Shown: piece by piece, positions 1 through 64,000 of the stretch | How positions within the stretch are numbered: the stretch's first letter is position 1 | Layout: every line of letters begins with the position of its first letter | DNA from: Clytia hemisphaerica | Lineage: Eukaryota; Cnidaria; Hydrozoa; Leptothecata; Clytiidae | Direction: 5' to 3' | DNA: 64,000 nt | Assembly (NCBI GenBank): GCA_902728285.1 | Contig: CACVBU010000852.1 | Coordinates: 76,009-140,008, forward strand | The notes under the pieces: generated by a model | Databases searched by the model: none | Told to the model about the DNA's origin: nothing | What the model saw: the letters and a program-made list of their open reading frames with translations, nothing else | Program-made: the position numbers and the translations under genes

Positions 1-2010
1 ACTATTTTTCTTATAAGCATTCGAAAGTATATAAGAGCACTCGTTCAAATTTGAAAATAACTAGTGGGTATCTTGACTGCAATCTAGGAGGCTGAGATTC
101 ACTTTGAAAGTGAATGTACCTTCATTCAGTTCAACCCTTGTCATGTAAGAATTAAGTAGATAAGAGTCAAGGAGCCTTCTGAATGTTAGCTAGGTATTGA
201 CTCTTAAATACACTATGGATAAGGTGAGAGTAGTCCGGCCTTTTTTTACCTAGTGGTTCTTGCTTGATTAACGCTCTCAGTCTAAAATCTGTGTGTCACT
301 GTTACTGTTAATATTACATAGTGTTTTTCCCATTTTATGGTCCCTTGGGTTTTTGTATCGTCGGCAAAGTAAGAAATATCTAACAACTAATAATATACAC
401 CATTGAAGGGAAAAGGTCATTTTGGACTAGCGGCTAAATTTTTGAAGTTCCTTATTGGCAAAAATTTTCTTAGGTAAAGGGGAGGGGGGGGCTTTTTATT
501 AAATTTTAAAGAGTTTTCTATTCATTCACCCCACATTATTCCAGCCACCCTCTATTAGGTACAAAGTTTCCTTTAGTATTACTTTTCTTTATGGGACTTC
601 AAACACTGAAACTTTATCAGGGGTAAAAATAAGCCTTCCTGAAGATACTCCAGTAATTTCTTTTTCAATTTCGATCCTGCATTCCCGGTCAAAAATGTGA
701 AATTATTGAAAATCTACGGTCAATGAGAGTACTTTTTAGAAGTTTCAGAGTACCTGGAGAAACTTCTAATGGTTTATCAATTTTCTTTATTCCTTATTGG
801 GGCGATACTCGAGGTTTACTGGACAGATATAGGTCCACTCAGAAAGTTTCAACCTCAGAACTTGTTCTTTGAAGCAGAGCTATAAAATTTATTTTAAAAT
901 GACATAGAATATCAAAAGGTAAAAAGTTTTCCCATTAGTTGGGCTATTTTTGAGGTTTACTAATTTGATGTTACAAAAATGCACTTGTAAACCTGTGTAA
1001 ATCTCGAATTGGAAGCCCATAAACGATCTAGTGTATCTAATTATATTATTGTATTTGAGTTATAGCAATTATAACTATTACTTTCAACATCAAGGCATGT
1101 CAACTTCCAATTTTGCACAAACTTCAAAAAGCAATATCAGTATCTAGTCTCATGAAAAGTGATACATATATCTAAAGAGACATATTCAGCCTAACCTTTT
1201 TAGCTTTCAGTAGTTAGTTAGCACCTTATTCTTTGTTTTGTTAACTAATAAACCTCAACAAAATATGTCAAAAACCCCCTAGTTTTCAAAATATTAACAT
1301 AGTTTGCAGATGGATTTCTACCCTTCCCTTTAATAGGGCTTTAATACCATTCCTTTTTACAAAATCTACCTACCGCCAGTGAAAAGTGTCATTTTTAGTG
1401 TTCTTCACATAGACAAAGTATCAATCCAGATCAATCACTTAATCTGGTCAGAAATTTTAAAAAATTGAAAAAGAAGCTTTTATTGCACATCTTCACAAAT
1501 CATTTAAGACTCCTCCCTTTGAAAATCTACTCCACCCTGATTTCTTACGCTTTCCTTTCCTTTCCTTCCAGTAGATGGTTTTTAAGGAGGCTCTAATCCC
1601 TTCAGAAAGGGGGGTTCACACTATGATTAATGAAAGTTTCCTTTTTTTAAAGTCATATTTCTAAAGAAGGATATATCTCTAAATTAATAGCAAGTTTAAT
1701 AAAACTACAGCATTGGCTTCACAAACTTGTTCTTGTATATTCAGAAAGTGAACTAGAGGCTAATTATACCCTAAGAAATGATAAAGATTAGTACCAGACG
1801 GTGAGATTGTCCTTAAAAATAGACAGTATCCTTTGAATAGCTTAGTTGCTTCATTTTCAAGATTTTCTGAAGTACAAATAGTTGCTCAGTTTCAAATTGC
1901 ACATCCAGTGATATATAATATGCCTATGTTTGGGTAAGAAAGATTTTAGTGCCTTGGGGAGGGGCCTTTGGAGAGGAGGGGCCTGGGGGAGACCTTATAT
2001 AGGCATCCCC
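1..2010. other. Gene-poor AT-rich DNA
   Basis: No open frame with family-like sequence and no clear repeat boundary is visible on either strand. Simple homopolymer runs occur. I see nothing here that I can name. Confidence 0.5.
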
Positions 2011-2254
2011 ACATTTTTTTGTTATATTCCATCATTTCCATAGGTTGGCCACTTTTGGGACAGTTTCAAGAAAATTGATTTCTAATATCATAAATTTCTA
2101 AAAATCTTATGTTGGCTTGAAAAGGTTCGTCCCAACATTTTTTTGTTATATTCCATAATTTCCATAGTTTGGCCACTTTTGGGAATGTTTCAAGAAAATT
2201 GATTTCTAATATCATAAATTTCTAAAAAATCTTACATTGGCTTGAAAAGGTTCG
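2011..2254. repeat. Two-copy tandem repeat, about 124 bp unit
   Basis: Two head-to-tail copies begin with ACATTTTTTTGTTATATTCC at 2011 and 2135 and end with AAAAGGTTCG. They differ at only a few bases, for example GGGACAG against GGGAATG in the middle, so the duplication is fairly recent. It lies directly before an open frame (2242-2571) that I do not accept as a gene. Confidence 0.8.
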
Positions 2255-3650
2255 CCCACCCCCTGAAAAGAAATTTAATAGAGCCGCCCGCTGTTCTTTC
2301 ACATTCTTTCACAATTTTTTCTTCGCACTGGAAAAATGTGGTTTTGAACCATGACCTTAGGATTTTGCCTGAAGCGAGACAGGGAGGGATGGGAATAGGG
2401 GGTGTTATCGCAAGGGCGAAAGGAAAAATTGTCGAAAGAAGTCAAGTGATTAATATCATATTCCTTGAAATGGGAATTCCCCTTGAGGAATTCCTAAGAG
2501 ATTTCTATTGTAATACCCCCGAAACAATCCCACAATGCATTGCTTTTTTAGAAAAATCAAAACTCCAATAAGATCTATCAAAACTCATTTAAGCCATTTT
2601 ATAGGTCACTAGAACAAGCCAAAAACAAAACTCAATGGTGTTTGTACGATCTTTATGTACTTTTATTGAATTCTAAATAAAAACTTTATTTGAACTAGAC
2701 CTAGGTTTTAAAAGAGATACAAGCAAAACTATCTACAGGTAATTCAACCTTGTTCTTGTGTATCCCAGGTTTTATTCACGCTACAAATACTCCACATCAA
2801 ATTCCCGCTTTCGTTTGACATTTGACAGCTCGTTACTAAAGACACCAAAAAGCCATGGGAATTTTTTATCAATAGACAATGCGCACAGAGTGAAGTGACA
2901 AACCTGAGATACACTTTGGTACAGAGTACAAAAATTAGGGCTGGTCATTAACCTTCATCATACGCGGCAATCTCATCGGTTGAAATTAAAAAAAAGACTT
3001 TCTGATGGAGCAGCTTACAAGCCATTGAGTTGAGAAGAAGAGACCACTTTCGTTTTTATTGCAGATTTTGAAAGAAACATTGCATGGGGAATATACTTCT
3101 GTCAATGTGTATTATGTGTCAACATTGTAAGCATTGTTAGACCTGCAAACTTGAGATGTCCATTTTGCGTGAGATAAAAATTTTGAAATTATATCCGAAA
3201 TTTGAGCCCAGTTTTCTGTTTTTCCAAAATCAGAAATCGGGGAAACTTTTTCTGAAAATCGGGAAAATCGAGGAAACATTTTTCCTGAAATTGGAAAATC
3301 GAGGAAATATTTGGGACGAGATGGAGCTTTTACAAGCTCTTATTTGATTTGGTTGGTCGTTAACCAGTAATAAAACAATTTTGTTACTTTTTCTAAAGAA
3401 CACATCCTTTTTATTACTTCAAATGACAAATTATTAAAGTATCTTATAAAAACTCCATCTCATCTGAAATATTTTTTCGGAAATACAACAAAGGGACACT
3501 TTTTTGCTAAATTTTGGGAAATCTGAGAAAGTTTTTTCAAAAATTACGTGAGACAATGTTGAAATGTGCCAGTTTCACGCTCAATGTGTGAGAGTACGCA
3601 GGTCTGCATTGTATTGTTGGAATAAGGAAAGAGCCTCCAGTCTAGCTAAT
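2255..3650. other. Intergenic; repeat fragment shared with 6.95-7.05 kb
   Basis: There is no supported gene. The stretch around 3045-3140 (CACTTTCGTTTTTATTGCAG, then a segment rich in TCAATGTGT and TGTCAAC) resembles 6945-7045, so it is part of a dispersed element. A run of GGAAA/GAAAATCG motifs lies at 3230-3310. Confidence 0.5.
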
Positions 3651-3654
3651 TGGC

Positions 3655-3785
3655 AGACAGTGTCAATCCAACGAATCAAACGCCGAATCAATTGAACGCA
3701 ATTGAACACAAACGAATAGTTGCAATTCGATTGTATTCGATTACGTTCGATTACGTTCGACTGATTCAATTGTATTAAATTTTAT
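3655..3785. repeat. Fragment of the GATTACGTTCGA foldback family
   Basis: It starts with CAGACAGTGTCAATCCAACG and runs through AATTGAACGCAATTGAACAC to GATTACGTTCGATTACGTTC. The start resembles the CCAGACGATGTCAATCGA terminus of the better preserved element at 11070. A second relic with GATTACGTTCGATTGG and an inverted terminus (GATTGACACCGTCTTG) lies at 7200-7400. Confidence 0.6.
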
Positions 3786-4224
3786 TCACTTTCATACGGC
3801 ACTTAAGCACTTGACCCTCCACGCTAAGGGACCATCGACAAAAGAAAATCTTTTTTTAACAGCCTCAGACTGTTAAGACTCTGACCCCCTCCCCCCCTTT
3901 CTCTTAACGGCCAAAAAATTCATGAGAACTTTTAAAGACCTGAAATTACCTTTCTCCTACATGTTATTTTGCGTTCTTTTTCTTCACTAACATTGAAATG
4001 ATGTACAATTGAAAAGTATGGTGGAAGCGGTGGATTGTATGGTTTCTTAGTATTTTTTAAGACTTTGGGACACTGCAAGGAGCTTCTATTGTAAGCGAGA
4101 TTTTCCTTCTTTTTTAACTATTTTTGACGACATAAGCGTTGACCCCCTCCCCCCTTACGGTCTTAAGCTGTAAAAAAAAAGGATTGCTGATTGTTGACAG
4201 CCCCTGCTGAAGAGCTCTAACGGA

Positions 4225-5000
4225 GTGATCCAATTTAATCGCAATGAACAGTGCAATATTGCAATCCCACGGAAATGCTTTCAAAACACCAGCTTTTTTC
4301 GAGTTTTGTCTCGATTACCCAAACGCTGCAATTTCGCGTAGGCTTAAGACTCAAGACTAGAACCCCTAATACGAGACATTTGGCTGACCGAAAAAAAATT
4401 ATCATCATCAATTTTGTCGATTGTCAGAATCTTTTACTCACTGGAAATACGCAACTTTTGGAAGTTTAATTTTTTTTCCGTTGTGCTTCATTTAAAAAAT
4501 GATGAAGATGAAAAGTTACCATTGATCCTGCAAGCAAAAAGAGGTATTCCGACTAGTCTATGAAAATGTGCTCGCGCGCAGCGAATAGAATATCTCGCAA
4601 ATTAATATATGCATAAAACTGACAAATTCCTTTCTTTTTTATTCTTAGGTGACGTCACCATCAATCATCAAAGACTTGACAGTAAGAACAATGGAGAACC
4701 AAATTTGGCAATGCATAATAATTATTACAAACGGCTGAGAAAATTTGTGTGACGCAAAATTTGCGCGATAAATGAAGCAGAACGAAGCGCTAGAAAAACG
4801 CCCACTGAAAATTGAAACTGGGAATTTATTGAATATTTCACTAATGAAGTATCAAACGTTTTGTTTTTTGTACTTCTTACAAATTCATAGTTTTTAAATA
4901 TTATTTTTTGAAAGTCAAAGGACAATCAAGGTGAATTTAAGATAATTGGGTGAATATTGGGCGGACAGGCGTTTTGCACATTCTGAGATCGGAAATTAGA
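4225..5000. repeat. Left arm of a long inverted repeat (partner 9577-10320)
   Basis: The arm reads GCGTAGGCTTAAGACTCAAG through AGGTGACGTCACCATCAATC to GGGCGGACAGGCGTTTTGCA. Its reverse complement, diverged by substitutions and small indels, is at 9577-10320. The enclosed 4.6 kb contains two further inverted-repeat elements. No transposase-like frame is visible, so this is a foldback-like non-autonomous element or two opposed copies of one repeat. Confidence 0.75.
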
Positions 5001-5939
5001 CAAATTAGAATATTAATTCATCATTTTGTTAATTTTATTTTTTGCGAAGGCAAAATGAATTTTTGTATTTTTGAATTAAGGAAATATAATGTAATATATC
5101 TATATATTAATCACCGTAGTCTGTAGTCTGTTTTTTGTGTGTCACTTTCGTTTTTGCAAGCAATTTTCTTTTGTTCTCGAAAAGATAGTTTTGATTGACA
5201 GATCGGATAGAGCTTGGTTCAGACTTTATTCAGTCTTTGTTTTGAAATTTAAAGCTCATCTACATTTAGTAATTTTAATTTCTGCCCATGCTTACCTTTT
5301 TCTCTCTTCTTTTGTTTTAAATGTTTTCGAATGTATTTAACGATCGTATTTATTAATGACATTCGAATTGTTTTCAAAACAAAACAATTTCATTTCATAG
5401 AAAAGAATATTTCAAATGTAAATCAAAACATAAAAATCAAAAAGTTTGTCGGACAGCAACAGCATTCAAATGGCGATATAAAGCATAAGAAAAAGCGTGT
5501 TCACCTCTTTCTTCCTATAAAAACATTCAAGTCGTTGTTACTGTTAAAAAGTGTATGTACTTCATTTTACATGTTTAAATCCGAAAAGTTATGACAAGGG
5601 TTAAAAATGCAACTTAGAATTGTCTATTTTTTTTTAATCTGATAAAAACAAAGAGTAGCACTATTCTTTAAGTGACTTTCCCACTTTTTCCTGGAGAATT
5701 GTCATTTCAACTGGACGGCATATTTAACACAAGCGAAGCGAGAAAAACAACTACCTGCAGAGTTGTTTCAAACGACACTGGTACAGTAACTTTTGACTTA
5801 AAAACAAAATTATGTCACAGGGGGAAGAGTACACGATCCAAATATGGTTAAAAGATAAGACGTTTTTTTCAACATCCAAAGGCCTTTTAGTGCGTCCAGC
5901 TACAGCTAAGCCGGCGTGCAACGTCGGGTACCGGCTAGT

Positions 5940-8090
5940 TATATTTAATTATTAATGCCAAAAGATATTTCTTTTAAAGAATAACCTGCTGTGTTGCTTC
6001 GACACTTATCCCCGGATTATTTTAGTAGGCACTTCAGTCACGTCACTAAAAACCACATATATGTTGAACCTGACTGACCAAAACAGTAATTACATAAATT
6101 ATTGTAGAAGTGAACGCTTGAAACAAATGTTTGGGAAATCAAAAAGACAACTTTTGTAAGGCAGTATAGACTTAAACTCTTATATCAGGATTACGGGATT
6201 TCCAGTACGGGCCGATTTTACTTTTGTTTTCAGTGGTTTCACTTTTGACTTCAAGCCAACATCTTAGCAACAGGGTGCTTGCCCATAGTTACATGGAATT
6301 GTGCAAAAAAATAACATAGAAAGTTTTCCAAATCCCCTATTTCAATTAAACCAATAAAAATGAAACTTTTCCATGTTTCACTTTTTTGCACCAATTCTTC
6401 AAAATGAAAATATTAAAGATTTAAAGTTCTTCTTTTAATCAATGATTTTTTACGGCACTTTGTTGACAATCTAACTCTCGCATCAAATTATCGCTTTTTT
6501 CAGTAAATTGAAGATGAGAAAAAACCTGAGCCTTAAGGGCTACTTAGACTACACAATATACTGACAAACAATATTTGACAATATAGTTTTCAGACCGGTA
6601 ATGTACGGAGTAAACAACAGGTACTCTATTATAAAAGGAATTTTCTTTCTTTGAAAATCCCCCTTTATTGCTAAAATATTGTAAATCGAGCTGACAAATA
6701 TTGTGGATACCTTATCAATATATATTGATTATATTGCCTGGCAATATATTGTGTAGTGTATGTAGCCCTTTAGGATCACAGATTGAAAAAAATATACGAA
6801 GGGTGGGATTTTACAGCTGCCCACCATGCAAAGCACAGAGAAGCCACGGGTGCCAAAAAGAAGGGCCGTTTGAAATGCAGCAACCTCATTGGTGGAAATT
6901 TGATAAACAGCTGCGAAGGAGCACCAGGAAGCAATCAGTAGAAGATATCACTTTCGTTTTTGTTATGCAGATTTCGATATAAACTTCTCTCAGTCAAGGA
7001 TTGTCTTGTCAATGTGTTGTGTCAACTTGTCAGCATTGTATTGTTGTAAAGGGAAAAGATAAATGAGGTAAGACTAGCCTAGTTTCTAATCCTGATATAG
7101 GAGTTTAAGTTTAGACTGAAAGGATGTTGAGTTTTGTGTATATCCCACTTTGTGATGCACTGATAAACAAAGATTAATAAAAAATGTATGACAATCAATC
7201 TAACCAATCGAAGATAGTCAACTATCAATCAAACCAATCTAACCTTCAAACGCAATTATTACCCAGGAATCAGCCATTCCATTGAGACTCAATTACGTTC
7301 GACAACCGAATCGCAATTATTCCATCGCGTTCGATTACGTTCGATTGGTTAGATTGCGATTTTTGTTCGAAGTTGTTCGATTGACACCGTCTTGTAATTG
7401 TCAACTGTCAGGGGAGCTTCAATAGAACACAAAAACAAAATTTCCCAAGATTTTTATTTTTTCATCATTGATAATTTCTTTCTGTTGATAGCTTTTCATT
7501 TGCAATTTGTATGAAACTAGCATAATATAGGTTCAAATTTTCCTGTAAAACCTCACCACAGCAATACACCTTTCCCGTAATTCAAACTTCTCAGAAATTG
7601 CCTGGGAAAATATGTGCGCTTCACCGTTGTGTATAAAATGGATAAAATTGTTTGGGAGGTAAACGAACGCCTGCGAGTGGTTAGGGAAAGTGGGTTTTCA
7701 GCTTCTAGCTTTTGATAGCGATCTTGTTTTGGCAAAAGATTTTCAGGGTGGTATAATATCATGAATAGATTGAACATACTAAAATTTGAGGGGATTTTGT
7801 TTGACAGAACTTAAGCAGTGCGTCACAAACCGCCGTATAAACAAAACTCAACATTCTCACAAAAGTTGTCTTTTTGATTTCCCAAACATTTGTCTATAGC
7901 GTTCACTTCCACAATAATTTATGTAAATTGCAATTTCGGTCAGTCCACAGTCTGCTTCAACATATACACGTGTTTTTATTTATGTGACCGAAGTGTCTAC
8001 TAAAACAATCCGGGGGTAAGTGGCAAAGCAACACAGCACAGCAGAATATTCGTAAAGTAAAGAAATATCTTTTGGTATTGACAATCAAAT
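5940..8090. mobile_element. Nested inverted-repeat element of about 2.1 kb
   Basis: The left arm (about 5950-6170, beginning ATTAATGCCAAAAGATATTT) and the right arm (about 7850-8090, ending AGATATTTCTTT in reverse orientation) match over about 220 bp, including TTGGGAAATCAAAAAGACAA. The inner part carries GATTACGTTCGA repeats near 7310-7380. No coding sequence of its own is visible. It sits inside the larger 4.2-10.3 kb inverted repeat, so it probably inserted later. Confidence 0.65.
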
Positions 8091-8127
8091 ATAATATAAT
8101 ATATTATATTATATTATATTATATTTC
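8090..8127. repeat. (ATATT)n microsatellite
   Basis: Tandem TATAT/ATATT units lie at the right edge of the nested 5.94-8.09 kb element. Confidence 0.8.
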
Positions 8128-9478
8128 CTTAAGAGCCATTTTCTGTAAGAATCAGGCAGGTCGAGGACAGTAAATTCTGTATCCTCTCCTCCTCTTAGAG
8201 TCCATCTGTAAGGCAGTATAACTTTCTTCAAAGTTCTTTTCTAGGTCTGTGTAGTATGTATAATGATAAAACAGTACAAAGGTATGAAATGCAAGAAGAG
8301 ACTTCCCTTCAAAGATCAATTGCAAATAATTTTTAGCATTTGAAAACAATGAAAAACAAGAGACTTAGCGTTTTTCCTTAGTGGTGAAATTTCTTGTCAA
8401 AAGCCTCATTTCACCTGTTAAAAGAACCTTCAACTTCTATGCTAAGTACCCCCACTTAATTTTCTCTTAGTATTTCCTCTGCAATAATGTTAAAAACATT
8501 AGAATCAATTTGATTTGATTTAGGGTTTTGCAACAAGCATCAGCCAAAGTTGCTTCCTCGTTACCTGTTGGGGTCTGCTATTTCTGTCTCTGCGACCCTA
8601 ATTTGCCCTAAAATTCAGTGAAAATTGTGTCCAAGAGTTTGATATTGCAATCTAAGACATTTACCATGGTTTGGAACCACTAGGAAACAGTTTGGAAAAT
8701 TTTGATAAAGCTGGATGCCTGGTTGCTAGGGAAAAACAATGCGTTGCTAAGGGAAAAATTGTCTAAGTCTTGATGACTTAAAAATATTTTCAAAGATAAA
8801 TTGTGCAAAAATGGTATTGGAGCACATGGGTTTGATTTTAGGATCAGGTAATATGGCCAAAACACTAACTAAAAATGGTTTGTTTTAGTGGTGGAACTTA
8901 GGGCCATGGCTTTAAAAGCTCATTGAAAATACTAAAAATTGAGCGAAAAGCTATCTTTAACCGCCATTTTAGGGCGTGGCCTTAAGTGTCACATGAAAAT
9001 TTTAATTGAAAGTTAAAGATGACCATAAAGACTTCAGAAAAATACAAAAATATCAATGTGACACTTGTGGCCAAGCCAGCTAATTGCTCTCAAAATCTAT
9101 TCAAAATTAGAAATGTTGTGATTTCAGGCAATGATTTCTAGCCATGGGGTCAAAAAAAATTTCTCAAAATGCCATTTTTTCAAAGTACCCATTGATTTCT
9201 TCCAGGAAAATATGTTTTGAAATGAATCTTAGGCTTGATCATGTCTAAAATTGCTCTTGAAGTCAAAGATTTATCAAAAGTGCACTTTTTTGGGCAAATT
9301 GGCCCAAATTTTAAAGGCCCATATCTTGGGAACGAAAAAAGATTTTTCAAAAAAATTTTTACAGGATGTTATTTTCATGTATTTGAGCAAAATATCCAAA
9401 AATTGGCAAAATCTGAGGATATCACTTCCTCAACCTGCCTGATTCTGCCTGATTTTTACAGAAAATGGCTCTTAATTC
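8128..9478. mobile_element. Inverted-repeat element with about 38 bp termini
   Basis: TTAAGAGCCATTTTCTGTAA plus AATCAGGCAGGTCGAGG at 8129-8165 is repeated as its reverse complement at about 9436-9475, ending AAAATGGCTCTTAA. The interior has no recognisable gene. It abuts the microsatellite and is enclosed by the 4.2-10.3 kb arms. Confidence 0.6.
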
Positions 9479-9576
9479 AAAAATCAAAAATTCATTTTTC
9501 ATTTGCGAAAAATAAAAATAAAATTAATAATGAATTAATATTACATACTAAGACGCCCCCATTTTTTACTCTCGTT

Positions 9577-10320
9577 TAATTTCCAATCTTGGAACGTGCA
9601 AAACGCCCGTCCGCCCAATATCCACCCAATCAGCTTAAATTCAACTTTAATTGTCCTTTGACTTTCAAAAAATAGTATTTAAAAATCATGAATTTATAAT
9701 AATTACAAAAAAACAAAAAGTTTGATACTTAATCAGTGAAATATTCAATAAATTCCTATTTTCAATTTTCAGTGGGTGTTTTTCTAGGGCTTCGTTTATC
9801 GTGCAATTTTTGCGTCACACAAACTTTCTCGGCCGCTCGTAATAATTATGCATTGCCAAATTTGGTTCTCCATTGTCAAGTCAGGATCAATGGTGACGTC
9901 ACCTAAGCATAAAAAAGAAAGGATTTTGTCAGTTTTATGCATCTATTAATTTGCGAGATATTCTATTTGCCGCGCGAGCGCACTTTTCGTAGACTAGTCG
10001 GAAAATTTTTTTATACTCGCGGGATTGATGGTAACTTTTCATCTTCGTTATTTTTAAAATGAAGCACAACCGAAAAAAAAGGAAACTTCATAAAGTTGCG
10101 TATTTCCAGTGAGTAAACGATTCTGGCAATTAACAAAATTGGAGATGATGATTTTTTTTCAGTCAGGCAAATGTCTCGTATTGGGGGTTCTAGTCTTGAC
10201 CCTTAAGCCTACGCGAGATTGAAGCGTTTGGGTAAACGAGACAAAACTCCAAAAAAGCTGGTGTTTTGAAGCGCTTCCGTGCCATCGAAAAATTGCTGTT
10301 TGTGACGCACTGTTAAGAAG
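9577..10320. repeat. Right arm of the long inverted repeat (partner 4225-5000)
   Basis: This is the reverse complement of the left arm. It includes CGCCCGTCCGCCCAATATCC, TGGTGACGTCACCTAAGCAT and TTGACCCTTAAGCCTACGCG. The arms differ at many positions, so the structure is old. Confidence 0.75.
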
Positions 10321-11069
10321 AGCTCAAAAAATCAACTTTCCCTAAAGAAACGCAGGCAAAATTGGGGTTTGTTTACCTCCAGAGATCAAATGGTAGACAG
10401 GAGGAGAACCATGGGAGAAACGTCCTGTATTTTTATAATCTGATGTATACAGGACGGGTATGACCTGTGCCTGGTATGGCACAGGGTATGGCAGTCATCG
10501 TAAAATTGTTCTATTCGTGTCACCCGCCCGCATCAAATTTTCTGCTGATTTTCCGGTGCGGAGATGCGGAAAAAAATCTGGGAAAAGCAATTTGTTCTTT
10601 TAAAGTATAGCTTTTTTCTCAATTGCTCTGACGACCAGCGAAAAATTGTTTTGCTCGCGTTACCACCCACCCCTGAGTTACTGGCGTGATTAAAAAAAAC
10701 CTGGGAATGTTTTTACCACCCGTCCGCCTGCATGCATTTTTAACACCCGTTGCGACACGAACAGAGCATTTTTTCGATGACCGCCTATGACCAAATTTGC
10801 CTCAAAAATTTTACAGTGGGAAATTCGAATTTAGCGCTGACCTCACTTTATACTAAAATAAAAACCATTTTTTAGCAGATTAAGGTCCTTTTGAACGCAG
10901 GTCATATTCACTGACATGTTTTTTGCCCGGGCATATAATCTATATATAATTCAAGATGGCGGAAGAAAAGCAGAAAGGTCTATCATAAAGTCCAACAAAC
11001 AAACTTAGTCAAACATTAATCAGACAACAACAAAGCTCAATCAAAGCGGCAAAAAGTTTTCCCAGATAA

Positions 11070-11911
11070 CCAGACGATGTCAATCGAGCGGAATCAAACG
11101 AAAATTCCAATCGAATCAATCGATTCAATCGAACGCAATCGAACGTATTCTGGGTAAAATTGGATTGATTTGATTGATATTCGATTACGTTCAATTGATA
11201 TTCGATTACGTTCAATTGATATTCGATTACGTTCTATCGATATTCGATTACGTTCGATTGATATTTGATTACGTTCGATTGATATTCGATTACGTTCAAT
11301 TGATATTCGATTACGTTCGATTACGTTCGATTGATATTCGATTACGTTCGATTGATATTCGATTATGTTTGATTGATATTCGATTATGTTCGATTGATAT
11401 TCGATTATGTTCGATTGATATTTGATTACGTTCGACTGCGTTCGACGGGTGGTCGATTAAATTAGATTCCAATTTACCTCAATTCCTTTCAATTTCGAGT
11501 GCCTCTTATTAGGGAGGTTAAGTATCGATATGATAGATAAATCAACGCAACGAACGGGCTTTGACACACAACCTGCAGTAAACATGTGGGCAGTGGGCCT
11601 GCATGATCTGCATTTTCTAGAATCCAGGCTAAAATGATTTATATCATCTCGTTTAACTCTTCAAATGTTGAGCGAGAATCAACGTTAATCAACAGAATCA
11701 ATTAGTCGAACCAGTCGAATGCATATAAGCCAACCGAACGTAGTCGAATCATGCATTGAATCAATCGAACACAATCGAATCAATCGAATCCAGGCACTAA
11801 TCGAACGCAATTGAATCAATCAAGTAAATCGTAATATTCGATTGGCACTCGATTGTGTTTGATTGCGTTCAATTGATTTGGCGTTCAATTCGTTCGATTG
11901 ACATCGTCTGG
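11070..11911. mobile_element. Foldback element built from GATTACGTTCGA motifs
   Basis: The termini are inverted: CCAGACGATGTCAATCGA at 11070-11087 against TCGATTGACATCGTCTGG ending at 11911. The interior consists of short AATCGAACG/CGTTCGATT units in both orientations plus the 21 bp array at 11174-11425. No protein-coding capacity is credible. Degraded relatives lie at 3655-3785 and 7200-7400. Confidence 0.75.
11174..11425. repeat. 21 bp tandem repeat, about 12 units
   Basis: Units of GATATTCGATTACGTTCGATT and close variants run head to tail. Because 21 is divisible by three, every unit keeps one frame and gives a low-complexity open frame that is not a gene. Confidence 0.9.
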
Positions 11912-13154
11912 ACCTGGAGATAAAGTTTTGAAAATGTAGCAAAATTTGAATAGAAACAAATTACCTAGCTATATCGCTAAATAAAAAATAGTCAAATTGC
12001 TTACAGATGTGGGCTTCACCAGACGTGACTTACAATCTGTTTGATTAGCATGAAGATGCGAAGGAGGCGGACAGGGAGAGGTTCTCAGTTCTTGGTTCTC
12101 AGCAGCTATCCCAGCAGCTTGAGCTCAGCTGACAGCTGACTTTCGCATGCAGGCTGTTGTTGTTTTGATTTACCCTTTTTAAAGAATGTTTACATGAAAA
12201 CAGAAATGTGTAAAATGCAGAACGACGGAATCGCACGCTTACGCCGCCCACCGACGCGCCAGCTTTGACGCCCTTCTATTTGACTCATCCTATTATCCTG
12301 TGTGCTACTGCTAAAGTAAGAGTATACATTTATTTTAAAGTCAAAATTATATACTGTTAGCTTAGAACCTTGGCTAAAGTAACCCCCGGATCAATGTAGT
12401 ATATTATATAATGCTGTTAGCCCGAAGGGCTACTAAGAAGCGAATCTCTATAATAACCTTTCTTTGGCAAAAAAAAGTAAATGAAGCCTTAGAATATACA
12501 CCGTATTTTTAAACGATGGATTGAATTTAGCGGTTTCTTTGTTTTTCGAGTGGTATATTTTTTTTAATCTAGCGGAAAATTTTACTTTCAACCTGGAATT
12601 TGCATAAAAACCACGGCCGCGCAGCTTAGTTAGAGGCGGATTACCACCACCAAGGAGGAAAAGGGGGAACATTTAAGGTGTGCACAAGGGAACAAAGAAG
12701 GTAATTTCGGTACCGTGAAGTGTACACACCTGCACTACCCATCAGGTAAAGACAGAGGGAATCCTCTTAATTAATTGTTTCGAGAGAAAACGAAACAATA
12801 ATGAAATCAATAATTACAGTAAAGGAATCACCATTATCATAAACCAGCTTGCGTGGCATTCCGTATCAGGAAATGGTTTTTAATTCAATTTGTTTTTTAA
12901 TTGGTAAATAATAAAGGATAAAATACTATGATATTACGAAAATGGGTCCAAAGCAAAAAGAAAATAACTGAAATTTCTGATAGCGCAAATTTCGCTTCCT
13001 GTCTTGATTGTCCATATCAGACAACTGAAAACCACTCTTCATCAATTAGGAAAAGTTTTCTTCTCATCATAATTGAAAACAGGAAAATATTTGTCTTGAC
13101 GACTTCTATTGCAATCCAAAGGCTTTCCTTACATTATCTCAAAGTGTTTCATAA
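11912..13154. other. Intergenic; carries a diverged dispersed repeat at about 12445-12665
   Basis: There is no supported gene. The minus-strand reading at 12448-12672 contains RGFYANSRLKVKF and LKK, similar to RGFYTNARMKIKS and LKK read on the plus strand at about 61068-61130. That suggests two old copies of one element-encoded segment. Confidence 0.45.
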
Positions 13155-13470
13155 TACACGCTTTTTTTATAAGAATACACTTTATAAGAATGTCTATGAT
13201 GAAAATGGCCAAAAAATTAAGAATATCGTAAGAATATCACCATCATGAAAATCTAAATGCCATTTACATAGCAATTTTAACTGTAAATTGCCAGTCTTCC
13301 CCCAGTAAGACTCAAATTTTCAGGTGTGTATTTCTTGTCAAATTTTGGTTGAACTTCGACCCTAACCTAAGAAAATACCATAAGAATATTTTAGGATGAT
13401 TTTTCCAAAAATGTTAAGAATATCCATGATGAAATGAAAAAAAACAAACATTTTTATAAAACCTCCGAGC
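13155..13470. mobile_element. TACACG-family MITE with degraded right end
   Basis: It begins TACACGCTTTTTTTATAAGA, the left terminus shared with copies at 38.96 and 50.62 kb. The right end keeps only TTTTTATAAAACC. Internal AAGAATAT and CATGATGAAA motifs match the sister copies. Confidence 0.6.
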
Positions 13471-14669
13471 TGCCAACAAAAACTTGAGAAATTTCAAGTT
13501 ACTGTGTATCTAATAAAATCTTATATATCTAATCATATAGAAAGCACTTGTGAATACTTGGATCACAGAGATTCGAAAGCACAAAGGGGGTAGGTCTAAG
13601 AAAGCAAACCTATATCTATACCTATAAACGCCCCGAACAGCATTGAATTTAGTGATACATACGCTTTGAAATCATAATTGATGTCAATAGATGGCAAGAT
13701 CCCAAGATCCCAGGTTTTTAATTCATTTTCATTCATAACTTTCATAACTTTCACATACTTGAAGCAATTTTCATTTGAAATAAAGAAGACAATCGTGAAT
13801 CGTAGCAACTCAGGCCGCGTACTGCCTGTGACCACCAAATTTAAACAAGAAACAAGCTTAAGATTTTTCTGGCGAGCAGGTCCACTAAGCAAAGCAACAA
13901 AAATAGCCAAAATAGTATTGCGGAAGAACCGGGAGCTTAGAGGCTTAGGTTCGGAGAAAGAAGGGAAATAAAAAATGAGAAATTTTATAAAAAATAATGT
14001 ATTCAATTATTTAAATAAGCAAACAAACAAAAAATACTGTAATGAAATTACTATGACACGTAAACACATTTACATTGCAAAAAAAAAAAAAATAAGGATA
14101 AAAATTTTTAAAGATCCTTTCAAAAGTTATGGTTAAACTTTCACATCGTATAAAAAACGAAAAAAATCTGATACATTTATCATTAAAATGACAATCTAAA
14201 GCAAACTGACAGGGCTTGTATGATGTAAAAAAATTAACTGAACTAGGTTTGATAAACCATTTTAGGGTATGCACAATGCATTGGGTTGTTTTGTGTCCCC
14301 TTAGACTGGCCACACACATATCGAAAAAGAACAAGAGCTATTTGAGGCTAAGAAAACGGCTGTCTTATAGTCATTCTTTGCCTTGATGCCACTTAAGGTC
14401 ATTTTAGTGGATTTTCACATGGTTAACTAGATGATGGATACGATATTCTAAAATATCTATACCTTACAACAGAAAAACAAATATTTCAGTTTGTATAATT
14501 CTACAATGTCACACAATAATTGACTGGTATGAGGATTTTCAAACTTTCGTTGTTTGGGATGTTATTTTTTTAAATATTCTAAAAAATTGCTATTACTATT
14601 TTCTATTTACTAGGGGGTTATTATTAAAAGGCTAAAAGATGGCGGCATGGATGTGGTTTGTGATGTAAT
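13471..14669. other. 3' flank of the GFPT gene, probably including its 3' UTR
   Basis: This lies downstream of the GFPT stop codon on the minus strand. Frames of about 100-136 residues exist on both strands but overlap each other and resemble no family I know. I did not find a canonical AATAAA in the proximal part on the minus strand, so the transcript end is unknown. Confidence 0.4.
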
Positions 14670-23837
<9,168 letters not shown>

Positions 23838-26800
23838 ATTGAGTCCTTTTAGTTTCTGGTTAAAATATTTAACAAAATATAATATTGAATTCTTAAACGA
23901 ATGAAATTCTAAGTGCTTGTAGTATGATGATGTCCAACCTTCTCAAAGGACAAAATCCTATAAAGTTTCATGTGGAAAATTGCCGTGCAGATAACACCAT
24001 TTTGATTATAAATCAAACAACAACAAACATTAAGGGGATTCCCCTAAGTACACACTTAACTACTGACCTGCTATAAACTTTGAAATCTTTACAAAATATT
24101 AAGGAAAATTCAAAATTTCGAAAATAAATTTAGCATGTATAAATTTCTGAATGTAATATTGTTACAAATATGAAAATGTATCTAAATTTTAAGCAAAATT
24201 TAAAAAAAATATAGGTCTGTAAAATACATCTTCTGGATGTTTTCGAAAATTTCGGTTCCGGCAAAACATACCCCACCTCTCGCCACATCTCCGTCTACCA
24301 TTTTTATTCGATCTTTTACATCTCTCCAGAAAACTTGTATTGGTGGAGAAAACTTTAAGGTAAGAAAATCGTATGATATCTGCCCAATCCTTTACTCCCC
24401 TTTCCACTGCACCAGTTTTTCTTGCTCTTTAATACTCATTTTATGGACTCGTTCATCTAATTTGTAACACCACCCTTGCTGGTGTATCCAGGACGGCCTT
24501 TACTTTCCACATAGTGATTTTTCTAGGCACTTTTTAATGTCCGTATATAGACAGGCAGCTGACGACATCTAAAATCTGGACGACTTTGGGACAAACGTCG
24601 AGTTGATTTTTCTTGTTCCCTATATATCTACTGATCCAAAAAATTTTACTCAGGCGTCCGAAAATTTATTTAACGGACATGTCCGGTAGTAATTTGTCAA
24701 ATGATGACGTCACCACCAAAAGTGAAAATTGATTTCAGCATATAATAATGATATATATACCATTCGATGCATTTTTCGATCTAGATTCTAAATCACATCA
24801 GTCTCAATAGGTAAAAATTTAGATTTCAAAAGTTATGACTTAAATTTGACATGTGATTTTGGTCAATCATGAACGACCCTCAACATGGCCCGAGAATTCT
24901 CGGGCCAAAACTTTAATTGGAATTTGCGTAAAGCCCGAGTATGGCCCAAGCTGGCCCGATAATTCGGGCCGTGTTCGGGCCACACTCTGGCCACACTCGG
25001 GCCAATTTTTGAAAACATGATTTAAACAGGCGTGTAATTTCAGGACTGAATTTTTTTAACATTTTCTTTGAGAAAAACTTGGTTTCTCTTAATTATATTA
25101 AATATATGAATGTTGTGAATTCATATAAATATTAAATGTCTTAGGTATTTGGTATGAAAACATAGTTATAAATATACTTAGGGTGGAAATATTTGCTAGT
25201 AAACTGGTCCTGGTTCTAAACTGAAGCGTGTCCACGGGAAGCTCGTAAAGTTTTTTTGTGCCATATAAACAAACAGACAAATCTTATTTTGTACTATTTT
25301 GTTTGCCGTGGCGCTTAGTTGAGGAAATACGGTACCTAACTCAGGAGTTTACTAGGCTGCTGGCACCCATTACAGTAACGGATTCAATTTGATTTTGAAC
25401 GATTTGATAACAATTAGAATCTAGATCAAAACATTTGAAAGAGAATTCGTCATTCTTTTTGTCAAATAGGCTGTTGGAAAATAAAATGTCGGTTATTGAA
25501 GTTGCAAGAGATCTGTCGCATGGTTTGCGCATTAAGTTTAACTGAGCGCCATGTGATTTTCTGCTATTGAAAAATCTCCTCACTTCATTTTTAAATGCAG
25601 TTAACTTTTTTAAAAGCTCAAGGATTATAAATATTCAGAATAGATTTAAACTCTGTCATATTGCTAGATATCTGTTTGTATGGTTTGCACCTGAGGTTCA
25701 ACTGAGTGCCATGCATGTGATAGCCTCAGTTGAAATCATGTTTTGCTTTTGAGAATTATCACAACTATCCTCAAATACCTTCTGTAGTTTTCTCTGTTGA
25801 CAGTCTTGGTTATTACATGAAGGTAATAAAGATATAGATGGAGAGAAAACGTCTCGGTAATGACCTAAATGGTCGTTGAAATCTTTTTAATAAATCTATT
25901 CAAAGCGGCTTTTCTTTGATGTACCATCATTGGAAGCGAAAAAATCCAAAATGTAAATTTATAAGAACAGAAAGAGGCTGGTCCGTTGATTTTGAAAAAC
26001 TTAATTTTGCAAGAAATCTTAGTTAAAATGCGATTCGAAATAGTTTCAACTGATTTAAGGATAAAAGAATATATTAATTTCATAAGGATATATTTTTGGG
26101 CTTGGCATTTTGTAAACATTGAGAGTCGCATCACATTATTATTGAAAGTTTCTTATCTTAAAATCTTCACGTCTAAGTGAGCAGCGGTTTTCATACAAAA
26201 TGATCGATACAAGGTTCCTAATCGTAACACGTAATTCTTTTTTAAATCTATTGATGGCTTTATGGGCAGCTTCCCCTAGAAGTTTGGAGTATTGTGCTTA
26301 TTATGTGAAGATTTTAATGGTTATTATAACCTCAACTTTAAAAAAGTCTTATGAAATTTTCTGTTTGTTATTTGCAAATTGACTGTTTCTGTCCTTGAAG
26401 AACTGTTAGAGGTTCTTGCATTGCTGGGTGCGGCCAAGTTCCTGAAATTTGAGGCTACAAGTCCAAGTGATCTAAGCATCTCTGAGCCGGCATCCCCCCA
26501 CAAAGGTTGGGGAGCTACACCTAAAATTTGGCAAAAACAGAGTGGGAGCTGTCTCACTTCTTTTATGAAAAGGGGGTCCTTATATCTAGGCAGACAAATC
26601 GTTTCAAACATAAGTTCAGGGACCTAAACTTGTTCTTTGTAATGTATAGTCCTATCGTGACAGTACCTTTGATCTTGTGTCTTGCTAAAAAAAATTGCAA
26701 AAAAATTCAAGAAATTAAGGTTACCTTTGATAAAATTTTGTCTGCAATACCTTCAGCCGACTATTTGTCCTTAATATTTCTTTTGCAAAGTAGTACTGTC

Positions 26801-27200
26801 AAAGTGGTTGTTATAAAACGAGAGTTCTGATGATATTTAATCTCTTTGCTAGGGCTCTGTAATTTTAAGACAATCGTTTAATGGACATGAAACATTCTGA
26901 AAGGTGGGGGACGTTTGGGGGGGGGACCTAAATTTGGTGGGGGGCTTTTAACCCCAGTCAGAGCCATGGCTGGTTTTTGGATTTTTGTATGCTTTTATAA
27001 AAACATGTTAATTTGCTGTAACAAAATTTAAAAAATGTAGGCAGCAAAATTTAATCTCCGAAATCTTTTACATTTTTTCTGTCAATTAAAGTTTTCTGAT
27101 TTAGGCACAACTCGACGAAGTTAATTTTCAGGCACTCCCACAAAACTTCAATTGATTCTAAATTTTAGAACATTGCTGGTAGTGGTACAAATCATTTTGC
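23838..27200. other. Intergenic space between the divergent GFPT and RPL15 genes
   Basis: The promoters of both genes should lie here, but no TATA or initiator is convincing. Visible structure: a GGCCCGA-rich patch at 24885-25010, and two direct repeats of about 55 bp at 25505-25560 and 25668-25722 (GAGATCTGTCGCATGGTTTG against AGATATCTGTTTGTATGGTT). Open frames up to 100 residues on both strands overlap and show no family features. Confidence 0.5.
24887..24906. repeat. Perfect 20 bp palindrome in a GGCCCGA cluster
   Basis: GGCCCGAGAATTCTCGGGCC is a perfect palindrome. Further GGCCCGA, CGGGCC and TGGCCC copies follow to about 25010, in otherwise AT-rich DNA. It could be a relic of an element terminus or a protein-binding array. 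Confidence 0.7.
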
Positions 27201-27222
27201 TATTTTCCTTTTAGTTTCCACA

Positions 27223-30066
27223 ATGGGTGCCTATAAATATTTGGAAGAATTGTACAAAAGGAAGCAGTGTGATTTGCTTCGATTTTTATTCCGTGTTCGA
27301 TGCTGGCAATTACGTCACTTGAACACCATCCACAGAGCATCAAGACCAACACGTCCTGACAAAGCCCGACGACTTGGATACAAAGCTAAACAAGGTTACG
27401 TTGTATACCGTGTCCGTGTTCGACGTGGTGGACGCAAGAAGCCTCTTCCAAAAGGTATCACTTACGGTAAACCAAAGGGAGAAGGTATCAACCAAATCAA
27501 ATTCCAAAGAAGCATCAGATCTGTTGCTGAGGTGAGTTAAAATTTTCTTTGGGTGTTCCAAATGTTTCCTTTCAATATATACAAGTCCAAATGATGAATA
27601 AAATGATGATTTCCGTTCTACTGAAAAGTGAATGATGGTTTTTCTACATGATCTGATGGACAGTTCTCTTTTTCTTCAAAAAATCCACAGTAATTAATGC
27701 TGTGTACACGTTTTTTTTTTTTAAGAAACACACTTTTAAGAAACACGAGGCTCAGAATGCCTAAAAACTAAGAAACATCTAAGAAACATGCTGAGGCTGA
27801 GAATGAGAAAATAGCATTTTTTAATTCGTTTTTTTTTTAAGAACCTTCCAATCAAGGTTCCAGAAATATACATACATAACAGTTAGAAACACTTGAGAAA
27901 GTCAGAAAATCAATATAGAAGATAGGAAAGTACCGTAGATTAGTCAATTAGACTATTGTATTATCGACATGCGTCCTTTAAGCTTGACAAAGTTTTAGAA
28001 ACATGTAAGAAACATTTAAGGCTCAAAAGGCCGATTTCTTAAGAAACATTGAGGCTGCTTGGGAAAACTAGTTTCTTAAAAGAAAAAAAACGTGTAGATG
28101 TCTCCTTACAAGTTTGTAGATAGGATTAGGCTAAAATAGGAAAGACATTGAGCAACATACAGTGTTAAAAGTTCTTCCGTCTCAGACGGATTTCCGTCTC
28201 AGACGGATTTCCGTCTCAGAGAAGTATATAGAGAGGCTTTTCCGTCTCAAAGTTCTGCATAATTCACCAAACATTCAAGAATATGTACTGATTTGCTGTG
28301 TAAAATCCATTTTCCGTCTCAGACGAAAATCTTGCTTTGACCACTGAACATATTTTTCCTAACAATTATTGTATTTTTTGCGGGGATTATACCTGAAAAC
28401 CTATCCAAGATTCTGTATGATGAACAAAAAGTGATTTCCGTTCTACTGACATCTTCAGTGATGGTTTTTCTACATGATCTGACAGAAATTTTTTAATTAA
28501 GTCAACCAAGTTGAACTTCCCCTTTCTGGAAATCTGAAATTTTGTCAATAATGAATAAAATGATGATTTCCGTTCTACTGACTTATTCAGTGATGCGTTT
28601 TCTACATGAGCTGAGACACGAATTGTTACAAATACAAGGTTTTGAGATGTCCTTGTTTTACTATTTTTGGTAATTAAAAAAAAAATCTTAACTATTGCTT
28701 TTTATTGTATTTTATCATTTGTTTACTAACTTCACTTGAGAATTGGCTGTGTGGTCTTTTGTTGTTTTTGATATTTACAGCTTGGTCTACCTTAATGCTT
28801 GTTAACCCAGTGTAGACAGATTTTAGGCTTTACATGCGCTGCCTTTAGATATTGGAATGTAAATTACTTTAGCACGACCAGGCGGTAAACCAAAAACATC
28901 ATCTGGATAACCAGGGTTTATGCCTGAAAGCGTATTTGATATTCTGAATGATGAACAAAAAGTGATTTCCGTTCTACTGACATCTTCAGTGATGGTTTTT
29001 CTACATGATCTGACAGAAATTTTTTAATAAAGTCAACCAAGTTGAACTTCCCCTTTCTGGGAATCTGAAATTTGTCAATGATGAATAAAATGATGATTTC
29101 CGTTCTACTGACTTATTCAGTGATGCGTTTTCTACATGAGCTGAGACAAGAATTGTTACAAATACAGGGTTTTGAGATGTCCTAGTTTTACTATTTTTGG
29201 TAATTTAAAAAAAAATCTTAACTGCTTTTTATTGTATTTTATCATTTGTTTACTAACTTCACTTGAGAATTGGCTGTGTGGTCTTTTGATGTTTCTGATA
29301 TTTACAGCTTGGTCTACCTTAATGCTCGTTAACCCAGGGTAGACAGATTTTAGGCTTTACATGCGCTGCCTTCAGATATTGGAATGTAAATTACTTTAGC
29401 ATGACCAGGCGGTAAACCAAAAACATCATCTGGATAACCAGGGTTTATGCCTGAAAGCGTATTTGATATTCTGAATGATGAACAAAAAGTGATTTCCGTT
29501 CTACTGACATCTTCAGTGATGGTTTTTCTACATGATCTGACAGAAATCTTTAAATAAAATCAACCAAGTTTGACCTCCCTTCTGAACATTTTGTCAATGA
29601 TGAATAAAATGATGATTTCCGTTCTACTGACTTATTCAGTGATGCGTTTTCTACATGAGCTGAGACACGAACAGAACTTTGAAGGTCTGACCTGATATAT
29701 CTGATTGATTAGAACAGGTTAGAATTCTTTCCTACGAATTTTTGTTGTTTTACATGTCAGGAACGTGCTGGACGATACTGCGGAAGTCTCCGTGTCTTGA
29801 ACTCATACTGGATTGCTCAAGATTCTACCTTCAAATATTTCGAAGTAATCATGGTCGACCCACAACATAAAGCTATCCGAAGAGATCCACGCATCAACTG
29901 GATCGTCAAAAGCGTACATAAGCATCGTGAATTACGAGGACTTACTTCTGCTGGACGCAAAAACCGTGGAATTGCCAAAGGACATGGTTATAATAAGGTC
30001 AAGTCATCTTCAAGACGTGCCACATGGAAGAAACACAATTTGGTCAGCTTACGTCGTTATCGTTAA
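27223..30066 (+). CDS. RPL15: 60S ribosomal protein L15 (eL15), complete, two coding exons
   Basis: A structural protein of the large cytosolic ribosomal subunit. Coding exons are 27223-27531 and 29761-30066, joined in phase 0 between SVAE and [17 protein letters not shown], giving 204 residues, exactly the family length. Diagnostic segments are the start [69 protein letters not shown] and a basic C-terminus ending RRYR. A 3' splice site (TATTTTCCTTTTAG, ending at 27214) only eight bases before the ATG shows a further intron in the 5' UTR, so the first exon is non-coding and was not located. The single intron within the coding region (27532-29760) contains seven C/D snoRNA copies and a MITE; ribosomal-protein genes are frequent snoRNA hosts. 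The snoRNAs are then probably released from the spliced intron. Confidence 0.98.
27585..27661 (+). ncRNA. C/D-box snoRNA, copy 1 of 7 (stem type A)
   Basis: Terminal stem GTCCA (27585-27589) pairs perfectly with TGGAC (27657-27661). C box ATGATGA at 27591, D' CTGA at 27621, C' ATGATGG at 27632, D CTGA at 27653. The segment before D' is TTTCCGTTCTA and before D is TTCTACATGAT. It lies in the RPL15 intron, sense to the host. Class is clear; the rRNA target was not identified. Confidence 0.9.
27705..28096. mobile_element. TACACG-family MITE inside the RPL15 intron
   Basis: The ends are TACACGTTTTTTTTTTTTAA and its reverse counterpart AAAGAAAAAAAACGTGTA, with TA on both outer edges as a probable TA target duplication (Tc1/mariner style). 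The inside holds repeated TTAAGAAACA and GAGGCT motifs and no gene. It separates snoRNA copy 1 from the other six. Confidence 0.8.
28170..28332. repeat. CCGTCTCAGACGG short palindromic repeats
   Basis: TTCCGTCTCAGACGGA recurs at 28176-28220 and a half unit at 28312-28325. A related stretch (GTCTGAGACGGAAGAACTGT) occurs at about 56730-56755 in the GPCR gene, so this is a dispersed repeat. Confidence 0.6.
28411..28487 (+). ncRNA. C/D-box snoRNA, copy 2 of 7 (stem type B)
   Basis: Stem TTCTG (28411-28415) with CAGAA (28483-28487); C box ATGATGA at 28417; D' CTGA at 28446; C' GTGATGG at 28458; D CTGA at 28479. The guide segments match copy 1, but the stem bases are entirely different and still pair. 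Confidence 0.9.
28543..28618 (+). ncRNA. C/D-box snoRNA, copy 3 of 7 (stem type C, weak C box)
   Basis: Stem TGTC (28543-28546) with GACA (28615-28618). The expected C box is ATAATGA at 28548, one base off consensus, while an ATGATGA 12 bases further in (28560) could substitute. D' CTGA 28578, C' GTGATGC 28589, D CTGA 28611. The D guide ends GAG instead of GAT. It may be less active than its sister copies. Confidence 0.75.
28942..29018 (+). ncRNA. C/D-box snoRNA, copy 4 of 7 (stem type B)
   Basis: Stem TTCTG with CAGAA, C box ATGATGA at 28948, D CTGA at 29010. Guides are identical to copy 2. It lies 531 bases after copy 2, inside an amplified block that includes the spacer. Confidence 0.9.
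29072..29149 (+). ncRNA. C/D-box snoRNA, copy 5 of 7 (stem type C)
   Basis: Stem TTGTC (29072-29076) pairs fully with GACAA (29145-29149). C box ATGATGA at 29078, D CTGA at 29141. Guides match copy 3; unlike copy 3 the C box is intact. Confidence 0.9.
29469..29545 (+). ncRNA. C/D-box snoRNA, copy 6 of 7 (stem type B)
   Basis: Stem TTCTG with CAGAA, C box ATGATGA at 29475, D CTGA at 29537, 527 bases after copy 4. Guide segments are unchanged. Confidence 0.9.
29592..29667 (+). ncRNA. C/D-box snoRNA, copy 7 of 7 (stem type C)
   Basis: Stem TGTC with GACA, C box ATGATGA at 29597, D CTGA at 29660. It ends about 93 bases before the 3' splice site of the RPL15 intron, a spacing in the range often seen for intron-processed C/D snoRNAs. 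Confidence 0.9.
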
Positions 30067-30153
30067 GTTATTGCCACCTTGTAATATTTCTCCAATTCAA
30101 AATACAAATATGCACCTGGAAGGGAATATTCTCGTTTCTCGAATTCTTCTTTG

Positions 30154-30159
30154 ATTAAA
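30154..30159 (+). terminator. RPL15: Possible RPL15 polyadenylation signal (ATTAAA)
   Basis: ATTAAA, the commonest variant of AATAAA, lies 88 bases after the stop codon. No downstream GT-rich element was clear. Confidence 0.35.
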
Positions 30160-30195
30160 TTAATCTAATTCCTTGGCTGAATCTGGCTAGAGAGA

Positions 30196-30487
30196 TACCT
30201 TATTTTGGCGACACTAATTTTGACCAAGAAAGTCTTTCGTTTTGACGAGCGGCAAAAATCCTGAACATTTCTAATTTTGGCGAATGACAGCGTAAATCTG
30301 TTCTATTTTGTCTTATTTGAAGCTTTTTTTGTGAACTCAAGATTTTGGCAAACTACCTGCAACCGCGAAATTAAATTCCCGTCAAATTTAGTTTATCCAG
30401 CTATCCGCCAAATTAAATTCACTCTGAGAAAACTTTTTCGGCCATTTGCGAAATGAAATTTCCGCCAAAATTTCTTCCTTTAAGGTA
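30196..30487. mobile_element. TACCTTAAGG-family MITE
   Basis: It starts TACCTTATTTTGGCG and ends CGCCAAAATTTCTTCCTTTA followed by AGGTA, inverted termini with TA edges. Internal AAATTAAATTCCCG and TTTGGCGAA motifs recur in the copies at 43295 and 49395. There is no coding sequence. Confidence 0.7.
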
Positions 30488-30917
30488 TTAGGTTGCGGAA
30501 TTAAATAATTTGTTAAAATAATTTTGATCTATCTTTAGAAATTTTGGAAAAACTGGTTTATGAATTTAATCATGAAACTTGCGTTATCAACCTTTGCTTC
30601 AGCCGTACAAACTTTTGCGATTTTTTTGAGAAAAAAATTCTTGATAAAATAGAAAATTTGTAAAACTTCTAACTTAAAATAAAATGCAAGATTTATGGCA
30701 CTTTTTAGCCAAAGGTAAAGTCGTAGAATTCGCGATTTTTCGACCTTTAAAAAGTTTGTGCGCCTAAACAACACTTTTTGAAAACCTCTAATGAAAGTTT
30801 TCTTATATCTATAGATGTCTGCAATCCAGACTAATGAACATGGAGCCACTTAGTTTTTTATTAAAAGCTTCGGATGAAAAGTGTTACAATAAAATTTCAG
30901 CGCTTGACTAATACCAT

Positions 30918-31655
30918 GAATTTATTATAGACACTGGAAAAACAACGTATAAAACGGTGGAGAGCGAAGCATTGTCTTTCTTTTGTTTAAGAAAACAATC
31001 GAGGATCTAGCTTTGTCCGCAAAGGACAACTGTCATGGCGGCTCGAAGTTCTCTGATTCTGAAAAATGATTAATAATCTCTTTTCTAAAAAGTCTTTACC
31101 TTTATCTTTTTGTACTTTTACTCGCCAAAAATTTGGAAATAAATTCTAAAATACTTAACGGATACATGTATTGAATAAATCTGTTGTGACAAAAATATCA
31201 TCAGACAAGAAAAATAAAAGAAAAGGCCTAAAATGACACTGAATTTTAAGTTGGCAATATCTCTCTAACATCTTTCTGAGAAGAGCTAAGATCGACATAT
31301 ATGAGACTTGAGTGTCTTGGCTTCACCGTGGTATGAAAATATTTTGGAGGCTCGTGGTGGATCGGTGGTTTTATTGAGGTTAAATTTTGAAAATTTCTGG
31401 TGTCAACATTCAATTTTTCATACATAGCATGTTTTTCGTATCTTTCTTGCAACTTGAAACGTCATAACGACACGTAATTAGCAATTAATTTGATGCGTTC
31501 GCCTCTCCAGATGAAAAAAATGATTAAAATTTTACGAAAAATCGTTTAATGAAGGAAGGAGAGTGAACAATAATGTCATTACTGCGGACAAGGCTAGAAC
31601 ATGAGAAATCAATGAAAATATAGCTCGTTGGTTATCCAGTGTCTATAATAAATTC
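30918..31655. mobile_element. 738 bp element with 21 bp perfect inverted termini
   Basis: GAATTTATTATAGACACTGG plus A at 30918-30938 is repeated inverted at 31635-31655. The inside has a richer-GC patch with GTCATGGCGGCTCGAAG (31033-31049) and a minus-strand frame of 68 residues (31246-31452) whose start, MQERYEKHAMYEKL, is of ordinary composition rather than repeat-like. Whether the frame is a captured gene fragment is unknown. Confidence 0.7.
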
Positions 31656-32940
31656 TTGCTAATACTAATTGGAAGCGCCGACTGAATTTTTAAACAATCT
31701 TTACTTTGAGTTTTTAGTTTGAATTTGAGCATCTCAATGAAAAACATTTATTGCCTTTCTTTTTATTTGAACTTTATGATACTTCATCAGTGGGAAAATA
31801 TTTCGCGGATTTCGCGGATATTTGTCACCCGCGAAATTAAGTCCCAATGGAAATTCGGAAAGGCCTTTTATCCGCAAAATATTTTAAACAAAACTCAAAA
31901 AATATCAAATAAACTACTTTCTAAATGTTTCAGATCAAAGAAGCGCTGATAATGCATAATAATACACCAACAGACATTCACTCACGATTTGGCAATAAAA
32001 TACATAAAATCGTTAAAATTGTATTTCCCAATAGTGCCATCCACGAGAATTTATCCCATCAAAGTAATACCACAAGCGATTTAACAGCGCATCGAGTATG
32101 TCTGATGGAAATGCCGTTTTCTGATTGCGTATTACTACGCAAATGTTATTACGTGATGAGCCCCGTTCTCAGGAAAGTAGAGGTTTTCGCGCTGCAGTCC
32201 ATACCAGTCTGTGAGCGGCTAACCATGATTTGTTTTATGGTTTAACATGCGGCAGCCGGTTCCTGGGAATGTTATGGTATCTCATTTCGTAGTGTGAACT
32301 TGTTCGCTCGTAGCTTGTGCACTTGCGATACTCAAAAGCTCTCAGCTCAGCTGCTAGATTGTGCGTGCACAGTCAGTACCGCTGACGACTGGTGTATCAT
32401 AAGGTGCCTTGCTTGAAACTCACCTTTAGGGGGTCTGGGACGAGGTATGGTCGTGTGCCTTTCTCAGATCACCCCTAAGGCAGCAATGCGCTATGTCCCG
32501 GACACTCTTTTTCATGACACTCTTAAAATATTGAATTTCAATAGAAAAATAAGAAACTTCAACAAAAATCACCTATTTTCATTGTAGTTTAACTAAAGAA
32601 CTTCAATTCTTTAAGTGACTTGGATATATTATTGAGTTACTATAGGACACCACCTCCCCGACCGACCAACCCTCCACAGTTCATTTTTCTTATATATTCT
32701 TAGGTATTAACCACTAGCGGTATCGGTATACGCATGCGCATTAGTTAGCTCAAACTTCTAGCAGCTGACAATGATTTTGCACGGAAATATTTACAATTAA
32801 TGACGATGATAAACGATTAATAGAGTAGTGGGTAGTATTCGAATAACTTTACTGCGATGCCAATTAGAATTCAGGTTCCTAGCGAGTTGCTCGAAGACAG
32901 CCTGTTGCTCTGGTTAATTCCCAACAATTTTTGGTTATTA
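31656..32940. other. Intergenic, no gene supported
   Basis: A patch at 31795-31885 with CGCGGATTTCGCGGATATTT and CCCGCGAAATTAAG is related to the TACCTTAAGG MITE family. 32100-32520 is richer in GC than the surroundings and has no convincing frame. Confidence 0.4.
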
Positions 32941-33020
32941 GTGGGATTCGAACCGCACATTCAAGTGTTTCGTAGACAGAGTTAGAAAACCAGCGCCTTT
33001 ACCTGTTGAGCTATAGGGCC
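32941..33020 (-). repeat. Degenerate tRNA-like sequence with pol III A and B boxes
   Basis: On the minus strand TAGCTCAACAGG (A-box/D-arm) is followed by GGTTCGAATCC (B-box/T-arm). The acceptor ends GGCCCTA and TAATAACC do not pair and the anticodon arm is broken. It is best read as a tRNA-derived SINE head or pseudogene. Confidence 0.6.
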
Positions 33021-33297
33021 ATACATAAACTCTACCTCTAACATTAGAGTAATAGCGAGATTATGTAAATTCGATTTCTTTCCGAGATTCAGAAAATGCC
33101 TTAAAACAGGTTTTAGTGTAACCTATCAGGAGCATAATAGCAAAAATTTGCCCTGAAGTGACACAATCCACTAGCACGGCCGCTTTTGATGATGGTTCGA
33201 ATCAAAGGGATCTCCAAAAACAACACAATATTTCAAATGACATTATCATTGATTTTACTCCATTTAATTTACAATTACTACAATTAGGTGTAATCCG

Positions 33298-33535
33298 GGT
33301 ATGTGCGGCGGTTAAGGGTATGCTTTTCAAAATAGCAGAAATGCACTGTAAGGGTGGACTTTTGATAAATGTGTATGGGTGGAAATTTCAGCAAATCTAG
33401 GAAAATTGCAAATTTTTGTACGAAAATCTTGATTTTTTTGCTCTAAAAAAGTTTAAAATATGAAAAAATGCACTGTAAGGGTCCGATTTTTTTCTGCACT
33501 GTAAGGTAAAAGCCAATAATTACTCCGCACATACC
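33298..33535. mobile_element. Small MITE with GGTATGTGCGG termini
   Basis: GGTATGTGCGG at 33298-33308 is inverted as CCGCACATACC at 33525-33535. The inside repeats GCACTGTAAGGGT. A diverged relative, also ending CCGCACATACCGTCAGTTGG, lies at about 51135-51320. Confidence 0.65.
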
Positions 33536-33823
33536 GTCAGTTGGTAAACCCACTGCACCCCCCCCCCCCGGGGGTGTAATATTCTTACAAAACATTTACA
33601 TGAAATTTACATAAAGATTAAGAAACGTTGTATTTCTTTTCGATACTTAAAGTTTCTTGCTTACGCATTCATCAGTTGATTAGAAATAACTATCATAACA
33701 AAATTCTACGTTTATTTAAAAAATTCAATACAGCGTCTTCATGTAAAAAAATTGACGTCAATCATTAGAATCGAAGTTTTCAAGTGTTTGTTTATGTGCC
33801 GGCATTTTGAGATAAGTTCAGAT

Positions 33824-34200
33824 CTAGAGTGCAGTAAATTGTCTCCGCAAAGAGATTTCAAATTTTTCGTTCAAACAAAGATCACATTTCAGGCTGCTTC
33901 TGTTGAACGGTTTGCACTTTCTTACAATTCGCCATGTAACTTTAGGCTTGGTCTGGTTACGAGAATGCCGCCAAAGTTCGTTCGAGAGCTCGGTTTCATT
34001 TTCGTATTTGGCGTGGTTGAACGATTTCTTGTGGTTCGCATATCGCTTTTTGAAGGTTGTTTCTGCGAGACCGATGTAAATTTTTGGTGGTAAATTCTCG
34101 TCGTCTGTTGTCAGTGTGGCTTCGTAAACAGTGTTTTTAGCTAAGCAGTTACCGTTCATGGGGCATTGATTTTTGACGATGCAGTTGCATGTTTTGTTTT
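33824..34200 (-). pseudogene. Penelope-like retroelement, C-terminal GIY-YIG endonuclease fragment
   Basis: The frame reads a Cys cluster (CNCIVKNQCPMNGNCL), then YEATLTTDD, then IYIGLAETTFKKRYANHKKS, NETELSNELW and a terminal CDLCLNEKFEI. This is the usual tail of Penelope-like retrotransposons, where a GIY-YIG nuclease nicks target DNA. The reverse transcriptase that should precede it is not visible upstream (34200 onwards), so this is a 5'-truncated dead copy. Confidence 0.8.
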
Positions 34201-35420
34201 TTGTTGGTTGTACGATGTCTTGCTTTTTGAGTACATGAAATTTAAATAATTGAAAAATCCTTTGAAATTAGTGATTTATTCTCGTCTTTGCTTGTTGTTT
34301 TGTCTTTTGAATCGCTCTGTGAAATAAATTAAGTAAGAGTCATATTTCGGTTAAATTCCTCTACAAGGGAGTCCCAAAGCGTTAAGTTGAAATATTGAAA
34401 TCAGAAGTCTTTTAAAATACAATGAACCCAGGGACCTCTTTAACCTTAATACACCGCCAATTGCCGCGCAGGCATGTTTTTGTCTGTTTTACCACCCTAA
34501 AACCATGCCAGTCTTTTTTTCGCACCTATAGAAAAAAGTGTAAAAGGGAATTGGATCGAGTTTAAGGTGTTAAAACGGACAAAAAAATGCCCACGCGGCA
34601 ATTGGCGGCTACGGTCGAAAAGGTATTGCAGCAAATTTTCTTTCAGAAATTCTAAAAGTTGGAGAACATTCGCATATCAAATCAAACGGTAGTAAGATTC
34701 CAAAATCTTACTCCGAAATACATATCCCCTTCTGATTTATTCCAATAGAAAAACTAAACTGAACTTTTGAGTTATGTCCAGTACTATGACATATTGCAGC
34801 TGGCAGCCAGCGGCAGTATCCCACACAAGTTATCTCCATAATGTGATCTCAGACTTAGTTTTGAAACACAATTTTATAAATGGTTATGTTAATATAACGT
34901 TAATAACGAAGTTGAAAGTCGTTCTCGGTAAAATTCTCGGAAAAACGACAAAATCTCGATAAACACTCACAAAGATAAATTATGGCAGCACACCATCCCA
35001 CCTATTATCTCTATAATATGATCTCAGACTTAGTTTTAAAAACAAAATTATATCAATAAACACCTCCTTAAGACAACTTACAGATGGAAACTCCGTGAAA
35101 AAACGACCGAAATATAACACACGTTTCTGATCAGAATCCCAGCGCGCTATCCGTTGAGCCACACTGGCACATCAAATCACAAAATTTGGAAATACTTATA
35201 GAATGACAAAAAAGACGGGGGTAATGTTATTATAATATGGGCAAAATTGCCCCTTTTTAAACCTGACTGAAATTAGAGCCGTTACTAGCAACCCTGCGGG
35301 GCCCAAGGCGCCGAGTATGCACCCGGCACAGTGACAAGCCGTTACTAGCAACCATTGCCTAAGCAATTCCAAACAACAAAACCCCCGGAAGATTTAAAAT
35401 GTCGGAATGATCACTATATA
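34201..35420. other. Intergenic; includes a tRNA-Arg-like fragment
   Basis: Minus-strand GCCAGTGTGGCTCAACGGAT runs into AGCGCGCTGGGATTCTGATC (35131-35170), like the 5' half of an arginine tRNA with anticodon TCT, but no T-arm follows. Directly beyond it (35090-35130) is a segment also found in every unit of the satellite at 35435. A direct repeat CCGTTACTAGCAACC occurs at 35278 and 35339. Confidence 0.5.
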
Positions 35421-35424
35421 AGAG

Positions 35425-37200
35425 TTTTTTTTCCGTTTTGCTCGTGCAGCCAGCAGCAAATTTCATGAAAAAAAAAGAACGAAATATAACACACGTGGCC
35501 TGGCTATTTTGGCACGTGGTGCTATGGGGTGTATAGGTATATAGGTATATAGGTATATGTACCCCACGAAATCCGTGCCAACGGCAGACTTCGTCCAACG
35601 GTTTTGCTCGTGCAGCCAGCAGCAAATTCCGTGAAAAAAAGAACGAAATATAACACACGTGTCCTGGCTATTTTAGCACGTGGTGCTATGGGGTATATAG
35701 GTATAGAGGTATATGTACCCCACGAAATCCGTGCCAACGGCAGATTTCGTCCAACGGTTTTGCTTGTGCAGTCAGCAGCAAATTTCGTGGAAAAAAAAAA
35801 GCGAAATATAACACACGTGGCCAGGCTATTTTGGCACGTGGTGCTATGGGGTATATAGGTATATAGGTATATGTACCCCACGAAATCCGTGCCAACGGCA
35901 GATTTCGTCCAACGGTTTTGCTCGTGCAACCAGCAGCAAATTTCGTGAAAAAAAGAACGAAATATAACACACGTGTCCTGGCTATTTTAGCACGTGGTGC
36001 TATGGGGTATATAGGTATATGTACCCCACGAAATCCGTGCCAACGGCAGATTTCGTCCAACGGTTTTGCTTGTGCAGCCAGCAGCAAATTTCATGGAAAA
36101 AAAAGAAGGAAATATAACACACGTGTCCTGGCTATTTTAGCACGTGGTGCTATGGGGTATATATAGGTATAGGTATATGTACCCCACGAAATCCGTGCCA
36201 ACGGCAGATTTCGTCCAACGGTTTTGCTTGTGCAGCCAGCAGCAAATTTCGTGGAAAAAAAAGAGCGAAATATAACACACGTGGCCTGGCTATTTTGGCA
36301 CGTGGTGCTAGAGGGTATATAGGTATATAGGTATATGTACCCCACGAAATCCGTGCCAACGACAGACTTCGTCCAACGGTTTTGCTCGTGCAGCCAGCAG
36401 CAAATTCCGTGAAAAAAAAAACGAAATATAACACACGTGTCCTGGCTATTTTAGCACGTGGTGCTATGGAGTATATAGGTATATGTACCCCACGAAATCC
36501 GTGCCAACGACAGACTTCGTCCAACAGTTTTGCTCGTGCAGCCAGCAGCAAATTTCGTGAAAAAAAAGAAGGAAATATAACACACGTGTCCTGGCTATTT
36601 TAGCACGTGGTGCTATGGGGTATATAGGTATATGTACCCCACGAAATCCGTGCCAACGGCAGATTTCGTCCAACGGTTTTGCTTGTGCAGCCAGCAGCAA
36701 ATTTCGTGGAAAAAAAAGAGCGAAATATAACACACGTGGCCTGGCTATTTTGGTACGTGGTGCTATGGGGTATATAGGTATATAGGTATATGTACCCCAC
36801 GAAATCCGTGCCAACGGCAGATTTCGTCCAACGGTTTTGCTCGTGCAGCCAGCAGCAAATTTCGTGAAAAAAGAACGAAATATAACACACGTGTCCTGGC
36901 TATTTTAGCACGTGGTGCTATGGGGTATATAGGTATATAGGTATATAGGTACCCCCACGAAATCCGTGCCAACGGCAGATTCCGTCCAACGGTTTTGCTC
37001 GCGCAGCCAGCAGCAAATTTCTTGGGGAAAAATGAAAAAAACAAAATATAACACACGTGGCCTGGCTATTTTGGCACGTGGTGCTATGGGGTATATAGGT
37101 ATATAGGTATATGTACCCCACGAAATCCGTGCCAACGGCAGATTCCGTCCAACGGTTTTGCTCGTGCAGCCAGCAGCAAATTTCGTGGGAAAAAATGAAA
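35425..37200. repeat. Satellite array, 12 head-to-tail units of about 148-166 bp
   Basis: The marker GTTTTGCTCGTGCAGCC (or CTTGTG) begins units at 35435, 35601, 35757, 35915, 36063, 36221, 36379, 36527, 36676, 36834, 36992 and 37155. Most intervals are 148 or 158, the 10 bp step coming from one more or fewer TATAGGTATA. Each unit carries CACACGTG and GCACGTGG (E-box-like), and GGGGTATA...TACCCC as a small inverted repeat. Minus-strand frames across it are by-products of the repeat. Confidence 0.95.
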
Positions 37201-38483
37201 AAATTTTTACATTCATATTCGAGCATTGATTTTTAAACAAAAGGCTCATTGTTTTTTGTAATTTATTATCCGAAGTTTTGACATAAACTATATATTTGTT
37301 TCTTACCTCAAGCATAATTAACATTTTTTTCGGAAATTTTATTTGTTACCTAGGTAACAATAAATAGAAGTCAATTACACTTGTTTGCTTCGATTTGCTC
37401 CTATCATCTTGACACCTTTCTGAAGATTGCTAACTTTTTTGACGTCACTCAGTAATTATTATGTTTGTCGGAGTTGACTTGGAACACGTGGTGAGCAGCA
37501 GCTGAGCTAGCCAGTACCTTCCCACAAATCAAATTTTTTCTTTGTTTTATGGTCAGTTAAGTCGCGATAAAAAAGCGGTTTTCGTCTGACAGGCTACAGC
37601 TGAGCAGGATACAAAAAATTTAGACGGGCTGTGAACATTCCCAAAAATTTGGCTCTATAATGATTTAACCTTTTCGTTCTTACTGTCCGTAAATTCACCT
37701 ATCCGGTCAAGATTTTAAGTTATTGATATGTGTCTTAACGATCGATTACCTGGAGATGTTTTTTTCATTTTCAATTGAATTTAAAATGACGACGTTTTAA
37801 GTTTCAGCCGTTGAAAATTTTATTTCATTCATTATTATATTATTGGTGTAATAATTGAATAATTGGGAAATTAGAACGGGGACTTCAAAGAATATTTTTT
37901 TACGCTGTCATCTTGTTAAATTTCAATTGTTATAATTGATCATTCTTTTAATGCATTGCCGAAAATAATTGTCGATCGGCCCTGTTTTTAAAGGATAAAT
38001 GTGACAATATAAACACGGGTGAAAGAAGGACCGTAATGTTGTACGACTCAAATTCTTAACAATAAAATTCGGATGAGGACCCATAGCATAATCTGTTATA
38101 AAGGATCTCAATACTAATTTTTTTTGTAACATAGTATTTACATTGATAAAAAAGATAATACAACTTAATTTTGCTACTATTGATGATAAAGTAAATATTC
38201 TCTAAACTAAAAATATTCGCAGGAGTAAGAACCTAACCCCTTGTGAATAAAACCCATCTGACCGGCATCTATATTTTAACCGCTGATAGGATTCGGTTAA
38301 AAATTGGGAAGCTGTCATTAAATATACCCAAAAAAAGATCTTCACGATGTTCACCACGTGCAGAAAAACAAATCTATTTATCTAATTTTCGTCAGCGGTA
38401 GCAAGAAAAAACCTAATCAACCGACCGCCTTTTTAACAAATTTAAAAGCACATCAAGAGATTATGTATGAATGTAGTATACTG
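37201..38483. other. Intergenic, nothing recognised
   Basis: AT-rich sequence with no family-like frame and no inverted termini that I could pair. Confidence 0.4.
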
Positions 38484-38660
38484 TACACGTTGTTTTTTCT
38501 ACAAAGCACAAAGCATATAAGAACATGAGTCTTGGGAAACTCTAAAGCATGTAAATCCTTAGTAAATAACATAATAAAAATACTCATAAAATGCCAAAAA
38601 TAAGAATATTTTTTAGGCTCAAATGCATAGGCTCTTATTTAGTTCTTATAAAAACGTGTA
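38484..38660. mobile_element. TACACG-family MITE, short copy
   Basis: The ends are TACACGTTGTTTTTTCTACA and TTCTTATAAAAACGTGTA, inverted, with TA edges. ATAAGAACA follows the left terminus as in the sister copies. Confidence 0.7.
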
Positions 38661-38963
38661 AAAATCTTAAAAGAAACAAAAGAATTAAAACACGCAAATA
38701 TCATACATAATCACATCCATCCAAAATCACAAATTTTTCATCAATCAATTAAGTGATGTATTAATTGTGTAATGTATTCGATTTGAGTAATTAATTATTG
38801 AAAAGCCAATTAATTTAATTAATTAATTCATCCACTAATTAATGAAAAGCCCGAAAAATTAATTTCTTTGTTAAGTCTGTTAAGTAAAATCAAACTAAAA
38901 ATGGCAGCATGACATGAATGTAGGACCAGCACACTCCTCATTAGAAATACTACCATCACAGTC

Positions 38964-39330
38964 TACACGCTTTTTTTTTTATAAGAATGGTGTAAATCCA
39001 TTTCATCATGGATATTCTTAACTGTTTAGGGAAAATCATCTTAAAATATTCTTACAGTACATTCTTAGGTTAGGATCCTAATTCATACTAGATTTAACAT
39101 TTACTACATACGTCTCAAGCATAAAATGGCACTTTCGTAAAAGGAGTGAGCCGTGAGCCGTACTTGAGGATAATTCATAATTTATAATTGAAAATGCTCT
39201 TAAAATGGCATTCTTAGCTTTAGTAGCCAAATTCCATGATGGTGATATTCTTAGCATATTCTTAGTTTTTTGGCCATTTTCATCATGGACATTCTTATAA
39301 AGTGTATTCTTATAAAAAAAAAAGCGTGTA
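38964..39330. mobile_element. TACACG-family MITE, well-preserved copy
   Basis: TACACGCTTTTTTTTTTATA at the left and TTATAAAAAAAAAAGCGTGT plus A at the right are inverted, with TA edges. It includes CATTTCATCATGGATATTCT and its inverted partner TCATCATGGACATTCTTATA. No coding sequence. Confidence 0.85.
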
Positions 39331-39356
39331 GCGTTTTATTCGTTTATTACCGTTCA

Positions 39357-40210
39357 TATACCGGGTGACCCACGAAAAAGTTCGGACAGTTTTCGGCGTC
39401 TCGAGGCCGAACAAATGTCTCAAAGTGCTTGAAATTTTAATATGTAGAAAGTAGATATTCTAACTTAAAGTTTGAGCTATTACTTTTTAAATTTGACCTA
39501 CAAGTTCCCTACTTATGACCTTTTAAAGTCAAAATTCACTTTTCGGAAAGAGCTAAATTACGTCAAAAAAGAGGTATCAAATTGTTTTATTATCAATCAA
39601 TCAAGCAAGGTCGTTAAATCGTTAGAAAAGAGCATGTTAGATATTTTTATTCAATTTTAAAACTTTTTAAAACTTTTTTTAGATTCTTTACTTTCACAAA
39701 ATTTATTAACAAGTTATTCGTTCAGAAAAGAACCACCACCATGCACTTTCTAGCATATTCTAGGCAAACCCACACTCTATGTTCTTTCATAAGACGCGAC
39801 ATTTTCATAAAGAAGGCAAATTTTGCCTATTTGCAAAATATTTTTGATAAAAATTTATATAAATCTACTTCGTTGTTAATTTATTATTTTACAAACTTTA
39901 ATTACCTACAACACTAATTAACAAGGTCGTAAATCATCAGCACACTCGAAAAACACAATGTTAAAGATAAAGAAAACAATTATAATTTGATACCTCATTT
40001 TTGACGTGTTTTTTCACTTTCCAATAATTGAATTTTGACTTTAAAAGCTCATAAATGAAGAACCACTGAACCAAATTTAAAAAGTAATAGCTAAAAGTTT
40101 AAGTTAGAGCATCCTCTATCTTTTAAAAAAAAGATTGAGTTTATATTACTTTTATTTCAGAACCTAGCCAACGAAAACCGTCCGAACTTTTTCGTGGGTC
40201 ACCCGGTATA
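39357..40210. mobile_element. Tc1/mariner-type non-autonomous element, 39 bp termini
   Basis: The left end TATACCGGGTGACCCACGAA (continuing AAAGTTCGGAC) is inverted at the right end up to ACCCGGTATA, 39 bp with one mismatch. TA edges fit TA target duplication. Subterminal sequences on both sides, such as TAACTTAAAGTTTGAGCTAT and AATAGCTAAAAGTTTAAGTTA, are also inverted matches, so the element folds over several hundred bases. No transposase frame remains. Confidence 0.85.
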
Positions 40211-41621
40211 AATATTTTGTTTCGTAAATATCGAAGTAGAATCATTTATCGCGATGAAAAAATTCGTTTTTGAATAACCAGTCAAGTTGGTAAATTCGTT
40301 TTTTCCAACGTGGATTTTTTACATGTGATGACAGAAACCACGCCAAATATAACATTGGTGGGCATCCATTTCCTGGAAATAAAGCAAATATATATTATTC
40401 AATTGAATTGAATTGCATTTTAATTGATTTAAGAGTTAGCCTATACATAGTAGCCTAAGCAGTAGCGAAAAATAAAATCGACGTCGACATTACTCCACGT
40501 CGAAAAATCGTCAAAGTGGAACTCACCAAGGAACAATACAAAACTATTGGTTTTTGGTGAGGTAATCAAAAAACCATAAAAACTCGCGAGAAACTTGTAT
40601 ATTTCAGTGGCGGGGGTCTGAAATTTACACCGGGGGAGTGTTTAATACTATGTAAGAAAGTATGTTTTACCTGAAAAAAAACAGATACAAAATCAAAAGT
40701 ATCACAATCGCCATAAGGACTCGAAAAGAATTTTCTTCGAATAAACTTCGGCCAAAGTGCATTTTTGAAAAAACAGTCGCCATCAAATTCTTTCAACATG
40801 TTTGATCTTTTTCTTTTCACTCTTTGTCAATGCTTTTAGCTTTCGAAAGTGGGAAAGCATTTCTTCCAACTCCATCTTTGTAATTTACAATTTCTGTTTT
40901 TACTAAAAGATAAAAGTGTCTGTACACTACCTTTTTCAGATAACTCAATTAACGAGAAGAAATCTTTTTTTCACGACAATTACCATAAAAGGCATGAAAA
41001 GATTCGAGATTTCTCTTTCGTTTTCGGCTTTTTGTCGTATGTCGTTTGAATGACATTTGTTTTAACACTTTTATTTTCGTTAGTTGTAATTTTTGATTGA
41101 CGGCTTCATATTATGGAGATAAAAGGAAGAGAGATGTTTACGAACTGTGCAGCTGGCTGCCAGAGGATAAATGTCATAGTACTGGACATGAATGTGATAT
41201 TTAAGTTACGTTTTTATATTACGCCTCTGGTCAAAACTTATCTAGGAGCGTTTAAGTTTACTCCACGTACACACTTTTGTACCCTAAAAGAGGCTTAAAA
41301 TTTTCTCAGCTATTTTTCAAATTTAAGGGTAAGATTGTTCTTATACTTTTGTTCTTAGGTTTTTGCAGAAATATAACCTCATATTGTTCATGGTCTTCAT
41401 AGAACTTTACAAGAAGGATTGGTCTGGAATGGAGAAAAGTCAAATTCTTCACATTCTTCATTGTTTAAAACTTGGAAGCAGCCCTGAAAACAACCCTGTA
41501 TCAGTAGCAGTTGTAATTTTTCACCTTTAGAAAAGCGCAAACATCATCACCGCCTAATCGCCTGGTCGAGGTCAAGAACTAAGGATGATTAAATTCGATC
41601 AAAACAAGACAAATGCTAAAT
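40211..41621. other. Intergenic, nothing recognised
   Basis: A short stretch at 40505-40565 (GTCAAAGTGGAACTCACCAA, then TTTTTGGTGAGGT) is similar to 56985-57035, so it is a dispersed repeat. No gene is supported. Confidence 0.4.
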
Positions 41622-42410
41622 GGACCTACCTAACAATGAGATTCAGATAAAAATAGAAAAATTGCCAAAGAGTAAGAAAATGCAATGAGGAGCTTGATAA
41701 GATAGATCAGAGATGAACATTATATATAAGTCATATCCAATTTTTGTTGACTAAAGAATTCATGCCAGGCAAGGACTTGAACAGCGATAGTCGGCCGGAA
41801 AAAAATTTTTCTCAAAAAATCGAACTCGGTCATTGCGAAAACGCATCTTTCTGCAAAAAATCAGAAAAAACTAAAGATGAATATTTGAGAAAACGTCAAG
41901 AAACAGGTTTTTCCGGCTTACTTCCGGCATTTTCGGCCGGAAAAAAATGTTTTTTCAAAAATCGGGCTCCATCACATTTTAGGTATTATCATTTTGCATC
42001 AGTGTGCAAAATTTCATAAAATAATATAAAGTACAGCTCGAGAAATTCAAGAAATACTGTCTTTGTGTGGCGAAAATAGGTTGTTCCGGCGATTTTTAAA
42101 TAGTTCCGGCTTCAAAAATCAATTTTATTGAAAATTGAAACATGCTTGATAGTGGGCATTGCTATTAATAATGTTTTTGAATGAAAAACCAATTATAAGG
42201 AAAAAGTCCAATGAAAATCCAGAAAAACGGCGATTTCCAGCATTCTCAAAAATCGGACTCCGCCATATTTTGGGCATTGTTGATACGCATCTTTGAGCAA
42301 AAAATCAGAAAAAACTAATGAGCCAATCCTGAGGGGATCCTGAGAAAAGCTGGTAACAGACGGATGGACGGACATCGACGGTTAATTTATAGGACCTCCG
42401 AGGTATGTCC
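41622..42410. mobile_element. GGACCTACC element, single-unit copy
   Basis: The ends GGACCTACC (41622) and GGTATGTCC (42410) are inverted with one mismatch. The inside includes CAGAAAAAACTAA and GAAAATCGGACTCCGCC. Read on the minus strand this matches the repeat unit of the larger element at 58800-60421, including the AGGACCTCC...TTAATTTATAGG end. Confidence 0.7.
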
Positions 42411-43038
42411 AAAAAAAATAAATCACTAAATTGACGAATGCATTTCCCCTCTCTTGAAAATACCCCAAAAATTTCCAAATCAAAAAAACAAAAAAATTAG
42501 GGAAATCCAAAGGTGGATGAAGGTAACAAAATGACAGCTTCGAGCAATCCAAGTTGCTAAAAAGGTAAGAAAATTTTTGGTCAAGTTATGCAAACAATAT
42601 CTTGAATTACAGAACATTTCGAATATGTAAGGGTTTCGATAATCAGCAGCCTACTGGTCTTTCTGTATTTGATAACTTGTAGGCGTTGATTTTGCTTGAT
42701 GAATAACATCTCTAATAATTGACACACCTTATCCACTCTCCTACCTAGGCGACATTTGAAAAAACTTGAATAAAGTTGCACAACTTTGATGGAAAACTGC
42801 TTACAAGCTGGCATCAATTAGAAAAAACTGGCCTCAAATGGGTCAGAGTATCATTTAAAATTCCTTAAAAGAGATAACGAGTTTTTAAAGTAGCTATAGA
42901 AACTTGATTTAATGATGGAATAACGAGACTTAGAAGGCGTTATTTGCAAACCGTTAATAAAAATACTATAGAGGGATGATTCATTTTTAAATGATCCCTT
43001 CCAGTTTCCAATTATTAAAAACGGGTTTAAATTTTTAG

Positions 43039-43046
43039 TATAAATA
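43039..43046 (+). promoter_or_regulatory. TATA box of the secreted two-domain protein gene
   Basis: TATAAATA lies 110 bases before the ATG at 43149, a plausible distance for a short 5' UTR starting around 43070. It is the only textbook TATA box next to a supported gene in the window. Confidence 0.6.
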
Positions 43047-43148
43047 GCACATTGGAAATGATAGTTTAGCCATTGAAATCAGGCATTGAACTCTGCTTAA
43101 TCCAAGAAGTTGTATCCTTTCTAGTATCCAGAAGCTGCTGGTAGCAAG

Positions 43149-45046
43149 ATGAAGACTTTAATATCAATGGCAATCATTGGCTTGGTTGCTGACACCGTTT
43201 TGTCAGCTGTGACAGGTATCTTAGTATTCGTTGCTTTCTTGTGGTAAATTCTTGACGTGACAGTCAAATTTACGTCATTTTTCCTGGAGCTGACTACCTT
43301 AAGGGAAGAAATTTTGGCGAAAAGAAAATTTTGCAGATTTAGCCAAAATCTGTCAAATTAAGTTTCCACTATAAATTTAATTTTATGCGTCATCAGCAAA
43401 ATTAAATTCCCGCCAAATTTAAATTGTTGCATTTATTCCCCAAATGTGTGCTATTTCAGGCCTTAAAACAGGCTTTTTCTCTTTAGATAGGCTTCATCCG
43501 CCAAATGAAGTTTCTGTCAAATTTAATTTTTCAATCCATCTGCCAAATTAAATTCCCGAAAAAACTTCTTCCCTTAAAGTAAAACTTAAACTTTATTTAA
43601 TTGTTATTAAAAAATAGAAAATAGAAAAGCAAGGGTCGAATTCGAATTCGTTTTTAGGTGCGTTTACGATAAGAAATGGCTTGACTTTACGCATATCAAG
43701 AATTGCGAGCATTGTTTTTGAAATTGTAAACGTAGATAAGTGTACGTTTAAAAGTTTAAAGTTAAGAGCTTTAAAATTCAAAGTCACAACTAACAGTGTA
43801 TAAGATAATGCACTGCGCAAAGGAAAACTCCGATTTTACGAACTTGAAGTTATCGATATTTGCTGAAAATTCCCCACTCTTACAGTACACTTGATAAACT
43901 ATATTCAAATTTAAATTTGACTGAGCCTCTCCAATGTAAAACAATCAAACTAGACGACACATATCTTCTTTTTTCACAGTGGCTAACCCGGCGTACGTTG
44001 GTACATTTGAAAACCTCCAATACGTCGAAGGAGTTGATAAGAATGATTGGCATTACGTCACAATCACATACAACGCTGCTTCTAAAAGCTACACATGGTC
44101 CAACCAAGCAGGAGTCTCATGGTCCTTATATCCTACAAGCAAGTCTGGTGAATTGAGAGTTGGACAAGATTGTCCCTATTACTCAACAGGACATACAATT
44201 GCAAATTTTACTGCTGACGGAGTTTATGGCCCTTGGGATGAATTCTATTCCCGTAAAGGTAGGTTTAAGAATAGCTCTAAAGAGCCGATATTTATGTAAA
44301 CAGCCCAGTAATCCAAGACTTCTTAGCAGTCTTTCGATTGTCAACTGTTAGCCATCCATGAACGTGGAAAAAGCTGGGAATCGCACCGAGAAAAGCTAGA
44401 GAAAACCACTCACGAAAAAAAAAACACAATTTCAGTAAAATGTAAACTTAGCCATATTTTGTTACAGAAAACATTCTTTGTGTCAGTCTGAACCCTTTAG
44501 ATCACTGAACCATCTCCTATATTTGTGATACGCCTCCATCAAGCGGGTAGACTGGGGAGACTTCAGCCTCCCCACTTTTGAGCAAATGAGATTTTTTTCT
44601 CAAATTCCTAGCGAATTTTATCTCATTTTAAGCCTTCAGCCTCCCCACTTTTACGGTTGTTTTGCCGGGCCTGTCCATACGTAATCTTCCGAAATTTGAC
44701 CCTTTTTACAAGCGGCAGGAGGCAAGATAAAGTACTAATATGTTGGATTTTATTCTTTTATTTAGTTGGAAATCCATTGTTATGTGGAGACTTTGAGAAT
44801 CACAAATACGACGTCAAAGGCAAAAACGATTGGCATTACGTTCACATTGATTACGATGAATCCACTCAAAAATACACATGGTCCAACAGAGCCGGAGTCA
44901 AATGGTCCATGTATCAGACTAATGTTTTCAACAAGTTGAGAGTTGGAGAAGACTCAACGTATTATGAAGGAGGGTACAAAGAAGCCACTTTCAATGATAA
45001 AGGGATCGTTGGCCCATTCGGAGAATTTTACGATAAAGAATCGTAA
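43149..45046 (+). CDS. Secreted protein with two copies of an unrecognised ~93-residue domain, complete
   Basis: Three exons, 43149-43215, 43980-44258 and 44766-45046, joined in phase 1 throughout, give 208 residues. Exon 1 encodes a signal peptide (MKTLISMAIIGLVADTVLSA). Exons 2 and 3 each encode one domain with a shared pattern: NP, then FEN, NDWHYV, a hydrophobic-x-Y strand, YTWSN-AGV-WS-Y, LRVG-D, YY, G, F, GP and EFY. Only a few Cys are present (one per domain: DCPYY in the first, LLCGD in the second), so the fold is not disulphide-rich. The conserved W, Y and G residues suggest a small beta-sheet binding domain, possibly carbohydrate-binding, but I do not recognise the family. Symmetric phase-1 exons explain how the duplication arose. 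Secretion with no membrane segment suggests an extracellular or mucus role; that is inference. Confidence 0.9.
43295..43581. mobile_element. TACCTTAAGG-family MITE in intron 1 of the secreted-protein gene
   Basis: It starts TACCTTAAGGGAAGAAATTT and ends ACTTCTTCCCTTAAAGTA, inverted with TA edges. Internal CAAATTAAATTCCCG motifs match the 30196 copy. Confidence 0.8.
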
Positions 45047-46112
45047 GATACTGTCGTGTTTCAATGAAATTCTAAACACACCACCAAATTAACCCGTGGA
45101 TTCGTGCAGACACCCGAGGTTACATAATCTCAGGAAGCCATTTATCCCCTTCCCCATTTCCCCCTATTCGCATAATTGAAGTCAATTTCTAAAACTCAAA
45201 GGCTGTTTGCCATTACCCCTTTTGTTTGACCCCTTTAACTACTTTCAAACCCCCTATTTAATTACCTTCCTGTTAAGCCTTCTTTATATTTATTTTACGA
45301 CTTATAATTTTGAGATACTAAGGCTAACGCCATTAACCCCAACCCATTATGTAATCAGGCAGTAGGGACCTAGTATATATAGAGGTCAAATTTTCTTTGT
45401 AAGTAGACAAGTAAACAAATGAAGTTATTTTCAACCTTCATCGATTTATTTTCACAATGTAAGTGTAACATTTTTTTTGTATCTTTAGGAGCTGGTTATG
45501 TTAAAGATTATTTTTGTAGGGAACTAACTTTGTCTCAAAGTTCATTCTGCACTCATCTCCCTTTTGTTTTAATATGTACTCTATCTGATCATGAAATTTA
45601 GTAAGTTCAGATCGAGGGCTCGGTAATCTCATTAAACCGCCCATTGAACCACTCTTTATATTAGACTGTTTCGACACTGTCAACATTTTAAAAAGCTTCT
45701 TTGAGTTTGAACTTCTTAAAAGCTGAATCGATGTTTTTAAATCATTTCGACCAATTTATCCAAAACCCCTTTTCAGATTTTCTCTGTTTTGATGAAAATT
45801 AGATTTTTTTAAAAGGTAAGACAAGTAGGGCCTCGACAATACATTTAAAAACATTGTTTTTGGCGATGAGAATATTTGCGCGATTTATAGGATAAATTTT
45901 TGATAAAATATAAAAGTGGTGTCTCCATAACTCGAAAACTTGTACGAGGCATCTGACTTATAGATGTTTGAGTTATGGAGAGTTCATTGTGTCATGTTTT
46001 ATATCTTTTATGGGAAAATTTGGTAACGCAATACATATATAACATATTTTTTTACTGACTAAACTTTAATCGATGATGTGATGATCACATTTTCAAAATT
46101 TTCCTTAACAAA
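45047..46112. other. Downstream flank of the secreted-protein gene, no further gene seen
   Basis: AT-rich sequence. I found no canonical AATAAA soon after the stop codon, so the transcript end is not defined. Confidence 0.4.
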
Positions 46113-46436
46113 TACTCTTAGGTTCCAAATAAACGCCCCCCCCCCCCCCCGCTTGTTAATTTTTCGAAAATTTTCCAACCCCCCGGACCTTATTAGGACC
46201 CCCCCCCGTTTATTAATCTCTAAGAATATTTTCAGCTGTCAAAGAGAAGGCTCCTTATTTTGCTCTAAATAGCCTGATTTTAGCCTATTTTTACCTTATT
46301 TTTGGGTTTCAGAAGTACAATTTCCATTCCCCCCGGCAATTAGGTCCCCCCCCCCCCGTTTATTAAAATCTAGAAAATTTCCCCCCCCCCCCCCCCCGTT
46401 TATTCGAACCCCCCGTTTATTTGGAACCTAAGAGTA
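46113..46436. mobile_element. MITE with long poly-C runs and TACTCTTAGG termini
   Basis: TACTCTTAGGTTCCAAATAA at the left is inverted at the right (TTATTTGGAACCTAAGAGTA), 24 or more matching bases with TA edges. Inside are several runs of 9-17 C, each next to CGTTTATT or CGCTTGTTAA, so the whole is a chain of degenerate C-run units. Confidence 0.8.
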
Positions 46437-46439
46437 CAT

Positions 46440-47160
46440 TAGCATTGTTTTTTATAAAATACAAGAAATCCAAACCCGTGAACAGATCTTCCTACAAAAT
46501 TGCAAGAAACATTTTCCTCTAAAAGATATTCCATCAAAAATAAGAGTCAGTTTTCCTACTAAAATACGAGAAATATTTTCCTTTATCGAAAATATGACAA
46601 ATCACTTTTCCTTCAAAAATACAAGAAATATTTTTCATTAAAAACAAAAGAAATATATTCAATCGAAAATAAAAGTCACTTTTTCCTTCAAAAATACAAG
46701 AAATATTTTTCATAAAAAACAAAAGAAATATATTCAATCGAAAATAAGAGTCACTTTATCCTACTAAAATATAAGAAATATTTTCCTTTATTAAAAATAT
46801 GACAAATTACTTTTCCCTCAAAAATACAAGTAACATTTTCCTCTAAAAATACAAGAAACGTTTTCAATCAAAAACACAAGACACTTTTTCCTACAAAACT
46901 AAGATGTATTTTCCTCTAAAAATACAAGAAACGATTTTCTTCAAGAAAAAAAAGATACAAAAAATACAAGAAATATTTTTCTGAATACAAAAGCTTTCCC
47001 TTCAAAAATATAAGAATAGTTTTCTCCAAACAAAGAAAACAAAAAGATACCCTTAAAAAATACAAGAAAAGTTTCCCTTATGAAACACCTAAATCTATTT
47101 TCCATTTTAAATTTTGTATACCATTTTCCTCTTAAAATACAAGATCCAATTAAAATAGAT
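46440..47160. repeat. Degenerate AAAATACAAGAAA minisatellite
   Basis: AAAATACAAGAAAnATTTTCCT recurs about every 30-40 bases. It yields open frames on the minus strand with KNISCIFEGK repeats, which are artefacts of the array. Confidence 0.75.
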
Positions 47161-47244
47161 AACGTCCCCAGGAGCAAAAAGACTTAACAACAGTACAGTA
47201 GAGTCAGAGGATCAAACCCGGGGGTGGGGGTATTTAGGCTAAAT

Positions 47245-47395
47245 ACACGCCTTTTATAAGAATAACTTCAATATAATAATATCAGGGTGAGATTTCGTTT
47301 TTAGAACAAGGCCTATGGTTTAGTATTATAGAAAAAAAGAATAATACTTGAGCCTCAGCCAAAGTACAGTATTCTTATAAAAAAGGGTGCATGTG
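47245..47395. mobile_element. Possible short TACACG-family copy
   Basis: TACACGCCTTTTATAAGAAT at the left and ATTCTTATAAAAAAGGGTGCA at the right are imperfectly inverted. Weaker than the other copies. Confidence 0.4.
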
Positions 47396-47512
47396 CTGGG
47401 TATGTGCAGTCGTAAAGGGTCACTTTTTTAAAAGGTCTCCCAAATCTCTTTAAAAGCTACAAAAAGTCGAAAAGTCTTACTAAAGGTCAGTTTCGCTGAT
47501 TTTGTCTCTCTC

Positions 47513-47740
47513 TACACGTTTTTAATATAAGAACAAACTATATAAGAACATAAGGCTTCGATGGCCAAGAACAAGTTAAGAACATTTTAAGGCTTTAAAC
47601 ACCCAATTTCTTAGAACAATGGACAAAATAACTCAAAAAAATGGCGAGAATTAGTGTATTAAGAACAATTTCTGACTTGAAACAAAAAGTTAAGAGTATC
47701 CGAAGGCTTCAAGAATTTGGATGTTCTTATAAAAAAGATT
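47513..47740. mobile_element. TACACG-family MITE, degraded right end
   Basis: It begins TACACGTTTTTAATATAAGA and ends near TGGATGTTCTTATAAAAAAG without a clean CGTGTA. Inner motifs AACATTTTAAGG and GGCTTCGA recur at 50990-51070. Confidence 0.6.
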
Positions 47741-48366
47741 CTGCAAGAATTTACATTTTCGAGAGGCCCGGTCCGTAAATACCCGACATTTTCTAACCCT
47801 TGTAGGGGGGGGGGCCTCCGAGGAATAGCGGAAAGTAGAAGGTTAAAAATGGAGAGAAAATCTTATTGGAATTTAGAAAAGGTCTTAACGTTAATGTTAG
47901 CGATTGTGTAAGGAAGGGATATATGAGTCTGTAATATTTGTTCTAATCATCTTTCTCTTGCCGCTAATCAAGCTTCTATATTGATTTTGGTAGTTAATAA
48001 GAATATGTTGTTAAATAAACTTTCGCCAAAGAGATCTCAAAGAAACAAAACAAATAAAAGCTTTTAATGCGTCGACCAGCGAAAGACGACTAGCAAATAA
48101 CGAATAGAAAAACTGCTAATAAAACACCTTCACAAAATAATTTAAGAAGAAGTACAAATAGAATTGAAAGATAGTCTCAAGAAAAGTTTTGAAAAAGGAA
48201 CTTGGAATTCACTATAAAAAAGAGTCTAAGGACTAAAGATGAACCGCATATGTTAACCAAGACATAAAATTTTGTTGGAATTTTTCTTGATTGAGGGGAC
48301 TGAAATCCTTGTCTTATTTGATTCGGTAATATAAGAAAAGTTTTACCAGCTCAATTGAATTTGGTT
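47741..48366. other. Upstream region of the adhesion GPCR gene
   Basis: The promoter and 5' UTR of the GPCR gene should lie here or further upstream. I see no convincing TATA box and no other gene. Confidence 0.35.
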
Positions 48367-51300
48367 ATGGATTTGTCATTAATCTTAATAAAATCGAGAT
48401 ATATCGTTTACTGGATTGTGCTTTTTATCATTTTAAAAGGTAAGCTTCATACTACACGCTTTTTTTATAAACACACCCAAAATTTTTAAAGCCTTCGGAT
48501 GTTATTAACTTTTTGAGTTTTAAGCCTAAACATGTTCTTATTTTGACCATTTTGTGAGTATTTTTGACCATTTTCCTAAGAGAAAGGGTGTTTTTGACTC
48601 ATTTCGGTAAGCTAGCCCAAAGACAATACAGCAAAACCATGAAGGTGATAAACATTAGGAGCTAGAAATAGCTATATATCTTTGGATAAGGTCTTACTCT
48701 TCCCCTGCATAACACGGTGAATTTGACCTTTAATCTTTAACATATACCTGCCACATATGTTGGCAATCCATTTGAAGAATGAATTCAACTGAACTAGATT
48801 TCATTTATCTGACTTATGTAAACATGTTTAAAAATTATTCATAGTTTCCCCAACATATGGGTCATCACATCTGATTCCAATATGCATACCAAAGACATAC
48901 CACATTCAATGCCCACCAAATCAAAGAATACATGTCGAAAGTGCATTGCTTGGACGAGATAGTCAACAACAGAGTCAAGCTTGTGGTAGCAGAGCACGTG
49001 TTTTTGTGAGATGTGTAGCTGATGTCAAAGGAAGTATATTACATCGGTGTGAAGGAAGAGCACGGTGTGACTTAAAGGTGAATTTCCAAGAGTTCAAAAA
49101 CCCGTGTAGTTATCCTGATGGAGAGCATTTGATGTTAAAGTACAGTTGTTTGGAAGGTAAAGACATTATTTAGGATAAAAATTAGGGGGTAGAGGACATA
49201 ACATTCTTCATGTACTATCCATGGACATAAGAAGTCTGGCTCCCCAGTCTGGTTGCCCAAGCAACCAGTTTGACCCTCCCAGAACAATAGATTCTTGCCC
49301 CTCGAAAGTGTGGATTACCCCCCTGATTATAAAATACCCTTAATAATATAGCTTATAACATTTCTCCGATGTACAAATATTTTCTCGAAGAGACTACCTT
49401 AAGAGAAGAAATTTTCGCGGAAATAAATTTCGCGGTTCACAGCTCAAAATTCGGAAGTTTCACGGAATTAAATTTCGCGGTTGAGAGAACTTTTTATTTG
49501 TTCTGCGAAAATTTCTTCCCTTCGATAAAAACTCGTAGCTTACTTAGTATACATCTTAACAAACGAATATCGAGACTCAAAAGAAGATTCTCAGCCTTGA
49601 AGTTGACGCAATGAACCTGATCTGATCCAAGAATCGTCTTTCCCAGTCAGATACAATGTCATTTCTCCTCCACGATCGGCAAAATCTAGTGCTATTGAAT
49701 CTGGTCCACACGCAGGGAGACATGTGGTAGGTTTAAGAAGAGTGATGTAAGTTGATTCATCAATTAAAAATAAGAAAGAAAATACCACGTTAAGAATTAT
49801 CGAGTACCAATTTCCACTGTAGCAGCAATCGCAAATGAGAAATGGCATTAGCTTTTCATTCGGAAACACTCGGGGAAACAGTGCCACTAATTCATCTTTT
49901 CCCAAAGTTCCATCACTGAAGCACCAGTTTCCAGTACCTTTCTCTCCGTGGCCAGTATAGTAAATAACAGGTTGAAATTTTTTACCACATGCTTGAAGGA
50001 GATCCTTGATTTTCCTTATTGCTTCATTCTTCGTCAGTCGGTCATCTTTAACAGTGTTGAATTTATAAAAGTTGTTCAATCGAAGCGCATCTTCCATATT
50101 TGCAATGTCTTTAGCAACTCCAGGTAAAAAGTTACCATTTCTGGCTTTCGAGCGCCGTCTGGAAACTATGATGTTATTCGGGGGACTTAAAGCCCCTGAC
50201 AAAATCAACCATTTTGAGTCGTTTTGTACAATGCCTTCATGCTTTAGGTTACAAATTTTGTATTTAGATACTTTAGATATATCTAAAGCCATTACTGCAT
50301 TAATTCACCCAAAACTCTTCTATATGTATGATTTTATTTTTCAATAACAAATGCTCTGATCCTCTAATAACTATCAATCTGTGTTTATGTGTCTCTCTCG
50401 CATCAGAAATCTTTTCGTTCTCTTGGTTCGTGTTCATTTCAATTTCCCCTGGTTTTGTCTCTAAATATTCTTTTGTTATTCCAAGTGATTATTTGTTCTA
50501 ATCATTTTCTTTGGCATTTACTAACAGTCATCACGTGCCTTTACAATGATTCAGCACTTTGGACTTCTTGCATATGTCAATCTTGTTGAGGGTAAATCAT
50601 TCCACGTTTTTTTTCTAACTACATGCTTTTTTTTTATAAGATAGAATGGTGTTTTTTCATTTCATCATGGGTATTCTTAACTCTTTTAGGAAAACCATCC
50701 TAAAATATTCTTACAGCATTCTTAGGTTAGGATATTTAGGATATTTAGTACATACGTCTAAAGCATATAATAGCATTTTTTTGTGAAAGGGACGAGCCTT
50801 ACTTGGGGGTAATGGACAATTTATAATTAAAAAGAGTAGCAAAATTCCATGATGGTGATATTCTTAGCATTATTCTTAATTTTTTGGCCATTTTAATCAT
50901 GGACATTCTTATACTCTCTCTCTCACTCTCTCTCTCTCTCTCTCATTCTTATAAAAGTGTATTCTTATAAAAAAAAGCGTGTATATAAGAGTATAAAGGC
51001 TTCGAAGGCAGAATATTATTTAAGAACATTTTAAGAATGTTTTTTGGGCTTAAGAATCAAAGCTACAAAAAATTTGGATGTTCTTATGAAAAAACGTGTA
51101 ATGTGTTAAAAAATAAATCCATTCCGAGAAATTTGAAATGCACTGCAAGGGTAGCAAATCCAGGAAAAATCATTGCTAGTTTTTGCCCAAAAATTCTGAT
51201 TATTTCGCTCTAAAAGGGTTGAAATTTGAGAAAAGTGCACTGCAAGGGTATAAATTTGACCAACTTTTGCTGCACTTTAAAGGGTGCGATTCTTTTTTGC

Positions 51301-54300
51301 CGCACATACCGTCAGTTGGTAAACCCATTGCCACCCTTGGGAAAATTTATAATTCTGAAAAAAGAATTAAACATTCGAAGAAACCTAGCCTGTACCAAAT
51401 ACAGGACGGAGGAGACGAGTTTTCCTCTTCTAGCTGAGCATGCGCAGATTATCCAACCGGACAAATTTATGACGCCACACCGCCTCCCCGCCATCTCCCG
51501 TCCTGTTGCTAAAGTTCTCTACTGAAAAGATAAGACGGAGGTTTAAAATATAGATACCAGTGGATACCCCTTAAAACCTACAAAGTTGAGTTTTGGGCTC
51601 TCTTAACCAACAAACATCATTTCATATTGTATAATTCACTTTTTTACAATCTCTAATATAGGTACTTTCATAAAATAACTGATTTCAAGAATTTTTAATC
51701 ATCGTAAAGTGTCGTAAAATTCAAAGTTACTGAAAAATTTATCAAGAAATCCCTTCAAAAAATCAAGTTTTTCGGACCTAGAGATTACACAAATGAATTT
51801 AACAAGGTCATAAAACCTATACTTTTTAGGTACCTATACTCTTGGTAGGTACGAAAAAATCATCTGCTTCTCCATGGTTACACCCCAAAGAAATCGTAAG
51901 GCCTTCAAAGTTCTATTTTAAAGCTCGTTTATGGTAGTGGCCCAAAAAGTCTGAAAACCGTCTTTCTCAAAACACGGTCATATTGCATACCAAAATATCA
52001 CAAATTTGATGGAGATTTAGAAAAAACATTAGTAACATACGTCAAAAATAAAAAAGTGAATAAAAGTTTTGACCCTTCAAAGCCGTTTTTTGACAAAAAA
52101 AGAGGCGCAATTGCATTATGAGAATAAAATCCTGAAAAATACAAATATTGTTTTGGGAATGGATTTCTAGCAAGTATTTGATGAATTGAAACACAGTTCA
52201 GCATCTGAATTGCAATTCCACAGTTTCAGTAAGTTGTGAGCAAGGGGTCAATGTTTGTAGGCTTTAAGGTGTACATGGTGAACGTTTTAAGGTGATTTGA
52301 TTTTAACATACAGTTTTCAAAATGTCTATTTACCAATGATCTATTTTTAGCATTAGGAACATTGCAGTGAATCACTGTTTAAAATTTGAGACTAAAAGGG
52401 CTATTTTATAAAAAGAAAATCCGGGATTTTAGCCCTCCCAAAAGAGTGAAGGGGGTTAAGCAATTTGGCACTTTTTTTAGATGTTCAATTAACAACAACA
52501 ACAACAACAACCAAACCTCCAACTACTCTGAAAGACAACACACCTGATCTCAGATTAAAACTCTGCTTGTCTTTATCTCTAAATCCAAGAGATTTTAGGA
52601 GCTATATTACGGCATACAAGTTTGGTACAAAAGGTCTACAGAGTGAAGGGGTTAAGTAATTTAGCACTTTTTTCAGATGTTCAATCAACAACAACAACAA
52701 CAACAACAACAACAGCCAAACCTCCAACTACCCTGAAAACAACACAATTTCACACTACCAAACAAAAATGTAAAGAAGAGACCATCAAGTTGATCATCGG
52801 GAAAAAACCTTATGATCAAAATGCAAGTTTCATTCAAATTGATGGACAGAAAAATGGATATATTGGAAAGTTAACAGTGGAAAATGAAGAAATTGATTCG
52901 TCAAACTACAAATATGATTTATTGAAGGTAAGCCCTAACTGAAGGAACATTTGCTTAGGAGAGCAGATTTAAACGACACAGTAATTATGTTTTTGTACCA
53001 CGAATTTGTAAGTGCTTTGTCGTAAAAACCTGCTCTCCTACGCAGATCGTTCTTCACCCATGTCTACGCTGCTGAGTTTAACAACCCCGTATCAGTTGAA
53101 TCTCCCGTCAAATTCTTTCGTTGTACATTAATCATTTCGTCCTAGGCACCTAGGCCATGCTAATCCTCCCCACTGAAAAATATAAATTCCTTTATGGTAG
53201 TTTTGATCAGGAAAATAAAATATAACAAATTCAGATAATCGAACTAAGATTTTTGGCAGTTCATGCCATGCAGAATAAAAAGAATTTCATGCTCCCCAGT
53301 GAAATTAATTCGAGATTGTCAAGTCTAAATCAGCTCCTGTGAAATCTTTTATCTCAAATCCAACCAGGTGTTTTTAAATACAACCGGAGCATCGAGAAAT
53401 ACCATCCGGTTGAAACTCCTGACACAGGGTTACCTTCTGAATCTACGGGACCGCGTTTTAGTCGAAACCGAGCCAGTTTAAACTGGCTATAAATACGATA
53501 ATTTTATTCAAATTTCATATCTCGCAAGGTTGACAGAATCGGAAATTGGAAATATAATAACACAAGCCAAAACCTGGTCCAAGAAGCTTTGAAAAAGATG
53601 TTATTATCGAGAAATGGACCAAAAGGTATACCATGTGAGCCGAAAGAAATTTCTACCCATTTCTGCATCGACAAATCCAAAGGAGTCATTTTAAGCAATA
53701 TTATTCCGATCAAAGCAGACACGATTGAAAAATATTCATTAACAGTTGAAGCAAGAAATAACTGTACAACTAAAAACATTACCTTTGATGTAGCTGTAAC
53801 ACCAAGTTGCTTTCCAATGGATCTTTTATATTCGAATGTGCAAAGTCATTGTCCAACATGGGATAAAAGACGTTTTGTGGATAGTAGTGCTATCGAATCA
53901 TGGCCGACAATGATCTTCAAAGTCTTTGTAAACTCTGGTATCGTTCTTGGACAGATAGAACTTGATTCCAACAACATTGCTTCCATCATCCCTGGCAGAT
54001 ATTTCATATACCTGAAAACAAGCGTAAAAACAAACGTCAGAACATTCGAATACATCCAAAATTTAGATTCTAATACTGGCAAATCTTCAGGGTTTTTAGA
54101 ATCTAAAGTCACAGGAACAACTCTAAAAGTGTCTTTTCACCAAGAAATTTTGATCACAAAACCAGAAACGATATCAATCACTATTGATAAATTTGGTATC
54201 GAGCATCCACACCTTTATTTCAAGACTAAAAATGCTTTAACATTATTTGGGTCGAACCAACTTAAGAAATGCCCTTTTGGTCAATGTCTAGAGCATTTTT

Positions 54301-57300
54301 CAACTTGGAGAAAAGCGTATATTGAATTGACGAAGAAAGGAGTCCACAACGAATGCATTGATGATCCTAGAATGTATTATTCATATTTGAGTTACTGCAA
54401 TGATGATACAGGTAAGGTTAGGGGGTTAGAACTGAAAAGTAACATCGAGTTTTGAGTTAAAGGGATAATCAGATATTTTGACTGTAGATTACTTCAAAGC
54501 TTCTGAGCAAAAAATCCAAATCTTCTGTCTAACTCTTTTCCAAAGTCGAGATATTGAAGTTATAAATTTTTGACTTTTACCAAAAAAAAAACAATATAAT
54601 TTTGACGTAAGAACATAGGCGGTTTTAGACCACGTCGAATTTATCAGTCAAAGAGATTTGTGATTGTAATTTCATTGTCTTTTAACGAGCTATGCACTCC
54701 TTTACATGTTTCTGACGTACTTGTTCTATTGTCTTAAATCTGCAAGTGCGTGTAAAAAGAGCCCATCTTCAGAGATTTCAAACTCGACTTTGGAAAATAT
54801 TTAGAAAAAAATATTTAGAGGTTTAGATCAGGACTATGGAAGAAATGTACAAGCTAAATACCTCGAACCATCTGTATATCCCTTTAAGCGTAAATTTCAA
54901 TTTCGATGTTAATTGTTTGTTAAACATTGCATGTGTTGTGCAGTGTAAGTTCCCAGAATAGCTTTTACCCATTCTGAAAGGAGTACTTTTAGCACCCGCT
55001 GCGTCATCTTTGGACATACTGCCGAGTTTATGTATTTGTGTTTTTTTTTTTGCGACGGAGGCGGTAAGTTCTTATTTGACTAGATCCTGACCAACTGAGG
55101 ACGACGGCAAATCAACGGTCAACCGTCCTCCATTTTGCGGGTCAGAACTGCGGGTTATTCCAAATCGCTTCAGTCACGCTGCCGTCCTCAAAAGTGGAAA
55201 TGTATAAACTCACTACTGTAGATATCTTAAGATATTTTGCATTGTCATTACTAGATCCCTATATCACTGTGGAGCCGAAGCAACCAATCTATAAGAAGTC
55301 TGTTACGCTAAAATGTAACGGGATACGTATCGACACCAATCGAAGCTCCATCAGATGGCTACAAGAGGATAAAGAGATTCAAAAAAGACGAAAACGATCA
55401 GAATTTGATAAAGGCATTTTCGTTTTATCTGGCGACAATTTTTGGCAAGAGGGTCACTACGTGTGTCAGTATGTGAACTCACGCAATGAAATGAAGACAT
55501 CGAAAAGTGTTTCGATTGCTTTCAAAGGTATTTTCGAATCATCTCAGATCTTATATGGGATAACAGTCTTTCGTACAGAGGATTTCGTGAACTCGAACAT
55601 ATATAACACAAATCGGCTTTTCCTGAAAAAAAAACGTATACCCCTGTTGAGGAGGTTTATCCTTCTGTGGCTGGAAATGCTGTAACGCCCCTGGAATTCA
55701 AGGCAATTTCAGGCTTAAACCCCTCTGGAACTCTGAATTTTAGTAGGATTTAAAAAGCTACTCCCCCCATAGAATTCCAGTTATTTTTGACAGATTTTTG
55801 TATCTCCTTATGGAATAGACGATATCGGCTTAACGTGAAAACTCAGATTTGACCTCCGAGAATTCCCCACAATGCTTTGTGCGGAAAAAATTTCACTTAA
55901 GCCGATATCGTCTATTCCGCCACAAATCAAACCTTACTCCCTTGGAACGGAAATGGACCTCTTCAACAGGGGGTATACGTTTTTTTTTCTAGAAAAGCCC
56001 AATGTCTCCTTAACTCGAACAAGTTTTCTGGTCCCTTCAATCAACAATGCTTTATAAACCTTACTCAATATCTTGAATATCTCAAAATTTCCATAATTTG
56101 AAAACAAATTCGTGTTCCCTGTACGTGTTTGAGTTATGGAGTCTTTATTGTTGTTGAAAGAGGCCATACAATAGAGTTACTGGAACTCAAATAAGCACGA
56201 GCTTTTTAAGACGGTTTTTTAGGTGAATCGACCGAAAAAGTTGTTCAAGTCAAGTAGACATTCGATTTATGAAACAGGTTCGAATTAAGGAGACTACTGA
56301 AGTATAGCGCCAATAATGACTCCTTTTGTTCATAGATTCATTGCATACAAAATTCCATTTCCAAATTTCAAGACAATCTTTTCAAGATCAGAAAAATACG
56401 AAAGGAGAAAGGCGTGATGCTTTCAAACTGTTGCGGGAAAAGGTTTGATCTAACTACTTTACAATTTTGCATTTTCGTGACCACTTTTTCTCTTAGATCT
56501 ATAAAGGCTGTTACAAGTAATTTTATGTCATTGGAAGCCCAAAAAAAGTGATATGAAATGAGAAAAAATTGATGTGTTGAAAAAGGTAATCACCAAGAGC
56601 AAAAAGTTGATGATGAAAATAGTTGTTGAAGCAAAGTTTTCCCTCTGAGATGGAAATTGAACTCAACACGACAAATTAGCCCAGATTTTGAATATTTTGC
56701 TGAAATTTGCTAAATATTTCACAGAGACGAAAATCTGTCTGAGACGGAAGAACTGTAAACACTGTGAAAAGTATAGCCTATACTAGACGTCACCCTCGTT
56801 TTTTTTACGCAATTAACGTCTATTCCACTTTGCGACTTTTCCGAATGTTTTGAGCCCGGGTTTTCGGGCTCTAAACATTCGATTTTTTTACGTCACTTTT
56901 AACTTTCGAAGCTCCTGCAGTAGCAAAATAATCGAAATTGCGTCAAAACACTTGAAAGGCTTCTATTTTTCAAAAATCGTCAAAGTGGAACTCACTAAGA
57001 AACGAGATGAAAAATTCCGGTTTTTAGTGAGGTGCTCGCTGTGAAAAGTATGGATCTTTTTAGATTCAACTTATCATCGGTAGAACGAACACTTACGATC
57101 ATTTCATGGTGTTTCGCCCAAAAGTCGTCAAACTCAAACAAAGGTGAGCATAAAACCTTTTGCAGGACGCGACGCCATGTCGAAAATGATTTAAAACTCC
57201 ACTGACTCTAGCTTACCAAAACAACGATAAGCAAATATTTAGTACACACGTTTATGCTCTCGTGTGTCATTTTTGGAATGCTAGAGTTTTATTATTTAAC

Positions 57301-60300
57301 ATCGCATCGCGTCCTACAAAAGGTATATATACGCCACGAGTTTACTGCGCAAAAAAAGCTTTTTAAGCAGATATAAAAACAGTTCATGCTAATTATTTTT
57401 TACCTCTAGTCCAATATGGTTGCTTTGCCCGGCTAACAGAGCCGAGATCAACTCGCACGCGTCTAAGGCTTGAAAAAAAGTTTCTGAAGATAATAAAATT
57501 TCTATTCGCAACCTTCCACTTACAAAAGGCAACCCAACAAGATAAGCAATAGTGTATTGATAAAAATCTTATAAACAAAGATTTAAGAAATTTTAGAAAA
57601 CAATTCTTTCTACTTTAAGGAATTCATACTGGCTGACATTTGAAGTGGAGACAAGAGGTCATCTTCACCAGAACAGTTCAGTAATTGGATTTTATCAGAA
57701 AATTGTATTCAATGATCAAAATCTTCATCCTTTCGATTACCGCATGGAATCATTCAAAGCGTTTGACCCAGGTAAGACAGTTTCTACAAAATGGGGTGGA
57801 GGATTTTAGGGGGGATTTGCGCTAAATTTATGACACCCTTAAATGGGGAGGTGCGAGAATATTGTCGAAATCTCGATTTTGAATTTTAAAGAGATTAAGC
57901 TTAAGATAAATTTTGGGTTTATATTCAAGATTTTCACGGGGTCCGCACCAACGACAGGGAGGACCGAACAATGGCATTGTCCTTGTACTATAGCCATTTT
58001 TCATTCAAAAGTACTTATGACTGCCCCCTAGAAGAAATGTTTTATAGTTAACTTTCTTGAAATCTGAACCTTCATTTTCTTTTCTAAGGTTCTCCGAGCT
58101 TTGAAAGTCATTCTGTAACGATAATCTACTGCAATAATTAGAAGATTCTTAACACCTGAAGAGTCTTGATTAAACAATTTTGTTCGGATATTTAAAGGAA
58201 GGAAAGGAGGAAATAAGGTACAAGGAAAGGGAAATCATAGCGCTTACCAAATCGTATTCTAACACAAGGTCTCTCGTTCTGAGAGGGCTAAAAAAGTACA
58301 AAAATTAACCAGGGAAGACATGAGCAAAATTCAGTACTGAACTTTTTTACATCTTTAGAATATTGTCTCCCATCAACAACCGGACAGTCATCAAGTTACG
58401 GTCAATACAGGTGGAATTTCACTCGCGTCGGTGGCACCCAAGTTCAACAATGTAACTATGGTAACGCCACAACATGGAGGGAATGTCGACGGAATCTCAA
58501 TAGTGGTGCATTTTGGAGAGAACCGAACGTAAAAGGATGCTCGCATGAAAGTGAAAGAAGCCGAGAATTGACAGACATTTTAAAGGTAAATAAATGGCTC
58601 GTGGTAAAATACGATATTTGCATTTTTCTTATCAGATCGATAGTAAGAAAAACTTTGAGTACAACAACTATAGAGGTTTATATATTTCTTTATGAGTGTA
58701 ACCTCTTTTAAAATTGTACTTGTTTAATAATTAGCTACCGTTAAGGCCGATCTCCACTTGCGCACGCTGTGATCGCACCTTTTGGCTTCAATCTTTTTTG
58801 GACCTACCCCGGTGGAGGTCCTATAAATTAACCTTTGTCCGTTCGTCCGTTCGTCCGTTCGTTCGTTAGTTATTAGCTTTCCTCGTGATTGGCTCGTTAG
58901 TTTTTTCTGATTTTTTGCATAAAGATGCATAACTATAAACCCTCGAATGTGACGGAGCCCGATTTTCAAAAAAAAAATTTTTTGGGCAAATTTGGGCCAA
59001 AAAACGGCTAAAAAACGGGTTTTTTGGACTTTGTGAAAAATTAGGTCGTTAATTTTTTCTGATTTTTTGCATGAAAGTAGGGTACCATCGTAGGTAAAAA
59101 TTGGCTTAAGCAGATTTTTGCAAAAAAATTTTGTTGGCTCAAAAAACGCATGTTTATCTATAAGAATCATTATTAATAAGCATACATCGATGTTCTTAGT
59201 CAAATAACTCAATTTTTTTATGAGATAGATGTTTTTTTTCTCAGGAGGGCTTACTTTTAAAGAATATGTGTGTTTCGACATGAAATTTTGGTTGCTTGGC
59301 GTGTTTTTATAGAAAAACTGGCCAAATTCGATATTTTATTATAAGCACATTATCAATTACTTAGGTATTAGCTTTTCTCGAGATTGGCTCTTTCATTCTT
59401 TACGATTTTTTGCACAAAGATGCACAACTATAAAACCCCGAATGTGACGGAGCCCGATTTTCGGAAAATAATTTTTGGGCAAATTTGGGCCAAAAAACGG
59501 CTAAAAAATGTGTTTTTTGGACTTTGTGAAAAATTGCATCATTAATTTTTTCCGATTTTTTGCAGGAAAGTAAGGTACCATCATAGGTAAAAGATGGTTC
59601 AAACAGATTTTTGCAAAAAAATTTGTTGGCTCAAAAAACGCATGTTTATTATCTATAAGAATAGCTATTAATAAGCATACATCAATGTTCTTAGTCAAAT
59701 AACTCAATTTTTTTATGAGATAGATGTTTTTTTTGCTCAGGAGGGCTTACTTTTAAAGAATATGTGTGTTTTGACATGAAATTTTGGTTGCTTGGCGTGT
59801 TTTTATAGAAAAACTGGCCAAATTTGATATTTTTTTATAAGCACATTATCAATTACTTAGGTATTAGCTTTTCTCGAGATTGGCTCTTTCATTCTTTACG
59901 ATTTTTTGCACAAAGATGCATAACTATAAACCCTCGAATGCGACGGAGCCCGATTTTTGGAAAATAATTTTTGGGCAAACTTGGGCCAAAAAACGGCTAA
60001 AAATGTGTTTTTTGGACTTTGTGAAAAATTGGATCATTAATTTTTTCTGATTTTTTGCAGGAAAGTAAGGTACCATCATAGGTAGCAGATGGTTCAAACA
60101 GATTTTTGCAAAAAAGATTTATTGGCTCAAAAAACGCATGTTTATCTATAAGAATCACTATTAATAAGCATACATCAATGTTCTTAAAATTACTGAATTT
60201 TTTGATGAGATATGTTTTTTTGCTCTCGAACTCTTGAATATGAAAGAATATTTCAAGAGCATGAAATTTTGGTTTCTAAACGTGTTTTTTATAAGAAACA

Positions 60301-63300
60301 AACAACTAATTTTAATAGATCGTCACTATTTGTGTTCTGAATGATTGTTTAATGGTCACGCTTATGTAGATATCAATTATATATGTGTTAAATGCATAAC
60401 CAGGTAGGTCCATAAAAGTATCACTTGTTACTTGGAAAAACGATTACGTCATAAAAATGTAGCAGGCACTCGAAAAAAAAGTTGAACACATTTCAACTTT
60501 TTTCAACCATTACGTCAGATCGCGCCAATGGAATTGTTTCATTTTTCTTTTGACCAAAAGCGTGGAAGCTCTGCTCGAGAAAGTGCGATCGCAGCGCGCG
60601 AGCAAGGGGAGACAGGTCTTTAGAATCAGGACCACTATAAAGAATAACATCAAAGTTTAATTCAGCTCTCACGCAAATACCCATCTAACGTACATTACTA
60701 AACCTTAATAAAACGCTGATTAAACATAATTTGCTAATTCTTTTAGAATGGCGAATCTCCAGAGAAAGCTTCAAAACAATTAAAGAATCTGACATCCAAT
60801 CCAGTCACTTTATCAACAACGGAGACCATTTTAACGAGCAGTATTATACAATCTATCACAGATTCGTCACAAAATATTGATCCAAAGGTTTCTTCAATGA
60901 TTGAAATACTAGAAAAGGTTTTGTAGGGGAATTAACCAGAATCTAGCTCTCCGGGATAAGAGGTGAACAGGTGTTGGGTATGTGCCATTGACTTCCAAGC
61001 CCGAAGGGCTAGACTCGAGGCTCCTGAATGGGAAATGCCTAAAAAGCCTAGTTTCCCATCCAAAACGCGTGGTTTTTACACAAACGCCAGAATGAAAATA
61101 AAATCTATCGGTAGTTTAAAAAAATGCAGTCCTAAAAAAGAACCACTAGATACAATCCGTCGTCCTGATTGCATAGCTTCACTTTTCTTGCCTGAGAAAG
61201 GTTTTCTACTCCAGCACTTCAGATTTTAACCTCAATGGTATGTGCCCCCCCTCCCAAATCCAGCTTCGATTCTCCTTGAGTCTGATCGCATGCAATGGTC
61301 CTTTTTCTAGGTAGCATCCAACATGTTAGAGATAGCAAGTAATGTCATGGACGTCAACACATCCACATTGGAAAAAGCACAACAGCAAGGCGGTTCTTTG
61401 ACCATGTGAGCAGTATAAAAAACTGATATTTAATACACTTAGAACCTTAACATCACAAAGGGAATGGGTTCTTGTCAAATATCCGCATAAAAGTTTGGTA
61501 ATGGTTTATTGACTATTGTTTTGTAGAAAATACATCTTTGACGAGGCCCACCCAAGTAGTTTTCGTGATGACACGTGATAGGGACTTTTTTGCAGCATGA
61601 TTACGTGATTTGAAAAAATTTTCTACGTGATTGCGTGATGAGAGGTCAAAACATGATCGTGATTTAATTTTTTTTGAGCCGTGATACGTGATTTGGACTT
61701 TTTCAAAAAGACGCGTGATTGTCCATTTCTTTTGCTGATTTGCGTGATCGTGATTGAAGACAAAAAATTGCGTGATATCTTGATCAGAGTTACCGCCGGG
61801 GAAGCCTCTTTGACCATTAACGACACAAAAGAGAATGGGGTTTTGTTACCTAGGGTCAAATATCTTGATACATGTTATAACGTCAATGCAAGGCTTCAGA
61901 TATTTGATATCTTATGATCCAAATAAACTCGAAGCCTTTGGACAAAGTATCCACGTTGTTAAAGGTTTATTATCGAATGATGTTTTGTAGAGTTTTTCAA
62001 GGATCTTGTAGTCCACACTAGACATATCTAGGCTTTTAGATCTTATTTTTTAGATGTTGTAGAGTAGGAGTTTTTAAAATTTATCAGGAAGATATGACCA
62101 TGGAGGTATAAAGAAAGACAGGAGAAGTATGCTATTGTAACCAAGCTCGCCCTACGATTAAAAAAGTTACGATGTATGCATGCTCATAATCTCATATATC
62201 GTGCATTTTTAATGAGCTCTTTTATCCATAGGTTAAATCTTATTGGCTCATTTAAGCTTTAGAAATTAGATGAGACGAGATTCATTGTTTCTGACATCAG
62301 TGTAAGAAAATATTTGGACTAAAAAAAGGCCTGTAAACTTGGCAATCCTTCATCAAATGATAAGATTTTTCGATCAATGTTTTCTTTCAGGTGAACTCTA
62401 TTGCTTGATACTTTCCTCCAAAATTCTCCAGCGACTTTATGTCTACAAATTGAGTCTGAAATCGTGTGTGCTTATAAAGAACTTTTCATTTTCTGGCTTG
62501 AGAAAATATCTTTTCAAAACAAAATTGAACGGATAGCGAAATGGAACATAAATTTGTTTCGTGGACGAAGTTTTATCTAATTTTCGTATATTAAAAGGCT
62601 AGAATCTTCAATACTGATTATTAGAATGTTCAGAGCAAACTTGAGTTCTACTAAAAAGTCTTATTTCATCGGGCGAGCTTAGAATTTCTTTTGATACATT
62701 TTATAAAAGAAATCAAAAGACTTTAACGACCAATTACCGACACATTCAACTCCTGTTTTCTTTATACCTCTATGATATGACATAGCCTAGGTTCTTGTTG
62801 CTATTATAGTGATTATACAACTGTTTTCATTTATCTCTATTCCTAGGGTTATTCAATCTATCGAAGCTGTTGCCAGAAAAATTCAATTCAACACATCGTC
62901 TGATGAAAATAACAAAAATCAAGAAACTATACCACAGATTGCAAACCAAAATATCGGACTGGCAGTTCTGTTCCCTCAAAATGGAGATTCATTTAAAAAG
63001 CAAAAGATATCGGTTAAAAAAACTCAAAGCAGTAATAAGAATGGCAAAATCAAGTTCATGAAAGACATTGACAGCGCTGATAGTCTAATAGACGCTAACG
63101 ATGGAGTTGACATAATTTTACCCAGAAGTTTACTGAAAGACTCTGAAAATAAGCTGGTTAACAAATCCAGAATCTCTGGAAAGACCATTCAATTGGTTTA
63201 CTTTAAAGATTCCTCACTATTCACTACAGTCTCCACAAATGGGAAGAAAACATCCAACTCCACTGTTATTTCTGGTGTCTTTTCTCTTAACGTTGGTGAC

Positions 63301-63427
63301 TCGGAACGTGTGGAATTAAGTGAAGATTTGGAATATTCAGTTTCTTTGAAGAAGAACACAATTGATGGAAACGAAGCAAAGAACAAAGGAAGATACGAAT
63401 GTGTTTTCTGGGACTTCAATGCAAATG
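48367..63427 (+). CDS. Adhesion GPCR ectodomain: signal peptide, SUEL lectin, Ig, HormR, GAIN/GPS; 7TM part beyond the window
   Basis: Exons: 48367-48439 (signal peptide MDLSLILIKSRYIVYWIVLF...), 48845-49156 (SUEL/rhamnose-type lectin: CPPNQRIHVESALLGR, ACGSRARVFVRC, RCEGRARCDL, NPCSYPDGEHLMLKYSCL), 52677-52927 (poly-Thr linker), 53529-54411 (294 residues, starting with a possible cadherin-like strand set, KYSLTVEARNN, then unrecognised Cys-containing sequence), 55255-55527 (Ig domain: Cys, IRWLQ, GHYVCQY), a 57.6 kb exon ending 57771, 58359-58585 (hormone-receptor-like domain: EYCLPSTTGQ, YRWNFTRVGG, CRRNLNSGAFW, EPNVKGC), 60747-60917 and 61311-61405 (helical GAIN-A), and 62847-63427 (GAIN-B into GPS, ending RYECVFWDFNANG). 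Phases agree except at the 57.6 kb exon, whose start is uncertain (57620 or 57646; a missing exon is possible, for example 56336-56442). The second half of the GPS and the seven helices must follow past 64000. It acts at the cell surface; the ligand is unknown. Confidence 0.9.
48454..48620. mobile_element. TACACG-family fragment in GPCR intron 1
   Basis: It begins TACACGCTTTTTTTATAAAC only 14 bases after the exon 1 donor. The right end could not be placed. Confidence 0.45.
49395..49527. mobile_element. TACCTTAAGG-family MITE, short copy
   Basis: It starts TACCTTAAGAGAAGAAATTT and ends AAATTTCTTCCCTTCGATA; internal AAATTTCGCGGTT occurs twice. It lies between the SUEL exon and the antisense caspase-like gene. 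Confidence 0.7.
49591..50292 (-). CDS. Caspase/metacaspase-like (C14) protein, nested antisense in a GPCR intron
   Basis: A single open frame of 233 residues. Features in order: a strand VSRRRSKARNGNFLPGVAKD with the following DIANMEDAL typical of the first helix; a helix NEAIRKIKDLLQACGKKF; catalytic His in VIYYTGHGEKGTGNW; then FSDGTLGKDELVALFP; and catalytic Cys in LICDCCYSGNW. The DxC-x-SG form around Cys is closer to metacaspase and stand-alone C14 proteins than to the QACxG of apoptotic caspases. After GNW, codons for a hydrophobic stretch (ILNVVFSFLFLI) may be an unspliced short intron (a GT follows GNW codons), with homology-like sequence resuming at CLPACGPDS and GEMTLYLTGK. No death or CARD domain is present. 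It is a self-contained gene or a retrocopy; the His/Cys pair is intact. Confidence 0.75.
   Translation of the reverse strand: MALDISKVSKYKICNLKHEGIVQNDSKWLILSGALSPPNNIIVSRRRSKARNGNFLPGVAKDIANMEDALRLNNFYKFNTVKDDRLTKNEAIRKIKDLLQACGKKFQPVIYYTGHGEKGTGNWCFSDGTLGKDELVALFPRVFPNEKLMPFLICDCCYSGNWYSIILNVVFSFLFLIDESTYITLLKPTTCLPACGPDSIALDFADRGGEMTLYLTGKDDSWIRSGSLRQLQG
50620..50983. mobile_element. TACACG-family MITE in the GPCR intron
   Basis: The left end is TACATGCTTTTTTTTTATAA, with one change in the terminus; the right end is TTATAAAAAAAAGCGTGTA. It is closely similar to 38964-39330 but interrupted by a CT microsatellite at 50912-50944. Confidence 0.8.
50912..50944. repeat. (CT)n microsatellite
   Basis: A CTCTCT run inside the MITE, absent from the 38964 copy, so it expanded after insertion. 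Confidence 0.9.
50984..51100. mobile_element. TACACG-family right-end fragment abutting the previous copy
   Basis: TATAAGAGTATAAAGGCTTC to TTCTTATGAAAAAACGTGTA matches the right part of the 47513 type. Two subfamilies therefore lie end to end here. Confidence 0.55.
51135..51330. repeat. Diverged relative of the GGTATGTGCGG MITE
   Basis: GCACTGCAAGGGT repeats and the terminal CCGCACATACCGTCAGTTGG match the element at 33298-33535. The left terminus is lost. Confidence 0.55.
51331..52440. other. GPCR intron sequence, nothing recognised
   Basis: Short frames on both strands without family features. Confidence 0.4.
52443..52676 (+). pseudogene. Duplicated, broken copy of the poly-Thr exon start
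   Basis: GAGTGAAGGGGGTTAAGCAA up to TTTTTTAG and then ATGTTCAATTAACAACAACA (from 52481) repeats the splice acceptor and start of the real exon at 52641-52720. The frame then continues with KPPTTLKDNTPDL but reaches a stop at the next copy of the acceptor region. It is a tandem duplication of about 198 bp; the first copy could be a cryptic exon that would end translation. Confidence 0.65.
55615..55999. mobile_element. 385 bp perfect-ended hairpin (foldback) element
   Basis: GGCTTTTC at 55615 is inverted as GAAAAGCC at 55992-55999, and both arms contain ACGTATACCCCCTGTTG-like sequence. An inner pair, GGAATAGACGATATCGGCTT, is inverted around 55815-55920 with CCGAGAATTCCCCACAATGC between. It lies in a GPCR intron, 88 bases after the Ig exon. 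Confidence 0.75.
56336..56442 (+). CDS. Candidate extra GPCR exon (uncertain)
   Basis: It follows a good acceptor (TCCTTTTGTTCATAG) and reads in the correct phase after the Ig exon: DSLHTKFHFQISRQSFQDQK to LLREK, then GTTTGA. It ends in phase 0, which does not join directly to the next exon. No domain is recognised. It may be chance. Confidence 0.3.
58800..60421. mobile_element. GGACCTACC element with three internal ~495 bp repeats
   Basis: The termini GGACCTACC (58800) and GGTAGGTCC (60421) are inverted. GATTGGCTC starts units at 58887, 59382 and 59878. Each unit contains GAATGTGACGGAGCCCGATT (or GCGACGG), AAAAACGGCTAAAAA and TTTTTTGGACTTTGTGAAAA. A CGTTCGTC microrepeat lies at 58838-58868. 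A minus-strand frame of 185 residues across it has no family features. It lies in a GPCR intron between the HormR and GAIN exons; a single-unit relative in opposite orientation is at 41622-42410. Confidence 0.75.
60999..61230 (+). repeat. Dispersed repeat with a conserved RGFYxNxRxKxK reading
   Basis: Plus-strand reading includes RGFYTNARMKIKS and SLKKCSPKK; the minus-strand reading at 12.45-12.66 kb has RGFYANSRLKVKF and ARLKKIYHSK. The changes are conservative, which is typical of remnants of one coding element. The family is not recognised. Confidence 0.45.
61550..61780. repeat. CGTGAT-rich short-period repeat in a GPCR intron
   Basis: ACGTGATT, GCGTGAT and TCGTGATT recur every 10-30 bases in both perfect and degraded form. 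No termini were found. Confidence 0.5.
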
Positions 63428-64000
63428 GTATGGTTGCTATTCGTTTCACTGGGCGAAATAAAAGATTTCCAATCCTGAAAATATCTTGAAAATGTGATAT
63501 TTCCATAAACATTAGTAAATATGAAAATATGACTTTTCTATATTTCCAAATTCAGGTTTCAAATATCATATTTCATGATATTTCCAAATCTGAAATTCAT
63601 TGTTTCAATTGGAAATTTCTTGTTTTGCCCGGTGTTTAGACCACAGATATCTTATTCAAAACACTAGCTACTAGCTACTAGCTACTCTGTCCCTGGTTGA
63701 AGGTAAATAATGCACCATTTTAATAGATTTGATCAATTATAAGAGCATAGGCTATTTTACAGTGGCAGAGCGTAATGGGTAATCAGGGCAACTGTGCGCT
63801 AATGACGACTTACTATTGGTCCAAATTTTGGAAATTTTTGAAGATTTTTGCGTCTAACCAATAGGAAACCGTTATCGAGGCGCAATCAGTCCTGATTACC
63901 CATGATCCATTTCAACTGTGAAATGGCCTATTCTGTCACCTCCTCGTTTGTCGCCATGTCAGGATTTTGTTCATATTGCCCAAATTGCCGGTACCGATAA
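63428..64000. other. Intron following the first half of the GPS
   Basis: It begins with donor GTATGG after AATGCAAATG. ATATTTCCAAAT motifs and CTAGCTACTAGCTACTAGCTA occur. The exon for the rest of the GPS (the second Cys/Trp pair and HL-T/S cleavage site) was not found before the window ends. Confidence 0.5.

Follow-up and report, generated by a model that had tools for sequence, protein, structure and literature searches.

What are the seven similar sequences that occupy the intron of RPL15 in Clytia hemisphaerica, and which RNA would they guide? Animal introns as a rule carry a single snoRNA, and clusters within one intron form an acknowledged class, according to a review (PMC11028025), in agreement with the original prediction that several copies of one snoRNA in a single intron are unusual. 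We analysed a 64-kb stretch of DNA that contains the gene (hereafter the window), and its sequence indicates that one box C/D snoRNA gene is most probably present in the intron as an array of seven copies (probability roughly 0.87). Box C/D snoRNA genes under selection are the best reading, supported by the boxes and their spacing, the covarying terminal stems, the constancy of the units relative to their flanks in two informative pairs of copies and the location on the sense strand of a ribosomal protein intron.

Seven snoRNA-like units in the RPL15 intron

The two coding exons of RPL15 together encode 204 amino acids that match the Pfam family PF00827 (E = 7.1e-88). All seven snoRNA-like units in the intervening intron lie on the sense strand (+) of the host gene (Table 1). 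An intronic snoRNA cluster is defined as at least two snoRNAs per intron on the host's sense strand, and seven are found in 27532-29760. There are three types: a single unit S, at a distance of 59 nt from the 5' splice site, and three units each of A and B.

The D' guide TGATTTCCGTTCTA together with CTGA forms 18 contiguous columns that are invariant in all seven units, and within the D guide TTTTCTACATGA a further 12 columns are equally invariant, while the base adjoining the D box is T in the S and A units and G in the B units. Across the window, TTTCCGTTCTA and TTCTACATGA each occur seven times on the + strand and not at all on the - strand. The D box (CTGA) and the internal D' (CTGA) and C' (TGATGG or TGATGC) boxes are present in every unit, and the C box follows the consensus RUGAUGA in six of seven, the exception being B1 (ATAATGA). 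The coordinates, both guides and the three stem types of the original prediction proved correct throughout, as did its common boxes apart from this one C box. Its statement that each stem pairs holds over 4-5 bp in all seven units; however, in minimum-energy folds of single units the terminal stem is present in S, A1, A2 and A3 and absent from B1, B2 and B3.

The C box of B1 is probably impaired, and B1 is probably a dying copy. The authors of SnoBIRD describe box mutations and weak stems as marks of unexpressed copies (PMC12309372), and we regard B1 as the weakest copy because it fits these marks.

Table 1. Features of the RPL15 locus; C to D spans run from the start of the C box to the end of the D box
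Feature	Position	Strand	Details
RPL15 first coding exon	27223-27531	+	103 codons, PF00827
RPL15 host intron	27532-29760	+	2229 nt, junction GTGAGT...CAG
snoRNA unit S	27584-27663	+	C to D 27591-27656; stem GTCCA/TGGAC
Tandem repeats, one A-B pair each	28383-29742	+	starts 531 and 527 nt apart; last copy shorter
snoRNA unit A1	28410-28489	+	C to D 28417-28482; stem TTCTG/CAGAA
snoRNA unit B1	28541-28621	+	C to D 28548-28614; stem TGTC/GACA; C box ATAATGA
snoRNA unit A2	28941-29020	+	C to D 28948-29013; stem TTCTG/CAGAA
snoRNA unit B2	29071-29151	+	C to D 29078-29144; stem TTGTC/GACAA; best SNORD59 score 32.7 bits
snoRNA unit A3	29468-29547	+	C to D 29475-29540; stem TTCTG/CAGAA
snoRNA unit B3	29590-29670	+	C to D 29597-29663; stem TGTC/GACA
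Stable predicted hairpin, B3 to 3' splice site	29668-29760	+	-22.8 kcal/mol, z -2.83, 1/200 shuffles as stable
RPL15 second coding exon	29761-30066	+	PF00827

Covariation of the terminal stems

A strict C/D scan, demanding a consensus C box, CTGA and a stem of at least 5 bp, found five units on the + strand of the 64 kb and none on the - strand, compared with three matches in total in 30 first-order random sequences (one strand each). By design the scan passes over B1, for its C box and 4-bp stem, and B3, for its 4-bp stem.

Covariation was measured on six distinct rows and five stem pairs, which represent three underlying lineages. In this alignment 93.3% of stem cells are paired and four of the five pairs have changed on both sides. 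The stem covariation score was 0.747 against a shuffled mean of 0.242, with none of 500 shuffles as high, and structures slid along the alignment scored 0-0.120. Two of the five stem measures were matched by shuffles, namely changes on both sides (39/500) and further pair types (62/500).

A covariance model built from the seven units recovered all of them, by construction, at 97.8-108.3 bits. Its next matches in the window, at 40267 (21.0 bits, E = 0.11) and 14946 (18.7 bits, E = 0.33), are both weak. We rejected them as extra or decayed copies; at the former, inspection of the 5' end showed no C box.

Old and recent copies

The A-B repeats are about 527 nt long and share one 300-nt block that is 98% identical. 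Because A1-A3 and B1-B3 are tandem copies, the three stem types amount to three lineages and the covariation rests on three. The original prediction had taken compensatory change with fixed boxes as strong evidence for selected RNA genes; the stems do covary while boxes and guides are held, but across three lineages rather than seven, and with a damaged box in B1.

Pairs of copies differ in what they can say about selection. A2 and A3 are identical over the unit (76/76) and also over the upstream flank (29/29), so this pair is uninformative. In contrast, A1 and A2 are identical at 75/76 positions of the unit versus 21/29 of the upstream flank (Fisher p = 1.1e-4), and B2 and B3 at 76/77 positions of the unit versus 37/46 aligned columns of the A-B spacer (p = 5.9e-4). 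In the next 20 nt downstream B2 and B3 agree at 5/20 positions, and homology may simply end there. Unit S, compared without gaps with A2 and with B2, has 4/30 upstream bases in common, which is no likeness. Across the full length of the first two repeats, identity did not differ between units (150/153) and spacers (334/345; p = 0.57). This was one of three earlier unit/spacer tests (p = 5.6e-12, 5.1e-13 and 0.57), and we prefer the flank comparison of informative pairs because those tests combine copies of different ages and include doubtful columns beyond B3.

Selection and local gene conversion could both keep the units alike, and the compensated stems favour selection. Local duplication has expanded the array, first by an old split into the S, A and B types and later with the A-B pair copied in tandem. 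With old and young copies in one intron, drift in the flanks can be compared directly with the constancy of the RNA unit.

Candidate rRNA targets of the two guides

The guides were scored against 5,038 nt of foreign rRNA, consisting of the rRNA parts of two contigs, L002 and L001, together with an LSU-like fragment of 251 nt; LSU coverage had a gap of about 1.2 kb (model positions about 1290-2710, less the fragment). The 251-nt fragment, which is presumably LSU, was retrieved by a search for the hairpin string itself. It is printed in PMC5327576, and its hairpin part reads CTCATGGAGAACAGAAATCTCC. A third contig, L003 (1,700 nt scanned, mostly non-rRNA), was left out of the guide-site results.

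Neither guide found a mismatch-free pairing in the 5,038 nt of foreign rRNA, and each 13-base guide taken alone did no better than shuffles, 821/2000 and 812/2000 of which were as good. The best site of the D' guide (GAGAACAGAAATC, 11/13 pairs) and that of the D guide in its B form (CTCATGGAGAACA, 11/13) are 6 nt apart in one hairpin. Their joint score of 18.0 was reached by 22/2000 shuffled pairs and 17/3000 random 13-mer pairs, odds that are optimistic because the hairpin fragment was added after the likeness had been noticed; without the fragment the best B-type joint score falls to 15.0. With the D guide in its S/A form, a score of 17.0 is obtained at another place in 28S, a value reached by 62/3000 random pairs. 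Extended to 14 bases, the D' guide also prefers this second 28S place (9.5 versus 8.0; duplex -15.8 versus -12.5), although the sequence concerned, that of L002, is from a foreign eukaryote. Two further sites for the D guide, GGGTGTAGAATAAGTGGG in yeast 25S, with a run of 8 bp, and CAGAACGGTGATCATGG in the 28S of L002, were set aside as not clean. An approximate animal form of the CAGAACGGTGATCATGG site gave a poorer pairing with the D' guide (6.5; -9.8 kcal/mol).

When the complements of the two guides are overlaid on TAGAA, they give CTCATGTAGAACGGAAATC, which agrees with the printed fragment at 17/19 positions once the ill-fitting outer bases of the D guide are left out. We predict that a stem TGTAGA/TCTACA with the loop ACGGAAA would fit the D' guide over 13 bp and the B form of the D guide over 11, and reading the two guides as directed to this 28S hairpin would call for a changed stem in Clytia hemisphaerica. 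The species' own 28S would then be expected to match TAGAACGGAAATC perfectly, above all within CTCATGTAGAACGGAAATCTACA. The evidence that a single 28S hairpin is read by both guides is no more than suggestive. In the literature text, TTTCCGTTCTA gave some matches, none of them under a snoRNA title among the matches listed, and the predicted hairpin strings gave none. Should a single 28S hairpin with a species-specific stem indeed be the target of both guides, guide and rRNA would be changing together.

We consider it nearly an even bet that the D' guide targets 28S, at either place; a target elsewhere, or none, seems somewhat less probable, and the U59 site of 18S is a doubtful candidate.

Relation to SNORD59 and alternative readings

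The covariance-model search of Rfam that had been suggested for naming the family did not do so, in that no family reached its gathering score in the 64-kb window. Permissive matches in 27500-29800 numbered 80, 77 of them to C/D families. SNORD59 (RF00273) had the lowest E-value, at 29072-29149 (32.7 bits, E = 2.6e-4, gathering score 45), and matched six of the seven units, the other five with E of 0.0041 to 0.076 and all below 45. Unit S matches snoZ159 (RF00160), of the same clan as SNORD59, at 26.8 bits (E = 0.035, cut-off 39). At A1-A3, snoR23 and Afu_191 exceed SNORD59 in bits with worse E-values. The array also resembles SNORD59/U59 (yeast snR54) in having CGTTCT before the D' CTGA at the same place, the sequence before D' being CUUUCGUUCUU in the U59-type consensus and AUUUCCGUUCUA in the seven units; its D guide is different. 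Against an animal 18S string, which may differ from the species' own 18S, the D' guide pairs at 12/14 positions with mismatches at -1 and -8; the string is a primer given in PMC11178569 and is also listed for further papers. The 18S base opposite -8 is strongly conserved in the Rfam consensus, and the base opposite -5 less so. Because the scores are below the gathering score and there are two D' mismatches to the 18S U59 site, we have not filed the array as SNORD59.

It is possible, though doubtful, that the array is a divergent SNORD59/U59 whose D' guide would continue to specify methylation of the 18S U59 site (AAGAACGAAAGUC) and whose D guide has another target or none. The -1 and -8 mismatches are fixed in all three types, only two of the six SNORD59 matches have E < 0.01, and other C/D families score more bits at A1-A3. 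Another counterpart is CD49 of Neurospora, an intronic two-guide C/D RNA with a U59-type D' guide and a D guide for LSU (26S-Um2682), which we compare by its description in a table rather than by sequence; its guide is entered there as 13/0, which we read as 13 pairs and no mismatch, unlike the array (PMC2780460).

The lack of a perfect match in 5,038 nt of foreign rRNA would suit an orphan or regulatory C/D array, directed at a non-rRNA target or at its own host intron (through splicing or snoRNA-ended long RNAs) in the manner of repeated mammalian orphan snoRNAs. The review cited above treats large tandem C/D families as orphan and mentions sno-lncRNAs where two snoRNAs share an intron (PMC11028025). 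We nevertheless find this reading unlikely: the comparison was with foreign rRNA, and rRNA guides usually reside in ribosomal protein genes. That the repeat is non-functional, made of snoRNA pseudogenes spread by duplication only, we judge extremely unlikely. The damaged C box of B1 and the tandem, partly recent origin of the A and B copies are what it would predict, yet three old types with unrelated flanks have kept their boxes, guides and compensated stems.

Release from the intron and comparison with known clusters

By analogy with the class, the units read as selected box C/D snoRNA genes would be released from the spliced RPL15 intron, would associate with the usual C/D proteins at both box pairs, C/D and C'/D', and would guide 2'-O-methylation of one or two sites. 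The methylated nucleotide is the fifth counted from D or D' according to PMC8162545, which also places a snoRNA best when the branch point follows it by about 50 nt. Between the end of the B3 D box and the 3' splice site there are 97 nt, a distance measured to the splice site and not to the branch point, and the stable predicted hairpin of Table 1 fills this gap. Hairpins as processing signals were otherwise rejected, five of the six folded stretches giving z of -0.54 to 1.28 (the exception being 29668-29760). The inner copies may need an endonuclease, or may escape release, and the copies are presumably kept for the higher dose of a single guide that they supply.

It is conceivable, though highly unlikely, that the intron acts as one unit. 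Given the distances of 59 and 97 nt from S and from the B3 D box to the splice sites, trimming from either side would then halt at these two snoRNPs and leave a nuclear snoRNA-ended long RNA of about 2.1 kb with up to seven C/D particles and paired guides for one rRNA hairpin. The locus offers a test case for how one intron can release several snoRNPs, given that exonucleases by themselves would liberate no more than the outermost ends, and for whether extra snoRNA copies are kept for dose.

Copies of SNORD115 and SNORD116 lie in successive introns of a non-coding host, whereas the array is confined to a single intron, that of a gene for a ribosomal protein. Both are tandem copies of one C/D snoRNA family, as the review describes SNORD115/SNORD116 (PMC11028025). 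Intronic snoRNA gene clusters, found first in rice and then in Drosophila, likewise hold several snoRNA genes per intron (PMC2780460, PMC11028025), but the RPL15 array consists of one guide RNA in seven copies. In Drosophila, many intronic snoRNAs are clustered at loci such as Uhg1-8 (PMC13228274, where ribosomal protein host genes are also counted); PMC2246290 gives 27 Drosophila ribosomal protein genes that host snoRNAs. The class is well known, and what is unusual is the number of times that the same guide recurs within the intron. A seven-copy one-guide array in one intron is not named in the titles or abstract starts among the literature matches listed, which is weak evidence of absence.

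Stray rRNA contigs and other repeats

Eukaryotic rRNA was found in contigs filed under other organisms. L002 (JAKUNN010000063.1, 1-5151), filed as Dehalococcoidia, carries a full-length eukaryotic 18S, 5.8S and two parts of 28S on its minus strand, probably through a binning error. L001 (JAIYBU010000224.1, 1-809), filed as Cytophagaceae, opens with a run of A followed by the 3' end of a eukaryotic 28S. The viral contig L003 (IMGVR_UViG_3300007304_000150) begins, by eye, with a short eukaryotic 28S-like stretch (about 1-150) followed by unrelated DNA, and looks chimeric. No eukaryotic rRNA was found in the other viral contigs scanned, and a piece of LSU matched no plasmids or phages.

Between S and A1, the RPL15 intron contains 2.7 perfect copies of a 17-nt unit, TTCCGTCTCAGACGGAT, at 28175-28220; by eye its core is self-complementary and partial copies continue to 28324. 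Elsewhere in the window, about 11 copies of a 158-nt unit are arranged head-to-tail at 35435-37195 (90% matches) and a 495-nt unit is repeated 2.8 times in tandem at 58866-60225 (91% matches). Pfam matches include a SUEL-type lectin domain at 48832-49173 on the + strand and a caspase-like domain at 49591-50304 on the - strand.
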